Below are positions 1 through 64,000 of a stretch of 64,000 bases of DNA, piece after piece. The notes below the pieces were generated by a model. That model searched no databases. It saw only the letters and a program-made list of their open reading frames with translations, and was not told where the DNA came from. Source of the DNA: Phycisphaerae bacterium (GTDB taxonomy: Bacteria > Planctomycetota > Phycisphaerae > Phycisphaerales > UBA1924); the NCBI GenBank assembly GCA_014192545.1, contig BJHL01000002.1:62001-126000 (forward strand), read 5' to 3'. The position numbers and the translations under genes were made by a program. How positions within the stretch are numbered: position 1 is the stretch's first letter; each line of letters begins with the position of its first letter.

Positions 1-2
1 CC

Positions 3-188
3 AAGCCCGATGGCTCGCCCGGCTTGCCATACGTCGGCGGTAGTTTGATCATCTCTCCCACTGGCGAGATTCTTGCTGAAGCCGGCGACCAACCCGGCGT
101 TCTGAGTTCCCCGATCGACGCGGCCGTGCTGCATAATTGGCGATCCAAATTCCCGGCATGGCGCGAACGCATCGCCTCACTCGCCTAG
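3..188 (+). CDS. C-terminal end of a nitrilase-superfamily (carbon-nitrogen hydrolase) enzyme, cut by the window edge
   Basis: The first 61 codons seen are the end of a protein that starts outside the window. The reading GGSLIISPTGEILAEAG followed by a short helix rich in W and R (NWRSKFPAWRERIASL) and a TAG stop is typical of the last strand and tail of carbon-nitrogen hydrolases such as N-carbamoylputrescine amidase and other C-N amidases. The catalytic Glu, Lys and Cys lie upstream and cannot be seen, so the substrate cannot be told. The next gene begins 23 bases downstream on the same strand, so the two may be cotranscribed. Confidence 0.7.
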   Translation, partial: KPDGSPGLPYVGGSLIISPTGEILAEAGDQPGVLSSPIDAAVLHNWRSKFPAWRERIASLA

Positions 189-211
189 CGATTTTCACAC
201 TACGCTCTGTC

Positions 212-2182
212 ATGCTTGCTCGCATTCTCATCGCCCTTGCGTTCCTCGTCGTGCTTGGCGTGCCGCTGGGTCTCAAGTTCGCTTCGCCGGCTGCCGGCAT
301 TCCGCAAGACGCGCGAACGCTGGTGGTTGTTACGCCGCACGTTCCGCAAATTCGTGCTGAGTTCGCCGAAGCCTTCGACCGTTGGCATCGCAAGCACTAC
401 GGCGCGCCGGCGCACATCGACTGGCGCACGCCGGGTGGCACGACTGAGATCATCAAAGTGCTCGGCGCGCAGTATGCCGCCAAAGGCAAAGAGGTGATCG
501 AAGAGATCCGTAAGAAAGATCCCGCGCGCCTGCTCGCCAAAGACCTGTCGCTGGATGCGGATATTCCGCTCAAGAGCATGCCCTTCGACATGATGTTCGG
601 CGGCGGCACGTTTGACCATGGCCGACTGAAAAGTGCGTCGACGGCGGGTATCACCTTCGCACCTTTCACTGGTCGCGGCGTGGAAGAAGTGCTGCTTTCA
701 AAGGTGAGCCGCTCGCAAAGTGTGACTGATTTGCTGCAAGCCCGCAGCCTCGAACTCGTGTTGCTCGCAGGTGATGTCACTTTCACCGCGCGCATTCCGC
801 CCGAGGCTTTCGCTGATGGTGTTTCGATCATCCGTGACTTTGATCCGCCTGCGTCGAAGGCGACAGTTACGACACGCATCGACCTGAGCAAAGTGATGCG
901 TGACGCACCGCTACGCATAAGCATGCCCGCGGGACTGAGTGATGAAGACCTGCGCACCAAGTGGTTCCCGCCAAGTTCCAAAGGCAAGCAGAACCTGATC
1001 GGCTCGCAGCAGCTTTATGACCCGCAGCAATACTGGATCGGCACCGCGCTCTCGGCTTTCGGCATCGTGTACAACAAAGACATTTTTCGCGATCTGGATT
1101 TGCCTGAGCCTCGCGGCTTTGTTGATCTCACGCATCCCAAACTCCAAGGCCTGCTGATCCTTGCGGACCCGCGTCAGTCCGGCTCGGTCACTACTGCAAT
1201 CGATGCGATTCTGAACGCCGAGTTATGGAACACGGCGCAACGCGAAAGGTGGTTTGATGAACTGACGGCGGCGTTTGACAAAGAAGCCAAGGATCGCACG
1301 CCTTGGGAGAAGAGCCTCTCGACTGAGCGAATGCAGAGCGTCGACGCGGCGTTCTCGCGAGCGTGGAAGCTGCTGCAAGAAGTGAGCGCGAACGCGCGTA
1401 CTTACACCGCCGCTGCGACCAAGCCGCCTGTTGATATCTCCGCTGGCGAAGGTGCTGCGGGCCTTGCGATTGACTTCTACGGCCGCGGGCAAGCCCAATT
1501 TGTGCTCGCGCCGGGTCAAGACCCGGCGACCGCACGTGTCGGTTATGTTGATCCGGAAGGCGCGGCGTATATCGACGCTGATCCCGCAAGCGTGCTGCGA
1601 AGCGGGCCTGACCCCGAACTTGCCAAACGCTTCCTTGAGTTTTGTCTGACTGATGAGGCGCAGGTGTTGTGGCAACTGCCGAGTCTGCGCAACCCGCTGA
1701 GCAACGACAACCCCATCGGCGAAGATGGTGAGAAAATGGGTCCGCGCCGGTACGAACTGCGGCGTATGCCGGTGCGTGAATCGCTGTACTCGCACCCGGC
1801 CGCGAAGAACTTTATTGACAAAGTCAATCCATTTGAAATCGCCGCTGAACACCGGCCTGCGAACTGGCGCAGCGCCATCGGCGTGATGATGGGTGCGTTT
1901 TCGATCGATGTGACTGACGACCAGCGAGCGGCGTGGCGCGTGCTGTGCAACGCGAGGGCGGACGCCAACTTCGACAAAGCCACGCTCGCGAAGATGGAAG
2001 TGGCGTTTTTCGCCTTCCCTTCAACGCCGACCAAAGACGGCACGCAGCTCGCGTTCACGGCGTCCAATTACCGAGCGATTCGTGATACGTGGCGGAATCC
2101 GTCGACGCAAGCGCGGCTGGAGATCGCGTACACGAATTTCTTCCGTGAGAACTACCGGGAAGTTGTGCGGATGGCGCAGTGA
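212..2182 (+). CDS. ABC-transporter-type extracellular solute-binding protein, possibly iron(III) class
   Basis: A 656-residue protein. The chosen ATG opens a hydrophobic N-terminus (MLARILIALAFLVVLGVP) that acts as a signal peptide or anchor; a longer reading from 137 would add a charged, implausible extension. The body has solute-binding-protein hallmarks: IGTALSAFGIVYNKDIF, a hinge-like segment with DPRQSGSVTTAIDAIL, and YIDADPASVLRSGPDPELAKRFLEF near the C-terminus, as in periplasmic iron(III) and polyamine binding proteins. It is longer than most relatives (about 330-400 residues); the extra length is spread between lobes and at the C-terminus. No permease or ATPase gene is next to it in the window. 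The ligand is not deducible. Confidence 0.75.
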   Translation: MLARILIALAFLVVLGVPLGLKFASPAAGIPQDARTLVVVTPHVPQIRAEFAEAFDRWHRKHYGAPAHIDWRTPGGTTEIIKVLGAQYAAKGKEVIEEIRKKDPARLLAKDLSLDADIPLKSMPFDMMFGGGTFDHGRLKSASTAGITFAPFTGRGVEEVLLSKVSRSQSVTDLLQARSLELVLLAGDVTFTARIPPEAFADGVSIIRDFDPPASKATVTTRIDLSKVMRDAPLRISMPAGLSDEDLRTKWFPPSSKGKQNLIGSQQLYDPQQYWIGTALSAFGIVYNKDIFRDLDLPEPRGFVDLTHPKLQGLLILADPRQSGSVTTAIDAILNAELWNTAQRERWFDELTAAFDKEAKDRTPWEKSLSTERMQSVDAAFSRAWKLLQEVSANARTYTAAATKPPVDISAGEGAAGLAIDFYGRGQAQFVLAPGQDPATARVGYVDPEGAAYIDADPASVLRSGPDPELAKRFLEFCLTDEAQVLWQLPSLRNPLSNDNPIGEDGEKMGPRRYELRRMPVRESLYSHPAAKNFIDKVNPFEIAAEHRPANWRSAIGVMMGAFSIDVTDDQRAAWRVLCNARADANFDKATLAKMEVAFFAFPSTPTKDGTQLAFTASNYRAIRDTWRNPSTQARLEIAYTNFFRENYREVVRMAQ

Positions 2183-2243
2183 TCGAGGGCGGCACACGGG
2201 GGTCGACGACGCACATTGCGACGGCACGCCGTTTCCTTCCGCG

Positions 2244-4268
2244 TCAGATCATCGGCCGCAACATTGCTCGCACCGGACTTCCGTCAAACCCCATCAACTT
2301 CAGGGGCGCAGCAATCAACTCGTACTCGCCCGCAGCCACATCACGCAGAACAAGGCCTTCCAAAATTGCAAGTCCCCGCCGCAAAATCGCGTTGTGGGCA
2401 ATCAGTTGCTTGTCAGTGAACAAGTCCACACTCGGCGCATCCACGCCGATGGTGATGACTCCGCGATCCGCCAACGCGTCAACCAATTCGGGCGACAACG
2501 CGGCGAAGTCGGTCGTGAAGTTGTTCGCGTCGCTATATGTTTGCGTCCGTATCAGCACGCGCGGATGCACGATCGACGAGATAGGCGTTTGCAAATCCGC
2601 AGGCATCATCCGCGCGCCGGGAGCCGCGTTCACATCAATCACGTGACACGGACCAACATAGTGCCGCAGATCCATCTCGCCCACGCTCACGCCATCTCGC
2701 CCGTAGTGATTGGGTCCATCGGCGTGCGAACCCAAGTGCACTGTTGCTCGCAAGGCACTCAGCGTGATGTTGTCGCCACGTTTCATATCGCAGACAATCT
2801 CGCGCGACATGGGCGTATCGCCTGGCCATACGCCAATCTTCTGCGTCAGTGCGGGTGATACATCAATGATCGCGCGTTCGCTCTGCTTGCCAGCAACAAC
2901 TTCGCGCAGCAAGGGCTCGGCTTCACGCAGTAACCGCTGATGCCACGCTGCCTCATCGCTCTTGAGCAAGCTCGCGGGCACATGAGCAACCAGGCGATCA
3001 AGCACGCCATCAAGCTCGCGCCCGCGCCGCAGAGCCTCGGCATACGGCACCGTCGAGAAACTTACCAAGTTGTACTGGGGCGTAACCATCGTCGGAAATG
3101 CCGCGTGGATCGTGTGCTCCACTTTCTTGCGATACAAAAACGCGGGCTGTCCAACCTTGTCACGCATCTCGACAAAGTTCGCCAATGCCATGTCCGCAAT
3201 CGCATCAGCATTGGGCTTGCGCAGTTTCTCGAAGTGCTGCAACGCAGCGACGCGATCATGCTTGTACTCACGCAAACAACTCGCAAGTGCCAAGCAGTCT
3301 TCAAACGCCGCGTTCATTCCCTGACCATAAAACGGCACGATTGCATGAGCCGCGTCTCCCAGAATGCAAACTTTCCCCGCGTGTTGCCAAGGCCAGCACC
3401 GCACGGTGACGAGCGAACTCGTCGGATTGCGTTGATAGTCCTCCGCAAGCGTCGGCATGATCGCGGTTGCGTCGCCATATTGCGCTGTGAAGAACGCCTG
3501 TACCTGCTCGCGCGTCTGCAAGTTCTCGAAGCTGTGCTCACCCTTGAAGGGCCAGAACAACGTGCATGTAAAGCTCTTGTCGCGGTTGGGCAACGCGATC
3601 ATCATCGAGCCGCCACGCGGCCAGATGTGCAGCGCGTGCGGCTCCATTGCATACTCGCCCGCGGCGGTCGCCGGAATGTGCAGTTCCTTGTAGCCATGTT
3701 GCAAATACGTCTGGCTGTACTCGAAGCGATCGGTTTTCTGCAAACGTCCGCGCACTGGCGAAAACGCACCATCCGCCGCGAGAATGAGCGATGCTTCAAC
3801 CCGCACCGTACCGTTCATGGTGGAGAACGTTGCTGCGGGCCCGTCGATATCAACATCCAAGCACGTATGATCAAAGTGAAAGCTGATGTTGCTGTAGTTG
3901 CTCGCTGCGTTCAGCAAAGCAACATTGAGCCCGCCGCGCGAGACCGAGTTGATCGCATCGTTGCTGTCGTGGCTGTACGCCAAGTATACGGGCGACGTAT
4001 TCGTCACCGGGTGGATCATCCGCCCGGGCATGCGAATCGCTTCATCACGCATCACCAGTTGGTCGAGGCCTGCGCCGGCGAGTCCCGCGATGCCTCGTGC
4101 GCTCAGCGCGAGATTGATCGACCGCCCACCGACATACCCCGCGCGACGTGGATCACTCCGCCGTTCATACACGCTCACGCGATAGCCATCTCGCGCCAAG
4201 TAACACGCCAGCAGCGAGCCAGCCAGCCCTGCGCCGATGATGACAATGTGATTCGTGTCGATACTCAT
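2244..4268 (-). CDS. Kynurenine 3-monooxygenase fused to kynurenine formamidase (KMO-KynB)
   Basis: One uninterrupted 674-residue protein with two enzymes. Residues 1 to about 455 are a flavoprotein hydroxylase of the kynurenine 3-monooxygenase type: FAD-binding GAGLAG at 12-17, the internal ADGAFSPVRG segment near 165-174, and GDAAHAIVPFYGQGMNAAFED at about 304-324. After a linker around residue 462, residues 466-674 are a cyclase-family kynurenine formamidase: HLGSHADGPNHY at 511-522 supplies the His/Asp metal ligands, followed by VDAPSVD at 609 and the HNAILRRG...ILEGLVL segment at 626-641. The fusion would both hydrolyse N-formylkynurenine and hydroxylate kynurenine. It lies 80 bases downstream of the kynureninase gene, same strand, so three pathway steps sit in one likely operon. 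The first enzyme (tryptophan dioxygenase) and the next (3-hydroxyanthranilate dioxygenase) are not in the window. Confidence 0.88.
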   Translation of the reverse strand: MSIDTNHIVIIGAGLAGSLLACYLARDGYRVSVYERRSDPRRAGYVGGRSINLALSARGIAGLAGAGLDQLVMRDEAIRMPGRMIHPVTNTSPVYLAYSHDSNDAINSVSRGGLNVALLNAASNYSNISFHFDHTCLDVDIDGPAATFSTMNGTVRVEASLILAADGAFSPVRGRLQKTDRFEYSQTYLQHGYKELHIPATAAGEYAMEPHALHIWPRGGSMMIALPNRDKSFTCTLFWPFKGEHSFENLQTREQVQAFFTAQYGDATAIMPTLAEDYQRNPTSSLVTVRCWPWQHAGKVCILGDAAHAIVPFYGQGMNAAFEDCLALASCLREYKHDRVAALQHFEKLRKPNADAIADMALANFVEMRDKVGQPAFLYRKKVEHTIHAAFPTMVTPQYNLVSFSTVPYAEALRRGRELDGVLDRLVAHVPASLLKSDEAAWHQRLLREAEPLLREVVAGKQSERAIIDVSPALTQKIGVWPGDTPMSREIVCDMKRGDNITLSALRATVHLGSHADGPNHYGRDGVSVGEMDLRHYVGPCHVIDVNAAPGARMMPADLQTPISSIVHPRVLIRTQTYSDANNFTTDFAALSPELVDALADRGVITIGVDAPSVDLFTDKQLIAHNAILRRGLAILEGLVLRDVAAGEYELIAAPLKLMGFDGSPVRAMLRPMI

Positions 4269-4348
4269 GTGTTTTCCTTGTCCACCGTGTTCGAGTTTCA
4301 GCGCGTAAGCGATGCGATTCGTTCTCTTCTACAACAACACAGTCCGCT

Positions 4349-5626
4349 TCAACTGAACACCTCACTCATCACCGTCACCATCCGCCAGACATCGTGATAC
4401 GAGTTGTACAGCGGCGCAGGGGCAACGCGAATTACGTTGGGCTCTCGAAAATCGCAGTAAACTCCGCGTTCCAGCAACCTGTGTGAAGTCTCGCGAGTTG
4501 CTCCATCAATGATCAGCGACAACTGTGCCCCGCGCTGAGCGGGATCCGTCGGTGTCAGCACGTGCATTCGCTTCGCAACGGGCGATGCCGCCAGAAGTCG
4601 TTCCAAGTACGCCGTGAGTGCCACAGACTTGCTCCGCAACTTTCCAATCGCCGCTCGATCAAACAGCGCCAGAGACTCGCGCAGCGGCGCAAGCGCCAGT
4701 ACGGGCGGATTGCTCAGTTGCCACGCATCGGCCGATGCAACCGGCGTGAAATCAGGCCGCATCTTGAAACGCGTCGCCGGGTCGTTGCCCCACCAACCCG
4801 CGAAGCGTGGTAGCTGAGCGGCCGCCGATGCGTCGCGCGTGTGCCGCTCGTGGACAAACGCGCCGGCGACCGCGCCAGGCCCGCTGTTGAGATATTTGTA
4901 CGAGCACCACGCCGCGAAGTCGCAGTTCCAGTCGTGTAGCTTCACGTGAGCATTGCCGGCGGCGTGCGCCAAGTCCCACCCCGCAACGATGCCTTGCTCC
5001 TGCGCAAAGCGAGTAATCGTCGCGATATCAAACAACTGCCCCGTCAAGTAGTTCACGCCCCCCAGCATGACGAGCGCAATCGCACCGCGCTCACGATCAA
5101 TCGCGGCGAGAATGTCATCGGTCCGCAGCGTCGCTTCTCCTTCTCGCGGCTTTAATCGTACCAGTGCATCGCGCTTCTCGAAGCCGACAAGCCGCGAGTG
5201 GAAATCAATCTGACTCGCCGCCGCGTATGAGTCTGACGGAAACGCGGTGTCCTCAATCACGATCTTGTACCGCGTTTTCGTCGGTCGATAAAACGACACC
5301 ATCAGCAAGTGCAAGTTCGTCGTGAGCGAATTCATCGCGACAACTTCATGAGGCAGCGCACCCACAAGCCGGGCCAACGGTTCGCGAACTTCCTCGTGAT
5401 AGGGCAGCCACGGATGCTTGGCCGCAAAGTGTCCCTCGACGCCCAGCCGCGCCCAGTCATCGAGTTCCTGCTCCAACGCCGCGCGCACGCTCTTGGGCTG
5501 CAACCCCAGCGAATTGCCGACAAAGTACAACGTCTCGCCGCTCTTGCTCTGCGGAAAATGAAACTCGCGGCGCAGCGGCGCAAGCTCATCTCGCTGATCC
5601 TGCGCACGTGCGAAAGCCTCGCTCAT
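4349..5626 (-). CDS. kynU: Kynureninase
   Basis: A PLP enzyme of 425 residues that cleaves (3-hydroxy)kynurenine to (3-hydroxy)anthranilate and alanine. Family landmarks: YFVGNSLGLQPKSVRAAL near the N-terminus, the NSLTTNLHLLMVSFY segment, GWDLAHAAGN, the PLP lysine in WCSYKYLNSGPGA, and FAGWWGNDP. The start is set at MSEAFARAQDQRDEL because it aligns with the usual beginning of kynureninases; in-frame ATGs at 5665, 5650 and 5707 would give longer N-termini, the last overlapping the divergent deaminase start. No strong ribosome-binding site decides between them. It is the first gene of a likely operon with the KMO-KynB fusion. Confidence 0.92.
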   Translation of the reverse strand: MSEAFARAQDQRDELAPLRREFHFPQSKSGETLYFVGNSLGLQPKSVRAALEQELDDWARLGVEGHFAAKHPWLPYHEEVREPLARLVGALPHEVVAMNSLTTNLHLLMVSFYRPTKTRYKIVIEDTAFPSDSYAAASQIDFHSRLVGFEKRDALVRLKPREGEATLRTDDILAAIDRERGAIALVMLGGVNYLTGQLFDIATITRFAQEQGIVAGWDLAHAAGNAHVKLHDWNCDFAAWCSYKYLNSGPGAVAGAFVHERHTRDASAAAQLPRFAGWWGNDPATRFKMRPDFTPVASADAWQLSNPPVLALAPLRESLALFDRAAIGKLRSKSVALTAYLERLLAASPVAKRMHVLTPTDPAQRGAQLSLIIDGATRETSHRLLERGVYCDFREPNVIRVAPAPLYNSYHDVWRMVTVMSEVFS

Positions 5627-5705
5627 GTCGCCCGCCGCTGCCACGCCCATCGCTGCGTTACTCATGGCGAACGGTAGGAATCCATCGCCGCGCGTACGCT
5701 CGGGC

Positions 5706-6164
5706 ATGGATCAATCCTCCATCGACCGCCTCGCCCTCGACGCCGCCTACGAGCAAGCCCGCAAAAGCAAACGCGAAGGCGGCATCCCCATCGGCAGTGC
5801 CCTCGTCAACCGCGATGGCGTCATCGTCGCACTGGGCCACAACCTGCGCGTGCAATCAGGCGATAGCACGGCCCACGCTGAAACTGTCTGCATCCGCAAC
5901 GCCGGTCGACGGCGCGATTGGCACACGCTCATTCTCGCAAGCACGCTCAGCCCCTGCGCCATGTGCAGCGGTACCGCCGTGCTACACCAGATTCCGCGAG
6001 TAGTCATAGGCGAGAACAAGACTTTTCAAGGCCGCGAAGACTGGCTCCGCGCCGCCAAGATCGAAGTCGTGAATCTCAATGACCCACGCTGCATCGCCCT
6101 CATGCAAGAGTTCATCGCCGCCAAGCCCGATCTGTGGAACGAAGACATCGGCATTCCCGAGTAA
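5706..6164 (+). CDS. Yeast-type cytosine deaminase / nucleoside deaminase family protein
   Basis: A 152-residue zinc deaminase. Zinc and catalytic motifs are HAE (in STAHAETVC) and SPCAMC. Beyond the motifs it resembles the fungal cytosine deaminase Fcy1 more than guanine or tRNA-adenosine deaminases: the GGIPIGSALVN start region, GHNLRVQ, IPRVVIGENKTFQG, and the ending KPDLWNEDIG, which mirrors the WFEDIG tail of the yeast enzyme. The expected reaction is deamination of cytosine to uracil; a related base substrate is possible. The gene is divergent from kynureninase across a short gap, so the two promoters may share control. Confidence 0.82.
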   Translation: MDQSSIDRLALDAAYEQARKSKREGGIPIGSALVNRDGVIVALGHNLRVQSGDSTAHAETVCIRNAGRRRDWHTLILASTLSPCAMCSGTAVLHQIPRVVIGENKTFQGREDWLRAAKIEVVNLNDPRCIALMQEFIAAKPDLWNEDIGIPE

Positions 6165-6213
6165 TAACTACGCAACCGGTAAGCAGCCGTGTTGATACAT
6201 CGCGGAAGCGCGC

Positions 6214-6579
6214 TTACACCGGAAATACGCTGGTACCGGCGCGTTCGATGCCGCAGTAGAGGCACTTGGCGTGCCTTGGTGCGTTGGGGCGTTTGCAGGC
6301 TGTGCAGTTCCACGGGCCCACGCGAACTTTGCCGTCGAGTTCGCCGTCGGAGAGGTCGATTTCTTGCACACGCCGCTCGAGGTCGGCGTCCGTCACGTTG
6401 AGTTTGTCTCGCAGGATTGTCCACATCGCGAGGTTTGCGAGGACAAGCGCATCGACGCGCTGTTGCAGACGTTCGACATCGCTGCTGCGATCACGGATGC
6501 TTGCGTTGAGATCCGATGCTTTGCGATTCGCGTCGTTGATGCGTTCGTGTTGATGCCATTCCCAGAGAAGTCCGAGCAT
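6214..6579 (-). CDS. Small coiled-coil protein with a C-terminal zinc ribbon
   Basis: A 121-residue protein. The start MLGLLWEWHQHERIN was chosen over an upstream ATG at 6636 because the preceding 19 residues lack character. The middle (about 20-75) is a heptad-rich helix, likely a coiled coil. The end carries a four-cysteine zinc ribbon, WNCTACKRPNAPRHAKCLYCG (two CxxC knuckles 10 residues apart), resembling RanBP2-type or double-zinc-ribbon modules. No enzyme motif is present. A structural or protein-binding role is likely; the function is unknown. Confidence 0.6.
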   Translation of the reverse strand: MLGLLWEWHQHERINDANRKASDLNASIRDRSSDVERLQQRVDALVLANLAMWTILRDKLNVTDADLERRVQEIDLSDGELDGKVRVGPWNCTACKRPNAPRHAKCLYCGIERAGTSVFPV

Positions 6580-6654
6580 GTGAATCCTCCAATGTTGAGC
6601 ACAGAACATGCTCGCGACATTGTTGGGCAGACGCACACGCGAGTTGCGGCGTTG

Positions 6655-7155
6655 CTACTTCTTCGGGCTGGGCACGTGCTGATCGACCAGGATGGGATTG
6701 CCATCTGGATCGACGAGCATGAAGTACGCGGGTCCAGTCGTGGATTCATCGGCGGCCGGCTCGGGCGTGAGTCCGCGTGATTTGAGTGTCTTTTGAATGT
6801 CGCGCACGTCGGTGAATTCGGGTAGCGTTGCGGCTTTGCTATCCCAGCCCGGATTGAACGTCAGCATGTTCTTGGGGAACATGCCTTGGAAGAGGCCGAC
6901 TTTGGTTTCGCCGTTTTTCAGCACAACTCAGTTCTTGGATTGGTCGCCGCCGACCATGGTGAAGCCGAGTTTCTCGTAGAAAGCTCGCGACGCGGCGATG
7001 TCCTTGACGGCCAGACTCACTGAAAAGTTACCGAGCTGCATGGCACTATCCACCCTTTCTTCATTGCGTGTCACGTGTGGCGTTTTCGTCGCCGAGCAAC
7101 CACCCATCAAGCAGATCAAGAAGCCTGTCAACGCTGCTGGCTTTACGAGTCCCAT
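6655..7155 (-). pseudogene. VOC-superfamily (glyoxalase-like) lipoprotein gene interrupted by an in-frame TGA
   Basis: Reading the minus strand from the ATG at 7155 gives a lipoprotein signal ([20 protein letters not shown], cysteine after LMGG) with a GGAG ribosome-binding site, then a VOC domain ([22 protein letters not shown]). At 6928-6930 a TGA follows GGDQSKN, and the same frame continues at once with VVLKNGETKVGLFQGMF and ends DPDGNPILVDQHVP. Relatives commonly have tryptophan at this place, so the TGA is best read as TGG mutated to TGA. No frameshift is needed. The downstream half could restart at a GTG (6924) but would lack half the fold. Alternatives are stop readthrough or a base-call error. 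A VOC domain on a lipoprotein is itself uncommon. Confidence 0.75.
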
Positions 7156-7213
7156 GGAAGTCTCCGGTTCATGCTGCGATGTTGTCAACGCAGGAGACTG
7201 GTGATTGCACGCA

Positions 7214-8500
7214 TCACAGTTCGTGCCACGCAATTGTAACCGCAAGACGTTCGCCAATGTCTTTGAGTGAACCTTCTAATCCTCTCGTTTCGAGTGGCAC
7301 AACAAATTCCGGGATCTGAGTACGCTCATCCGCTGCCGAGCGTCGCCATACTCCGATGTGCACGCAGACAACTTCATTTGCTGTCCACTCCACGCTCATC
7401 ACCTCGGCAGTATCGCTGGGAGCGATGCGGTGCGACCACTCGATGCCAGCAATGCGTGCAACTATCAGCCCTTCCGCCGCGTTCAACGCCGAGCTCTCGT
7501 TGTCTGCGGTGCTTTCCCAAAGCGGCTTTGATGCAGGCGCGTGCTGTTTCCATGTTCCAGGTGCTTGCGAGGAAAAAGCCAGTTCGATTTCGCGAGACCC
7601 AGCCTTTCGTGTGGGAGCATTCTCCGGTCGCAAACCTTTGCCGTCCGATCGCCGCATCGCATAAGTCGGTGCCTGCCATCGAGGCCACGACTGCGCAGCG
7701 ACCGAGGCTGAACTGCTGGTATCGCCCGTTCCCGCCGACATGCTCTTCTCATCGATCACGGCAGTTGATGGCGACTGTTCCCACGTGTGCACATCCCACG
7801 GTTCGCCATCAACAACCGTGAATTGCGTGGAGCCTCGCTTTGTTGAAACCAACTGATACAGCGGCCTTGATCCTTCAGTCACTGGCATAAACAGCTCACG
7901 AGCAATCAGATTGAAGGTGTATTCGCCCGGTCGCAGCCATCCGCCTGGCCCATATCCGGGACTGCTCAGGCGCACCAGTTGTGCCTTGTGCAGGGGGCTG
8001 GGGCCCCAGTAGTGCTTGCTGTCGTCATGCCAGAATGTCGTTGTTGCGGTGTATACGTTCCCCTGCACCGTGAGCGCATCGACCGTGAAGTCAAAGCCGC
8101 CCACGCCGATGCCGCCATCAAATCCGTTCTGCAATGGCGGACTGACGAGAAACACGCAGGTATCTTCATCCTTTGCCGATGGTCGAGGCCTGACGTTCCC
8201 CAAGAGATACTCCGTCATCGTTGCGGAGTACTTGTTTGGTTTGCACGGGCAAGGTAGCACGAGTTCATCGGCTGGTGTGAGCGAAGCGCGTTCCGCGTCA
8301 TACTCGCGATAACAAACGCCGCCAGTGAACAGCGTGCCGACCAAGGCGATCGGTGCGCGTCCGGCAGCACTACCGGCGCAGTCAACAATGTGCACCGGCA
8401 GGCGATACAGGGGCGGCGGCGAAATAGGTTGTGCAAGGGCCAGTGTCGCGATGAATCCCACCAGAGGCAACGACGCGAACGACGCGAGAAATTGCGACAT
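7214..8500 (-). CDS. Uncharacterised secreted protein
   Basis: A 428-residue protein with a clear signal peptide ([20 protein letters not shown], cleavage likely after ALA). The mature part has a Cys-containing N-terminal region ([22 protein letters not shown]), a beta-rich middle ([20 protein letters not shown]) and a low-complexity Ser/Ala-rich linker before a C-terminal domain ending TIAWHEL. The ATG at 8500 was preferred to 8530 because it begins exactly at the signal peptide. I recognise no family. It is one of a run of minus-strand genes that includes the broken VOC lipoprotein, and may be an exported surface or periplasmic protein. Confidence 0.6.
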
Positions 8501-8711
8501 TTCGAATGCTCCATACTTAAGCGACGTCAACTCGGATCATGTGACCCGGGCGACCCTAAGTGCTACCCATGCAATGCAGTTTACTCGTTTTCGCCAACGC
8601 GCCAAGTCAAAGCTGGTAACGAGCTTGTCACCAGCTCCATCGCGAGGTCACTGAACAGTTGCAATTTTGGCCACCAAAGTGCAAGGCACTTTGCAACACA
8701 TCCACAGGTTC

Positions 8712-9332
8712 TCATGCCTCGACGAGCAGATATAGAACCTGCCCGCCCTCCGCCTTGTGAGCGAGTCCGACGAGTGGTTCGAGCAGAGCGGTCGCGTCAT
8801 CCGGCGTCCATCCATCGGTGATCGGATCCCCTGAGACCGAGTGCGTGTATTCCGGTGCGGACATCGCCTGGGCCCAGCGGGCGGCGACTGCCCGGACATC
8901 GGCAGACCTCAACGCCGCGAGAAATCCCTCCGGCATCGCCTGCAATGTTGCACCAAGTTCGGGCCGGGCGTAAATCGCGTGTTCGAAAGTCGGACTCACG
9001 TGCAGGGTCTCGCACAGCGGCTCGAGCTCGATATCAGTCAGCCCCTTAGCGGCCCAATGGGGCCGTGCAACGACAAATGGCGGCAATCGATCTTCGAGGT
9101 ATTGCGTGTAGCTGCCTGTACCGGACACAACATCATCGGGTGACCATTCAGCATTGGGATCAGCATCGTCATCGGGCCATTCCGGCTCGCGCGTCTCGAT
9201 CCACGTTTGTTGTTTGGTCCATGGATTGAAGATCTGCCTTCGCACGGGCACAGCAAGCGGAAGCTTCCAACCTGGGAAGCCACTCACGAGGTCTTTGGGT
9301 AAGGCCAGGAAGAATGTCGAGTAAATCGCCAT
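8712..9332 (-). CDS. Uncharacterised protein
   Basis: A 206-residue soluble protein beginning MAIYSTFFLALPKDLVSGF, with acidic loops (EPEWPDDDADPNAEW), a mixed alpha/beta middle and the end GGQVLYLLVEA. A longer open frame reaches 9422, but its extra N-terminus (GRRFESCRPD) is just the tRNA gene read as protein, so the start at 9332 is used. No signal peptide, membrane segment or known motif. Function unknown. The start lies 49 bases from the 3' end of tRNA-Pro on the same strand, so cotranscription with the tRNA is possible. Confidence 0.55.
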   Translation of the reverse strand: MAIYSTFFLALPKDLVSGFPGWKLPLAVPVRRQIFNPWTKQQTWIETREPEWPDDDADPNAEWSPDDVVSGTGSYTQYLEDRLPPFVVARPHWAAKGLTDIELEPLCETLHVSPTFEHAIYARPELGATLQAMPEGFLAALRSADVRAVAARWAQAMSAPEYTHSVSGDPITDGWTPDDATALLEPLVGLAHKAEGGQVLYLLVEA

Positions 9333-9381
9333 TGATCGAATCCTCACCGCGAAGCGACCTGCGCTGACATGATGATCAAAA

Positions 9382-9455
9382 TCAGGGCGACAGGATTCGA
9401 ACCTGCGACCTCGTGGACCCAAACCACGCGCTCTACCAAGCTGAGCTACGCCCTG
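9382..9455 (-). tRNA. tRNA-Pro (anticodon UGG)
   Basis: A 74-base cloverleaf on the minus strand. The acceptor stem is CAGGGCG paired with CGCCCTG and discriminator A; C1-G72 is typical of bacterial proline tRNA. The anticodon arm is CGTGG-TTTGGGT-CCACG with anticodon TGG, and the T arm is GCAGG-TTCGAAT-CCTGT. No CCA is encoded. A second proline tRNA (GGG) lies at 44231. Confidence 0.96.
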
Positions 9456-9818
9456 AACAGAAGACAGTAGGGGGGCAAAAACAAAAGCAATGCGTACGAA
9501 ATCCCGCGGTATGCAAATGTCGCGGTCGCGTCACTGAGGCGGACCTTTGAGCGGCCAACTCAGATCAATTTGGACACCGGGGTCAATCACATCGACCCCG
9601 TCCCTTTATGACTGCTTGCTGGCGTAACGCGTAAGACGCCAGTTCTCAACTCTCCGTTCCCGACACCCACGCGCAAAGATTCTGGTCTTCTACGTTTGCC
9701 TGTGCAATTCTTCACAAATGATCAAAAGAAGTCGCGTTTGCCGGAAAGCAGTGTCGAACTATCTCGGGTTCGTCAAGAGCAAGCCACTCGTTATGGCGGG
9801 GCGGCATCGGAGGTTGTT
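9456..9818. other. Gene-free leader region with one stem-loop
   Basis: This 363-base stretch separates the tRNA from the PLP-enzyme gene. It holds one clear hairpin, CGGGGTC paired with GACCCCG at 9578-9600, followed by TCCCTTT, which could be a weak plus-strand terminator. I looked for an SAM-type riboswitch because the next gene may act in methionine metabolism, and saw no matching core. The open frame runs back to 9696 but lacks family-like sequence before 9819. Confidence 0.4.
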
Positions 9819-10970
9819 ATGAACGTTGAAACGCTGCTGGTGCATCCGAATTGTGGCGAGGGCGATGGGCATGGCGGCGATCCGTTTCGGGCCAGTGCGC
9901 CGCCGATTTATTTGTCGGCGACGTATGACCAGGAGACGCCGCTGGCGTTTGGGCGGTATGACTACAGCCGGGGCGGGAACCCGACGCGTGAGGTACTGGA
10001 GAAGCAGCTTGCGATTTTGGAGGGTGCGGAGCGCGCGTTTGCGTATCCGAGCGGCGTGGCGGCGTTGGATGGGTTGGCGACGTTTCTGCGACCTGGTGAT
10101 GAGGTGCTGGCGTCGGCGGATTTGTACGGGGGGACGTTTCGGCTGTTCACTCAGGTGTGGAGCAAGCGCGGCATCGTGGTGAAGTATGCGGATGTAACGG
10201 ATGTGTCGCGCGTGAGTTCGCTGATCACGAGCAAGACGCGGATGATGCATGTGGAGCCGCTGGGGAATCCGATGCAGACGGTTTGCGATATCGCTGGGCT
10301 TGCGAAAGTTGCTCGCGAGCGCGGCGTGCTCATGACGGTGGACAATACGAGTTTGACGCCGCTGAATATCAAGCCTCTGGAACTTGGGGCGCATGTGGTA
10401 ATGCACTCGGCGACGAAGTATTTGAACGGGCACAGCGATGTGATGGCGGGGGTGCTTGCGCTGCGAGAGAAGGCGATGATCGAGGAGCTTGGGTTTCATC
10501 ACAACGCTGAGGGGGTTGCGCTGCCGCCGTTTGAGTGCGCGATGATGTTGCGCGGCATGGAGACGATGGCTCTGCGGATTGCCCGGCAGCAGGAAAGTGC
10601 GATGGCTGTTGCGAAGTACTTGGCAGGTCGTAAGGATGTTGCGCGCGTGCTGTACGTTGGGCTGGAGGGGCATGGCGGGCGCGAGGTGCATCGGTCGCAA
10701 TCTCGCGGCGACGGGGCGGTGTTGAGCTTTACGACGGGCAGCGTGGAGCGGTCGGTGGCGATTGTGCAGCGGCTGAAGTTGTTTGCGATTCGGGTGAGCT
10801 TTGGTAGCGTGTCGAGTTCGGTGAGCATGCCGGCGAGCATGTCGCACAAGAGCGTGCCGGCGGAGTTGCGTGAGCGGTATGCACCGCCTGCGGATTTGAT
10901 GCGGCTGTCGATTGGTATTGAGGATTGCGGGGACTTGATTGCGGATTTGGAGCGGGCGATGGTGGGGTGA
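9819..10970 (+). CDS. Cys/Met-metabolism PLP-dependent transsulfuration enzyme (cystathionine gamma-synthase / beta-lyase / gamma-lyase family)
   Basis: A 383-residue fold-type I PLP enzyme. ATG 9819 has a strong ribosome-binding site (CGGAGG, 6 bases upstream) and begins MNVETLLVHPNCGEGDG. Motifs: YDYSRGGNPTREVLE (substrate-side YxYxRxxNPT), AYPSGVAALDGL, VDNTSLTPLNIKPL, and the PLP lysine in HSATKYLNGHSDVMAG; it ends LMRLSIGIEDCGDLIADL, characteristic of the family. The sequence cannot separate the synthase from the lyases. No other methionine genes are adjacent. Confidence 0.88.
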   Translation: MNVETLLVHPNCGEGDGHGGDPFRASAPPIYLSATYDQETPLAFGRYDYSRGGNPTREVLEKQLAILEGAERAFAYPSGVAALDGLATFLRPGDEVLASADLYGGTFRLFTQVWSKRGIVVKYADVTDVSRVSSLITSKTRMMHVEPLGNPMQTVCDIAGLAKVARERGVLMTVDNTSLTPLNIKPLELGAHVVMHSATKYLNGHSDVMAGVLALREKAMIEELGFHHNAEGVALPPFECAMMLRGMETMALRIARQQESAMAVAKYLAGRKDVARVLYVGLEGHGGREVHRSQSRGDGAVLSFTTGSVERSVAIVQRLKLFAIRVSFGSVSSSVSMPASMSHKSVPAELRERYAPPADLMRLSIGIEDCGDLIADLERAMVG

Positions 10971-11013
10971 GGCGAGTCGCGAGATGGTGTTTTCGCGACC
11001 TAGGCGCAGCGTT

Positions 11014-11019
11014 TATAAT
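11014..11019 (+). promoter_or_regulatory. Consensus -10 element (TATAAT) in front of the ECF sigma gene
   Basis: A perfect TATAAT lies 6 bases before the GTG at 11026. Transcription would be expected to begin at about that GTG, giving a leaderless message. The -35 region (TTTTCG or TTTCGC, 17-18 bases upstream) is weak. Confidence 0.45.
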
Positions 11020-11025
11020 GTGGGC

Positions 11026-11613
11026 GTGGCGAGTGTGCCGGCGGACATCACCAAGGTCTTGGAATCTGCATCGCGAGGCGATGCGGCGGCAAAGTCGCAG
11101 TTGTTTGATGCAGTGTATGACGAACTTCGCTCGATGGCGGCAGCGTTGCTGTCGAGCGAGCGCCCCGACGCGAAGGTGACGATCCAGCCAACGAGTTTGG
11201 TGCACGAGGCGTATTTGAAGCTCATACGCAATGCGGATCCGGCGTGGGAAAACCGGGCACATTTTTTTGGTGCGGCGGCACGGGCAATGCGGCAGATATT
11301 AATTGATCGGGCGCGGCACCTGAAAGCGATTCGTGGGCGTGCGGCGGAACTGGATGAAGATGGTGGGCTGCCGACGCTGGATAGCAAGGCTTCGCCTGGA
11401 CGGGCTGTGGATGATTTGCTTGCGCTGGATGGGGCGATGGAAAGTTTGCGACGTCGTGATACGCGGCAGTATGACGTGGTGATGTTGCGATTTTTCGCTG
11501 GACTGAATGTGGAGCAGACGGCGGCGGCACTGGGAGTATCGGCGACGACTGTGAAGAACGATTGGGCGTTTGCAAGGGCGTGGCTGATGCGCGAGATTGA
11601 TCGCGCGGAGTGA
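11026..11613 (+). CDS. ECF-family RNA polymerase sigma factor, planctomycete kinase-linked type
   Basis: A 195-residue sigma factor with regions 2 and 4 only. Region 2 is DAVYDELRSMAAALLSSE...LVHEAYLKLI, and region 4 ends with the helix-turn-helix GLNVEQTAAALGVSATTVKNDWAFARAWL. The wording LVHEAYLKL and FFGAAARAMRQILIDRARH is typical of the planctomycete/acidobacterial subfamily that lies beside Ser/Thr kinases. The GTG start gives the usual length (VASVPADITKVLESASRGD); an ATG at 10984 would add 14 residues and sits upstream of the TATAAT. The kinase gene follows with about 40 bases between them, so the kinase is a plausible regulator. Confidence 0.88.
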   Translation: MASVPADITKVLESASRGDAAAKSQLFDAVYDELRSMAAALLSSERPDAKVTIQPTSLVHEAYLKLIRNADPAWENRAHFFGAAARAMRQILIDRARHLKAIRGRAAELDEDGGLPTLDSKASPGRAVDDLLALDGAMESLRRRDTRQYDVVMLRFFAGLNVEQTAAALGVSATTVKNDWAFARAWLMREIDRAE

Positions 11614-11653
11614 AGCGAGTCGCGGTGGCAACGCATGTAGCGGAGGTGTGGGC

Positions 11654-14110
11654 GTGGAAGCGGTTGCGAGAGAAACACGAGTGCGAGAGTACTTTGAGCG
11701 CGCGATTGCGAGCCGGGGGGCTGATCGCGCGAGTGTGATTGCACAGGCGCGGGCCGAGGATGAGTCGCTCGCGAGCGAAGTGGAGAGCCTGCTGGCGTAT
11801 AGCGACGAGACGGGGCTGCTTGATGGTGGTGTGAGCGGCGTTGCCGATGTGATTGCGGAGTTGACCGAAGAGTGCGGCAAAACGCCGAGTGATATCGGGC
11901 AATTTGCGGTTGTTCGCGAAATTGGCCAGGGCGGCATGGGCGTGGTGTATGAGGCCCAGCAGAAGTTTCCGCAGCGACGCGTCGCAGTCAAGCTGGTGCG
12001 AAGTGACGTTGCGACGCCTTCAATGATGCGGCGATTTCGACATGAAGCGCAGGCGCTGGGCATGTTGCAGCACACCGCAATTGCACAGGTGCTTGAAGCC
12101 GGCGTGGCGCAGGTGGATGGGCGTGCGCGAAGTTTTATCGCGATGGAGTTGGCCGATGGCTTAGCGCTGCACAAGTGGGTGCGCGAGCGGAAGGCTTCGC
12201 CACGCGAGATATTGGAGCTCATGGCGAAGGTCGCCGATGGCGTAGATCATGCGCATAAGCGAGGCGTGATCCATCGCGATATGAAGCCCAGCAACGTGAT
12301 TGTGAATGAGCGTGCAGAGCCGAAGATTTTGGACTTTGGCGTTGCACGATTGACGGAAAGTGGACAGCAAACCGGCGCGACAATCGCGACGGCGGCAGGC
12401 CAGGTGATCGGCACAATCGGCTACATGAGTCCGCAGCAGTTGTCGGGCGATCAGCGGCAGATCGACGTGCGCTGCGATGTGTATGCGATGGGCGCGATGC
12501 TGTATGAACTGCTCGCGGACAAGCCGGCTATCGAAGTTCCGACGCTGAGTTTGCTTGAAGCCATCGAGGCGATCAAGACCAAAGACCCAACGCCGCTTGG
12601 ACGAGTGAGGACGGAACTGCGCGGGGATATCGAAGCGATTGTGGGAAAGGCTCTGGAGAAGAGCGTCGAGAAGCGGTATCAGACGGCGAGTGAACTTGCA
12701 GAAGATATTCGCCGGTACTTGCAGGGGCAGCCGGTGCTTGCGCGGCCGCAGACGGCGATGTATCAGTTTCGCAAGTTTGCTGGGCGGAACAAGGCACTGG
12801 TGACGGCGGCGAGCGTGGTTGCGGCGACGGTGGTTGTGGCGGTTGCGGGCGTAGCGTGGCAAGCGGTATTGGCAACGCGAGCGGCAGAGCGAGCGACGCA
12901 GCAGGCGCAGCGAGCAGAGCAAACGGCGGAGGTGTTGCGAAGGATGATTGCGGCGGGGACGCCGCAGGTTTCGAAAGGGCGCGAATTCACGGTGCGAGAG
13001 ATGCTTGATGCATCGGCGGAGTCACTGGATAAAGCGACTGATCTTGATCCGTTGGTTCGCGCGAGTACGCATACTTTGCTGGGGGATGCGTATCGCACGT
13101 TGACGAAGCTTCGCGAGACGTTGCTACATAAGCAGGCGGCACTCGACATCTATGTGACGGAGTTAGGTGACGCGGCACCAGAATCGCTGAAAGCGAAGTA
13201 TGCCGTCGCTATGGCATACTCAAACTTGAGCCAAGGGAACATCGCAGAGCCGATGATGCGATCTGGCCTTGCGGAATCGACGAGGATACTGGGGCCGGAT
13301 CATGACACAACGATTGATTTTGAAGTTGGACTTGGGCACGCGGTTGCGTCAAACAGTGTTGCGCGGATTGACGAGGCGGCGAAGTTGAGCGAGCGTGCGT
13401 GGGAGCACTGCATTCGTTTGTATGGCAGGGAACACCCGCGAACAGTGGAAGCTTTGCACACGATGGTTGTGACTGTCAGCAAGCTCAAGTTCGATCGCCG
13501 ATTGCTTGAAATTCAACGAGAGTTAGTGCGGCTGCGAGAAACGGTATCGGGGACTGAAGATCCTCGCACGCTTCAGGCGAAGGGAAATCTGGCACGTTCC
13601 CTGATGCGACTGAACGAACGTGATGAAGCGTGGAGTTTGCTGAAAGAAATTGAGGAGCCATGTCAGCGTGTGCTTGGTGAGTCGCACATGACAACAGAGT
13701 TCACGTACATGTCACTCGCGGAGTTCGCGATTCGGCATCAAGATTTTCCGGAGGCGTTGCGGTTGGCGACAATCAGCTACCGCTATGCGCGAAGCCAGTT
13801 TGATATCAGTTCGCTTGAATACATCTCCGCGACAAATTTCTACAACGATATATTGATGCTGAATGGCAGGTATGAGGAAGCAATTCAAAATGCTGAAGAG
13901 ATATACGTGAAGCTTCAAAACCGAGTTGATGTCTCCGCACACGTCAAAGACATGACGATGGGGCAGTACGCGTTCGCGCTCGTGAAGGGTGGTCGCATCG
14001 AGGATGCGAAGGCTATTCAGCAATGCATGGCGAGTTCGCACCTGCGAGAGCAGTTGGATGTGATGATCCAACAGTGGTACAAGGGTGACGACGCGTCTGC
14101 GGGGTACTAG
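11654..14110 (+). CDS. Membrane-anchored Ser/Thr protein kinase with TPR tail
   Basis: An 818-residue kinase. GTG 11654 has GGAGG 8 bases upstream. The kinase domain covers about 85-350: GQGGMG at 91-96, VAVK with lysine 113, HRDMKPSN at 207-214 and DFGVARL at 227. One membrane helix follows (LVTAASVVAATVVVAVAGVAW, near 380-402), then a helical C-terminal half with TPR-like repeats, as in planctomycete kinases of this type. Both catalytic residues are present, so it should be active. It follows the ECF sigma gene and probably phosphorylates a signalling partner. Its end overlaps the convergent sigma-54 activator gene by 4 bases. Confidence 0.92.
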   Translation: MEAVARETRVREYFERAIASRGADRASVIAQARAEDESLASEVESLLAYSDETGLLDGGVSGVADVIAELTEECGKTPSDIGQFAVVREIGQGGMGVVYEAQQKFPQRRVAVKLVRSDVATPSMMRRFRHEAQALGMLQHTAIAQVLEAGVAQVDGRARSFIAMELADGLALHKWVRERKASPREILELMAKVADGVDHAHKRGVIHRDMKPSNVIVNERAEPKILDFGVARLTESGQQTGATIATAAGQVIGTIGYMSPQQLSGDQRQIDVRCDVYAMGAMLYELLADKPAIEVPTLSLLEAIEAIKTKDPTPLGRVRTELRGDIEAIVGKALEKSVEKRYQTASELAEDIRRYLQGQPVLARPQTAMYQFRKFAGRNKALVTAASVVAATVVVAVAGVAWQAVLATRAAERATQQAQRAEQTAEVLRRMIAAGTPQVSKGREFTVREMLDASAESLDKATDLDPLVRASTHTLLGDAYRTLTKLRETLLHKQAALDIYVTELGDAAPESLKAKYAVAMAYSNLSQGNIAEPMMRSGLAESTRILGPDHDTTIDFEVGLGHAVASNSVARIDEAAKLSERAWEHCIRLYGREHPRTVEALHTMVVTVSKLKFDRRLLEIQRELVRLRETVSGTEDPRTLQAKGNLARSLMRLNERDEAWSLLKEIEEPCQRVLGESHMTTEFTYMSLAEFAIRHQDFPEALRLATISYRYARSQFDISSLEYISATNFYNDILMLNGRYEEAIQNAEEIYVKLQNRVDVSAHVKDMTMGQYAFALVKGGRIEDAKAIQQCMASSHLREQLDVMIQQWYKGDDASAGY

Positions 14111-15555
14111 CTCGCAAGTCTCGGCGCGGGTTGTTCTTGCTCTGGGTCGTCGAGCATGCCGAGTGCTTTCATCTTCTTGTACAACGTCGTGCGATTGATG
14201 CCGAGTTGTTCGCTGGTTTTCTGGCGGTTCCAGTCGTTGGCGATGAGTGCTTTGCGGATGATGCGGCGCTCAGGTTCGCGCAGTGCGGCTTCGAGTGATT
14301 GCGGAACCCAGGGCACTGCGTCGTCGCTGGTATCGATGAGCGCGAGCGGCTTGGTTGATGGTTCGCGTGCCGCGAGGACATGATCGGGCAGGTCTTGCAG
14401 CGTGATGATCTGGCCTTGCGTCAGCACGGCGGCGCGTTCGATAATGTTTTGCAGTTCGCGGACATTGCCCGGGAAGGTGTAGCGTTGCAGTGCGGTCATT
14501 GCAGCGGGATCGAAATCGACAATTTGTCGACTGAGTTCTTGTGCGTGTTTGGCGAGGAAGAAGCGGGCCATTTCGGGAATGTCGCTGATGCGATCGCGAA
14601 GCGGCGGCAGCGTGATGTTGACGACATTGATGCGGTAGTACAAATCCTGGCGGAAAACGCCGGTTTGCACGAGCTTTTCGAGGGGCTGATTTGTTGCGAG
14701 GATGACGCGGACGTCGACTTCAATCGTGTTGGACGAGCCCACAGGTTCGAAGCGGCGTTCTTGCAGCACGCGCAGCAACTTGAGCTGCATGCCGGGGCTC
14801 GCAGAGTTGATTTCGTCGAGGAAGATCGTTCCGCCGTTGGCTGCGAGGAAGCGACCAACCTTGTCGGCGTGCGCACCGGTGAACGCGCCTTTCACATGTC
14901 CAAAGAGTTCGCTTTCGAGGAGCGTTTCGGGGATGCTGCCGCAACTGATTTCAACGAATGGCTTGCTGTTGCGCGGGCTGTGCTGGTGAATGGCGTGGGC
15001 GATGAGACTCTTGCCGGTGCCGCTTTCGCCGGTCATCATGACGGTGGTGCGGCTGGGCGCGACAGCGCGGACCAACTCGAAGACTTTGCGCATGCGCGGG
15101 TCGCTGCCGGCGATGTTGGCGAGATTGTGCTTGCGGTCGAGCCGATTGCGAAGTGCGACGTTTTCGCTGCGAAGAGCGCGTTCGCGCAGTGCGCGGTCGA
15201 GGGCTTGGCGAAGTTCGCCGTCAACGAAGGGTTTCACGAGGTAGTCGCATGCGCCGGTGCGAAGTGATTCGACGGCGGATTCGACGCTGCCGTAGGCGGT
15301 GGTGACTATGACGGCGGTTGCGCGGTGTTGCTTGGCGAGGGTGCGCAGCAGGTCCATGCCCGGCATGTCGGGCAGCGAGAGTTCGGTGAGGATGCAGTCG
15401 AAGGTGTTGTCGGCAGCGGTGAGAAGTTCGAGTGCGTGAGCGGCGGTGGCAGCGATTGTGACGCTGTGGCCGTCGCTCGTGAAGAAACTCGCGAGCGACT
15501 GTGCGGCGGGCGCGTCGGCGTCGATGATCAGGAGTTTGGCGGCGGATGCTGGCAT
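14107..15555 (-). CDS. NtrC-type sigma-54-dependent response regulator with altered receiver site
   Basis: A 482-residue regulator: receiver (about 5-120), AAA+ sigma-54 interaction domain (about 140-375) and a Fis-type helix-turn-helix (RQKTSEQLGINRTTLYKKMK). The activator motifs are intact: Walker A GESGTGKS, GAFTGA loop, Walker B GGTIFLDEI and arginine-finger region. The receiver is unusual. The phospho-acceptor Asp is Glu 58 (ILTELSLPDMPG), and the acidic pair is D-A-D (IIDADAP) rather than D-D. The switch Thr (VIVTTAYGS) and Lys (DYLVKPF) remain. The ATG at 15555 is used; upstream residues to 15603 are not receiver-like. The upstream gene, 72 bases away on the same strand, is the cognate kinase-like protein. 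Confidence 0.92.
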   Translation of the reverse strand: MPASAAKLLIIDADAPAAQSLASFFTSDGHSVTIAATAAHALELLTAADNTFDCILTELSLPDMPGMDLLRTLAKQHRATAVIVTTAYGSVESAVESLRTGACDYLVKPFVDGELRQALDRALRERALRSENVALRNRLDRKHNLANIAGSDPRMRKVFELVRAVAPSRTTVMMTGESGTGKSLIAHAIHQHSPRNSKPFVEISCGSIPETLLESELFGHVKGAFTGAHADKVGRFLAANGGTIFLDEINSASPGMQLKLLRVLQERRFEPVGSSNTIEVDVRVILATNQPLEKLVQTGVFRQDLYYRINVVNITLPPLRDRISDIPEMARFFLAKHAQELSRQIVDFDPAAMTALQRYTFPGNVRELQNIIERAAVLTQGQIITLQDLPDHVLAAREPSTKPLALIDTSDDAVPWVPQSLEAALREPERRIIRKALIANDWNRQKTSEQLGINRTTLYKKMKALGMLDDPEQEQPAPRLAS

Positions 15556-15627
15556 GATTGATGGCGCGGTACGTGAGCGGGCGAGCGTGGCGATGAGCCG
15601 CAAGTCAGAGTCGCGTGCTTGGCTGTG

Positions 15628-16497
15628 TTACGCAGTGTGGCGATACTGCGTGGTGTTCAGTGTGACGCACGGAAACCGCACGCGGAAGAGGCAGCCCTTC
15701 TCGTCGGGCATAGTTTGCGAGCGAGCCGAGAGTTCAACGGTGCCGCCCATGCCTTGGACGACGCTGCGAGCAACGCCAAGTCCTACGCCAGCGCCGTTGG
15801 GTTTGGTCGTGAAGCCAAGATCGAAGACACGCCGAGGATCGACGTTCTTTGGGAGGCCTGCGCCGGTGTCGCGAATGTCGAGTACGCACCACACGCGTTG
15901 ATCGCGGCCGTAAGCGGCTTCGCGCGGGGCGGCATCGGGGCGAAGTTCCAGATCAACCGTACCTGGCTGGTTGGTGCGGGCGACGGCTTCGATGGCGTTC
16001 TGAATCGCGTTGAGAGCGACGGTGTACATGGCGCCACTCGGCAAGCCGGAGAGCGATGGCGCGAGCGTGAGGTTGCACGTCACTCTGTGCTTTGCCGCGA
16101 GCGGCTTGCAGACATCTAGTGCGTGGCTGATCGCTTCGCCCAGCGTGACGGGGCGAGCGCGCGAGAGATTGGCTGAACCAAGCGGCGTGGCTTTGCCCTG
16201 CATCGCAGCGTGCACGAGTTCGGCCATGCGCTCAAGTTCATCAGCCGCGCTGGCGAGGTGCCGCTCAACGACGGCGGCAGCGGCTGCGGTGACGACGCTA
16301 TCGCTGGTAAGCGTGTTCTTTGCACGATCAACATGCTCGATGGATTGGTCGAGCAAGCGATGAAGGTCTTGCAGCAGTGAGCCGAGTTTGTCTACACCTG
16401 TATAGGATGCGCGGGGCGAACCGTCGGCGTCTGCACCTCGTGAGCCGAATGGCAGCGGGTCTTGCTCGGGATAGAAGTCGGGTTGATGAGCAGTCAT
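15628..16497 (-). CDS. Histidine-kinase-like ATPase without a recognisable phosphorylation H-box
   Basis: A 289-residue protein with a helical dimerisation-like region (about 55-115) and a GHKL ATPase domain: N box NAIQNAIEAV, G1 box DIRDTGAGLP and G2 box GVGLGVARSVVQGMGG. The usual H-box (HDL/HELRNP) is not seen; the only histidines in the helix (VERHLASAADELERM, ELVHAAM) lack its context. There are no membrane segments or sensor domain, so it is probably cytoplasmic. It lies 72 bases upstream of the NtrC-type regulator, whose phospho-acceptor is also changed, so signalling may work by binding and not by phosphotransfer. The start MTAHQPDFY is preferred to 16611. Confidence 0.75.
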   Translation of the reverse strand: MTAHQPDFYPEQDPLPFGSRGADADGSPRASYTGVDKLGSLLQDLHRLLDQSIEHVDRAKNTLTSDSVVTAAAAAVVERHLASAADELERMAELVHAAMQGKATPLGSANLSRARPVTLGEAISHALDVCKPLAAKHRVTCNLTLAPSLSGLPSGAMYTVALNAIQNAIEAVARTNQPGTVDLELRPDAAPREAAYGRDQRVWCVLDIRDTGAGLPKNVDPRRVFDLGFTTKPNGAGVGLGVARSVVQGMGGTVELSARSQTMPDEKGCLFRVRFPCVTLNTTQYRHTA

Positions 16498-16639
16498 GAT
16501 CGACTCTTCGGATGAGTCGAGCGTGCGAGCGCGGGCGATGTTGCGGAAACGCAACAGGCATGCGAAGCGGTAGTGAGTAGTGGGGCTGGGCGGGTTATGC
16601 CGAGACGGCACGAACTTGTCGGCCCGAGGACATCTTTAG

Positions 16640-16663
16640 GTTTCGCACGAGTGCGTGCGAAAC
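16640..16663. other. Perfect 10-bp hairpin
   Basis: GTTTCGCACG and CGTGCGAAAC form a 10-bp stem with loop AGTG. No T-run follows on either strand, so a simple terminator is not indicated. It lies just beyond the end of the minus-strand terminator described next. Confidence 0.6.
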
Positions 16664-16672
16664 GCAAGGTCC

Positions 16673-16711
16673 AAAAAAAGGCTCAGCCACGCGTTTCCGC
16701 CCGTGGCTGAG
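16673..16711 (-). terminator. Rho-independent terminator reading the minus strand
   Basis: On the minus strand a 10-bp stem (CTCAGCCACG / CGTGGCTGAG, loop of 10) is followed, one C later, by seven T. No minus-strand gene ends here, so an unannotated transcript from about 16712-17300 is implied, or the hairpin serves mainly as a leader structure on the plus strand. Confidence 0.6.
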
Positions 16712-16737
16712 TCATAGGAGGAGAGAGAGACAAGACT
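16682..16737 (+). repeat. Hairpin/polypurine element, copy 1
   Basis: A 10-bp perfect stem with a 10-base loop (ending TTTCCGCC), a short spacer, then a purine tract beginning TAGGAGGAGAGAGAG and ending ACAAGACT. The last 23 bases (16715-16737) are identical in copy 2. No start codon follows at a useful distance. Confidence 0.8.
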
Positions 16738-16800
16738 TCGGCGAACGTCGCGGTTTAAACCTGCCGGTTTTACGGTGGCTCACACTGCGTTGTTCTCAAA

Positions 16801-16856
16801 CCCGACTGCGAATTTCCGCCCGCAGCCGAGTATTAGGAGGAGAGAGAGACAAGACT
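16801..16856 (+). repeat. Hairpin/polypurine element, copy 2
   Basis: It has the same design as copy 1, 119 bases downstream: 10-base arms (8 of 10 paired), a loop again ending ATTTCCGCC, then the identical 23-base tract at 16834-16856. The paired bases of the stem differ between the copies while the loop and tract are conserved. Confidence 0.8.
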
Positions 16857-17321
16857 CTGTGAATATGCCACAGGAATTTGGTTATGCCAGAAAAGTGGAG
16901 GAGAAATTCTGTGTGGGAGGGTCGTTCTGGGTGTAAGTGTCTATTGTGCAGTGAGTAAAGGCGGTTATAAATTGTCCGATAGCTCGGGAATTTTGCGTGG
17001 GTCGGCGGGGCGGCAGACCTTAGGATACTAGACATGATAGGATTATGTTTGGTTTAGGCATCACCGCTGGACGCGGGTTTTAGGGCAGCCGGATGCTTAC
17101 CGACTGCTTGCTGCCGCATTTGCAATGCCCACGAAGCGTTTGCAGGCTTGTTCGAAGGCCCGAACGCTCGCGGCCTCAGCGTTTTCGCGACGAGGGCCAC
17201 GGCTTCATCGTTCGTAAGGCATGTGGCGGGCCGGGTTGCGTCGAATGCGAGATGCGTGTGTGATTCGTGATGGGGATTGCCGCTCGCGAGGGCGCAGACG
17301 TGGTTCTATACGAGATAGAGT

Positions 17322-18239
17322 GTGACGATTGGTGTGAAGTTTTCATGGCTAGGGGTGGCAGATCGGCCATCCTTGAATCAAGTCGGCGTTGATCGCCTGT
17401 GTTCGGACCTTCGCGAGAGGTTTCCTGTGCTTGATCGGCATGCGTGTTATGAGTTATGTGTGCAAAGCCCGCGGCATGTGGTGGCACTGCTGCGCGGGGT
17501 GCATGGTGGTGAGCCTATTTCGCTGCGAGAGGACTTCTGCGGGACGGCAACTGTGAGCGTGCGGTGGCTTGCTGAGGCCAAGTCACGCGGCGAGGACGCG
17601 CGGGCGATTGGTGTGGACCTGGACCGCGAGGCACTCGAGCGTGCACGGGCATGTGCGGCGAGTGAGGGGGTCAGGGGTTTGGAACTGCTTTGCGGCGACT
17701 GCGTGGGTAATGCGTGCCCCGCTGCATCCGCTGGCAGTGATGTGATTTTCGTCGGGAATTTTTCAATCGGCTATATCTACCAGCGAGAAATGTTGGTGGC
17801 GTATCTGCAAGCCTGCAAGCATCGGCTGGATGCTGGCAACGCGGGCTTTGGCGGCGGCATTTTCGCATGCGATATCTACGGCGGTGCAAACGCGTACAAA
17901 CTCGGCGCCATGGAAAGGCGGCATCCTTCGCGCGGACGCGAGATGATTCATTACGTGTGGCGGCACGAAGCCGCTGACCCGCGCACGGCGATGGTGCGCA
18001 ACAGCATCAGTTTTCGCGTGCTGGTTGATGGCGATGTGGTCGCAGAAATGCCGCGAGCGTTTGTGTATGAGTGGCGGCTGTGGAGTTTGCCGGAACTTGC
18101 GGATGCGATGCGCGAGGCGGGATTCGAAAGCGTTGAGGTGTACAAAGAACTCAATATCGCGCCGGGGCAGGTGCCCAGCGCGGTTGTGGATGCGGAGGAA
18201 CTTGGCGAAGATTGGATTGTGCTGGTTGTTGCGAGGTAA
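17322..18239 (+). CDS. Class I SAM-dependent methyltransferase
   Basis: A protein of up to 305 residues. The SAM-binding core is visible: motif I DFCGTATVSVRWLAEA (an E/DxGxGxG variant), the acidic end of strand 2 in GVDLDREALERARA, then SDVIFVGNFSIGYIYQREML and FACDIYGGANAY. The C-terminal strands resemble the small-molecule methyltransferase fold (VYEWRLWSLPELADAMREAGF). The substrate is unknown. The start is uncertain: GTG 17322 is the longest choice and GTG 17334 is close by. It converges on the Gfo/Idh gene with a 24-base gap and no obvious terminator. Confidence 0.8.
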   Translation: MTIGVKFSWLGVADRPSLNQVGVDRLCSDLRERFPVLDRHACYELCVQSPRHVVALLRGVHGGEPISLREDFCGTATVSVRWLAEAKSRGEDARAIGVDLDREALERARACAASEGVRGLELLCGDCVGNACPAASAGSDVIFVGNFSIGYIYQREMLVAYLQACKHRLDAGNAGFGGGIFACDIYGGANAYKLGAMERRHPSRGREMIHYVWRHEAADPRTAMVRNSISFRVLVDGDVVAEMPRAFVYEWRLWSLPELADAMREAGFESVEVYKELNIAPGQVPSAVVDAEELGEDWIVLVVAR

Positions 18240-18263
18240 CACAAACAGCCAATGAGAAACCTG

Positions 18264-19361
18264 CTAGGCCCGTGCCGCTTCCTTCAACGCCGCCACGATG
18301 CGTTCGGCGGTGCGGACGTTGGCAAAGCCCGCTTCGGCGTCGATGCTGGGCTGGCGGCCTTCGCGGACGGCGCCGACGAACTCGGTGATTTCCATGACGA
18401 TGGGTTCGGCATCGTCAACCACGAGCGGGTCGATGTTCACCAGCTGGTCCCACTTGAGGGTTGTGAGGTCGGCTCCGTTGGCGACGGCTTCACGCACTTC
18501 GCGCATCTGGATTTCGTTGGCCAGTTTGCGGATCATGTTGCCCTTCTTCGCGCCGTAATCAATCTTGATGTACGCGTTGTCGCCCGTAATGCGCGTGACG
18601 CGTTCAGTCTTGAACGCAAGCCGGCTGGCAGTCACATTCGCGACGCAGCGGCCGCGGCTGGTGTCGAATTCGAGCCAGGCATCGCACAAGTCTTCGTGCG
18701 GCGTGATGACGCTGACGCCCGCGGCGCGAATGTTCGTGGGTTCGCAGCCCATCAACATCAGCACGACGTCGATGTCGTGGATCATCATGTCCATCACCAC
18801 GCCCACATCCACGCTGCGGAATGTCATCGGGCTGACGCGAATCACTTGCATGAAGCGAGGTGTGATCGGCGGGCCTTCTTGAGCGGCTTTTTGCATCGCG
18901 CGCATCACCGGGTTGAAGCGCTCGATGTGGCCCACCATCAGGCACGCGTCATGGCGTGCGGCAAGGTCGGCGAGTTTCTTCGCGGTTTCGGCATCGCCCG
19001 CGAGGGGCTTTTCGATCAGGCATGCAACGCCTGCTTCGAGCAGGGGCTTGGCCGCTTCATAGTGATACGTGGTTGGGACGGCGATGGAAACTGCATCGAC
19101 CTTCGCATCGAGCAGTTGCTGCACAGTTTCCATGGGTTTGGTGTTGAACTTGCTGGCGAGTTCTTCACGCCGAGGCTTGCTGGCGTCGACAACGCCTACA
19201 AGTTCGCAGTCGGCCATGTTGGCGTACACGCGTGCGTGGTGCTGGCCCATGCGACCAACACCCACAACGCCACAACGCAGAGGTCGACCCGCAAACCGAT
19301 CCGCCTTCGCGCCGTGAGCCATAACTTCGACCGCCTTCCGTGACTGCGTGGTTGTGTTCAT
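18264..19361 (-). CDS. Gfo/Idh/MocA-family NAD(P)-dependent oxidoreductase, possibly UDP-GlcNAc 3-dehydrogenase-like
   Basis: A 365-residue cytoplasmic dehydrogenase. The N-terminal Rossmann motif is GVVGVGRMGQHHARVY, and the catalytic lysine lies in IEKPLAGDAETAKKL. The segment VGHIERFNPVMRAM and DMMIHDIDVVLMLMG resemble the subgroup containing GnnA, which oxidises UDP-GlcNAc in making amide-linked lipid A. No lipid A genes are adjacent, so that assignment is tentative; other sugar dehydrogenases fit too. The start MNTTTQSRK is preferred to a longer reading from 19460 that would run through the terminator hairpin upstream. Confidence 0.8.
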   Translation of the reverse strand: MNTTTQSRKAVEVMAHGAKADRFAGRPLRCGVVGVGRMGQHHARVYANMADCELVGVVDASKPRREELASKFNTKPMETVQQLLDAKVDAVSIAVPTTYHYEAAKPLLEAGVACLIEKPLAGDAETAKKLADLAARHDACLMVGHIERFNPVMRAMQKAAQEGPPITPRFMQVIRVSPMTFRSVDVGVVMDMMIHDIDVVLMLMGCEPTNIRAAGVSVITPHEDLCDAWLEFDTSRGRCVANVTASRLAFKTERVTRITGDNAYIKIDYGAKKGNMIRKLANEIQMREVREAVANGADLTTLKWDQLVNIDPLVVDDAEPIVMEITEFVGAVREGRQPSIDAEAGFANVRTAERIVAALKEAARA

Positions 19362-19397
19362 GATCAGTGTAAAGGTAGCGCGAAGAATGGGCACAAG

Positions 19398-19431
19398 TAA
19401 AAACCCACAGCCGGGAAGACCGTGGGTTTTG
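19398..19431 (-). terminator. Terminator downstream of thioredoxin
   Basis: AAAACCCAC and GTGGGTTTT form the stem with a 13-base loop. Read on the minus strand it ends in GTGGGTTTTT, as expected after the thioredoxin stop at 19473. It also sits just before the Gfo/Idh gene start. Confidence 0.75.
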
Positions 19432-19472
19432 TATGTTCTGGGGGCCGAACTCGGGCCCAAATGGGGGCCGAA

Positions 19473-19808
19473 TTACTTGATCGCGGCTTCGTCGAGGGCG
19501 GCCATGAGGGCTTCTTTCTTTTGGAAGCCGACGAACTTGCGGACCATGTTGCCGCCTTTGAAAATCATGACGGTCGGGATGGCGGTGATCTGGTACTTCA
19601 CGCTGATGGCGCGGTTGTTGTCGGTGTTGACTTTGCCGACCTTCGCCTTGGTCGCGTATTCCTCAGCGAGGGCGTCGATGGTGGGAGCCAAGGTCTTGCA
19701 AGGCTGGCACCATTCGGCCCAGAAATCGACCATCACGGGTTTGTCGCTGGCGAGGACTTCGGCGTCGAAGTTCGCGTCGGTGAATTCTTTGATATGTGCG
19801 TTTGCCAT
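19473..19808 (-). CDS. trxA: Thioredoxin with a CQPC active site
   Basis: A 111-residue thioredoxin: DFWAEWCQPCK active site, cis-proline in AIPTVMIFKGG and the normal length. The redox motif is Cys-Gln-Pro-Cys where the canonical protein has Cys-Gly-Pro-Cys. The start is ATG 19808 (MANAHIKEF) with GGAG 8 bases upstream; the in-frame GTG at 19817 lies inside that site. Its role should be cytoplasmic disulfide reduction, possibly with altered redox potential. It sits about 100 bases downstream of folP on the same strand and is followed by a terminator. Confidence 0.93.
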   Translation of the reverse strand: MANAHIKEFTDANFDAEVLASDKPVMVDFWAEWCQPCKTLAPTIDALAEEYATKAKVGKVNTDNNRAISVKYQITAIPTVMIFKGGNMVRKFVGFQKKEALMAALDEAAIK

Positions 19809-19911
19809 GTGCTTCACTCCGTTGCGTTTGCGGGGTTGGCCCGCGTGCTGTCACTTCCTTGGATGCCGAGTCGGTTGATTCGTTCCGGGTGGTTCGAATC
19901 GCTGGGAGAGG

Positions 19912-20808
19912 TTAGGCGGTCGTTTTCTGGGACATTCCGGACATCGCTATAGCTTCAGCGGCGGCAAGGGCGCGCGCATGCGGCTGGACATCATGCACCC
20001 GAAACAAGCGGCAGCCCAGTTGATAGTGCAAAACGCTGAGGGCAAGCGTGCCTTCGAGGCGTTCTGCGGGCGTGCTGTCGCGATGCAAACTGACCCGGCC
20101 GACGAAGCTCTTGCGGCTGAGGCCGCTGAGAATGGGGTAGCCAGTCGCCGCGAGCGTGGGTGTGGCTGCGATGAGCCGCAGGTTGTCATCGACGGATTTG
20201 CCAAAGCCCAAGCCGGGGTCGAGCATGATGCAGTCTTTCGAGATGCCAGCGGCCAGAGCAGCCGTCGCGCGGGCGAGCAAGTAGTCGCGCACGGTCGTGA
20301 CAGCATCGTCGTAGTGGGGCGGCTTGGCGTATGCGTCGCTGAAACTATCGCGAGCGGGGGCGACGAGGCGGTGCATGAGAATGACGCCGCAGCGATGGCG
20401 CGCGATGAGCGGCAGCATCTGGGCGTCGTCAGTACCCGCCGAGATATCGTTGACGGCGTTTGCGCCTGCATCGAGTGCGGCTGCAGCGACTGCGGCTCGT
20501 GTGGTATCGATGCTGATAGACGTTTTCGCCACGGCGTGAGACGAAGCACGAATCGCGCGAATGACCGGCACGACGCGGGTGATTTGGTCTGCTTCGCTCA
20601 CAGCGTGCGAGCCCGGCTTAGTGCTCTCGCCGCCGACGTCGAGCATCGCAGCGCCTTCATCGACGCAGCGAACGGCGGCTGCAAGTGCGTCGGCGACGGC
20701 AAGATGCTTGCCGCCGTCGGCAAAGCTGTCGGGCGTGATGTTGAGAATGGCCATGACGCGCGGGCGCATGAGGTCGAGGGTCAAGGTTGGCGAAAGTTGC
20801 CAAAGCAC
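19912..20808 (-). CDS. folP: Dihydropteroate synthase
   Basis: A 298-residue TIM-barrel enzyme that joins p-aminobenzoate to the pterin diphosphate in folate synthesis. Signature sequences: MAILNITPDSFADGG, LDVGGESTKPGS, NDISAG, LDPGLGFGKS and SGLSRKSFVG. All are in the expected order and spacing. The length is typical. The start MLWQLSPTLTL gives a short N-terminal extension before the first strand. Other folate genes are not in the window. Confidence 0.95.
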   Translation of the reverse strand: MLWQLSPTLTLDLMRPRVMAILNITPDSFADGGKHLAVADALAAAVRCVDEGAAMLDVGGESTKPGSHAVSEADQITRVVPVIRAIRASSHAVAKTSISIDTTRAAVAAAALDAGANAVNDISAGTDDAQMLPLIARHRCGVILMHRLVAPARDSFSDAYAKPPHYDDAVTTVRDYLLARATAALAAGISKDCIMLDPGLGFGKSVDDNLRLIAATPTLAATGYPILSGLSRKSFVGRVSLHRDSTPAERLEGTLALSVLHYQLGCRLFRVHDVQPHARALAAAEAIAMSGMSQKTTA

Positions 20809-20824
20809 GGGTGATGCTACGCGG

Positions 20825-20855
20825 AAAAAAAGGGCCCAAGCGTGTGCTTGGGCCC
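20825..20855 (-). terminator. Strong terminator after the large secreted protein
   Basis: On the minus strand GGGCCCAAGC, loop ACAC and GCTTGGGCCC form a perfect 10-bp stem followed by TTTTTTT. It lies 69 bases past the stop of the gene ending at 20924 and just before folP. Confidence 0.9.
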
Positions 20856-20923
20856 CGGTTAAACTCGATTTTGAACTTCAATTCGGCTTAGAACGCAGTT
20901 TAAAAGCCCGCTTGGAACCTCGC

Positions 20924-22879
20924 TTAGAAGCCGGGTGCCTTGCCTTCTTCTTCATCACCGCCCGGAGCCATTTGATCTTGCATGCCTTCTTGCATGCCTT
21001 CTTGCATGCCTTCTTGCATGCTCTTGCTGACTTCACCGATGGCGGTCATCACATCATGCGGCACGAACACGCGGGCGCGGAAGGCGCCATCGTTGGTAGT
21101 TGCACCAAAGGCGATGGGCGTGATCTTCTCGGGCAGCGTGATGTCTATTTCCATGCCAAACATCATCATGGCACCCAAGGCCATTTCCATGACGGGCTTG
21201 ACGCCCACGTAGCCTTCCATCGTGCGGTCGGCGGGCAGGTAGCTTTGCAGCATCTTGACTTCATCGGTGGTTGCAACGCCTTTGCTGCTGCCAGCGGTGG
21301 TGATTGCTTCCTTCATGAGCAAGTTGTTCTTGCTATACGTTGCGACCACGCCGCCTTCGACGGGTGCGTACATACCTGTGCTGGGGCCGCCGCCGCCCAT
21401 CATGCCTTGCATCATGAGGGCTTGCTGAGCTTCTTGGTTGTTGGGGTCGGCAGTTTGCGACACCGTGTAGCTGTCAACTTTCGTGCCTTCGATGGTCGAT
21501 GCCGCCGACGTGTAGCTGGTCTTGAACGTCATGCCGGCGATGGTCTTGCCGTTCATGGCTTCGTAGCTCTTCTTGACTTCACCCAAGTAGGCTTGCGGAT
21601 CCTTCACCATTGTGAAGCTGCTCGTACTGCTGAACAGACCCATGAGGCCAGCGGGGCTTGCGCCCATCATCCAGCCAAAGCCATCAACTTTGTCGGCAGC
21701 GGTCAAACTGCTGAGCATCGCACCGGCATCATCGCCACCTTGCTTGGCAAGGTTGGTCATCAGCTTCTTCATACCCGCGCCAGCGGTGTCCATCGCGAGC
21801 ATGGCGACGAACGTTTGCGTGGGCAGCTTCTGCAGCAGGGGCTGCACGTTGCCCTTGTCTTGGAAGAAGCCCGCGAGCTCAGTGCCTTTGTTGAACTGGC
21901 TGGCGACGTCAATCCACATGCCCTTGTCATCAAGGCCCACACCAACAATGCCCACGCGAGCGTCGCGTGCGAAGTTGTTCGCAACGAGTTCGATCATTTC
22001 CAGGCCCTTTTTGGCCTGTTCGCCCGCGCCAGCAGTCGCCATCGCGAGTTGGGGGTTCTTCTCGAGGTTCTTGAAGTTGTCTTGAATGCCGTCCTTCATC
22101 TCGGCCATGTTGCCGATAATGAGCACCATCGCATCGTCTGCGATCTTGCGACCCGTTGCGCCCAGGAACTCGCCGTGAGTCTTGAGCTTGCCTTCAACGG
22201 GCTTGAAGTCTTCAACGGTTTTCTTGCTGACACCCATGAGTGCATAGCCGCCACCGATGTTGCGGGCATAGGCCTTTTGCGAGCCTTCTTCAGCAGCTTC
22301 GTCCGCCGCGTTTTCGTTCTCGCCGGGCAATTCAGGCAGATCGAGCGTCACTTCGGCAACGGCATCAACCGGGTTGCCCTTGAGTCCCTGCACGAACGCC
22401 TTGTAGTCGCTGACGGGCACGAGCACAAGCACGCGTGCCGACTCTTCCATCATCTTTTCGCGAGCCTCCATGGCATCGCCGCCGAAGTCGGGCGATTCAT
22501 CGCCTGCTTCGTCGCCCTTTTCGTCGGCAGCTTTCTTGGCCTTCGCGGCAGCCTTGCCAGCAGCATCCAGAGGCATGCTGAACAGAGCAACCGAGCCGTT
22601 CTTGTTCACGCCTGGACGCTTGGCCCAATCGAAGATATCAACTGAACCTTTGGCCTCGATGCTCGCGCCGCCGCTCTTGAGCATGCGGTCAAATTCGGGA
22701 ATCTTCGCCAGTGTGGCTTCCAGTTTTTCGATGTTGGGAATCGCAATTGCGCCCTCAAAGCCTTCCGGCACGCGATCCAAAGCGGCGGGCACATCAGCCA
22801 GGGCGACGCCCGTAAGGCTGGCAAGGGCGAGCGTGCAGACCAACGAACGGAAGCGACGGACAGAGGCTGTGGCGATCAT
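20924..22879 (-). CDS. Large uncharacterised secreted protein with Met-rich segments
   Basis: A 651-residue exported protein. The ATG at 22879 follows GGAAAGA and opens a signal peptide (about residues 1-28, ending LTGVALA). The mature part begins VPAALDRVPEGFEGAIAIPN and is a long alpha/beta protein without a known motif, with a Lys/Ala/Asp/Glu-rich linker (about 90-115), a Met/Gly-rich loop (MMQGMMGGGGPSTG) and a C-terminal tail of repeated MQEG followed by an acidic end. It may be a periplasmic or cell-surface protein. Similar exported proteins are common in planctomycetes, but I cannot give a function. Confidence 0.65.
   Translation of the reverse strand: MIATASVRRFRSLVCTLALASLTGVALADVPAALDRVPEGFEGAIAIPNIEKLEATLAKIPEFDRMLKSGGASIEAKGSVDIFDWAKRPGVNKNGSVALFSMPLDAAGKAAAKAKKAADEKGDEAGDESPDFGGDAMEAREKMMEESARVLVLVPVSDYKAFVQGLKGNPVDAVAEVTLDLPELPGENENAADEAAEEGSQKAYARNIGGGYALMGVSKKTVEDFKPVEGKLKTHGEFLGATGRKIADDAMVLIIGNMAEMKDGIQDNFKNLEKNPQLAMATAGAGEQAKKGLEMIELVANNFARDARVGIVGVGLDDKGMWIDVASQFNKGTELAGFFQDKGNVQPLLQKLPTQTFVAMLAMDTAGAGMKKLMTNLAKQGGDDAGAMLSSLTAADKVDGFGWMMGASPAGLMGLFSSTSSFTMVKDPQAYLGEVKKSYEAMNGKTIAGMTFKTSYTSAASTIEGTKVDSYTVSQTADPNNQEAQQALMMQGMMGGGGPSTGMYAPVEGGVVATYSKNNLLMKEAITTAGSSKGVATTDEVKMLQSYLPADRTMEGYVGVKPVMEMALGAMMMFGMEIDITLPEKITPIAFGATTNDGAFRARVFVPHDVMTAIGEVSKSMQEGMQEGMQEGMQDQMAPGGDEEEGKAPGF
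20981..21016. repeat. 12-bp tandem repeat inside a coding region
   Basis: Three perfect copies of CATGCCTTCTTG plus a partial fourth, encoding MQEG repeats near the C-terminus of the secreted protein. The unit is a multiple of three, so copy-number change keeps the frame. Confidence 0.9.
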
Positions 22880-23137
22880 GTGACAATCTTTCCAAATCGC
22901 TTGGTACCGATGGCGAACACGCCTGGTAATCAAGCGGAGAACAGTGCGGGTGAGATGCGGAGTATAGAAACACCCCGCGTGTGTGTTGTACGGAGAAATG
23001 ATCGGATGGTTACGTGCTGACTGGTGCTGAAACCGACGCGATAACGGATTTTGCGGACGGCTGCGACCATGACAAAGGTCCTACGCGATTGCATAACCCC
23101 GTGTTCACGTGAGTTTGTTTCGAATGCGATCATCCGC

Positions 23138-26100
23138 TCAATCGATACCCTTGGCATCCCGGGCTTGCTGACGATTCCAAGATTCTTCCTCGGCTCGCAC
23201 CTTCGCGGCACGGTCATGGCTGTCGTCACCCAAATCGTCGTTGTCCTCAATGAGCGTTTCCTCATTCGTATCAAACGGCGGGGCCTCTTCGTAACGATTC
23301 GGGCGAGCGGCTGTGGGCATGGGCTCGGTTGCGGCGTTTGCGAAGCCGCCTTCGGTAATCACACCGCCTTCGCGTTCTTCACGCAGCACGATGCCCTTGG
23401 CCTTGGCTTCCTCAGCCGCGAGTCGCTTGATGGCTTCCCAATCGTCGAGCGTCAGCAGCACGTCACGCGCGACACTGCCTTTGTGATCGCTGATGATGCC
23501 TGCGATGCCCATGAGATCGATGAGTCGGCTGGCGCGGGTGTAGCCGATCGCGAGTCGGCGTTGGAGCAGGCTTACGCTGCCGCGCTTGCTTTCGAGAACA
23601 ATCTCCACCGCGCGGTTGAACATCGGGTCTTCTTGAGCGGCTTGCAGGCTCGCGCTGCTGTTGTTCTTGCTGTCGGCGATGCGTTGCTCGTCGCTGCCGC
23701 CGCTGCGGAGTTGCACGAGGGAACGCTCGAAGCTGGGCGTTGCGATCTCTTTCATGAACTTGACGACCTTGCGAATTTCGCGGTCGTCAACCAGCGTGCC
23801 TTGAGCGCGCGAGAGCTTGCTGCTGCGCGGGCTGAGGAAGAGCATGTCGCCATGGCCCAGCAGCAACTCGCCACCTTTTTGGTCCAAGACGATGCGTGAG
23901 TCCATGCCGCTGGCAACTTTGAAAGCAACCCGACAGGGCATATTGCTCTTAATAAGACCAGTGACGACGTTGGCTTGCGGACGCTGCGTTGCAAGAATGA
24001 GGTGCATGCCCACCGCGCGAGCCTTTTGAGCAATGCGAATGATATGGCTTTCAACATCCTTGTTGGTCATCATAAGATCGGCGAGTTCATCGATGATGAA
24101 AACCATGTAAGGAAGCTTGCGTGGAATCTTGGCTTCGTCTTCGGGCGTGGTGGCGTTCATCCGCTCCTTGAGCTCGTCCCACGTCAATTCGTTGTAGCTG
24201 GCGATATCCCGGCAGCCAGCTTCGGCAAGCAGTTCGTACCGCTCGTCCATCTTGGTCGTGGCCCATTCCAGAATCGCAGCTGCCTTGCCCATCTCGGTCA
24301 CGACCGGGCACATCAGGTGCGGAATGTCCTTGAACTGGCTCATTTCCACCATCTTGGGGTCAACAAGCACCATCTTGAGTTCGCTGGGTTTCTTGGTGTA
24401 CAAGAAGCCCATGATGATGGTGTTCATGCACACGCTCTTGCCGCTGCCGGTGGTGCCGGCGATGAGCATGTGCGGCTGCTTGGCAAGGTCTTCAATGAGC
24501 GGCGCGCCGCTGGCGTCTTTGCCAAGGAACATGGGCAGGGCCATGTGCTTGTAAAGCTCGGTGCGGCCCATCAGTTCCTTCATGCGAACTTTTTCTTTGG
24601 TCAGGTTTGGCACTTCAATGCCAACCGTATCGCGACCAGCCATGTTGCTCACAATGCGAATGTTCTGGCTCTTCAAAACACGCGCGATGTCCTTGCTTAC
24701 GGCTTCAAGCTGGCTGACCTTCGTTCCAGGCGACAGGCGGACATGGAACAACGTGATGACGGGGCCCGACTCGATGGAGTCGACTTGCCCGTCGATCTTG
24801 AACTGCTGCAACGCCTGAATCAACGCGGCGGCTTGTTCCTTGACGGTCTGTTCCAGAATGTCATTGAAGTTCGCCTCAGGCTCCTCGAGCAAATCAAGCC
24901 CCGGGAAGCGATACTTCTCGCCCTCTTCAATCGCCGCTTGCATGCCCGCAAGGTCGGCGTCGGTCGCGACGGACTTTTCCTTCTGCCCAAACAGGATGGG
25001 CAACTTGGCGATCTTGTCGCGAAGTTGATCCTCGCTGTAGACCTGCGGGGCTGACGGCAGGTCGTCGTCTTCTTCCTCTTCGACATCGCTCTGTGCATCG
25101 AGAGCAGTGGGCGGGGTAGCAGTCTTCGCCGTGCCCGCCTTGTTTTTGCCGAGTTTCGCGGCTGTTTGGTCTTCTTCGTCAATCGCGTCGGCATCAAGCA
25201 CCGCGTTCTTCTCGAGCAACTGCGCCTCTTCTTCCGTCAACTCTTCCTTGGTCGCAGCCTTCTTCTTGCCGCGAGCAACGCGAACAACTTCGCCCGTCTC
25301 TTCATCGATTACTTCATCGCTGCCGCCGATGACTTCGGCTCCCAGTTCACTGCCCTTGCGAACCTTGGTGGCTGCGGGCAGTTCGCCTTCGAGATCATCC
25401 AATCGCGCCTTGTTTTTTCGCTTTTTCTTGGCAGGCGTCAGCAAGTCCATGATCGCGCTGTAAAAGCTGCTGCCAGCTTTCGCGCCGCCCTTGGCAATTG
25501 CTGAACCAGCCGCCGCTCCAGCGGCGAGAGCGATTTCGCCCGTTGCACTACCAACCTTGGCCGCCGCAGGGACGCCATGGTCGCGAGTCTTTTCATACGC
25601 CCAGCCAAAGAAGGCGAGCACCCATTCATCCATTGCGACGATGGCACCCAGCAGCCCGCCCATGATGAGCATGATGCCGCTGCCAACTGCGCCAAAGCGG
25701 GCCGCGAGTTCAGCATTCAACACCTTTCCCACAAGTCCGCCAGCCAAGTCAGGCATGCTGCCGCTGGTGGGCAGGAACAAGTTCTGCAAACCCGCAAAGG
25801 CGCACGCGAGCATCAAAAGGCCCACAAACCGTACCGCCGCCTGCTTGAGCCCGGCGCCCATCGCGGCACTTAGCAGCCCGATGCCAGTAAAGATCACCAG
25901 TACCCAGGCCCCAAAACCCAGCAACTTGAACATCGACGAGGCAATCGCCGCTCCGAACGGCCCGCACCAGTTCAGCACGGTGTCATTGGGCGGAAAAACC
26001 ACGTGCGTGGGCGGATCGCCCGCGTTGTAACCCACCAAACTGGCAGCCACAAAGGCCCAGCCGGCAAGCAGCAGGACAATGAGAATTACCCGTGACGTCG

Positions 26101-26167
26101 GGCTGAGTGCCGAATCGCCCGTTGTCCGAGTGCCACGCGAAAACCAGGACCGCTTGGTAGTAGCCAT
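23138..26167 (-). CDS. ftsK: DNA translocase FtsK/SpoIIIE
   Basis: A 1,009-residue membrane DNA pump for chromosome segregation at division. Four membrane helices lie in the first 200 residues (ILIVLLLAGWAFVAASLVGY is the first), then a long charged linker (about 250-390, rich in Glu, Asp and Lys), the RecA-like motor with Walker A AGTTGSGKS and Walker B FIIDELADLMM, QRPQANVVTGLIKSNMP, and a winged-helix gamma domain (FNRAVEIVLESKRGSVSLLQRRLAIGY, read in parts) that would recognise orienting DNA sequences. A 100-residue acidic tail follows the gamma domain. The start MATTKRSWFSRGTRT is chosen over 26188. Length is within the family range. Confidence 0.96.
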   Translation of the reverse strand: MATTKRSWFSRGTRTTGDSALSPTSRVILIVLLLAGWAFVAASLVGYNAGDPPTHVVFPPNDTVLNWCGPFGAAIASSMFKLLGFGAWVLVIFTGIGLLSAAMGAGLKQAAVRFVGLLMLACAFAGLQNLFLPTSGSMPDLAGGLVGKVLNAELAARFGAVGSGIMLIMGGLLGAIVAMDEWVLAFFGWAYEKTRDHGVPAAAKVGSATGEIALAAGAAAGSAIAKGGAKAGSSFYSAIMDLLTPAKKKRKNKARLDDLEGELPAATKVRKGSELGAEVIGGSDEVIDEETGEVVRVARGKKKAATKEELTEEEAQLLEKNAVLDADAIDEEDQTAAKLGKNKAGTAKTATPPTALDAQSDVEEEEDDDLPSAPQVYSEDQLRDKIAKLPILFGQKEKSVATDADLAGMQAAIEEGEKYRFPGLDLLEEPEANFNDILEQTVKEQAAALIQALQQFKIDGQVDSIESGPVITLFHVRLSPGTKVSQLEAVSKDIARVLKSQNIRIVSNMAGRDTVGIEVPNLTKEKVRMKELMGRTELYKHMALPMFLGKDASGAPLIEDLAKQPHMLIAGTTGSGKSVCMNTIIMGFLYTKKPSELKMVLVDPKMVEMSQFKDIPHLMCPVVTEMGKAAAILEWATTKMDERYELLAEAGCRDIASYNELTWDELKERMNATTPEDEAKIPRKLPYMVFIIDELADLMMTNKDVESHIIRIAQKARAVGMHLILATQRPQANVVTGLIKSNMPCRVAFKVASGMDSRIVLDQKGGELLLGHGDMLFLSPRSSKLSRAQGTLVDDREIRKVVKFMKEIATPSFERSLVQLRSGGSDEQRIADSKNNSSASLQAAQEDPMFNRAVEIVLESKRGSVSLLQRRLAIGYTRASRLIDLMGIAGIISDHKGSVARDVLLTLDDWEAIKRLAAEEAKAKGIVLREEREGGVITEGGFANAATEPMPTAARPNRYEEAPPFDTNEETLIEDNDDLGDDSHDRAAKVRAEEESWNRQQARDAKGID

Positions 26168-26261
26168 AGGTTGAAGTTCATCGGTCAAAGGGGTCCCGGA
26201 AGGCGAAAAGTCGGGGAGGGGGCGGTGAGCGGTGAGCGGAGAACGGGGGAAGCGGCATCGG

Positions 26262-26358
26262 GCGTCTGTTCTCCGCTCCCTGTTCTCCGCTCCCTGTTCT
26301 CTGTTCTCTGTTCACTGTTCTCCGTTCCCCGCTCTCCGACTCCCCGTACGCTCCCTCC
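26262..26358. repeat. Pyrimidine-rich short tandem repeat array
   Basis: A CT-rich array built from CTGTTCT-like heptamers and CTCCGCTCC blocks. A 14-base unit (CTGTTCTCCGCTCC) appears twice and is followed by CTGTTCT repeated with variation. It fills the space between ftsK and the kinase, ending right at the kinase GTG. No ribosome-binding site is visible within it. Confidence 0.75.
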
Positions 26359-28824
26359 GTGACGCAGCGAGAACACGCCAACATCGACGCGACACTCGTG
26401 GGGCCTTCCACCGGCGGTGGTGAGTTCGCCGATGGCTCGTCGGTACCTGCAATTGAGGGGTACACGCTCGGACGCTGCATCGGCAAAGGCGGCATGGGCG
26501 TCGTGTATGAGGGCCGGCAACTCGCGACGGACCGGCGAGTTGCGATCAAGTTTTTGCTTGAAGTCGGAGCAGGCACGCAATCCATCCGCACGCGGTTTGA
26601 ACGCGAAGTCGCGGTCGTCGCCCGGCTCGAACACGACGGCATCGTGCGCATCATCGATTCGGGTGTCCGGCGTGGCAGCTACTTCTATGTGATGGACTTT
26701 GTCGACGGAGCATCGCTCGATCACGCTCTCGAGCCCGGCAAAGCCGCCGTGGCAGCTTGCGTGGCGATGATTGCCAACGTCTGCGACGCCGTTGACTACG
26801 CCCACCAACGCGGCGTGCTGCATCGCGACCTCAAGCCCGGCAACATCATCGTCGATGCCAACGGCCGCCCGCGCCTGCTTGACTTTGGTGTCGCTAAAAC
26901 GATGGACGATTCAACGACCACGACCGCCTCGCGTGATCGTTACAACCTGACCAGTGACGGCACCATTGTGGGCACCGTTGCGTACATGTCACCCGAGCAG
27001 GCCAATGGCCAGGCTGACCAAGCCAGCATGCGGAGCGATGTGTATTCGCTGGGCGTGATTCTGTATGAAATGATCGCGGGCAAACTGCCTATCGAAACGC
27101 GCGGCTCGCTGCGTGACATCTTGACGGCGATTGCCGAGAAGGAACCCACGCCGCTGAGCAAGGTTCGCAAAGGCGTGGCTCTTGATCTGGATGCTGTGGT
27201 GCTGCGAGCACTCGAGAAGCAGCCCGCGAGGCGATACGCGACGGCGGGCGAATTCGCGGCGGATTTGCGGCGGTTTTTGGCTCACGAGCCCGTGACGGCG
27301 CGGCGGCTTTCTGCTGCGGGCCGTAGCTGGCGGTGGTGCGTGCGCAACAAGACGCTGGCGGCGACGATTGCGGTGGCGACGGGATTGCTGATTGGAATTT
27401 CGACGACGCTGGTGTTTCGAATCGTCCAAGAGAAAAACATCGCGACGCAAGAAAGCAAACGTGCAAATGCGAACGCGCAGAAGAACCTCAGCAGCCTCGT
27501 GAAAGCCGAGAAGAATCTCCAAGAAGCCCGAGATAATCTTGATTCCTTCCGCAACGTCTTCCTCGCGGTAAGCCGCGACGAGCAAGGTGACACAACCGTT
27601 TCCAACATGCTCGACGCTGCGTCGTTGCGGCTTGAAAAGAACCCTCCCAAGTCCCCCATCACCGAAGCAGCCACGCGAGAGCTCTTCGCGAGTGTCTACA
27701 CCCGCCTCGGCAGTTACAAACGCTCTGAAGCCACGCTGCGAAAGGCGCTGGCTATTCGCGAAGTGCAAGACCCGCCTGATGCCAAGGCGATGTCGGACTG
27801 CTTGCATGAGCTTGGCGCGTCGCTCTACTGGCAGGGCAAGTACAACTCGGCGATTGGATACTACCGCCGGTCACTCGCCTTGCGGCGCGAGCTGCACGCG
27901 GGCGACCACCGCGATGTTGCTCAAAGCCTCACGCACCTGGCGGCGTGCAACTTGGCGATGGGCAGTCACGATGAGGCTCACGAGCTTTACACGCAGGCTC
28001 TCGAAATGCGTCGCCGGTTGTTTGGCAGCGAGCACGAGGAGATTGCCCAGTCGCTCAACAACCTCGCAAAAAGCTCGATGGAAGCCGAGGATTACGACAA
28101 GGCCGAGGGGCTGTTTCGCCAGGCACTCGCGCTCATCATCAAGCTGCGCGGCGAGCAATTTGTGGGCACCAGTTCAGTCTTGCAGAACCTGGCGCGATGC
28201 ATGATGGAAAAGGGCGATGCTGACGGGGCGATCGCGACCTTTGAACGCTCGCTGGTGGTTCGCCGGGCCATGTTTCCCAAGGGGCATCCGTCGATTGCGG
28301 CCACGCTTGCAGGCATGTCGCGAGCTGCGCTCATGAGCGGCAAGATCGATGTGGCGATGCGGTACGCCCGCGATGCGGTGGCACTCTGCGAATCATTCAA
28401 GGATGCCAGCAGCTTGCCTGAAGCGGGCGATGCGCTGGCGGCGATGGGCGCGGCTCAGCTTGCGAGCAATGATCCGGCGGCAGCCTTGCCCAACTTGGTG
28501 CGAGCCCGGGGCATCATGCTCAGAGTCGAGCCGCCCGCGGAGCTTGAACTGGCGCAGGTCGAGCTTGATATTGCTCTGGCAGCACACCTGGCAAAGGTCG
28601 CGATGCCGCAGCAGCCGCGTGAGAGTGATGTGAGCGAGGAAATCGCGGCACGCAATGACTTACCAAGCGACGTTGCAACCACCGTGGCCCGTTCGTTGGC
28701 GCGCATGCAGGTGTATCGCTCGCCCAGCAGCCGATTGGTGGCGGGCGCGATGGAACGCGTGCGGCGCGCAGGGATTGATACGGCATCGCTGCCGGCAGTT
28801 GCGCTGCCCGCGCGGAATGAATAG
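26359..28824 (+). CDS. Membrane-anchored Ser/Thr protein kinase with TPR tail
   Basis: An 821-residue kinase starting at a GTG. The kinase domain spans about 34-300: GKGGMG at 42-47, VAIK with lysine 64, HRDLKPGN at 155-162 and DFGVAKT at 175-181. A single membrane helix (TIAVATGLLIGISTTLVFRI) lies near 335-355, then a short coiled coil (SSLVKAEKNLQEARDNL) and TPR repeats with family-like units (AIGYYRRSLALRRELHAGDH; AHELYTQALEMRRRLFGSEH). It is a paralogue of the kinase at 11654 but has no sigma factor beside it. No ribosome-binding site precedes the GTG, so leaderless translation is possible. It converges on the PEP-CTERM gene with an 11-base gap. Confidence 0.92.
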   Translation: MTQREHANIDATLVGPSTGGGEFADGSSVPAIEGYTLGRCIGKGGMGVVYEGRQLATDRRVAIKFLLEVGAGTQSIRTRFEREVAVVARLEHDGIVRIIDSGVRRGSYFYVMDFVDGASLDHALEPGKAAVAACVAMIANVCDAVDYAHQRGVLHRDLKPGNIIVDANGRPRLLDFGVAKTMDDSTTTTASRDRYNLTSDGTIVGTVAYMSPEQANGQADQASMRSDVYSLGVILYEMIAGKLPIETRGSLRDILTAIAEKEPTPLSKVRKGVALDLDAVVLRALEKQPARRYATAGEFAADLRRFLAHEPVTARRLSAAGRSWRWCVRNKTLAATIAVATGLLIGISTTLVFRIVQEKNIATQESKRANANAQKNLSSLVKAEKNLQEARDNLDSFRNVFLAVSRDEQGDTTVSNMLDAASLRLEKNPPKSPITEAATRELFASVYTRLGSYKRSEATLRKALAIREVQDPPDAKAMSDCLHELGASLYWQGKYNSAIGYYRRSLALRRELHAGDHRDVAQSLTHLAACNLAMGSHDEAHELYTQALEMRRRLFGSEHEEIAQSLNNLAKSSMEAEDYDKAEGLFRQALALIIKLRGEQFVGTSSVLQNLARCMMEKGDADGAIATFERSLVVRRAMFPKGHPSIAATLAGMSRAALMSGKIDVAMRYARDAVALCESFKDASSLPEAGDALAAMGAAQLASNDPAAALPNLVRARGIMLRVEPPAELELAQVELDIALAAHLAKVAMPQQPRESDVSEEIAARNDLPSDVATTVARSLARMQVYRSPSSRLVAGAMERVRRAGIDTASLPAVALPARNE

Positions 28825-28835
28825 TTGCGGACGCC

Positions 28836-29504
28836 TTAGCGTCGGCGACGCAGCATAGCGAGGCCAGCGCCCATCACCATGATTGCGCTGCCCGGGGCAG
28901 GCACGTCGGCGAAGTCAACGCCCACGATGTCGATGTCGTAGTCGCCGCCAACCAGCGGGGCCGTGGGGTTCCAGCGTTCCAGCGGGTTGAGGCCACCTGC
29001 GCCATCAGGGCCGGAGGTTTCGCCCGCATTGGCGAAGTTGAAGATGTCGCCGGTGCGGCTTTGCGGGGCGTTGGCGGAATAGGTGCAGGCCAAGAGATAC
29101 AAGCCCGGCTGCGTGATCTGGGCCTGCGTGGCATCGGTGGCGTTGCCGCTCAAGACCACGCTCAGTGCGCCGTCGCCGCGTTCGCCGACGAGGCCAAAAG
29201 CTTCGCCCGCGAGGGAGATGTTGAACAGATAGAGGGCGGGGCTGAAGTTCAGGGCGTTGACCGTGAACGAATACGTGCCCGGGCTGATGATGCGGATGAT
29301 GTACAAGTCTTCGAGGTCCGCGAGGCCGCGATCTGAGGGGTTGAGCGTGCCGGTAATGCTGCGAATGCCGCCAATGCCATTGGTGAACTGGGCTTCACGC
29401 AGGGTTGAACCGGCATCGCGGCGTTCAACCCAGTCGGGTCCAGCCAGAGCGATAACGGGAAACGCAGCAGCCGCCGTGAGAGCGATAGTGGAGACAAAGC
29501 GCAT
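28836..29504 (-). CDS. PEP-CTERM-type exported protein
   Basis: A 222-residue secreted protein with a signal peptide (MRFVSTIALTAAAAFPVIAL) and a C-terminal sorting tail: VPAPGS, hydrophobic stretch, then RRRR. The mature part is beta-rich (PGTYSFTVNALNFSPALYLFN; FADVPAPG) and may resemble the pre-peptidase beta-sandwich proteins. The start at 29504 follows GAGGAAGGG. The tail suggests processing by an exosortase-like system for attachment or export to the exopolysaccharide, though no exosortase gene is in the window. Confidence 0.75.
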   Translation of the reverse strand: MRFVSTIALTAAAAFPVIALAGPDWVERRDAGSTLREAQFTNGIGGIRSITGTLNPSDRGLADLEDLYIIRIISPGTYSFTVNALNFSPALYLFNISLAGEAFGLVGERGDGALSVVLSGNATDATQAQITQPGLYLLACTYSANAPQSRTGDIFNFANAGETSGPDGAGGLNPLERWNPTAPLVGGDYDIDIVGVDFADVPAPGSAIMVMGAGLAMLRRRR

Positions 29505-29765
29505 GGAGCAACACCCTTCCTCGAAACATCGCCCAAGAATGCGGGCGGTGCTGATCAAACATGCCACCGGGTTTGGGTTATGCCAGCAAGTTTGTCATTT
29601 AATTCGTTGGCACGATAAATCTTCGCACAAGCGGATGGTGATCGGGCCAAACGGGCCATTTTTGCCGCAATTGTGCAGATGATCGCGAAACAACCGCCCC
29701 TGGCGCGCAATGCGGCGGGGTGCAGCACAAGGCGCACGTCCATAACGCCCCAATAACCGCGCGCG

Positions 29766-29954
29766 TGCGCTCCCTACGCGGCCACATACGGAGCGCAGAC
29801 GGCCGCATACGGAGCGCACGCGGCCGCATAGGGAGCGCACGCGGGCACGTACGGAGTAAACGTGGCCACGTTTGGAGCGCACGCGGGCACGTAGAGAGCA
29901 AACGCTGGCACGTTTGGAGCGCAGGCGGGCAGGTAAGGAGCGCAATAAGCGTCG
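29766..29954. repeat. 21-bp minisatellite, about 9 imperfect units
   Basis: Units such as TACGGAGCGCACGCGGGCAC plus G begin at 29787, 29808, 29829, 29850, 29871, 29892, 29913 and 29934, with a degenerate unit before them. Each carries a GGAGCGCACGCGG-like core and a variable start (TACG, TAGG, TTTG, TAGA). The regular spacing with no unique spacers rules out a CRISPR. Confidence 0.9.
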
Positions 29955-29966
29955 TGGGGGAGGCGA

Positions 29967-30079
29967 GTGACGAAGTGACGAAGTAACGAAGTGACGAAGC
30001 AAAGGCCAAGAAGCCCGCCCGCGTGGCCTTCGCCTTGGGTTTTCCACTTCGTCACTCCGTCACTTCGTCACTTCGTCAC
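29967..30079. repeat. Inverted pair of 8-bp tandem arrays (long stem-loop)
   Basis: Four units of GTGACGAA (third unit GTAACGAA) at 29967-29998 face four reverse-complement units TTCGTCAC at 30048-30079. The arms of 32 bases pair with only two mismatches and a loop of 49 bases. The right arm ends 19 bases before the ATG at 30099. Confidence 0.9.
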
Positions 30080-30098
30080 TTGCCTTCTATCCTCGTTC

Positions 30099-31178
30099 AT
30101 GCCGCGTTGTAAGGTTGATCCATCTATTCGCCGGGTTGTTCTTGGGTCGTTTCAGTTTCCGCTGGGGGTCTATCCGGTGGAGGAGATGACGCCCAAGGCG
30201 GGGTATGTGTCGAATTTTGAGCCCAGCGATGGGGGCGGGGCGGATGCGGAATTTGAGGAGTGGCCTGATCGTTATGTGTTTGACATCGTGGTGTCGGCGG
30301 AGCGCTTGCCGATGCTGGCGCGGATGCTGTTCTCGATGTTTGATGGGCGGGCGTATCCGATTTTGGATGTGCTGGGGCAGGATGGGTATCGCGAGGTGGA
30401 CCCGTACATTTCGTATGATTTGGTGGGCGTGGACGTGTTTTTGGATGGGCTGCGCGAGTTTGGGGAGTGGCTGTACGAAGATGGCATGGTGGGGTTTGGG
30501 CTCATGTGTGAGGAGCCATTTTGTTATGCGTTTGTGGATGAGCACAAGATCATCACGCTGCGGGTGGACCCCGCGCTGAAGGAGCGGGTGGAGAAGATCT
30601 TGGCGGCGTTTGATTTGGAGATGGCCGAGGGAACGGCGGGAGCCGATGCGGCGGCCCATGAGCATCGCAATGTGCTGCTGGCGCCTGATGACAAACCGGA
30701 ACTGCTGGGGCCCGATGAGGCTTTGGAGCGGCTGAAGATGAAGTGGAAAGTGGTCTTGAATGTGGACCCCGACACGAATGTGGATGATGAAGGCAAGGAA
30801 CTGGGCGTGACCCATTGGCGGGCGGTGGTGCGGGTGGACTTGCCGGTCGAAGACGAAGAGGCTGAGCATGTGCCGATTGATCCCACCAAGGTGAAGTACG
30901 CGGAAGTGGTCTTTGAGGCAGCGAATTTGCGTGAGGCCGAGGATGTGACCTTTACGCAGGTGGAGAACCTTGCGGAAGAGGGGGGCGTGGCGTTTGAGGA
31001 TGGGATGATTGTGCTGCTGGACCGGTTGCAGGAGGAGCAGTTTGCGCAAGTGCTTACGCGGGCGGGAGTAAAGGCGAAGACGAAGGCCAAGGGGAAGGGG
31101 AAAGGCAAAGCCAAAGCCGCCCCCGAGGAGCATGAGGAGGGTGCGGGGGTGGTGCATGTGGTCCGGTGGCTGCAATAG
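30099..31178 (+). CDS. Uncharacterised protein with Lys-rich linker
   Basis: A 359-residue soluble protein starting MPRCKVDPSIRRVVLGSF. The start is ATG 30099; the upstream part of the open frame runs through the repeat arms. The N-terminal 170 residues look like an alpha/beta domain (VFDIVVSAERLPMLARMLF; FLDGLREFGEWLYEDGMVG), a middle domain begins near 215, and near the C-terminus is a Lys/Gly/Ala linker (KAKTKAKGKGKGKAKAAP) before HVVRWLQ. No signal peptide or known motif. Its function is unknown. Confidence 0.6.
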   Translation: MPRCKVDPSIRRVVLGSFQFPLGVYPVEEMTPKAGYVSNFEPSDGGGADAEFEEWPDRYVFDIVVSAERLPMLARMLFSMFDGRAYPILDVLGQDGYREVDPYISYDLVGVDVFLDGLREFGEWLYEDGMVGFGLMCEEPFCYAFVDEHKIITLRVDPALKERVEKILAAFDLEMAEGTAGADAAAHEHRNVLLAPDDKPELLGPDEALERLKMKWKVVLNVDPDTNVDDEGKELGVTHWRAVVRVDLPVEDEEAEHVPIDPTKVKYAEVVFEAANLREAEDVTFTQVENLAEEGGVAFEDGMIVLLDRLQEEQFAQVLTRAGVKAKTKAKGKGKGKAKAAPEEHEEGAGVVHVVRWLQ

Positions 31179-31763
31179 ATAGATGACAGGCCGGGGGCGG
31201 CAAATTGCGAAGAAGTTGTTTCACTTTTCGTACAACCGGGTTTGCACGAAGCCGTAAATGTTGGTACATTGCACATGTCGCCGAAGGGCGGCCCGGCGAA
31301 TGCCGCGAGGACTAGCCCGCACGCGAGTGAGACTGGTCGATTGGCGAGGTAAAAACGACCTTGCCGGACTGACTGGTCGGATGCGTGAATGTTCCCCGCA
31401 ACGCGAACCATGCAAGACGTTGGGTTCTGACTTGTGAAAGTTGGGGCCGGGCCTTACCAGACTGGTGAGGACAGCAACAAGTTGGTGGTGACCTTTACCG
31501 GGGCTTATTCGTGTGGCTATCCTCTGACCCTCGCAATGGAGTGCGGGCCGGTTGCTAAGAGCCAAGTGCGTTTGGTGGACGAGCGTCTACCAGAAGTGGA
31601 TTAGCGTCCGGCGGTTTGATTGGAATGTGTGCGGCTGTTTCTGTCGTGATGCGTTTCGATGAGCCGAACAACTGTGTCAGGCATCGCGTGAGCGGGGCCT
31701 GGGCGAAGGAATCATGCTGGTCGAAGACCAGTGCAGCTTGTGGTGGAAGTGGAGCTACAGACC
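31179..31763. other. Gene-free stretch upstream of the secretin gene
   Basis: 585 bases with no clear gene. ACTGGTCGATTGG and GACTGGTCGGATG are near-repeats about 45 bases apart. A 56-codon reading (31434-31604) looks protein-like but is short. I saw no match to RNase P, tmRNA or c-di-GMP riboswitch cores. It may be a long leader of the secretin gene. Confidence 0.4.
31434..31604 (+). CDS. Possible small protein (56 residues)
   Basis: GTG 31434 to TAG 31604 reads VKVGAGPYQTGEDSNKLVV, then FTGAYSCGYPLTL and ends RLPEVD. Composition is protein-like with two cysteines, but there is no ribosome-binding site and no family. A stop lies two codons upstream, so this is the full frame. It could equally be a chance reading in the secretin leader. 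Confidence 0.2.
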   Translation: MKVGAGPYQTGEDSNKLVVTFTGAYSCGYPLTLAMECGPVAKSQVRLVDERLPEVD

Positions 31764-34700
31764 ATGCTGAATCGGAAGAGCCGTTCCGTCCGTTCGATCG
31801 TCGCAGCCGCCGGCCTTGTCGCTATTGCGTTGCCGGTGACGCTGGCTACTGGCCAGACGACCGATTCCACCCGTACCTCAAACCCCAAGGCAGCGTCAAG
31901 CGGCATCGAGCAAGCGAGCCAATTGCTGAAAGACGGCAAGGTGGTGCAAGCTCGCGAACTGCTCCTGGAACTGACCAGCAGCAGCAACCTCGCCAAGATG
32001 AGCGATAGCGAACGCCCCAAGGCGGTTGCTCTGGCTCAACGGGCCATGCGTGAGTTTAAGGCACTTTCGCTCAGCGACTCGAGCCTGCAGACCGCTGAGT
32101 CGGCTCTCAGCCGCGGCGAGTTCCGTGTCGCGATTGCTCAGGCCCAGGCAGTGGTCAACGCGGATGAAGCCACCAACGGTCAAACCAAGATCGCCAACCA
32201 GATCATCGCTGATGCCAAGTCGCGCCAAGCGGCGATCGCAGGCGATATGGATGGTCAGATCAACGCGGCAGTCACCGCGTTCGATGACGGCGATGTTGCC
32301 GCTGCTCGCACCAAGCTCGAGCAAGTGGTTCGCAGCGGCGTGACGCTGAGCGATGCTCAGCAAGCGACCGTCGATGCGTATCAGTGGCGCGTGCTGGAAG
32401 CGGGCAACGCACCTGTTGCCGCTGGCATGTTGCAAGAAGGCGAACGCCGAGAAGTGCAGCCAGTGGATGAGACAGTCCAGCAGACCATCGAGCAGACCAA
32501 GCAAAAGGTTGAGGAGATGCAGGCCGCGGCTCAAGAAGCCCAGTCCGTTGCCAACCAAGCGGCGGAAGTTCCCCAACCCTTCACGATTGATCCCGTGCAG
32601 CAAGCACGCCGGATCGAGTCGCAGGGCCTGCTTGCGGAAGCGGACTTTGCGTGGGGTCAGAACAGCTTGGTGGATGCGAAGGGCAAGTATGCCCGCGTGC
32701 TCTCAACCTATAGCGAGTTCCTGACGGAAGAGGAACGCACTCGCGTGACCAGCCGTATCAGCGAAGCTGATGTTCGTCTGGGTGGCGGCGGCAACGCAGA
32801 CCTGTTGGGCCAGACCATCAGCCAGAACAACATCGCTCGCGAAGCGGCGATCGCCGAATTCAACAACGACCTGGCTCAGGCTCAAGCAGCGTTGGATCGT
32901 GGCGACACGACCCGCGCTCGCGACCTGACTGCCCAAGCTCGTGTTCGCATGAACGGCGCTCGTAATGTTTTCAGCAACGACGAGATCACGTCGTATCAGT
33001 CGCGTGCTGATGAAATGCTCAAGAGCGTCGACGCGGCGGAGCAGAAGCTCCGCACAGAAGCAATCGCGAAGCAGACGGCAGAGAACCAGAAGGCGGCACA
33101 AGACTCAGCCGCAGCGCAGGCTGATGACAAGAACCGCCGGCTGAATGAAGCCGTGGACCGCGTGCGTGCGTTGCAGACTGAGATGAAGTACGAAGAGGCT
33201 CTGCAAGTTGTTGAGAGCCAGATTTTGTTCCTTGATCCGACCAACCCCACGGGCTTGCTGCTGCGTGATGTCCTCAGAGAAGCCGTCGTCTATCAGCAAG
33301 CTTCGAGCTTTGGTCGCCAGAAGGTTAATTCGTATATCGCGCAAGACCTTGACAACCTCGAAGCCTCGATCGCTCCGCGCAACTTGCTGGACTACCCCAA
33401 GGACTGGCCCGCCATCAGTGACCGTCGCGGCACGCCGGTCGCGTTCTCGGAAGCCGAAGAGAACCGCCGGGCACTCGCGCTGCTCCAAAACAAGCGCATT
33501 CCGGTCGCGTTCAACGACACGCCGCTTGAGAACGTGGTGACGTTCCTGCAAGCCGTGACGCAATTGAACATTGACGTTGACTGGGCGAGCCTTGAGAACG
33601 CATCGGTTGACCGCACCGCGCCCGTCTCGCTGAACCTGACGAACGTGACGGTTGAGACCGTACTCAACCGCGTCATGGAAAAGGTCAGCCCCGACGCCAA
33701 CACTGGTGCTGCGTGGACCATCAGCGACGGCGTGTTGAACATCGCAAGCAAGGAACAGATCAATCGGCAGAAGACGCTGGCGATCTACGACATTCGCGAC
33801 CTCATCATCGAAGTTCCCAACTACGACAATGCACCCGAGTTCGACCTCCAGCAGGCCTTGCAAAGCGGCCAAAGTGGTGGCGGCGGTGGTGGCCAGAGCC
33901 CCTTCCAGGATGCCGACGGCGAAGATCCCGAGCGTCGCCCGCTGCAAGAGCGGACTGAAGAGATCATTCAAATCATCACGACCAACGTAGACCCAGATGG
34001 CTGGCGCGATACGGCTGGTGGCGAAACTGGCTTCATCCAGCAACTGGGTGGCCTGCTCATCATTACTAACACGCCAGCGAACCACCGCGCTATTCACGGG
34101 CTTCTCAGCAAGCTGCGTGAGTATCGCGCGATGCAGATCAACGTCGAGACTCGCTTCCTGCTCGTGAGCCAGGACTTCTTCGAGCAGATCGGTTTTGACC
34201 TTGACGTGTACTTCAACGCCAATGGCAACGTCGTTCAGCAGGCACGTACCACTCGTCCCACGACTCGCGCGAGTGATTTCTTCAACTTCCAACAAGGCGG
34301 CTATCAGCCCACCTTCCCGGGCGGCACTATTCAAGCTCCCAACCGCACCCCCTTGGGTGGACCTTGGTCTCCCGTTGGCGTCGGTCAGAACAGTCTCGGC
34401 CTGAGTGAGTCATTGATTGGTACCGACTTCGCGCAGGACGTGTTTGCAACGTCGCCTGCATTGGGCATCGCTGGTCAGTTCCTTGACGACATCCAAGTTG
34501 ACTTCCTCATCAAGGCCACGCAGGCGGATCGTCGCACGGTGGGCTTGACGGCTCCTCGCCTGACATTCACCAACGGCCAAATCTCCAACATCTACGTCGC
34601 GACGCAGGTGAGCTTTGTGTCGGACCTTGAGCCAATCGTTAGCGATAGCGCCGTTGGCTTTGACCCCACAACCAACTCGATTCCCGAAGGCGTGATTCTC

Positions 34701-35141
34701 GAAGTTGACGGCACGGTAAGCGCGGATCGTCGCTACGTGACGATGAACGTCAACACCGCCGTGAGCCGGATCGAGAGCATTCAGAACTTGGCCGTCACCG
34801 CCATCGCTGGCGGCCAGTTGGTGCAATCGGGCTCAACGTCGAGCTTTATCCAGTTGCCGCAAACCACGGTAACTCGCGTGCAAACCACCGTCACGGTGCC
34901 TGACCAAGGCACCATTTTGCTGGGCGGTCAACGTCTGACCACCGAGCAGGAAGTCGAAAGCGGCGTGCCCGTGATCAGCAAGATTCCGATCTTGAACCGT
35001 CTCTTCAGCAACCGCATTGAGACTCGCGAAGAGCAAACGCTGCTCATTCTGCTCAAGCCCACGATCTTGATCCAGAACGAACTCGAAGAGCGTGCATTCC
35101 CGGGTCTTGATGACTCACTTCGCATGCCGTTTGGTGGCTAA
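31764..35141 (+). CDS. Secretin-type outer-membrane channel (type II secretion / type IV pilus family) with long N-terminal repeat region
   Basis: A 1,125-residue exported protein. The start MLNRKSRSVRSIVAAAGL opens a signal peptide, with GGAG upstream. Residues about 40-520 are helical, with TPR-like and Ala/Gln-rich coiled repeats. A secretin N-domain-like part follows (RIPVAFNDTPLENVVTFLQ), then a Gly-rich loop (QSGGGGGG), and the C-terminal secretin domain with the signature GVPVISKIPILNRLFSNR and TLLILLKPTIL. It probably forms the outer-membrane pore for pseudopilin-dependent secretion or pili; a prepilin-like gene lies at 43340. The domain is longer than usual secretins (about 650-750) because of the repeat half. 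Confidence 0.88.
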   Translation: MLNRKSRSVRSIVAAAGLVAIALPVTLATGQTTDSTRTSNPKAASSGIEQASQLLKDGKVVQARELLLELTSSSNLAKMSDSERPKAVALAQRAMREFKALSLSDSSLQTAESALSRGEFRVAIAQAQAVVNADEATNGQTKIANQIIADAKSRQAAIAGDMDGQINAAVTAFDDGDVAAARTKLEQVVRSGVTLSDAQQATVDAYQWRVLEAGNAPVAAGMLQEGERREVQPVDETVQQTIEQTKQKVEEMQAAAQEAQSVANQAAEVPQPFTIDPVQQARRIESQGLLAEADFAWGQNSLVDAKGKYARVLSTYSEFLTEEERTRVTSRISEADVRLGGGGNADLLGQTISQNNIAREAAIAEFNNDLAQAQAALDRGDTTRARDLTAQARVRMNGARNVFSNDEITSYQSRADEMLKSVDAAEQKLRTEAIAKQTAENQKAAQDSAAAQADDKNRRLNEAVDRVRALQTEMKYEEALQVVESQILFLDPTNPTGLLLRDVLREAVVYQQASSFGRQKVNSYIAQDLDNLEASIAPRNLLDYPKDWPAISDRRGTPVAFSEAEENRRALALLQNKRIPVAFNDTPLENVVTFLQAVTQLNIDVDWASLENASVDRTAPVSLNLTNVTVETVLNRVMEKVSPDANTGAAWTISDGVLNIASKEQINRQKTLAIYDIRDLIIEVPNYDNAPEFDLQQALQSGQSGGGGGGQSPFQDADGEDPERRPLQERTEEIIQIITTNVDPDGWRDTAGGETGFIQQLGGLLIITNTPANHRAIHGLLSKLREYRAMQINVETRFLLVSQDFFEQIGFDLDVYFNANGNVVQQARTTRPTTRASDFFNFQQGGYQPTFPGGTIQAPNRTPLGGPWSPVGVGQNSLGLSESLIGTDFAQDVFATSPALGIAGQFLDDIQVDFLIKATQADRRTVGLTAPRLTFTNGQISNIYVATQVSFVSDLEPIVSDSAVGFDPTTNSIPEGVILEVDGTVSADRRYVTMNVNTAVSRIESIQNLAVTAIAGGQLVQSGSTSSFIQLPQTTVTRVQTTVTVPDQGTILLGGQRLTTEQEVESGVPVISKIPILNRLFSNRIETREEQTLLILLKPTILIQNELEERAFPGLDDSLRMPFGG

Positions 35142-35168
35142 GTCAGTTTGTCTCTCGTCCAACTTACC

Positions 35169-35194
35169 CCCGTCGCAATCGCGGCGGGTTTTTT
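35169..35194 (+). terminator. Terminator after the secretin gene
   Basis: CCCGTCGC, loop AATC and GCGGCGGG form an 8-bp stem (one G-T pair) followed by six T, 28 bases past the stop. Confidence 0.9.
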
Positions 35195-35343
35195 CATTGG
35201 CCCGTCGCGCGTTCAGTTCGTTGGCCAACATAGCGTCAGGGCGGTTCGCGGCGCCGTGCGGCGCGGACTAGAATCGCATCCGACAACTCGCGTGGAACAT
35301 GGACGTAGGTAACGCACGCGAAAATAAGCAGGAGACGACGCAG

Positions 35344-35706
35344 ATGCCCCCGACTGAATCGAGGATTCGTGTGAAGCGCGTGGATAGTGTCACGCAGGTA
35401 GAATTTCTCGACCGCAATATCCTCGATGAAGCCAACATCCAGGTGATTGGCCAGGAGATTGAGCAGCTTATCCAAAGTGAGCCCAACCCCCGGCTGCTTA
35501 TCAGCTTCTCAGGCGTTGAGCATCTTTCCAGCGCTGCTTTGGGCACGCTCATTCAAGTCAACAACCATGTGCGCAACCGCAACGGCCAGTTGCGCCTTGC
35601 GAATATCGACCCGCAGATTTACGAAGTGTTTGTGATCACGCGTCTCAACAAGCTGTTCAGCATCCACGGCACCGCCGATGAGGCGCTGAAGAGTTTCACG
35701 AAGTAA
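35344..35706 (+). CDS. STAS-domain anti-anti-sigma factor (SpoIIAA/RsbV type)
   Basis: A 120-residue STAS protein (MPPTESRIRVKRVDSV...), with AGGAG upstream of ATG 35344. The conserved serine region is HLSSAALGTLIQV, where a kinase would phosphorylate a serine. Two genes downstream of the secretin and 71 bases before an RsbW-like ATPase, it fits a partner-switching module in which this protein sequesters the anti-sigma kinase. The sigma factor is not in this position. Confidence 0.88.
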   Translation: MPPTESRIRVKRVDSVTQVEFLDRNILDEANIQVIGQEIEQLIQSEPNPRLLISFSGVEHLSSAALGTLIQVNNHVRNRNGQLRLANIDPQIYEVFVITRLNKLFSIHGTADEALKSFTK

Positions 35707-35777
35707 TCGCAGCCAGCGCCTTGCCGACCAGTAAGGTGCGGCGGTTTTGCAGACTCTTTTCCTGTTGAATCGATTGC

Positions 35778-36233
35778 ATGGCACAACACGCGCCGCAACC
35801 CCAGTTTTCGCCCGACGCGCATCCCGATCGCGGCACCATCCGCGTCGTGAATGAGCAGCCCGATATCGACGCGGCTCACAATCGCGTCATCGGCGCGGTT
35901 GAGCGGCACAACTACCCCAAGGCCAGTATTTTCGCGCTCAAACTGTCGCTGCACGAGGCGCTGATGAACGCCTTCAAGCACGGCCATAAAGAACTGCCGA
36001 CGAACGTGCCCATCACGCTGCACTTTGTTGTCGATGATGCGAAGGTGTTGATGGAAATTGAAGATCAAGGGCCGGGTTTCAACCCGGATGATGTGCCTGA
36101 CCCGACGCTGGAAGAAAACATCGAACGCGGCAGCGGACGCGGGTTGCTGCTGATCAAGGCGTACATGTCGAAGGTTGAGTACAACAAGCGCGGGAACAAG
36201 CTGACGATGGTGTATCAGCGGCCGAAGGCGTGA
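35778..36233 (+). CDS. RsbW/SpoIIAB-type anti-sigma factor serine kinase
   Basis: A 151-residue GHKL ATPase: N box HEALMNAFKHGH, G1 box EDQGPGFNP and G2 box GSGRGLLLIKAYMSKV. The N-terminal 25 residues are disordered and His/Pro-rich. As the partner of the STAS protein it probably phosphorylates that protein's serine and can bind a sigma factor or other target. All ATP-site residues are present. Confidence 0.88.
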   Translation: MAQHAPQPQFSPDAHPDRGTIRVVNEQPDIDAAHNRVIGAVERHNYPKASIFALKLSLHEALMNAFKHGHKELPTNVPITLHFVVDDAKVLMEIEDQGPGFNPDDVPDPTLEENIERGSGRGLLLIKAYMSKVEYNKRGNKLTMVYQRPKA

Positions 36234-36464
36234 TGTGCGAGTTGGTCGACGCGAGGTGCGTGTGATTTCGTGCGACGTCGGCGCAGTGCTCATAAGCCGA
36301 GAGAATGAAAAACGCCGCGATTGTTTCGCGGCGGTTGTGTAAGTTGCGTGTTGCCTGTGTGGATCGTGCGGGCGAATCGCGGTTGATGATGGCGGTTTGC
36401 GCACTTCGATCCGGACCTCCGCAGAGCCTCAGGTCCGGCGTCGGGAAGTTTGCGTGTTCGCAGC

Positions 36465-36893
36465 TTAGTGGGCGTGTTCTTCTTGAGGCACGGCGATGCC
36501 GTTCTTGAGTTTGTAGTCCTTCAGCGCGGCGCGAATCGCATCTTCAGCCAGCACGCTGCAGTGAATCTTCACTGGCGGCAGGCTGAGTTCTTCAACGATC
36601 TGCGTGTTCTTGATCGCCGAGGCTTCGTCGAGGTTTTTTCCCTTGAGCCATTCGGTTGCGAGGCTGCTGCTGGCGATCGCGCTGCCACAGCCGAAGGTCT
36701 TGAACTTCGCGTCTTCGATCAGGCCGGTCTGCTGATTGACCTTGATTTGCAGTTGCATCACGTCGCCGCACTCGGGAGCGCCGACGAGGCCCACGCCGAT
36801 GTCTTTACGATTCTTGGTTTCGGCGGATGTGCCGAAGTTACCAACGTTGCGGGGGTTTTCGTAGTGGTCGATGATTTTGGGGCCGTAGGCCAT
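36465..36893 (-). CDS. iscU: Iron-sulfur cluster scaffold protein
   Basis: A 142-residue IscU: start MAYGPKIIDHYENPRNVG, with the three cluster-binding cysteines in APECGDVM, FGCGSAIASSS and HCSVLAEDAI. The ending HEEH-like His tail (PQEEHAH) is an additional metal-binding-like feature. It assembles the Fe-S cluster from sulfur given by IscS, encoded upstream on the same strand. The 130-base gap holds a heptamer array. No IscR, IscA, HscA or HscB gene is adjacent. Confidence 0.96.
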   Translation of the reverse strand: MAYGPKIIDHYENPRNVGNFGTSAETKNRKDIGVGLVGAPECGDVMQLQIKVNQQTGLIEDAKFKTFGCGSAIASSSLATEWLKGKNLDEASAIKNTQIVEELSLPPVKIHCSVLAEDAIRAALKDYKLKNGIAVPQEEHAH

Positions 36894-36912
36894 GGCAGGA
36901 ATCCTTCAAGCA

Positions 36913-37015
36913 GGCACTAGGCACTGGGCACTAGGCACTAGGGAAAATGCAATCGTGAATCGGGCGACAAACGCGAGTCGAGGCCTTGGCACTAGTGCCC
37001 GATGCCTAGTGCCTG
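36913..37015. repeat. GGCACTA heptamer array with inverted copies
   Basis: Four units of GGCACTA (second unit GGCACTG) at 36913-36940 and, about 50 bases on, GGCACTAGTGCC at 36988-36999 and CTAGTGCC at 37006-37013. The parts can pair as hairpins. It lies between iscS and iscU and would be transcribed in an operon message. Confidence 0.85.
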
Positions 37016-37023
37016 ACGCCTTT

Positions 37024-38286
37024 TCAGTGGTGCGCCCACTCCACCTTGCTCAAATCAATCCCTTCCTTGTGCATGTCGTACAGCGGGCTCATCACGCGGA
37101 GTTTCTTGACGGCTTCAACAATCTTCTTGACGGCGAAGTCAACTTCTTCCTTCGTCGTCCAGCGACCCATGCTCAGCCGCAGGCTGCTGTGCGCGAGTTC
37201 GTCGCCCACGCCCAAGCCTTTGAGGACATAGCTAGGTTCGAGGCTCGCGCTGGTGCACGCGCTGCCGCTGCTGCACGCGATGTCTTTGATGGCCATCATC
37301 AGGCCTTCGCCTTCGACAAAGCCGAAGCTGATGTTGGCGATGTGGGGCAGGCGCTTGGTGGCGTGGCCGTTGACTTCGCAGCTATCAAGATGCTTGGTCA
37401 CTTCGGCTTCCATGTATTGCCGCAGTGCGAGCAAGCGCTGACCGTCGTAGTCCATTTCCTGCATCGCGATTTCGCAGGCTTTGCCCAAGCCCACGATGCC
37501 GGTCACGTTTAGCGTGCCGCTGCGGAAGCCGCGTTCTTGGCCGCCGCCATCGAAGAGACTGGTGAGGCGCACGCGCGGCTTGCGACGGCGGACGTAAAGC
37601 GCGCCGACGCCCTTGGGGCCGTAGAGCTTGTGGCCGCTGAAGCTGAGCAGATCGATGTTGTCGCGTTCAACATTGGTGGGCATTTTGCCGACCCACTGCG
37701 TGCCGTCGACGTGGAAGATCGCGCCGTGCTCGTGGCAGAGCTTGCCGATTTCGGGAATCTCGTTAATTGTGCCGATTTCGTTGTTGGCCCACATGATGCT
37801 GACGAGGATCGTGTCCTCGCGCATGGCGGCTTTGATCATCTCGGCGGTGTACACGCCGTCTTTAGGAGGCGAAAGGAACGTGACCTCGAAACCTTCCTTT
37901 TGCAAACGCTTGCAGGGGTCGAGAACTGCTTTGTGCTCGATGGTGCCCGTGATGATGTGGCCCCGCTTCTGCGAACCAGCCGGAGCCTTCTCATACATGT
38001 ACGCCGCGCCCTTGATGGCGAGGTTGTTGCCCTCGGTCGCGCCGCTCGTGAAGATGATTTCCTTCTCGTCAGCACCAATCAACGCGGCGACCTGCTCGCG
38101 AGCTTTATCGACGCCCGCTTCTGCCTTCCAGCCGAAGCTGTGGTTGCGGCTGCCGGGGTTGCCGAAGTTCTGCGTGAAGTAAGGCAGCATGGCCTCGACC
38201 ACGCGCGGGTCGCAGGGGGTCGTGGCGGCGTGATCCATGTAGATGCCGTCGAGTTTGAGGGCGGGCTTGGTACTGGGGGTTGTCAT
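37024..38286 (-). CDS. iscS: Cysteine desulfurase, IscS type
   Basis: A 420-residue PLP enzyme that takes sulfur from cysteine for Fe-S clusters. It starts [21 protein letters not shown]; the PLP lysine is in [11 protein letters not shown], the cysteine loop is [17 protein letters not shown], and the C-terminus [21 protein letters not shown] follows the classic IscS end, including the IscU-interacting tail. It precedes iscU on the same strand. Confidence 0.97.
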
Positions 38287-38476
38287 GGGTTGATCCTAGC
38301 GGCGTGAAAAACTTGGGAACTGGCATGAATTCGCTGGCGGGCTCAAAACCGACGCATCGGAGTTGTGAGTCCGCAATTGAGATTCAGTCTCAGTTGATGA
38401 AAAGCGTAGGGACGTTGTTCGTTTGATGCCACCACCAAGTTCGCGCAACACGTTTGCGGCCGATCAACGTATAGTG

Positions 38477-38821
38477 ATGGTCGTGCAGGTTTCGTCTCCA
38501 ACTCGAGCGGCTATGGGCAGCCTGACGCTGCTCTTGGTTGTCGCGCTCACGATGCAGTTGGCTCCGATGGTGGTGAGCGCCGGTCCGGCGACGCGTGGGT
38601 ACGAGCAGGTTCGCCTCGCCGAGCCTTTGCGGATTGTGGTGGGGGTGCCGGCTCGTCGGCAAGGGGAGAAGAACGACAGAGTTTCGACCTTCGCGCGGCG
38701 GACGGTTGTTCCGGCGCGCGTGTGGGATTGTGTGCTTGCTGCGCCGCGTGCTGCGGCTTTGCCGGGCGCGATGCATTTGCGGATTGAGTCTTTGGTGAGT
38801 TTGCCGCCGCCGGTGTGCTGA
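38477..38821 (+). CDS. Small possibly exported protein
   Basis: A 114-residue reading starting MVVQVSSPTRAAMGSLTLL. A hydrophobic stretch (MGSLTLLLVVALTMQLAPM, about 13-31) could be a signal peptide or anchor. The rest is Arg/Val-rich with no known motif. The codon pattern is acceptable but not decisive, and a minus-strand frame also runs through this stretch. Placed between iscS and secA, it is a tentative call. Confidence 0.4.
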   Translation: MVVQVSSPTRAAMGSLTLLLVVALTMQLAPMVVSAGPATRGYEQVRLAEPLRIVVGVPARRQGEKNDRVSTFARRTVVPARVWDCVLAAPRAAALPGAMHLRIESLVSLPPPVC

Positions 38822-38934
38822 TTGATCGGATAGTTGCACAGTTTTTTGCTTGTGCGAGTCGCAGCATGATGCGCGGGTCGGATCGACTGCGTGTTGCTTG
38901 GCGGCTGACAAAATACATCGTCAATTCAGTTTTT

Positions 38935-38961
38935 GCACGGGCTGAAAGCCCGTGCCACTGG
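38935..38961. repeat. Dispersed hairpin repeat (GGGCTGAAAGCCCG type)
   Basis: GCACGGGCT, loop GAA and AGCCCGTGC, then CACTGG. A second version with the same loop design lies at 54344-54364. It is followed at once by a sister hairpin (38980-39000) of the same pattern. Confidence 0.8.
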
Positions 38962-38979
38962 TACACATGCGGTACACGT

Positions 38980-39000
38980 GCACAGACTCAAACTCTGTGC
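38980..39000. repeat. Sister hairpin in the secA leader
   Basis: GCACAGA, loop CTCAAAC and TCTGTGC, then CACC. It ends 22 bases before the secA ATG. Same pattern as the element at 38935, with the stem sequence changed and GCAC/GTGC ends conserved. Confidence 0.7.
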
Positions 39001-39022
39001 CACCTATTCATCGAGACACATC

Positions 39023-42000
39023 ATGGCAGAGCAAGGCATTCCGATCATTGGTCCGATTCTCAACAAGATCATCGGCACCCGCAACGAGCGATTCGTCAAG
39101 AAGTACACGCAGCGCGTCAACGAGATCAATGCGCTGGAGTCGCAGGTCAGGCAGCTTTCGGACGCGGAGATTCGCGCCAAGATGGCCGACTTCCGCAAGC
39201 GCATCGACAGTGGCGAGAACCACGAACGCGTGATGGTCGAGGCGTTTGCGGTCGCTCGCGAAGGCATGGACCGGGCTGTGGGCATTCGCAATGTCTTCAA
39301 CCCCAAGCACAACTTTGACGCCAGCAGATTGCCCGCCGACATGCAGGCGATGTACGCCGAGATTCGCGCCAAGGCCGACGCGATGCCGGTGGTGATTCCG
39401 CGGACGTACATGGAAGATCAGAACACGATCATCCCCGAGAACGCGGTTCCCGATGAGAAGGACGAATTCCTGGGACATAGCGAGATGGTGCCGGGCTGGC
39501 GCCGCGTGGAAGTGCCTGCGAAGTTTTACGACGCCGTGCGGGCATTGCTGCCTGAGAGCCGGCCGCCATTCCGGGCAAGGCCGTTTGACGTGCAACTCAT
39601 CGGCGGCATGGTGCTGGGGCAGGGCAAAATCAGCGAAATGAAGACCGGCGAAGGCAAGACCATCGTTGGTCCGCTGGCGACGTACATGGCGTGCATTGAA
39701 CGCATGAAGGTGCACGTTGTGACCGTCAACGACTATCTCGTGCAGCGCGACCGCGACTGGACCTTTCCGTTCTTCCACGCTCTGGGCATGACGGCGGGCG
39801 CCATCCACCCCCAGCACCAGCAGCCGGAAGAGTTCAAGCGGTTCATGTATCGCTGCGATGTGGTTTACGGCACCACGGCGGAGTTTGGCTTTGACTTCCT
39901 ACGCGACAACATGAAGCGTGCAGTTGAGCAGCAGGTGCAGAAGCGGCGCGACTTTGCCATCGTTGACGAAGTGGACAGCATTTTGATCGACGAAGCTCGC
40001 ACGCCGCTCATCATCAGCGGGCAGGCGCACGAAGACACGCCGCGGTATGAATTGGCGGACAAATTGGCGCGGCACCTTGTTGGCAAGCAGCGGCCTTGGA
40101 ACGAGATCGAAGAGAAGGTGAATCGATGCGAGATGCGCATCAAGGGCATCGAGGGTGATATTCGCCAGGCGCGTGACAAGAGTGCGGTGCCGGGCTTGCA
40201 GGTGCAACTTGCCGAAGCAAAGAAGGAACTGCCTTCGCTCAAGGCTCAGCGCGATGCCCAGCCGCAGTATTACGAAGTGAAGCTTGAACGCAAGCAGTGT
40301 CACTTGACGCACGAGGGCGTGAGCGAAGCGCAGCGCGTGGCTCAGATTGGTTCGTTCTATATCGAAGAGAACATCGACCTGCCGCACTTGCTGGAGCAGA
40401 GTTTGCGAGCGCACACTGTGTATGAACTGGATCGCGATTACATCGTGCGCGAGCTGCCCGATCAGTTCACGGGTCGGCCTACGCCCAGCGTGGTGATTGT
40501 CGATACAAACACTGGTCGCCCGATGGTGGGCCGGCAGTGGAGCGACGGTTTGCACCAGGCCGTTGAGTGCAAAGAACGCGTGCCGATCAAGCAGGAAACG
40601 CAAACAGTCGCGACGATCACGATTCAGAACTTCTTCAAGATGTACAAGCGTCTGGCGGGCATGACCGGTACCGCCGATACCGAAGCGCAGGAATTCCACG
40701 ACATCTACAAACTGGATGTGGTGGCGATTCCGACGAATCGGCCCATCCGCCGGGGCGATTTTGATGACGTGGTGTTCCTCACGGGCAAGGACAAGTGGAA
40801 CGCGATCACGGATGAAATCAAGGCGTTTACCGATGGTGGCCGGCCTGTGCTGGTGGGCACAACCAGCGTTGAAAAGAGCGAAACGCTCTCGAAGCTGCTC
40901 ACCAGCAAGCACATGGTTCAGCACGAAGTGCTGAATGCCAAGCAGCACGATCGTGAAGCGCCGATTGTCGAGAATGCGGGCCAGCTTGGCGCGGTGATGA
41001 TCGCAACCAACATGGCAGGCCGGGGTACTGACATCAAGCTGGGCAAGATTTCGCGTGAGCAGTTGCTGGACCACTGGCTGCGGCGCGGTATCGCACCGCG
41101 CACGCTGACGGTGGAGAGCAGCGAGAGCGACGTGCGCGAGCAGATTTATCGCAAGATCGCGAGCAAAGAGCTCGAGATCGATAAGAAGCAAGCCGAGACG
41201 ATGCCGTTTGCGGATCTTGAGTTGCAATTGCTGCGCAAGTGGGCCAACAAATTCACGTGGCTGGGGCCTGACAACGTGGCCAAAGCCAACGCCGAGAAAC
41301 TGCGCGAGGCTTTGGACGAAAACGGTCGCTTCCTGCTGCACCGCATTCGCTGGTTTGAAACCATCGAAGACATGGGCGGCTTGCATGTGATTGGCACCGA
41401 GCGGCACGAAGCACGCCGGATTGACAATCAGCTTCGCGGGCGATCAGGCCGACAAGGCGACAAGGGTTCGAGCCGATTCTTTGTGAGTCTTGATGATGAC
41501 CTCATGAAGATGTTCGCGGGCGAGACAACGATGAAGATTCTGTCGCGCCTTGGCATGAAGGAAGGCGATGCGATTGAACACCCGATGCTCAGCAAGCGCA
41601 TCGAAGGTGCGCAGCGCAAGGTCGAAGAACGCAACTTCCAGATTCGCAAGCAAGTGCTTGAATATGACGAAGTGATGGAAGCTCAGCGGCAGTACTTCTA
41701 CGGCCAGCGCCAGCGCGTGCTTGAAGGTCGGGATGTGCGCGGGTTGCTCTTTGACATGGTGCGCACCACCGTTCGCGATGGTGTGGACAAGTATCTGGAT
41801 GATCTGTATCCGTGTGAATGTGCGGCGGAATTTGCCAAGAACAAGCTTGAATGTTCGATTGCGCCCGAGAAGCTCAAAGGCATGAGCTTTGAGGAAATGG
41901 AAGTTGCAATTCGCGAAGAAGCCAAGTACGACGCCCGGCAGGCTATTGAACTGACGCTGGGCGAGTATCTGCCCAGCGAAGAGTCGGAAGTCAAAGTTGA

Positions 42001-43099
42001 CTACGACACCGAAGGTTTGATCAAGTGGGCGCGCAATCGCTTTGGTGTCGAGCTTGATCCCAACCGCTTGCAAGGCGGCAATGCGCAGGAACGCCAGTAC
42101 GTGCGCGATCAGTTGGTGCAGCGAGCCGAGGACGTGGTGGAGCACGCCGACTTGTCGGGCATTCGTGAATACACGCAGAAGGACTTCGGCTCTGGCGAAC
42201 TGTCAAAGTGGCTCAAGGACAAGCTGGGTTTTGAGGTGCGCACGCAGGACATCATCAACGCGCAGAAGGATGTGGATCGCAACAATCCTGATCCGGTCAC
42301 GACGATGGTCATGCAGCGTGTCGAGCAGTGGTACCACCGCCGGGAAATCGAGTATCCCGTCGAGTACGGCATCGGCATGTTCCAGAACATGGTGCGCCAG
42401 CCCGGCATCGGGCCCCAACAAGCGGCGACGGCGTTCTTGCAATGGGCCAACATGCGATTTGGCCTCAACTGGACGCAGGACATCTTCAAGTCCAGCACGC
42501 TGCAGACGGCGAGCCAGCAGTTGATGCAGGCAAGTCAGAAGTTTGTTGATGATCGTCGCATGGAAAAGGAAATGGTCGACGCCATTGCTTGCAAGACCGA
42601 CGACGAGCTCAACGCGTATTGGGAAAAGAACTACCTGCGGCCACTGCCTGACACCATGCGGTACTTGAGCGGCGACGAACGCGCGAATGCCATTCGCGCG
42701 GGCGTTGAGAACATTCGCCGGCTCGAACTGCTGCGGTTTGAGCGCACGATCGTGATCGACACGCTGGACTCGCAATGGAAGGACCACTTGTACGCGATGG
42801 ACCAGCTTCGCGACACGATCGGCTTCCGCACGTTCAGCCAGAACGATCCGCGCATCGAGTACAAGCGCGAAGGTTCGCAGATGTTCAAGGACATGCTGGC
42901 GAATGTGAAGCTGCGCGTGACGGAACTGCTCTTCAAGGCTCGGCTCACCCCGCCGCAGCAACAGCAGCCACAAAACTTTGCACCAAGGCCCGCGCCGCGT
43001 CCGATGGCCCCCGCGCAGACGGGTGGGCTGGGCATCATCGGACCAGGCCTGGGCGGCATTTCTGGGCCGGGGCTGGGGCAAGGGCCTTCGCAAGCCTGA
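39023..43099 (+). CDS. secA: Protein translocase ATPase SecA, extended form
   Basis: A 1,358-residue SecA, against about 850-900 in most bacteria. Motor motifs are intact: MKTGEGKT at 206-213, VDEVDSILIDEART, and GLHVIGTERHEARRID with QLRGRSGRQGD. Extra material: a block of about 95 residues (89-186) before FDVQLIGGMVLG, a block of roughly 100 residues after GRGTDIKLG, a long insert in the helical scaffold, and a Pro/Gln/Gly tail (GGLGIIGPGLGGISGPGLGQ) in place of the C-terminal zinc/SecB-binding motif. The start MAEQGIPIIGPILNK is used; a longer frame from 38933 runs through two hairpin repeats. It powers protein export through SecYEG. Confidence 0.96.
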   Translation: MAEQGIPIIGPILNKIIGTRNERFVKKYTQRVNEINALESQVRQLSDAEIRAKMADFRKRIDSGENHERVMVEAFAVAREGMDRAVGIRNVFNPKHNFDASRLPADMQAMYAEIRAKADAMPVVIPRTYMEDQNTIIPENAVPDEKDEFLGHSEMVPGWRRVEVPAKFYDAVRALLPESRPPFRARPFDVQLIGGMVLGQGKISEMKTGEGKTIVGPLATYMACIERMKVHVVTVNDYLVQRDRDWTFPFFHALGMTAGAIHPQHQQPEEFKRFMYRCDVVYGTTAEFGFDFLRDNMKRAVEQQVQKRRDFAIVDEVDSILIDEARTPLIISGQAHEDTPRYELADKLARHLVGKQRPWNEIEEKVNRCEMRIKGIEGDIRQARDKSAVPGLQVQLAEAKKELPSLKAQRDAQPQYYEVKLERKQCHLTHEGVSEAQRVAQIGSFYIEENIDLPHLLEQSLRAHTVYELDRDYIVRELPDQFTGRPTPSVVIVDTNTGRPMVGRQWSDGLHQAVECKERVPIKQETQTVATITIQNFFKMYKRLAGMTGTADTEAQEFHDIYKLDVVAIPTNRPIRRGDFDDVVFLTGKDKWNAITDEIKAFTDGGRPVLVGTTSVEKSETLSKLLTSKHMVQHEVLNAKQHDREAPIVENAGQLGAVMIATNMAGRGTDIKLGKISREQLLDHWLRRGIAPRTLTVESSESDVREQIYRKIASKELEIDKKQAETMPFADLELQLLRKWANKFTWLGPDNVAKANAEKLREALDENGRFLLHRIRWFETIEDMGGLHVIGTERHEARRIDNQLRGRSGRQGDKGSSRFFVSLDDDLMKMFAGETTMKILSRLGMKEGDAIEHPMLSKRIEGAQRKVEERNFQIRKQVLEYDEVMEAQRQYFYGQRQRVLEGRDVRGLLFDMVRTTVRDGVDKYLDDLYPCECAAEFAKNKLECSIAPEKLKGMSFEEMEVAIREEAKYDARQAIELTLGEYLPSEESEVKVDYDTEGLIKWARNRFGVELDPNRLQGGNAQERQYVRDQLVQRAEDVVEHADLSGIREYTQKDFGSGELSKWLKDKLGFEVRTQDIINAQKDVDRNNPDPVTTMVMQRVEQWYHRREIEYPVEYGIGMFQNMVRQPGIGPQQAATAFLQWANMRFGLNWTQDIFKSSTLQTASQQLMQASQKFVDDRRMEKEMVDAIACKTDDELNAYWEKNYLRPLPDTMRYLSGDERANAIRAGVENIRRLELLRFERTIVIDTLDSQWKDHLYAMDQLRDTIGFRTFSQNDPRIEYKREGSQMFKDMLANVKLRVTELLFKARLTPPQQQQPQNFAPRPAPRPMAPAQTGGLGIIGPGLGGISGPGLGQGPSQA

Positions 43100-43196
43100 T
43101 TTGGCTTGCGTCAGGCGTGATTTGCCGCGAACAGGCCTGATTGGTTTGTGATCGGCCCGATTGGTTTGTGATAGGTTCAGGCAACTGCAACCCCCC

Positions 43197-43233
43197 GCAC
43201 CCCCAGCCCGTACAGGTTGGGGGTGCTTTGTTT
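43197..43233 (+). terminator. Terminator after secA
   Basis: GCACCCCCA and TGGGGGTGC form a 9-bp stem (12-base loop) followed by TTTGTTTG, about 100 bases past the secA stop. Confidence 0.85.
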
Positions 43234-43339
43234 GACGTAGGGCTTTCGCGTCGTACTCACCAAGGGCAACCCAGCGCGATTCCCAATCGCATGTGAAACT
43301 AGTCCGCGCGTCAGGCCAAGTTGCCTCCAAGAATCACCT

Positions 43340-44167
43340 ATGCACAACGCATCTCACCAACGTCGCGGCTTCACGATCATCGAACTGCTTGTCGTCATCG
43401 GCATCATCTTGGTGCTCATCGGCATCACGTTCGCCGTTGGCCGCAGCGTGGTGGGGGACGCGAAGAAGCGCACCACCGAAGATACCATGCGCGTGCTTGA
43501 TACGGCGCTGCAAGCGTACATCCAGACCCGCGGCGAAAACCCGCCGGTGAAGGTGCGGTTCACGAACACGACGAACAATCAGACGAACACGCTGGTGGCC
43601 ATTGATGGTGTGACGACCGATGGTCTGCCGTCGGGTGCAACCACGCCTCAGTTGATCAACTCAGTGGGCGTTTTCATTGCGGTTGCGCAGCAGGTTCCAG
43701 AATCAAAAGCCATTCTCGACAGACTGTCGGCAAAGCAGCTCGCGCAGTTGGATATCGACTTTGTGTCGGACACGCAGAACGGCCCCCAGCCAACCTTGCC
43801 AACCGGCCTTGACGCTTGGGGCAGGCCGATCCGCTTCGTGCACCCGAAGGCTGATGGTGTGATTCAAGGCGACGTGTCGAACACAACGGCGACAAACCAA
43901 GATGTTCGACGACTTGAGGCATGGCCCGCCTTTGGGCCAGAGGATTCAACGGCGAGGTACCTTTTCGGCGACGTCCGCCGAAACAACTACGACATCAACG
44001 GCTCGGGCGACAGCGACGGCGGCAAAGCCAGCGGCTCGCGTCCGTACTTCTATTCCGCCGGCGAAGACGGCCTCGTCGGCTACGGCCAACGCGACGGCGT
44101 CTGGGTCAACTTCAACCTTGACAACGTCTACCTCAGTGAACCAACCTTCGCGAAGGCCCCTCAGTAA
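43340..44167 (+). CDS. Prepilin-like protein (type II secretion / type IV pilin N-terminal methylation family)
   Basis: A 275-residue protein with a prepilin leader: basic MHNASHQRRG, cleavage before FTIIELLVVIGIILVLIGI, the E5-containing N-methylation helix. The rest is an exported pseudopilin-like domain (AKKRTTEDTMRVLDTALQAY) with Asn/Thr-rich loops and an ending rich in Gly and Asp (GSGDSDGGKASGSR). It would be processed by prepilin peptidase and could form part of a secretion pseudopilus with the secretin at 31764. Peptidase and ATPase are not in the window. Confidence 0.88.
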   Translation: MHNASHQRRGFTIIELLVVIGIILVLIGITFAVGRSVVGDAKKRTTEDTMRVLDTALQAYIQTRGENPPVKVRFTNTTNNQTNTLVAIDGVTTDGLPSGATTPQLINSVGVFIAVAQQVPESKAILDRLSAKQLAQLDIDFVSDTQNGPQPTLPTGLDAWGRPIRFVHPKADGVIQGDVSNTTATNQDVRRLEAWPAFGPEDSTARYLFGDVRRNNYDINGSGDSDGGKASGSRPYFYSAGEDGLVGYGQRDGVWVNFNLDNVYLSEPTFAKAPQ

Positions 44168-44230
44168 TTTCACCCCTTCCCCGCCGTGAAAGCGACCGGC
44201 GAGGTGCCTATACTTCCCCTCACGACATCC

Positions 44231-44795
<565 letters not shown>

Positions 44796-46160
44796 TTACG
44801 GCGTGTCCTTGGGCTTGAGGTAGTCGTTGTCGAGTTCCCACAAACCAGCGGTTGGTTTGACGAGCGGGCGGCGTTCGGACCCCGCTTTGGCGCGTTCGCC
44901 GATGAGTCGCGTGAGGTCGGAGAGGGCGGCGGGGTGCTGAAGGATGTAGGAGTGGCTGGTGTAGCCGCTGACTTTGGCGTTGACGAGTTCGAGGGAGCTG
45001 ACCTGTGCGAGCATCGAGCGCTCGGACTCTGGGAAGTCTTCGATGCGCATGGCACCGACGCGGCGCTTGCTTCGAAAGAGCCAATCGGCGAGTCCCAAGG
45101 CCTCGTCTTCTTCGGAGAAGTAGATAACGACTCGTTCGGCGGCACGGACGACGTTCTCGCCGAAGAACCGCTGGATGAAGACCTCAAGATCCAGATCGGG
45201 GGCGGCGAGGACAAAGGTGGCCAGCTTGAGCGCCGCGGCTGTGTTGGCTGGGGCGAAGGTGCCGTCTTCGGGCGGGACAGTGTCTCCATCGAGGGTCGCG
45301 GCTCTGACGGCGAGGGGTGTGGCGCGGAGGGCGCCGCGCACCTCGTCGTGCAGCTCTCGGATGGAGGTGAGCGCCACGTCGGTGCCTCGGCTGTGAGAGA
45401 TGACATGGACCCGCTCTACATCAGGGTGCATCGCGAGCATGACCAGCAGTCGCTTGAGGTGGACCGTCGTGAACTCGCCCGATTCGCGGTCGTAGGCGTA
45501 GCCCTTGAGGCCGCCCGAACCCGCGGGCCAGGTGTAGACGACGGGGACGCCTTTTCGCCCGCCGAAGTGCCACGCCTGCGCCAGTCGCAGGATGGCGTCG
45601 TCGAAGGTGTTGTTGTATCCGTGAATGAAGAGCAGGACTTCCTTGCGTTCGGTGCGCGCGAGCCACGAGGAGAGCAGGTCGTTGAAGGGCTGCTGTTCCT
45701 GCTGGAGCTTTGCGAGTGTGTCAGCGGCGAAGCGGAGCGAGCCGTTCTCGACGGTCACTTTGGTGATGATGCTCTTGATGGTGCCTGCTTCGACGACCTT
45801 TGAGACCTGCGGGACGTAGGTGCGCGATCGGGTCGGGCCGGTGCTGTCGGCGACGAGCTGGTCCCAGGTGACGTCCTTGCCGAGCGAGATCTCCGCCTCG
45901 CCGAAGGCCATGTCGCGAGAGCGTTTGTGGCCGTACTTCGGCCCGGTGGGGCCTTGCTTGTCCACGACGCGATCGGTGACGTAGAGAATCGGGATCTCAG
46001 GGGTCTGAAGCTCGGCGGGGGTCTGTGCAAAGGAACGCAGGCCCTCTTCGCCGTAAGCCGCGTAGGGGGTGGGAATGAGCTTGTTCGAGCAGGCGGTGAG
46101 GAAGAGGAGGGAAACGACGCAGGGAACGGCGATCAGCCGGTAAAGTGGTCGGATGTTCAT
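44796..46160 (-). CDS. Alpha/beta-hydrolase lipoprotein (DUF900-like)
   Basis: A 454-residue lipoprotein. The start MNIRPLYRLIAVPCVVSLLF begins a lipoprotein signal with lipobox LTAC. The body is an alpha/beta hydrolase of the DUF900 type: EVLLFIHGYNNTFDDAI (oxyanion and fold start), then the nucleophile elbow SHSRGTDVAL (Ser in HSRG), and a C-terminal region ending PKDTP. An upstream open frame to 46391 lacks character. Codons here look richer in G and C at the third position than in neighbours, which may hint at a separate origin. The substrate is unknown; a membrane-bound esterase or lipase is likely. Confidence 0.75.
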   Translation of the reverse strand: MNIRPLYRLIAVPCVVSLLFLTACSNKLIPTPYAAYGEEGLRSFAQTPAELQTPEIPILYVTDRVVDKQGPTGPKYGHKRSRDMAFGEAEISLGKDVTWDQLVADSTGPTRSRTYVPQVSKVVEAGTIKSIITKVTVENGSLRFAADTLAKLQQEQQPFNDLLSSWLARTERKEVLLFIHGYNNTFDDAILRLAQAWHFGGRKGVPVVYTWPAGSGGLKGYAYDRESGEFTTVHLKRLLVMLAMHPDVERVHVISHSRGTDVALTSIRELHDEVRGALRATPLAVRAATLDGDTVPPEDGTFAPANTAAALKLATFVLAAPDLDLEVFIQRFFGENVVRAAERVVIYFSEEDEALGLADWLFRSKRRVGAMRIEDFPESERSMLAQVSSLELVNAKVSGYTSHSYILQHPAALSDLTRLIGERAKAGSERRPLVKPTAGLWELDNDYLKPKDTP

Positions 46161-46770
46161 GTTTCCGATGGTATCGAGTTGTTGCGCTTGATCAAAGATC
46201 TCCCAGTTGATTCTCCGCCCACGGTTACCGTGGGCTATCGCCGGTGAGTGTGCCGCCACTTCGCCACGCATGGGGAGCGATTCCGAGCGCTGCGCCAGCG
46301 AACCGGGTTCATGTTTGGAGTGGGCAAGGGTGTTGGTGATAGTGCCGTCGGCGGTTTCGCAGTACCTGCGCGGACGTGTTGGCGTTGCCAATGTTCCTCG
46401 TACTTACAAACCACCTTGGCTCTCAACCTTTGGGATATCACAGGATGATCCCACGCCCTAACGCGCCCGTCTGTGTACCTCCGTTGGGCCAAAGCTGTTC
46501 CATGTGCCGATGAAGCCGTCCATTGTGAAATCACCATCATCCACGAGGCGCGTCGTCACTCGCGCGGCGGCTGCACGATGAGGCAATTGTCTTGCTGCCG
46601 GGTGCCCCGGTAGAAGCGGGACCAACGGCGGCGGATTCTTCAACGTCAACTCCGCCCACGCGATGGAGAACTCGACGGCGATGTCCAACTTCCTTCTTCA
46701 GCGGCAGAAAGATAATCGTTAGGGTGTATCGTGAACGCTCGTGGAGGATGCGACAGAAAGAGCACGGCTA

Positions 46771-46814
46771 AACTCTGTAAACAGTTCAAAAAAAGTAGTT
46801 TAGACGTACTTTTT
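46771..46814 (+). promoter_or_regulatory. Two palindromes upstream of imuA, candidate repressor sites
   Basis: AACTCTGTAAACAGTT (46771-46786) is an imperfect palindrome; AAAAAGTA and TACTTTTT (46790-46797 and 46807-46814) are perfect 8-base arms around GTTTAGACG. Both lie just upstream of the promoter of a DNA-damage mutagenesis cassette, where a LexA-like repressor would be expected. The sequence does not match known LexA boxes, so the identity is inferred. Confidence 0.45.
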
Positions 46815-46834
46815 GTAGATATGGCAGAATTGTC

Positions 46835-46862
46835 TTGAACGTCACATGAATCACGCTATCCT
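46835..46862 (+). promoter_or_regulatory. Promoter of the imuA-imuB-dnaE2 cassette
   Basis: TTGAAC (46835-46840), 16 bases, then TATCCT (46857-46862). The ATG of imuA begins 6 bases further, so transcription would start at about the ATG, giving a leaderless message. Confidence 0.5.
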
Positions 46863-46868
46863 AACAAA

Positions 46869-47654
46869 ATGCTTTCTTTTGACGTACAAAGCCATTCTAT
46901 AACCCAACCGCTTGGCCAACTCAAAGCCCGACTGGATGCGCTCGCAGCGGTAAGTCGTAAAATCGGTCGGCGGGTTGCGACTGGTTGGGAAAAAGCTGAT
47001 GGTTGGTTGGGTGGTGGATTGTGTTGTGGGGCGACCCATGAGTGGGTAGGCGTCTTCGACATACCGCCAATTTCGATTTTGATGCATGTAGCAGCACGGG
47101 CGGCTGAAGCTGCGGGCGAAAGTCACATACATCCTTGGATCGTGTGTGTGGGGCAAGAGGTGTGGCCTACGCCCCACGTGGTGTTGCGTGCGGGCGGGGG
47201 GGCATTGCTCAAACGCATGTTGCTCATCGACCCGCCAAGTATGCATGATCGACACTGGGCAATTGAACTCGCATTGCGGTGTGAAGGATTGGTCGTCATC
47301 GCGGATGCAAGTGGCATGGACATGGGTTGCTCACGGCGGATGCAATTGGCTGCAGAGCATGGCTTGTCGCTTGGGCTGTTTGCGAGGCCTGCGGGCGAAG
47401 CGCTCGCGATGTCCGTGGCCGCGACAAGGTGGTTGGTCAAGCCGGTTGCAACCAGTGGCAACGCGCCCAGATGGCAAGTGACACTGGTGCGATGCAAAGG
47501 AATGCAGAGCGCCGAAACATTAGCTGGTGGAGTCATGCGCGGGATGGTCAGGGATGATCGCTCACTGCTGGTGGAGGTGAACGATGCGGGTTGCGTTGTC
47601 GCTGTACATGCCGACATTTGCAAGCGATGTGATTCGATTGCGGCGGCATCTTGA
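46869..47654 (+). CDS. imuA: ImuA-like protein (RecA-like accessory factor of mutagenic repair)
   Basis: A 261-residue protein in the RecA/SulA-like group. It begins MLSFDVQSHSITQPLGQLKA. The position in front of ImuB and DnaE2, the basic N-terminal helix, and the core GWEKADGWLGGGLCCGATHEW and LLIDPPSMHDRHWAIELALRC (read in parts) match ImuA. There is no canonical Walker A lysine, as usual for ImuA. It ends 71 bases inside imuB, implying translational coupling. It should help recruit the mutasome to damaged DNA. Confidence 0.82.
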   Translation: MLSFDVQSHSITQPLGQLKARLDALAAVSRKIGRRVATGWEKADGWLGGGLCCGATHEWVGVFDIPPISILMHVAARAAEAAGESHIHPWIVCVGQEVWPTPHVVLRAGGGALLKRMLLIDPPSMHDRHWAIELALRCEGLVVIADASGMDMGCSRRMQLAAEHGLSLGLFARPAGEALAMSVAATRWLVKPVATSGNAPRWQVTLVRCKGMQSAETLAGGVMRGMVRDDRSLLVEVNDAGCVVAVHADICKRCDSIAAAS

Positions 47655-49095
47655 TCCGAAACATCCTGTGGTCCTATGGACACTTGATCGTCAACGCGAG
47701 ACGGTAGTATCGTGCTGCGATGTGTCGCTGCGTGCGGGCGTGCGCACCGGCATGACTGTCGCGCATGCGCGTGCACTGTTGCCGCGAGGAGTAATGCATG
47801 CTGAGCAATTCGACCCGTCAGCGACGAGGCGAGCGTTACGAAGACTCGCCCTGCGCATGCATGCGTTTGTCCCGACAGTTGCGATAGACCAGCGTGATGG
47901 ATTGCTGCTGGATGCTTCGGGATGCGTGCACTTGTATAGCACTTTGGAACAACTCCTCGCGAGAGTGATGCGAAAAATGACCAGATTCGGCATCAGTGCT
48001 CGAATTGCAGCCGCTCCGACGTTTACAGCAGCGTGTGCGCTTGCACGATGTCGGTCGAGTGGGAGCGTGGTGAAAGATGTGAACGGCATCGCACAAGCAA
48101 CGCAGCAGTTGCCTGTTACAGCACTGCGGTTGCAGGACGGTGTGCTGCATGCGTTACACGAGGTTGGTGTAGAGACTATTGGGCAGTTGCGTGCGTTGCC
48201 GCGAGCGTCTTTGGCTGATCGGTTTGGATCGCATGCCTTGCGCGTACTCGATCAACTGTCTGGACGAGTACCCGAGAGTATTACGCCGGTTGTGAGTTGC
48301 AGCGTGATAGAAGCATCGCATGAACTTGCCGGGCCTACTACTCGACTGGATGCGGTGCAAGTGGTTACAAGGCGTGTGCTTGATAAGTTGTGTGAAACAC
48401 TGCGGAAAGGACAACTTGGGTGTCGCAAGATAGTCGCCACACTGGATCGGTCTGATATTGAACCTCTCGTGCTGACGCTGCAGGTGGCGAAAGCGACCAA
48501 TGACGCAGGGCACATTTTCATGATGCTGCGGCACTTGCTGGACAGTGCGCAACTTGGATATGGCGTGCAAGGAGTTCGTGCGCGGGCGATGCTAGTAAGC
48601 CGTTTACGACATGAGCAGAGGCAGGCATGGCACGAGACGAGCGTAAGTACGCCGCCGGATGCGCTGGGTCGATTTGTTGATGCCTGCGTGGCAAGGATGG
48701 GTCAAGCGAGCGTGACATGGCATGCGCCAGTCGCGTCATATCTGCCCGAGAATGCGATGGTGCGGCAAGTGGTGGCTGAGTTATTGCAACCTCCGATCAA
48801 ACCTGAATATGTGTTTGCGATTGATCGACCATCTCGATTGTTCGTAGAGCCTGTGAGTGCGAGCGTATTCGCGTTGGTGCCCGATGGACCGCCCGTGCGT
48901 GTCACTGTTGATGGTGAAGAAATCGAAATCGCGAGTACAGATGGCCCAGAACGTATTGCAGGCGAATGGTGGCGCGATGATGCATCAGCCAAACTCACAC
49001 GTGACTACTTCCGTGTGCAAACCTTGCTGGGCCGGTGGTTGTGGCTGTTTCGCTGCAGTGATGGACGTTGGTTTGTGCATGGAGAGTGGGCGTGA
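47584..49095 (+). CDS. imuB: ImuB-like Y-family polymerase homologue (inactive adaptor)
   Basis: A 503-residue protein with a Y-family-like N-terminal part: MRVALSLYMPTFASDVIRLRR, the palm segment DQRDGLLLDASGCVHLYST and a helix-hairpin-helix region (GVETIGQLRALPRASLADRFG). The strict Y-family acidic catalytic residues are not in their normal context, as expected for ImuB, which acts as a hub between DnaE2 and the beta clamp. The gene overlaps imuA by 71 bases and has its own GGAGGTGA site. dnaE2 follows. Confidence 0.88.
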   Translation: MRVALSLYMPTFASDVIRLRRHLDPKHPVVLWTLDRQRETVVSCCDVSLRAGVRTGMTVAHARALLPRGVMHAEQFDPSATRRALRRLALRMHAFVPTVAIDQRDGLLLDASGCVHLYSTLEQLLARVMRKMTRFGISARIAAAPTFTAACALARCRSSGSVVKDVNGIAQATQQLPVTALRLQDGVLHALHEVGVETIGQLRALPRASLADRFGSHALRVLDQLSGRVPESITPVVSCSVIEASHELAGPTTRLDAVQVVTRRVLDKLCETLRKGQLGCRKIVATLDRSDIEPLVLTLQVAKATNDAGHIFMMLRHLLDSAQLGYGVQGVRARAMLVSRLRHEQRQAWHETSVSTPPDALGRFVDACVARMGQASVTWHAPVASYLPENAMVRQVVAELLQPPIKPEYVFAIDRPSRLFVEPVSASVFALVPDGPPVRVTVDGEEIEIASTDGPERIAGEWWRDDASAKLTRDYFRVQTLLGRWLWLFRCSDGRWFVHGEWA

Positions 49096-49116
49096 AGCCA
49101 GTGGGAACATGACGCA

Positions 49117-52100
49117 ATGCCGGAAGATCCGATTCCCAAGTCAAAAGAGCATCCGATCCGTGCACGTAGTACGGACCAGGCGGGCTGTCGCTTGAATGCC
49201 AATACGGATTCTGCCTGCAGCTACGCGAGTGCTGTCTCACTTGACTTGCAAAATTACGCAGAGCTTGCAGTAACGAGTAATTTTACTTTTTTGACAGGAG
49301 CGAGTCATCCGGATGAACTGGTGACACGTGCGAAGGAACTTGGCCACGCTGCAATTGCTATCACGGACACGCATTCGCTGGCTGGAATAGTGCGAGCGCA
49401 TGTGGCAGCAAAGCAGGCAGATTTGCAACTTGTCGTTGGTGCTCGCATCGTGCTTGCAGAACCAATACCTTGCAGCGTGTTGCTTCATGTGACAGACCGT
49501 GATGGATATGCAAACTTGTGCAAGCTGTTGACGCTGGGCAAGCGACGCTCGCCCAAAGGACAGTGTCATCTCACGTTGCATGACGTTTTTGCTCATGAGC
49601 GGGGACTGCTCGCGACCCTGGTACCGCCTGCGATATTGAGTGAGGCATGCGTCGAACTACTCGATGGTTTGAGACGAGTATTCGCAGACAATCGGCTGTC
49701 GCTGGCAATATCGCGGGTTTATGCGGCGGGCGATGCCACTCGTATCGAGCAGATCGCGGCGCTATCACGGCATACCGGTGTGCCTCTCGTGGCGACCAAC
49801 GACGTGCATTATCACGTTCCGCAGCGCCGAGCGTTGCAAGACGTGCTGACGTGCATTCGTCAAGGTTGCACGATTGATGAGGCAGGGTTGAGTCTGCACG
49901 CGAACGCTGAGCGACACTTGAAGTCGGGCGAAGAAATGTCGCGGCTATTCCCGACGTATCCGCATGCGATAGCACGAACACGCAGTATTGCAGATCGGTG
50001 CGCAGGTTTTAGTTTGGATCAACTGCGATACGAGTACCCCGATGAAGTCGTACCAGAAGGTACGACCGCGATGATGCATCTACGCCAATTGACATTTGCT
50101 GGCGCGTTGCTGCGATATTCCAACGGTGTACCTGACAATGTGATTGCACAGTTAGAGCATGAGTTGCGATTGATTGATGAACTCAAGTACGCGACGTACT
50201 TCCTGACGGTGCATGATCTCGTGGCGTTCGCCAATGCACAAGGCATTTTGTGCCAGGGCCGAGGGGCAGCCGCGAATTCCGCTGTGTGCTTCTGCCTGGG
50301 TGTGACGGCGGTTGATCCTGCTCGCGTGAGCATGCTCTTTGAGCGATTCATTAGCAAAGAACGCGACGAGCCGCCTGATATTGACATCGACTTTGAGCAC
50401 GAACGTCGGGAAGAGGTGATTCAGTACATCTATCAAAAATACGGGCGCAATCGAGCTGCGCTCACTGCGGAGGTCATTTCGTATCGCGGGCGTAGTGCGA
50501 TACGAGAAGTGGGCAAGGTGATGGGCCTTTCGCGAGATTGTGTCGACAGACTTGCGAAGGACTTGACATGGTGGGAAGACAGTCCCGACAACCCACGCCG
50601 CATGCGAGAATTGGGGTTGAATCCCGCAGACTCGCATCTTCGTGGTGTGGTGGCACTCGCGAAGGAACTGATGGGCTTTCCACGACATCTCGGGCAGCAT
50701 GTTGGCGGATTCGTCATCACACGCGGACCGCTCTGCGAAAGTGTGCCGATCGAGAACGCGGCCATGGCGGATCGAACAATCATCGAGTGGGATAAGGATG
50801 ACATTGAGGCGTTGGGAATGCTCAAGGTGGACTGTTTGGGTTTGGGCATGTTGACGTGTATTCGCAAGGCTATCGCCATAATCAATCAACACGCCCTCAA
50901 AGCACCCCAGCAACCTCTACCGCTGGAACTCGCAACGATTCCTGCTGAAGACCCAGCGACATATGACATGATTTGCGAAGCAGACACAGTCGGAGTGTTT
51001 CAAATCGAAAGCCGAGCGCAAATGTCGATGTTGCCGCGACTCAAGCCGCGGTGTTACTACGACTTGGTGATAGAAGTTGCGATCGTGCGACCTGGGCCCA
51101 TCCAAGGCAAAATGGTGCATCCATACTTGAAGCGCCGTGACTGCATCGAGCCCACGGTTTACGCATCACCTGAGATTGAGCGAGTGCTGAGTCGCACGCT
51201 GGGTGTGCCTCTGTTTCAAGAGCAGGCGATGTCACTCGCGGTCGTCGCCGCGGGTTTCACGCCCGGGGAAGCCGACCAATTACGCCGCGCAATGGCGGCA
51301 TGGAAACGGTCGGGGACGGCGATCTTGAAGTTTGAGAAGAAACTCATCGAAGGCATGCTTGCACGCGGCCATCCGATGGAATTTGCACGAGGCGTCTTTC
51401 AGCAGATCAGCGGTTTTTCCGGTTATGGCTTTCCCGAGTCGCATGCTGCGAGTTTTGCGTTGCTGGTGTACGCATCATGCTGGCTCAAGAAGCATCATCC
51501 TGCTGCATTTGCGTGCGCTCTGCTCAACAGCCAACCGATGGGTTTCTATCAACCTTCGCAGATTGTGCAAGACGCTGCAAAGCATGGCGTGGTGGTGCAG
51601 CCTGTGGATGTCAATCACAGCGACTGGGATTGCACGTTGGAAACAGCCGCGGACGTATCTGCCTTGAGATTGGGAATGCGCATCGTACAAGGCATGCGCA
51701 GTGACATTGCGGAACAGATTGCTCGCGAACGAACGTCGCAAGGCCCTTACCGCTCGCTTGACAACCTTCGCCGCCGCGTGAGTGTGCCCATCAGTGCTTT
51801 GCGACAGCTTGCGCAAGCCGACGCGTTCGGTTCGGTACAGTTGCCTCGTCAGCAGGCACTGTGGGCTATGCGACGCATGAGTGATATCGAGGCGCCGCTA
51901 TTTGAACAGAGCGAAGTTAGCATGCCGCGCAATGAAGACCAGATGCAGTTCCCCAACGGCTCCAAGTCGCACATTGTGGATGCGAGAGCGAATGCTGATG
52001 ACTTTCGAGTCAGTGCTGACAATACCGATGAATTGCCGCCAATCCCTGCATCATCGCAAGTCACCGCTGACTACATCGCCACAGGACTTTCCTTGAAAGC

Positions 52101-52470
52101 ACATCCGCTGCGATTCATGCGTGAAAGTCTTGCTGCCAGACGAGTCATTGAGAACGCGTTGCTCCTTGACGCCACGCGCACACCTACCGGCTCGCGTGCA
52201 ACAGTTGCCGGCATGGTGCTTGTCCGCCAACGTCCAGGTACTGCGAGCGGTATCGTTTTCATCACAATCGAGGACGAAACGGGAATCGCCAACCTCATCG
52301 TCCGACCGGAGATCTACGAGCGCTACCGCAGAGCCGCTCGTCACGCGGGCATCATTCTCTGCACGGGTACCGTCGAACGTGCGGGTAAAGTCGTGCACAT
52401 CAAAGCCCAGTCAATCCGCAGTGCCAACACAATCAAAGAATGCCTCATTCCGTCGCGGGACTTTCATTGA
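49117..52470 (+). CDS. dnaE2: Error-prone DNA polymerase DnaE2
   Basis: A 1,117-residue C-family polymerase. The PHP domain is near the N-terminus (YAELAVTSNFTFLTGASH; ITDTHSLAGIVRAH), the palm has catalytic aspartates in PDIDIDF (421, 423, 425) and a third in LKVDCLGLG (572), then fingers (GYGFPESHAASFALLVYA) and an OB-fold near the C-terminus (VAGMVLVRQRPGTASGIVFI). DnaE2 is used in damage-induced mutagenesis. It is the third gene of the cassette, 21 bases after imuB. The N-terminal 40 residues before the PHP domain are longer than usual; the start is uncertain. Confidence 0.94.
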   Translation: MPEDPIPKSKEHPIRARSTDQAGCRLNANTDSACSYASAVSLDLQNYAELAVTSNFTFLTGASHPDELVTRAKELGHAAIAITDTHSLAGIVRAHVAAKQADLQLVVGARIVLAEPIPCSVLLHVTDRDGYANLCKLLTLGKRRSPKGQCHLTLHDVFAHERGLLATLVPPAILSEACVELLDGLRRVFADNRLSLAISRVYAAGDATRIEQIAALSRHTGVPLVATNDVHYHVPQRRALQDVLTCIRQGCTIDEAGLSLHANAERHLKSGEEMSRLFPTYPHAIARTRSIADRCAGFSLDQLRYEYPDEVVPEGTTAMMHLRQLTFAGALLRYSNGVPDNVIAQLEHELRLIDELKYATYFLTVHDLVAFANAQGILCQGRGAAANSAVCFCLGVTAVDPARVSMLFERFISKERDEPPDIDIDFEHERREEVIQYIYQKYGRNRAALTAEVISYRGRSAIREVGKVMGLSRDCVDRLAKDLTWWEDSPDNPRRMRELGLNPADSHLRGVVALAKELMGFPRHLGQHVGGFVITRGPLCESVPIENAAMADRTIIEWDKDDIEALGMLKVDCLGLGMLTCIRKAIAIINQHALKAPQQPLPLELATIPAEDPATYDMICEADTVGVFQIESRAQMSMLPRLKPRCYYDLVIEVAIVRPGPIQGKMVHPYLKRRDCIEPTVYASPEIERVLSRTLGVPLFQEQAMSLAVVAAGFTPGEADQLRRAMAAWKRSGTAILKFEKKLIEGMLARGHPMEFARGVFQQISGFSGYGFPESHAASFALLVYASCWLKKHHPAAFACALLNSQPMGFYQPSQIVQDAAKHGVVVQPVDVNHSDWDCTLETAADVSALRLGMRIVQGMRSDIAEQIARERTSQGPYRSLDNLRRRVSVPISALRQLAQADAFGSVQLPRQQALWAMRRMSDIEAPLFEQSEVSMPRNEDQMQFPNGSKSHIVDARANADDFRVSADNTDELPPIPASSQVTADYIATGLSLKAHPLRFMRESLAARRVIENALLLDATRTPTGSRATVAGMVLVRQRPGTASGIVFITIEDETGIANLIVRPEIYERYRRAARHAGIILCTGTVERAGKVVHIKAQSIRSANTIKECLIPSRDFH

Positions 52471-52656
52471 CGTCCACACACGGCAATCTTCGACTTTGCC
52501 CATTGAAGCATCACCGGTCACAAACGTACATGTAGCTCGTCAGATACAACTGCCTTTTCCAAAAGTCTGGGCCCGGGGACAATCCGCGAATGGTCGAGCT
52601 TTCACTCTGAGTTACGCTGCACGACGTCTGAGACTTAAGCCGTCAAGGCTTCGCGG

Positions 52657-53037
52657 TCAACCATGACCGACCGGATCCGAATGAATCGCGATGCAGTTGC
52701 CTTCGCTGTCTTCAAACTCCGCGACAAAGCCAAGTTCGCCGATGGAGGTTTTGGGATAGAGCACTCTCCCGTCTGCGGCTACGGCGCGTTCGAGCGTGGT
52801 GTCGATGTCATCAACAGAGAAGTAAATGCGCACGCCGCCGCGGCTGGGTGCGTAGCTGTCGCCGTGAGCGAGTGCGCCGGTGATTCCTTCGCCGCCAGGG
52901 ACGTGGACGAAGTTGGCCATGGGGTGACCATCAATTTCCGTACGAATAAGCCGCGAGCCAAAGACGGATTCATAAAACCGCACGGCACGGTCCATGTCGG
53001 AGACCGGAATTTCAAAGTAGCGAACGGGATTTTTCAT
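52657..53037 (-). CDS. VOC-family (glyoxalase/bleomycin-resistance-like) protein
   Basis: A 126-residue VOC-fold protein starting MKNPVRYFEIPVSDMDRAV. It has the typical strand pattern, with RYFEIPVSDMDRAVRFY at the start and EFEDSEGNCIAIHSDP at the end. There is no signal peptide. The start at 53037 fits the fold; the frame from 53217 adds a Cys-rich implausible leader. Substrate unknown. A paralogue elsewhere in the window (6655) is a broken lipoprotein. Confidence 0.75.
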   Translation of the reverse strand: MKNPVRYFEIPVSDMDRAVRFYESVFGSRLIRTEIDGHPMANFVHVPGGEGITGALAHGDSYAPSRGGVRIYFSVDDIDTTLERAVAADGRVLYPKTSIGELGFVAEFEDSEGNCIAIHSDPVGHG

Positions 53038-53370
53038 GGATGTCTCCGCCGGCTTACGGACGTGTTGACGGGAGGGCCATGAAACGCAACTGATGCTGAA
53101 ACAACAGCAGGTTGTGCAGCAAAGGATCGTAACTGAACGGGCTGACGCCCATTTTTCGACATGCTGGCCACAATCATCTGCCAATGTTCGCAACTCGCGC
53201 AGAAAGTGATTCGTCACACGTATCAGAAATGCGTTGCACAGTTGAAACCGAGCGACTACGAAAAAAACGCAGCATGAAGCTGCGGTTCATCAGACACTAT
53301 TTAATTGCGGTCGCGGGCCAAGCACGCACGTCGCCTCACGCGAACGCCACGGCTTGACGAAACACACTAC
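53038..53370. other. Gap without a recognisable gene
   Basis: About 330 bases between the VOC gene and bL32. I see no coding frame, hairpin with T-run or repeat array. Confidence 0.4.
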
Positions 53371-53571
53371 TTACTTCTTCGGCACGCCGATGCCCAGTTT
53401 GGGCACTTTGATCTGCAAGCCCGCACGCACATAGCCACTGGTGGCGCAGACGCGGTGGTGCATCTTGGGAAGGCCGGTCAAGGGGCACAGGGTGGGATGC
53501 ACAGAATCAAGAGCATGGTGGTTACGGCGGCGACGAGTACGACCGTGGCTGACGCGTTGTGGGGGAAGCAT
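53371..53571 (-). CDS. rpmF: Ribosomal protein bL32 lacking half of its zinc cysteines
   Basis: A 66-residue basic protein. MLPPQRVSHGRTRRRRNHHAL followed by LCPLTGLPKMHHRVCATSGYV matches the bL32 pattern of an Arg-rich N-terminus and a zinc-knuckle core. In the zinc-binding version the knuckles are CxxC; here each pair has one cysteine only (CPLT and CATS), so zinc is probably not bound. No rpmF-associated genes (plsX, fab) lie next to it. The remaining tail LQIKVPKLGIGVPKK is basic, as expected for rRNA contact. Confidence 0.78.
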   Translation of the reverse strand: MLPPQRVSHGRTRRRRNHHALDSVHPTLCPLTGLPKMHHRVCATSGYVRAGLQIKVPKLGIGVPKK

Positions 53572-53819
53572 CGAAAACTCCTCGCAGGATGACCGTTCAA
53601 CCTGCTATTCACTCGGGCTCCTCGCCGCGAGTTTGCTTAACTGGCCAATCGACATAACACCCGCCGATTCGTCTCGACTGGGTCGAAATACTAGGCAGGT
53701 GCCTAGCGGGAGGCAAACGAGGGCGAAACAGGCTGGAAACAGTTGCAGCAGCGAACTGGAAGGTTCGTAGGCACGGCGGTGATGCCACGATCCCTGCGAT
53801 CGATGCCGTCCGGGTGAGG

Positions 53820-54302
53820 TCACGATTTGGGACTGATCCACTTGTACGCCGTGCCACACAGATGCAATCCGCCAATGTCGTCGTAGCAAAGCAAGAAAGT
53901 GCAGTCGAAATCGATGATGCCGAGTTGAAAAAGGGTTTCGTCGACGAGACGTTCAACGTCTTGTCGGCTGCTTAGTTGCCACACAGGTTGTTCGTCCCAG
54001 TGACCCATGAAGAACACAAAAAGTGCCGGATATTTGTCAAGCTGATGGGGCAGCGTGTGAGCCAATTCCGGTTCGATGTTAGCTATAGGAACCTCAATTG
54101 ACCCTATCACGCTCGCACATCGTTCGTAGTCAAATCTCGCGCCGCCGCAGAACTGTTCGCTCATGCGATTCCAGAGTTGGCGAGCGACTTCCGGTGGCAC
54201 TTTCCTGGCCTTGACACCAACTCTAGCAATGTCTTCGTCCATGTCGGCCTCACGAGGCGGAACTCGCATAAGTCTTCTCATCAGTTGTTGCGTTACTTGC
54301 AT
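53820..54302 (-). CDS. Uncharacterised protein
   Basis: A 160-residue protein beginning MQVTQQLMRRLMRVPPREAD. Acidic N-terminal half and a hydrophobic beta-rich second half (YPALFVFFMGHWDEQPVWQL; FLLCYDDIGGLHLCGTAYKW). No signal peptide, membrane helix or known motif. The start may be later (Met 8 or 12). Its function is unknown. Confidence 0.55.
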   Translation of the reverse strand: MQVTQQLMRRLMRVPPREADMDEDIARVGVKARKVPPEVARQLWNRMSEQFCGGARFDYERCASVIGSIEVPIANIEPELAHTLPHQLDKYPALFVFFMGHWDEQPVWQLSSRQDVERLVDETLFQLGIIDFDCTFLLCYDDIGGLHLCGTAYKWISPKS

Positions 54303-54340
54303 TCTGGAAGGTTCGCAGGCGCAGAGTCAACGAAGTTGGC

Positions 54341-54370
54341 TTCGCCCGGGCTAAAAGCCCGGGCCACTGG
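54341..54370. repeat. Dispersed hairpin repeat, second site
   Basis: GCCCGGGCT, loop AAA and AGCCCGGGC, then CACTGG. It shares loop position and flanks with the element at 38935 but is found here just downstream of the ABC gene's stop (54383) on the minus strand. Confidence 0.8.
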
Positions 54371-54382
54371 GAGCAGGTTGGG

Positions 54383-55954
54383 CTACGCGCTTTTGGTGCG
54401 GGTGGTGCTGTCGACCGTCGCGAGGCGGAGGATGTTGGCCTGCGTCATGTTGTCGCCGATGAGTTCGCCGGTGATGCGGCCTGAGCACATGACCAGGACT
54501 CTGTCGGAGAGGGCGAGGAGTTCGGGCATTTCGCTGCTGACGAGGAGGACGGCGAGGCCTCGCTGGCTGGCTTCGCGGACGAGGCGGTAGACTTCGTTTT
54601 TGGTGCCGACGTCGATGCCGCGGGTGGGTTCGTCGAGGAGCAGGACCTTGGTGTCTTTGCCGAGCCAGCGGGCGATGAGCAGCTTTTGTTGGTTGCCGCC
54701 TGAGAGTTCGCCTGGCAGGCTTGCGGGGCTGGCGGTTTTCACGCGGAACTCGGTGATTTTTTCGGCGATGGTGCGGTTCTCGCTCGCGAGTCCGCGCATG
54801 CCCATGGCGGCGGCGAGTTGGCGCATGAAGGGCAGCACCATGTTTTCGCCAACGCCCATGAGGAAGAAGAGGCCTTGGTTGCGGCGGTCTTCGGGGACGA
54901 AGCCGATCTTGGCATCGATGGCACCTTGCGGCGATGCGAGGTTGACGAGCGTGCCATTCACGAGCACTTCGCCTTGCGCGTTGGCATCGAGGCCGAAGAT
55001 GGCACTGAGCAGTTCGCTGCGGCCTGCGCCCACGAGGCCGCCGATGCCGACGACTTCGCCCGCACGGACGTGCAGCGAAATGTCGTGCAGTTTGCCGGTG
55101 CTCGATATGTTGCGGACTTCGAGCATGGGGGCGGTGCCCACTGCGCTGGTGCTGGCGTTGCCCGCGAACTGGCGGGCCTTGGCGGTTTCGATGCGTCTGC
55201 CGATCATTTGCTCGACGAGCGTGGGCTCGTCGATCTCTTTGACGATGTTGGTCGCGACGAATTTGCCATCGCGCAGCACTGTGACACGGTCACAGCAGGC
55301 GAAAATCTCGCCCATGCGGTGGCTGACATAGATGATCGTGATGCCCTGGCTCGCGAGGTTGCGAGCAATCGCCATCAGGCACTCGGCTTCGGCGATGGAG
55401 AGCGAGCTGGTGGGCTCATCGAGCACGATGACTTTGGGCGCGCCCTTGGCTTTGCCCAGACCATCGCTGCCGTCGTCGAGGGCAGCCGCGATTTGGCAGA
55501 TTTGCCGCTTGCCGGGTGACAATTCGCCCAGCGGGCGCGTTACGTCGATGGTTGGATCAAGCTGGTGGACCAGTCGCTGAGCGCGGCGTTTCATCGCGGC
55601 GAAGTTGACGAGGCCCAGGCTACTTGAAGGAATGTCGTGTAGACACAGATTCTCGGCAACGCTGAGGTTGGGGCACTGGGCGAGCTCTTGGTGCACGAGG
55701 CGAATGCCCGCATCAAAGGAGTCATCAATATCGCCCGCCTTGAGTTCGCGTCCGTCGATGATGACGCCGCCCGTGTCGGGCTTGTGCAGCCCCGCGATGG
55801 CCTTGCCCAGCGTGCTTTTGCCCGCGCCGTTCTCGCCCATGAGTGCGTGCACCTCGCCGCGAGCGAAGGTGACGGAGACATCATCGAGAGCTTGGGTAAT
55901 ACCAAAGCGCTTGGAGATGTTGCGGGCGATAAGGAAGGATTCAGAGGGGGGCAT
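54383..55954 (-). CDS. Sugar-type ABC transporter ATPase with two ABC domains (RbsA/MglA family)
   Basis: A 523-residue double ATPase. First domain: Walker A GENGAGKST, signature LSPGKRQ, and Walker B VIVLDEPTS. Second domain: GLVGAGRSELLSAIF with a degenerate P-loop, as normal in this family, and signature LSGGNQQ with VLLLDEPTRG. It should power import of a monosaccharide or nucleoside. The start MPPSESFLIARNISKRFG is used. No permease or binding-protein gene lies next to it, so it may be an orphan or its partners lie elsewhere. Confidence 0.9.
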   Translation of the reverse strand: MPPSESFLIARNISKRFGITQALDDVSVTFARGEVHALMGENGAGKSTLGKAIAGLHKPDTGGVIIDGRELKAGDIDDSFDAGIRLVHQELAQCPNLSVAENLCLHDIPSSSLGLVNFAAMKRRAQRLVHQLDPTIDVTRPLGELSPGKRQICQIAAALDDGSDGLGKAKGAPKVIVLDEPTSSLSIAEAECLMAIARNLASQGITIIYVSHRMGEIFACCDRVTVLRDGKFVATNIVKEIDEPTLVEQMIGRRIETAKARQFAGNASTSAVGTAPMLEVRNISSTGKLHDISLHVRAGEVVGIGGLVGAGRSELLSAIFGLDANAQGEVLVNGTLVNLASPQGAIDAKIGFVPEDRRNQGLFFLMGVGENMVLPFMRQLAAAMGMRGLASENRTIAEKITEFRVKTASPASLPGELSGGNQQKLLIARWLGKDTKVLLLDEPTRGIDVGTKNEVYRLVREASQRGLAVLLVSSEMPELLALSDRVLVMCSGRITGELIGDNMTQANILRLATVDSTTRTKSA

Positions 55955-56148
55955 TGGGGTGGATTGGGGTGTGGGAATTATGGTGATGACGGGGCTGGCA
56001 GCAAGCGATCGCAAGGGTACGGGTGGGAAGGGCCGCAGGCATCAAGGAGAGGTTGATTGACGAAATGTTATCTTTGTCGTGCCCAGAGAAAAACTTCGAT
56101 GTGCTCATCGAAGGAGTTGATCGATGCGAGACGATCGCTCGTGATGGA

Positions 56149-56793
56149 TCATGCGCTTGGACCAAGAATCTCGGCCAGCATGTCTTCATCCACGCCCAAG
56201 TACTCGAGCATGTGCTTGTCGTATGTCTCAGCGTCTTGATCGCGCGAGAGGTCCAGCCGCATCTCGTTGATGACTTTGGTCCCTTGCTTGATCCACGCGT
56301 CCCAGGTTTCGGCAGACACATTCTGCTGGATCCACGCGCCCAGCGGGCCGCGCATGGGCGGCTTGGCGAGACGATTGCCCGGGCGGCCGGTCTTGCGATC
56401 CATCATCACGTTTTCGCCCAGATTCACGGGCGTTTCGGCTTTGGCAACTTCGGGCACCGGTGCGCCGATCTTGGTCAGCAAGTCGCTCATCGCCTTTGCC
56501 GGCATGCGGTCGCCTTTTTGCGTGGCGGTCAAGAAACCTTTGCTGAGTATCGCGATGGCTTCATCACGCTTGTTGGCATCGATGAGCGACTGCCCAGCCA
56601 TCTGGTACGCTTTGCTGAAGCCGGCGTTGAGATCCACGCATTTGCCGTACGCGCCGGCAGCATCAAGGTGCCGCCCAGCCTGCGCGTAAGCTCCGCCCAG
56701 ACTGAACCAAGCCATGTCATTGGTGGGGTCAGCTTCGGGGCGGACCATGGTTTCAAACTGCGCGATGCGGCGATTGATAGCGTCGATGTCCAT
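56149..56793 (-). CDS. TPR protein with a C-terminal YggX-like (iron-trafficking) domain
   Basis: A 214-residue protein starting MDIDAINRRIAQFETMV. Residues about 27-105 are TPR-like helices (MAWFSLGGAYAQAGRHLDAAGAY). From about 130 to 207 the sequence follows the YggX family of Fe(II)-trafficking / oxidative-damage proteins: RGPLGAWIQQNVSAETWDAW, then TKVINEMRLDL and HMLEYLG. The N-terminal cysteine of stand-alone YggX is not seen. The frame from 57114 has an implausible leader. The fusion suggests TPR-mediated targeting of the YggX part, possibly to Fe-S metabolism; inference only. Confidence 0.72.
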   Translation of the reverse strand: MDIDAINRRIAQFETMVRPEADPTNDMAWFSLGGAYAQAGRHLDAAGAYGKCVDLNAGFSKAYQMAGQSLIDANKRDEAIAILSKGFLTATQKGDRMPAKAMSDLLTKIGAPVPEVAKAETPVNLGENVMMDRKTGRPGNRLAKPPMRGPLGAWIQQNVSAETWDAWIKQGTKVINEMRLDLSRDQDAETYDKHMLEYLGVDEDMLAEILGPSA

Positions 56794-57010
56794 TGGTCGC
56801 AATGGTAGAGCAGAGATTGGGAAGAAGGATTGCGAAGAGGAAATGCCAATCGCGCCGCCGTCGGACACGGTCCAACATCCAATGAAGCGGAGATTGTCAG
56901 TGATTGCACCACCGATTGCGGCGCGCAGCCGAAGCGATTCTTCGCTGTTTGTGATAGAGCCCATTCGTAAACCGCGCGTCCAGTGGCTTGCTTCGTGCGA
57001 ACAGCCTCGC

Positions 57011-57358
57011 ATGGCGATGCAATTGACCGATGAACAACTCGACTGGCTGGCCCAGCGAGTGTCCGATGCTGCGGTGTCGCCCAAGGGCGGGCGACCTGCG
57101 ATGGACATGCACAAGGCGCTGCGTGGTATCTTCTAGGTGCTTGACAACGGCGCGAAATGGAATTACTTGCCGCGCGAGTGTGGAGCCAAGAGCGCTGTGC
57201 ACAAGTACTTCGCGTCGTGGGTGCGTGAGCGTTTCTTCGAGAGCATCACTCGCGACGCGGGTGAACTCGTCGAAGGACGCTGCGGCTACAAGTTGCATGA
57301 GTCCTTTATCGACACGACCTTCAGCAAGGCTCGCTGCGGTGGCGACGGCATGGGAGAT
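57011..57358 (+). pseudogene. IS5-family transposase remnant with an in-frame amber stop
   Basis: ATG 57011 reads MAMQLTDEQLDWLAQRVSDA and GRPAMDMHKALRGIF, then TAG (57134-57136), and continues in the same frame with VLDNGAKWNYLPRECGAKSA, FASWVRERFFESI and FIDTTFSKARCGGDGMG, a normal IS5-like order (GRP, ALRGIF/VLDNG, W..LP, FIDTT). It ends abruptly near 57358, well before the catalytic C-terminal half. Inverted repeats were not seen. So it is an inactivated, truncated remnant. Confidence 0.75.
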
Positions 57359-57372
57359 TCTTTGAAGCACAC

Positions 57373-57570
57373 CTCCAGCGTCGAGTTCAACCCGTCATCA
57401 AATTCACCACGCTCTTCGGCTGGCTCGCCATCGAACTCGCGATTCACGTCAAAAAGCCGGCCTTTGAGCACACGCCAATCACCATCGCGTTGTCGGTCAT
57501 CTTCTTCCTCATCGGCATGTTCTTCGTCCATCGCCGCTTCTACGGCATGTTGATTAAATCCGACCAGACA
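57373..57570 (+). pseudogene. C-terminal fragment of a membrane protein
   Basis: In a different frame, right after the transposase remnant, the DNA reads LQRRVQPVIKFTTLFGWLAI, ALSVIFFLIGMFFVHRRFYG and MLIKSDQT. Two membrane helices and strongly preferred codons (TTC, CTC, ATC, GGC) suggest a genuine gene end. The frame then runs on into non-genic sequence. The front of the gene is missing, likely lost at the transposase junction. Confidence 0.45.
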
Positions 57571-57591
57571 TACACGCTACTTTGTTCTTCT

Positions 57592-57627
57592 ACAAACAAA
57601 AACCCGGAGCGATTTCGCTTCGGGGTT
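57592..57627 (-). terminator. Terminator of the PEP-CTERM fragment
   Basis: On the minus strand AACCCCGAAGCG, loop AAAT and CGCTCCGGGTT form a stem with one mismatch, then TTTTTGTTTG. Confidence 0.75.
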
Positions 57628-57653
57628 GTGCTTTCAGAGTTTTCAACATCACG

Positions 57654-57887
57654 TTACCGACGGCGACGTCCCGCCAGCAATCCGGAAACCACAGCGAGCA
57701 TCGCTGCGCCGGACGCGGGAATGGTGTTCGTGTCAAGCACAGTACCGATTGAACTAATGAAATGGTGTGAGAGCGTGTTGTTGTCAGCCGTGATCATCGA
57801 GAAGCCGTACGCGGTTGTGTTGCGGAACTGGCTTCCAGCGGCGACGCTCGTGATGGAATAGTGGCTCTGCGCACCTGCACCTGTCAC
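57654..57887 (-). pseudogene. C-terminal fragment of a PEP-CTERM-type protein
   Basis: A 77-residue reading ending SIGTVLDTNTIPASGAAML and then VVSGLLAGRRRR, a clear sorting tail, with a terminator after it. It has no signal peptide. The same frame extends upstream for about 20 more codons (VSFSNNPGNSRSHD) to a stop at 57951, through the terminator hairpin of the next gene. So the front of the gene has been lost. A translated short protein is also possible. Confidence 0.6.
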
Positions 57888-57928
57888 ATCGTGCGAACGA
57901 GAGTTACCGGGATTATTTGAAAATGAAA

Positions 57929-57963
57929 CTGCGGGGCGTGGAGTCTTGTTCTACGCCCCGCAG
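57929..57963 (-). terminator. Terminator of the PEP-CTERM gene
   Basis: CTGCGGGGCGT and ACGCCCCGCAG make an 11-bp perfect stem with a 13-base loop, followed on the minus strand by TTTCATTTTC, 22 bases past the stop at 57985. Confidence 0.85.
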
Positions 57964-57984
57964 TGTGTGATCGACAATCGAAGA

Positions 57985-58776
57985 TCAGCGACGACGACGA
58001 GCCACGAGCAGGCCACCCATGCCAGCCAGAGCAATCACGCCGGGTGCAGGAACGATGCTGACGTTGTTGAGACCGATGATCTGGTCGGGGCTGGTTTGCG
58101 TGGCGTTGTCGTCAACCCAGCGGAAGTAGATGCTGGTGCCAGCGTTCCAGTTGGAGGGCAGCACGTAGCCGACGCTGCGAGCCGTCACGCCGACTGTGTT
58201 GGGAACGGTGGTGATGGTTGGGTTGGGGCTTGCGACGGTGGAGACGTTCGTCCACGTCGTGCCGTTGACGCTGGCGAAGAGCCAGTAGCCAGGAAGCTGG
58301 TTCGCGCTCGAAGCAACGTTGTAGCGCACCGTGTCGAAGCTGATGGTCAGCGTGTCACCAGCGGTCATGATGCCGCCAGTGTTGTTGCGGAGTTCAAGTT
58401 GAATGATCGCACCAGCGACGGTCGTGGGGGCGGTCGCCAGAACGCGGTCGGCGGTGTTGCCAGCGGAGGCTGCTGCGTTGAAGCCGTTGTTGGCGTTCGT
58501 CGTGGGAGTCGTCGTCGCGGTCAAAACAGTTGCCGCGGTCGTGACTGCGTCGGTCGCAACGCTGCTTGCACCGCTGGCAGGAATGGACGTGCCCCACGTG
58601 GAGTTTGAACCAAAGCTGGTAGCGAAGTGACGCCAGCCCGTGGGAGCAGCCGTGCCGCTCGTGCCCATCGAATTGAAGTTTTCGGAATAGCCAACAAGCC
58701 CGAAGTTGGCTTGGGCAAGCGATGAGCCTGCGCACGCAGCCAATGTGATAGCCCCCGAAATCAATCGGATACGCAT
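57985..58776 (-). CDS. PEP-CTERM-type exported protein
   Basis: A 263-residue secreted protein with a signal peptide (MRIRLISGAITLAACAGSSL) and a sorting tail (VPAPGVIALAGMGGLLVA, then RRRR). The middle is Thr/Ala/Asn-rich and beta-like (TAATVLTATTTPTTNANNG). The ATG is preceded by GGAGGAGAGAGG with an upstream GNRA hairpin. The tail suggests surface or exopolysaccharide attachment. The neighbouring fragment (57654) ends in a similar tail. Confidence 0.78.
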   Translation of the reverse strand: MRIRLISGAITLAACAGSSLAQANFGLVGYSENFNSMGTSGTAAPTGWRHFATSFGSNSTWGTSIPASGASSVATDAVTTAATVLTATTTPTTNANNGFNAAASAGNTADRVLATAPTTVAGAIIQLELRNNTGGIMTAGDTLTISFDTVRYNVASSANQLPGYWLFASVNGTTWTNVSTVASPNPTITTVPNTVGVTARSVGYVLPSNWNAGTSIYFRWVDDNATQTSPDQIIGLNNVSIVPAPGVIALAGMGGLLVARRRR

Positions 58777-58780
58777 AAAC

Positions 58781-58807
58781 CTCTCTCCTCCGTGGGCTTT
58801 CGCCCAC
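58781..58807 (-). promoter_or_regulatory. Hairpin plus extended ribosome-binding tract in the leader of a PEP-CTERM gene
   Basis: On the minus strand GTGGGC, GNRA loop GAAA, GCCCAC (58792-58807), then GGAGGAGAGAG (58781-58791) and the ATG 4 bases later. The arrangement matches the orphan elements at 16682 and 16801. Confidence 0.7.
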
Positions 58808-58993
58808 AAACATCACAGTCAATCGGCCGCGACAAACTGCATGCGGAGTGCTGCTTCGCGGCAAGCGCACCCAGGCCAAAACCATTTTGGCGATAGCACA
58901 ATACCCGCGCGTGCAAGGTCGTGCGTCATCGTGGCGTTCTGTTTGTGTTCAGCGAAAGTTATTTCACATGCCGTTCACGTGGGCTTAGCGAAA

Positions 58994-61066
58994 TCAATCC
59001 TCATGCTGATGCGGCTTGAACGCCGCGATGACCTGTTGCTGCACCTGCGGCGGCGTGCGCTCGTCATGGCTGTAGTCCATCGTGAAGTTGCCCGCACCGC
59101 CGGTCATGCTCTTGAGCTCGTTGGCGTAGTTCTGCAGTTCACTCAGCGGAGCGATGGCCTTGACCATGCACTGATCGCCCGAGAGCACATCGCTGCTCTG
59201 CACGCGGCCGCGTTTGGTTGAGATGTGACCGGCGAGATCGCCAAGGTACTTGCTTGGCGCGGTGATCTCAAGCAGCGCGTAAGGCTCCATGAGCACGGGG
59301 CGAGCCTTTTGCACGGCGTCAATAAAGGCCCATTTTCCGGCGGAAACGAATGCGATTTCCTTGCTATCAACATCGTGATACTTGCCGTCGTACACACTCA
59401 CGCGAATGCCCTTCATGGGATAGCCGGCGATGGCACCATCGCTGAGAACTTGCCGCACGCCCTTTTCGACGGCGGGAATGAACTGCTTGGGAATGCTGCC
59501 GCCCACGGTGTCGTTGACGAATTCAAAGTCGCTGTTGGCATCATCAAGAGGTTCAACCCGCAAGTAGACTTCGCCGAATTGTCCTGAACCGCCGGTTTGC
59601 TTCTTGTGACGGTGATGGCCTTCGCTGATGCTGGTGATGGTTTCTTTGTACGCAACTTTGGGCGTGCTGGTGATGACATCGATTCCCAGCTTGCGGAGTT
59701 TCTCAAGCACAATGCGAAGATGCAGCTCGCCCATGCCGCGCATCACGGTTTGCTTGGTTGCGGAAATGCGTTCAAGCACCAGGCACGGGTCTTCGCTGAT
59801 GAGTTTGTGCATCGCCGCGCTGAACTTGGTCTCGTCAGTGTAGTTTTTGAGCTCGATGGCGAGCCCGAACATGGGCTTGGGCACAGGCAGCGGAATCAGA
59901 TGCACGCCGTCGTAGTCGTGGCTTTCATGAATGACATCGTTGAGATGCAGATCATCACACTTGGCGATTGCGCCGATGGACCCAGGGCCAAACTCGTGCT
60001 CTTCAACGTGGTCTTTGCCTTGCAAAATGAAGACGTGTCCGAGTTTGGTGGGCTTCTTGTGGTCGTTGATCAGAATGTCGCTCTTGGCTTTCAGCGTGCC
60101 TTGGTGTACGCGGAAGATCGCGATCTTGCCGAGGAAAGGATCAATCACGACGCGAAAGACGTGCGCGAGCAACTTGCCGGCGGGCTCGGGCTGCGCGTGC
60201 CACTCGACCTCTTCACCATCTTCCTTCTCGCGTTTGACAAACTCGGGCGGGTTAACTTCCAAGGGGCTTGGGCACAAACTCGCGAAGATGTGCAGCAGAT
60301 CATCCACGCCCGCACTGCTCTTGGCGCTCACAAAGCAGATTGGCACCAGGTGCGCCTCGCCCAGGCACTTTTCAAAGGCCGCGTGCAGTTTCTCCGGATC
60401 AAAGTTGCCATCACCGGCGTCAAGATACTGCATGGTCAGTTCGTCATCAACCTCGATCACCTGCTCCACGATGCGTTTGTGTGCCTCTTTCACGCTCGAA
60501 AAGTCCGAACGTTCGTTCGAGTCCTTGCCATCATGCTCAAACACGTTGATCACATCACCGCGAGCCTTCGTCGGCAAGTTGATCGGCAAGCACACATTGC
60601 CAAATGTCTCGCGCAACTGATCCGTCAACGCTTCAAGCTGCGAAGTGCTCGCTTCGTCCATCTTGTTGACAATCAGCATGCGCGGAATCTTGCGTTGCTC
60701 CGCAACATTCATCATCCGCCGCACCATGCTGTCAATGCCACGCGTCGCATCAACAACCACGGCGATGGTTTCACACGCCGGAAAGCATGCAATGGCATGA
60801 CCCACAAAATCAACCTTGCCAGGCGTGTCAATCAGATTGACCAGATGCCCCTCGTAATCAAAATGCACCACGCTGGGCTGAAGCGAATGCTTGTGGTGCT
60901 TCTCTTCCTCCGCCCAGTCGCTCACCGTGTTCCCTTCATTGATCGATCCCATGCGTTTGATCGCGCCGGTCGCAAAGAGCAGGCGATCAACCAGCGTGGT
61001 CTTCCCGCCGCCACCGCTCCCGCACAGAAGAATGTTGCGAATATCGCTAGCGTTGCGGCTGGGCAT
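58994..61066 (-). CDS. EF-G paralogue (FusA2-like) with a His-to-Lys change in the switch II motif
   Basis: A 690-residue translational GTPase. The G domain has the P-loop GSGGGGKTTL at 16-25, DTPGKVDF at 80-87, and NKMD. Domains II-V follow in EF-G order, ending with the QTGGSGQFGEVYL domain IV, and TKRGRV/SGD domain V. The catalytic histidine of DTPGH is lysine 84, as in other divergent EF-G-like proteins where it is changed. The start MPSRNASDIRNILLCG is used. It is therefore a second EF-G type, possibly for ribosome recycling or rescue, and not the housekeeping EF-G. The 308-base gap to the next gene holds only promoter-like sequence. Confidence 0.88.
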   Translation of the reverse strand: MPSRNASDIRNILLCGSGGGGKTTLVDRLLFATGAIKRMGSINEGNTVSDWAEEEKHHKHSLQPSVVHFDYEGHLVNLIDTPGKVDFVGHAIACFPACETIAVVVDATRGIDSMVRRMMNVAEQRKIPRMLIVNKMDEASTSQLEALTDQLRETFGNVCLPINLPTKARGDVINVFEHDGKDSNERSDFSSVKEAHKRIVEQVIEVDDELTMQYLDAGDGNFDPEKLHAAFEKCLGEAHLVPICFVSAKSSAGVDDLLHIFASLCPSPLEVNPPEFVKREKEDGEEVEWHAQPEPAGKLLAHVFRVVIDPFLGKIAIFRVHQGTLKAKSDILINDHKKPTKLGHVFILQGKDHVEEHEFGPGSIGAIAKCDDLHLNDVIHESHDYDGVHLIPLPVPKPMFGLAIELKNYTDETKFSAAMHKLISEDPCLVLERISATKQTVMRGMGELHLRIVLEKLRKLGIDVITSTPKVAYKETITSISEGHHRHKKQTGGSGQFGEVYLRVEPLDDANSDFEFVNDTVGGSIPKQFIPAVEKGVRQVLSDGAIAGYPMKGIRVSVYDGKYHDVDSKEIAFVSAGKWAFIDAVQKARPVLMEPYALLEITAPSKYLGDLAGHISTKRGRVQSSDVLSGDQCMVKAIAPLSELQNYANELKSMTGGAGNFTMDYSHDERTPPQVQQQVIAAFKPHQHED

Positions 61067-61375
61067 GGGATGTCTCCAAAGTAGAACTTGCTGCGAGTGC
61101 GGGCCGCACGAAACGCGTGGGCCCGCCACCTCAGGTGCCAGAATGGACTCGTGGAACAAGCATGACAACAGTCTACCGCAACCCGTAGATATGTGAAGGG
61201 GTTTGTAAGAGAAAGATCAAAGGTTTGTAAGCGGTTCGCATATTTTGTTCGCGGCTCGCGGCGAGTTGTTGCTGAGAAAAAGTTGCTGGTTTATTGGCAC
61301 AATGCCCTATTCGTGTCATATTTGGCATGCCGCGACGTTCTGTCGTGGAAGGCAACATTCTTGAAAGGGGATGCG

Positions 61376-62125
61376 ATGCGTGGTGTTCACATGATTGGTG
61401 CGGCGGCTGCAAGTGCGGCCCTGTTTGCCGCGGCTTCTTCGGCTCACGCCGTGCTGGTTATCAACTCCCAGCAGTTCACTTTCTTCGCCGCGTCAGCTTT
61501 CGGGGGCACACGCACGTTCAACCCCAGCCCCGGAACCAACTTTGACCAGACCTTCGGCCCGTCGACCCAATTACTGACATACACGGGTTCACTCTCTCCC
61601 AACCCAGGAACCGCCGAAGCCACGATCAGTGGCACATACTTCGCTCGCGGTGCAGCCGAGTTCACTCCGAACTCATTCAGCCTCATCGTACGAGCTGAGT
61701 ATTCGTCAACGCGGATCAACGTACCGCCCGCCGATTACGGTTCGGTTGGCGGACAATCGTCGATCCAAATCGATACCACCTTCACGCTGCTACAGGCTTC
61801 GACGATCTCGCTGGAAACCCGGCTTCAGCGCGGATCATCTGATCTCAACAACTGGGGCTACGACTCTGGTACGACGCGCGTGTTGAACGCGAGCAATGCG
61901 CAAGTTGCGATCATCGGCGTCGGCGAGCCTCGTCCTCTGGAGTTCGCTCTCGCTGCAGGTCAGTACACCATCTCGCAGCGCGTCTGGGCCGGCTACTTCA
62001 GCGCGTTCCTTCCCACCGACGGCAACGCTTTTTCAGACTACTTCCTGCGCGTGATTGTCCCCGCGCCCGGCGCGGTGGCGGTCACGGGATTGGCTGTCCT
62101 TTTTGCCGCACGCCGACGTCGCTGA
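61376..62125 (+). CDS. PEP-CTERM-type exported protein
   Basis: A 249-residue secreted protein. AAGGGG lies 6 bases before ATG 61376; the signal peptide (MRGVHMIGAAAASAALFAA) ends ASSAHA. The body is Ser/Thr/Asn-rich and beta-like. The tail is IVPAPGAVAVTGLAVLF then AARRRR, the PEP-CTERM sorting form. It lies divergent from the EF-G-like gene and 80 bases before gltX. Confidence 0.75.
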   Translation: MRGVHMIGAAAASAALFAAASSAHAVLVINSQQFTFFAASAFGGTRTFNPSPGTNFDQTFGPSTQLLTYTGSLSPNPGTAEATISGTYFARGAAEFTPNSFSLIVRAEYSSTRINVPPADYGSVGGQSSIQIDTTFTLLQASTISLETRLQRGSSDLNNWGYDSGTTRVLNASNAQVAIIGVGEPRPLEFALAAGQYTISQRVWAGYFSAFLPTDGNAFSDYFLRVIVPAPGAVAVTGLAVLFAARRRR

Positions 62126-62164
62126 TTCGCGCGTTTCAGCACGCTCCTTCTGTTCCTCATTCAC

Positions 62165-62190
62165 GGGCCGTCGCGTACTCGCGGCGGCCC
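62165..62190 (+). other. Stem-loop in the gltX leader
   Basis: GGGCCGTCGCG, loop TACT and CGCGGCGGCCC form an 11-bp stem with one T-G pair, followed by TTATCC. It lies 15 bases before gltX ATG. It may end the PEP-CTERM transcript or act as a leader structure of gltX. Confidence 0.55.
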
Positions 62191-62205
62191 TTATCCTGTG
62201 CCCCT

Positions 62206-63984
62206 ATGGCTCTCTCGCACATCACGCGCTTCGCCCCCAGTCCCACCGGCCACCTCCACATCGGCGGCGCCCGCACCGCCCTCTTCTGCTGGGCCTTCGC
62301 CAAGCGATACGGCGGCAAGTTCCTGCTGCGCATCGAAGACACCGACGCCGCTCGCAGCAGCGAAGAGAGCGCGCGGGGCATCATGGAAGATCTCGCATGG
62401 CTCGGCATTGATTGGGACGAAGGGCCTGTCCTGAAGTATGAAACCAGCGGGAATACTGCCGCCCCGCAGGCGCGGCCCACCAGAACCATCGGCGGCGACC
62501 CTCGCGGCGTTGGTCCATTCTTTCAAGCCCAGCGTCTCGCCAAGTACAACGACGCCATCATGCGCCTCGTCGAACTCGGCCGCGCATATCCGGCTTTTGA
62601 AACCAGCGAAGAACTCGAAGCACAACGCAGAGTTGTTGTCGCTGCGAAGCAGACGTACCGCTACGACCGCGCGAGCTATAACAAAGTTCCCGATATCGCC
62701 GAGCGCATCCGCCGCATGAACGCAGGCGAGCCGCACGTCGTGCGTTTCTACGCGCCGCACGAACCAATCGTCGTCGTCGATCAAGTGCTGGGCGATGTGA
62801 AGACCGCCGCGGGCGAACTCGACGACTTCGTCATCCGCAAGCAAGACGGCTTGCCCACGTATCACTTCGCCGTCGTGTGCGATGATGAAGCCATGGGCGT
62901 CACGCACGTGCTCCGCGCGCAAGAACACCTCGCCAACACACCTCGCCACGTCGCGCTGCAAAAAGCTCTGGGCTTCCGCACGCCCAATTACGCCCACATG
63001 CCGCTCATCTTCAACGTCGACGGCACCAAGATGAGCAAACGCGACAAAGCCAAGTTCGCGCGCAAGTCGCTCAAAGACGCCATCGCGAAGAATGGCCCAG
63101 ATTTCATCGCGAGCGTTGTAGCCGCGACACATGTCGACGAAAAGTCGCTCAAAGACTTTCTCGCCGCCGAGAACGACAGCCTCGACACCGCTGAGAAAAT
63201 CGCCGCACATCTCAAGATCGCCCTGCCGGAAATCGAAGTTGCCGACTTCCGCAGCAGTGGCTACCTGCCCGAAGCCATCCTCTGCTATGTCGCGCTGCTG
63301 GGCTGGAATCCCGGCCTCAAACTCGCCGACGGCAAGGACCGCGAAAAGTTCACGATGACCGAAATCGGCGAGCACTTCACCGTTGATCGCATCGGCAAAA
63401 CCAACAGCAAGTTCGATCGCGCCAAGCTGCTCGCCTTCAACGCCGACTACGTCGCGCAGCTACCCGACGACCAATTCGCGCAGCGGTGGTGGGCTTGGTG
63501 CATCGAAGAAAAAGATTCCGCCGAGGATGTTCGCACGCTCGTCAGTAAGTTCACTGACGCATCGCACGCAGCAAGCCCCGCCAAGCCAATTGCCGCCTTC
63601 GCGCTGCTTGCAACGGCCGTCAAGCCCCGCGCCAAAACCTTCCGCGATGCCGTCAAATCCAGCAAGTTCGCACTACTCACCGACGACCTGCAAATCGATC
63701 CCGCCGCCCGCGAGAAAAATCTCAACGCCAACAACCAGCAAGGCCTCACGCTGCTGCGCGAGTTCCTGCCGCTGCTGCAATCACAAAAGCCCTGGCACGC
63801 CCACGAACTCCACGCCCTCATGGAGCAATTCGTGAAAGACAAATCCCTCCCCAACCCCGGCCCCATCGCCCAAGCCCTCCGCGTCGCCCTCACCGGCACC
63901 AGCGTGAGCCCGGGAATGGGCGAAACGCTGGAACTGATCGGGCGGGAAAGCGTGCTCGCACGGATCAGCCGCGTGGTGGGGTGA
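62206..63984 (+). CDS. gltX: Glutamyl-tRNA synthetase
   Basis: A 592-residue class I synthetase. Start MALSHITRFAPSPTGHLHIGG carries the HIGH-type motif; the KMSKR motif is KMSKRDKAKF. An insertion of about 20 residues (ETSGNTAAPQARPTRTIGG) sits after WDEGPVLKY in the acceptor-binding area, and total length is longer than the usual 470-500. The C-terminal anticodon-binding domain is intact to GRESVLARISRVVG. It charges tRNA-Glu, possibly tRNA-Gln too, which is common in bacteria lacking GlnRS; this cannot be told here. Confidence 0.95.
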   Translation: MALSHITRFAPSPTGHLHIGGARTALFCWAFAKRYGGKFLLRIEDTDAARSSEESARGIMEDLAWLGIDWDEGPVLKYETSGNTAAPQARPTRTIGGDPRGVGPFFQAQRLAKYNDAIMRLVELGRAYPAFETSEELEAQRRVVVAAKQTYRYDRASYNKVPDIAERIRRMNAGEPHVVRFYAPHEPIVVVDQVLGDVKTAAGELDDFVIRKQDGLPTYHFAVVCDDEAMGVTHVLRAQEHLANTPRHVALQKALGFRTPNYAHMPLIFNVDGTKMSKRDKAKFARKSLKDAIAKNGPDFIASVVAATHVDEKSLKDFLAAENDSLDTAEKIAAHLKIALPEIEVADFRSSGYLPEAILCYVALLGWNPGLKLADGKDREKFTMTEIGEHFTVDRIGKTNSKFDRAKLLAFNADYVAQLPDDQFAQRWWAWCIEEKDSAEDVRTLVSKFTDASHAASPAKPIAAFALLATAVKPRAKTFRDAVKSSKFALLTDDLQIDPAAREKNLNANNQQGLTLLREFLPLLQSQKPWHAHELHALMEQFVKDKSLPNPGPIAQALRVALTGTSVSPGMGETLELIGRESVLARISRVVG

Positions 63985-64000
63985 AGTGTAAAGACATTTT

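Follow-up and report, generated by a model that had tools for sequence, protein, structure and literature searches.

A predicted two-domain kynurenine monooxygenase-formamidase in a family of Phycisphaerales

Described enzymes and the fused gene

Kynurenine is a metabolic branch point. Kynurenine monooxygenase (KMO) is a drug target; its human form has a C-terminal segment that anchors it in the outer mitochondrial membrane, and obtaining it in soluble form is difficult (PMC3969302). The KMO of Pseudomonas fluorescens (PDB 5fn0, 6fox) ends with its C-terminal helical domain, and its kynurenine-binding residues are R84, Y98, F238, P318, F319, H320, G321, N369, M373 and Y404 (PMC5477544). The characterised kynurenine formamidases of the KynB type (PDB 4cog, 4cob, 4co9, 4cz1) are free-standing dimers with subunits of about 23 kDa, in which the active sites are shared between subunits (PMC4243253).

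The window, by which we mean the whole stretch of 64,000 nucleotides analysed here, comes from the draft genome of a Phycisphaerae bacterium (3.66 Mb in 15 contigs, 94% complete), and in it both enzymes are encoded by one gene on the minus strand (2244..4268). The frame runs from 4268 to 2244, starts with ATG and has 674 codons with no internal stop, and its 674-residue product matches both enzymes in Pfam and in the PDB. The N-terminal part carries FAD_binding_3 (PF01494) at residues 8-359 (3.9e-24) and matches KMO 6lkd over residues 6-426 (5e-98, PDB sequences), while Cyclase (PF04199) is found at residues 468-615 (6.1e-17) and residues 467-672 match the kynurenine formamidase 4cog (about 2.2e-47 to 2.2e-46, PDB sequences), the nearest PDB entries of this domain all being KynB. 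An earlier sequence-only reading had described a complete KMO and a complete KynB-type domain in one open reading frame at this place, and these full-length matches, on the minus strand, bear it out. The arylformamidase model TIGR03035 (NCBIfam) is covered over its whole length at 203.0 bits, just below the cut-off of 223.05 that serves as a naming rule; on the basis of the catalytic residues and the PDB matches we place the predicted formamidase domain with KynB despite this score.

The fused gene lies 80 bases downstream of kynU, the first gene of the operon, which encodes a predicted kynureninase (4349..5707, minus strand; TIGR01814 at 445.6 bits, the cut-off being 246.4). An extracellular solute-binding protein (137-2182) is encoded on one side and a cytidine/adenosine-deaminase-like protein (5625-6164) on the other, both by plus-strand genes, and the operon therefore appears to consist of two genes only. 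The claim that a kynureninase at this distance makes one operon for three consecutive steps holds at the level of predicted functions. The kynureninase is far nearer the human enzyme than the Pseudomonas enzyme (1.8e-113 and 5.7e-50, respectively, PDB sequences) and shares with the former, in the printed alignment read by eye, Ser75, His102 and Asn333, which we take to mark a preference for 3-hydroxykynurenine. The arrangement resembles the kynU-kmo-kynB operons of related Planctomycetota, many of which hold the three genes in this order, except that there kmo and kynB are separate.

Catalytic residues and the structural model

Reference residues for KMO (PMC5477544) and for KynB (PMC4243253) were mapped onto the fused protein through HMMER alignments. 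Nine of the P. fluorescens residues (R84, Y98, F238, P318, F319, G321, N369, M373 and Y404) are identical in the fused protein, where R84, Y98, F238, N369, M373 and Y404 correspond to R83, Y98, F238, N364, M368 and Y399. The sole difference among the mapped substrate-site residues is Tyr314 in place of His320, a position at which yeast KMO also has Tyr (PMC5477544). The zinc and active-site residues of BaKynB (H50, H54, D56, H60, S149, D151, H161, E173, D198 and W20; PMC4243253) are all found in the second domain: the binuclear zinc ligands H50, H54, D56, H161 and E173 correspond to H511, H515, D517, H625 and E637, and the active-site residues H60 and S149 to H521 and S613. The metal motif HLGSHADGPNHY that had been pointed out at residues 511-522 is confirmed, with His511, His515, Asp517 and His521 on KynB positions. 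The FAD motifs noted in the same reading are likewise intact, with the GxGxxG and GD features of the fold present.

The window protein was aligned with the 25 fused loci, which include its own copy, and over these 26 rows the mapped KMO and KynB residues are invariant save at two positions, namely that of P. fluorescens H320 (25 Tyr, 1 Phe) and that of BaKynB W20 (23 Trp, 3 Phe), where the substitutions are conservative. Gly12, Gly14 and Asp305 of the FAD fold are invariant as well. The residue mapping and the invariance in the fused set rule out the loss of metal or FAD residues of either activity.

The AlphaFold2 monomer model (48 sequences; mean pLDDT 92.4, pTM 0.74) is confident over both domains, with residues 462-464 falling below a pLDDT of 50 between them. 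In a VIA-align comparison that covered residues 3-461, residues 6-461 align with P. fluorescens KMO (Z 51.0, rmsd 2.3, 438 residues), and the KMO part of the model scores a Z of about 50 to KMO structures. The model aligns through residues 455-457 of the P. fluorescens enzyme, with the C-terminal helical domain unique to KMO present, and because of this placement the helix at residues 439-460 is the last helix of KMO and not a linker. The KMO domain, including this helix, thus corresponds to residues 6-461 (2886..4253, minus strand). In a Foldseek search the remainder of the model matches KynB 4cog (E 3e-21, TMt 0.91), and the formamidase domain, with its zinc ligands and catalytic His and Ser kept, extends over residues 467-673 (2250..2870, minus strand). 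Unlike the P. fluorescens enzyme, which ends after the helical domain, the modelled protein continues into the formamidase after a linker of about five residues, at about 462-466 (2871..2885, minus strand), the point of lowest confidence in the model; and KynB, elsewhere free-standing, here forms the C-terminal portion of a longer polypeptide. In the alignment of fused proteins the interdomain interval varies from 33 to 54 residues (38 in the window protein), and its end has no conserved sequence.

Distribution and history of the fusion

In the GTDB family to which the window genome belongs, matches are found in 80 of the 163 genomes, and 24 genomes from 14 genera, the window's included, have both domains in a single stop-free frame, the fused proteins being mostly 56-67% identical to that of the window. 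Many other genomes of the family have separate kmo and kynB genes, often adjacent and following kynU. The samples of the class (397 genomes) and of the phylum (392 genomes) yielded no stop-free two-domain match outside the family, with the proviso that these counts are those of samples in which a fusion interrupted by a large insertion might show up as two matches. In G754, which belongs to a neighbouring family, a span over both domains is interrupted by one TGA. In a scan of GTDB contigs, the best 80 of 445 relatives include fusions in records assigned to Phycisphaerales, Phycisphaerae and Phycisphaeraceae, and one on a contig labelled Verrucomicrobia isolate SZAS-18 (L032:4764-7016); the latter nests among Phycisphaerales sequences inside the fused clade, and reflects either a transfer or a mis-binned contig. 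Of the named records, those with the fusions nearest to the window's are for the most part Phycisphaerales. No relative turned up when viral contigs were searched with the KynB domain.

Within the window's own genus the operon is patchy, as two of the three other genomes (G001 and G002) lack any match to KMO or KynB at an E value of 1e-15. An insertion in the KMO domain near the position of window residue 203 splits the alignment in L009, L173, L174, L142, L027 and L166, among which are both fused and separate forms. Some candidates are, or look like, separate genes: in L051 (Candidatus Obscuribacterales) both halves match, but they are two adjacent genes, and the in-frame interdomain stops of G087, G129 and G150, considered together with that of G754 as possible sites of readthrough, look like those of ordinary abutting genes, with an ATG as the codon right after the stop in G129.

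We found no paper describing a KMO-KynB fusion in the open-access literature that was searched. The sequence-only reading had not regarded such a fusion as standard and had allowed that it might be a common known one; its occurrence, in the genomes and contigs sampled, in only one GTDB family and on one further contig of uncertain label, and the lack of a description in the open-access papers searched, leave the latter unsupported. Each of the two enzymes is well known; the joined architecture appears to be new and looks like a genuine lineage-specific two-in-one enzyme.

In a tree of both domains from 71 loci, all 25 fused rows fall within a clade of 32 (support 100/95), the remaining seven rows of which are separate genes, and four changes between the two states are needed. 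Constraining the fused rows to a clade of their own is rejected (p-AU 5e-5), which excludes a single origin without later change. The tree fits a single fusion with about three later splits as well as it fits a few fusions, and the four changes are not divisible with certainty between the two kinds of event. In several relatives with separate genes within the clade (G140, G141, G143 and G086) the kmo stop shares bases with a possible start of kynB, in the form GTGA or ATGA, where fusion or splitting needs only a small indel. Probably the fusion arose once or a few times when the stop codon between neighbouring kmo and kynB genes of a kynU-kmo-kynB operon was lost, with some later splits.

The separate KMOs of Planctomycetota differ from the fused ones in a further respect. 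Under a criterion of hydropathy only (a 19-residue mean above 1.7), 28 among 62 separate KMOs carry a hydrophobic tail at the C-terminus, compared to none of the 25 fused ones, and none of the 32 rows of the fused clade has it, the separate rows included. The tail sits where eukaryotic KMO has its membrane anchor; the 28 tailed loci include L010, L011, L013, L022, L023, L137, L144, L145, L157 and L158. We infer from these sequences that an anchor-like tail was lost before the fusion.

Proposed role and competing explanations

We consider it very probable that the fused protein is a bifunctional enzyme of tryptophan catabolism, although the sub-threshold TIGR03035 score and the two genomes of the genus that have no match count against this. 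The C-terminal domain, with its binuclear zinc site, would convert N-formylkynurenine to kynurenine and formate, the N-terminal FAD domain would use NAD(P)H and oxygen to hydroxylate kynurenine to 3-hydroxykynurenine, and the kynureninase of the same operon would release 3-hydroxyanthranilate and alanine. As characterised KynB enzymes are dimers with shared active sites, the fused protein probably dimerises through KynB and carries two KMO units, with the second and third pathway steps standing in reverse order along each chain. Fusion would set formamidase and KMO at a ratio of 1:1.

The window genome also encodes a tryptophan 2,3-dioxygenase and, on one strand of contig C3 (L192:10021-11943), a 3-hydroxyanthranilate 3,4-dioxygenase followed after 9 bases by an ACMS decarboxylase-like gene with ACMS decarboxylases as its top PDB matches (4ofc, 4.7e-109), so that, on predicted functions, the two dioxygenases and the decarboxylase make the route complete. 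Among PDB entries, the human ones match this decarboxylase more closely than the bacterial ones do. The encoded steps reach ACMS, the precursor of quinolinate, and it could be argued that the fused protein serves the de novo synthesis of NAD from tryptophan. We regard this as improbable, since the genome that has the kynurenine pathway also encodes NadA of the aspartate route (L194:8483-9925), and the decarboxylase whose gene directly follows that of 3-hydroxyanthranilate 3,4-dioxygenase would drain ACMS away from quinolinate; the presence of both makes tryptophan degradation the most likely role of the predicted pathway. That the two domains were joined by an error of assembly or sequencing might be suggested by the draft state of the genome, but the same stop-free fused frame occurs in 23 other genomes and in L032, which leaves such an error with a negligible probability; recurrence across the 24 genomes and L032 likewise excludes a frameshift or a chance joining.

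The KynB site might hand kynurenine straight over to the KMO site with little of it released, and a fused enzyme that channels or preferentially delivers kynurenine would commit carbon to 3-hydroxykynurenine before kynureninase could cut kynurenine to anthranilate. One step directly follows the other and the linker of the window protein would hold the domains close, yet the variable interval and its unconserved end speak against a conserved or tight tunnel, the monomer model at its pTM does not fix the orientation of the domains, and KynB acts as a dimer (PMC4243253) while the model is of a monomer. We therefore think channelling unlikely, and preferential delivery that commits carbon in this way equally doubtful. 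Loss of a stop between adjacent operon genes may instead have left two enzymes on a string with no functional consequence, a reading that we rate at slightly less than an even chance: intermediate gene arrangements are abundant, separate pairs occur inside the fused clade and the linkers vary, but retention in 14 genera over a long divergence suggests that the fusion carries at least no cost, and perhaps a benefit. For the bifunctional enzyme that we favour, such a benefit may lie in co-expression, perhaps also in sparing kynurenine from cleavage to anthranilate, and the fusion is not indispensable, because seven separate pairs sit within the fused clade.

We know of no earlier natural bifunctional enzyme for the formamidase and hydroxylase steps, and if channelling is true this one would be the first. 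With the activities predicted here, the tail-free fusion would be a self-feeding KMO that starts from N-formylkynurenine. In the lineages that carry it, the fusion lets one test in nature whether linking successive enzymes of a pathway alters the flux through a branch point, and, with fused and separate versions lying close together in one clade, the two states may be compared directly.
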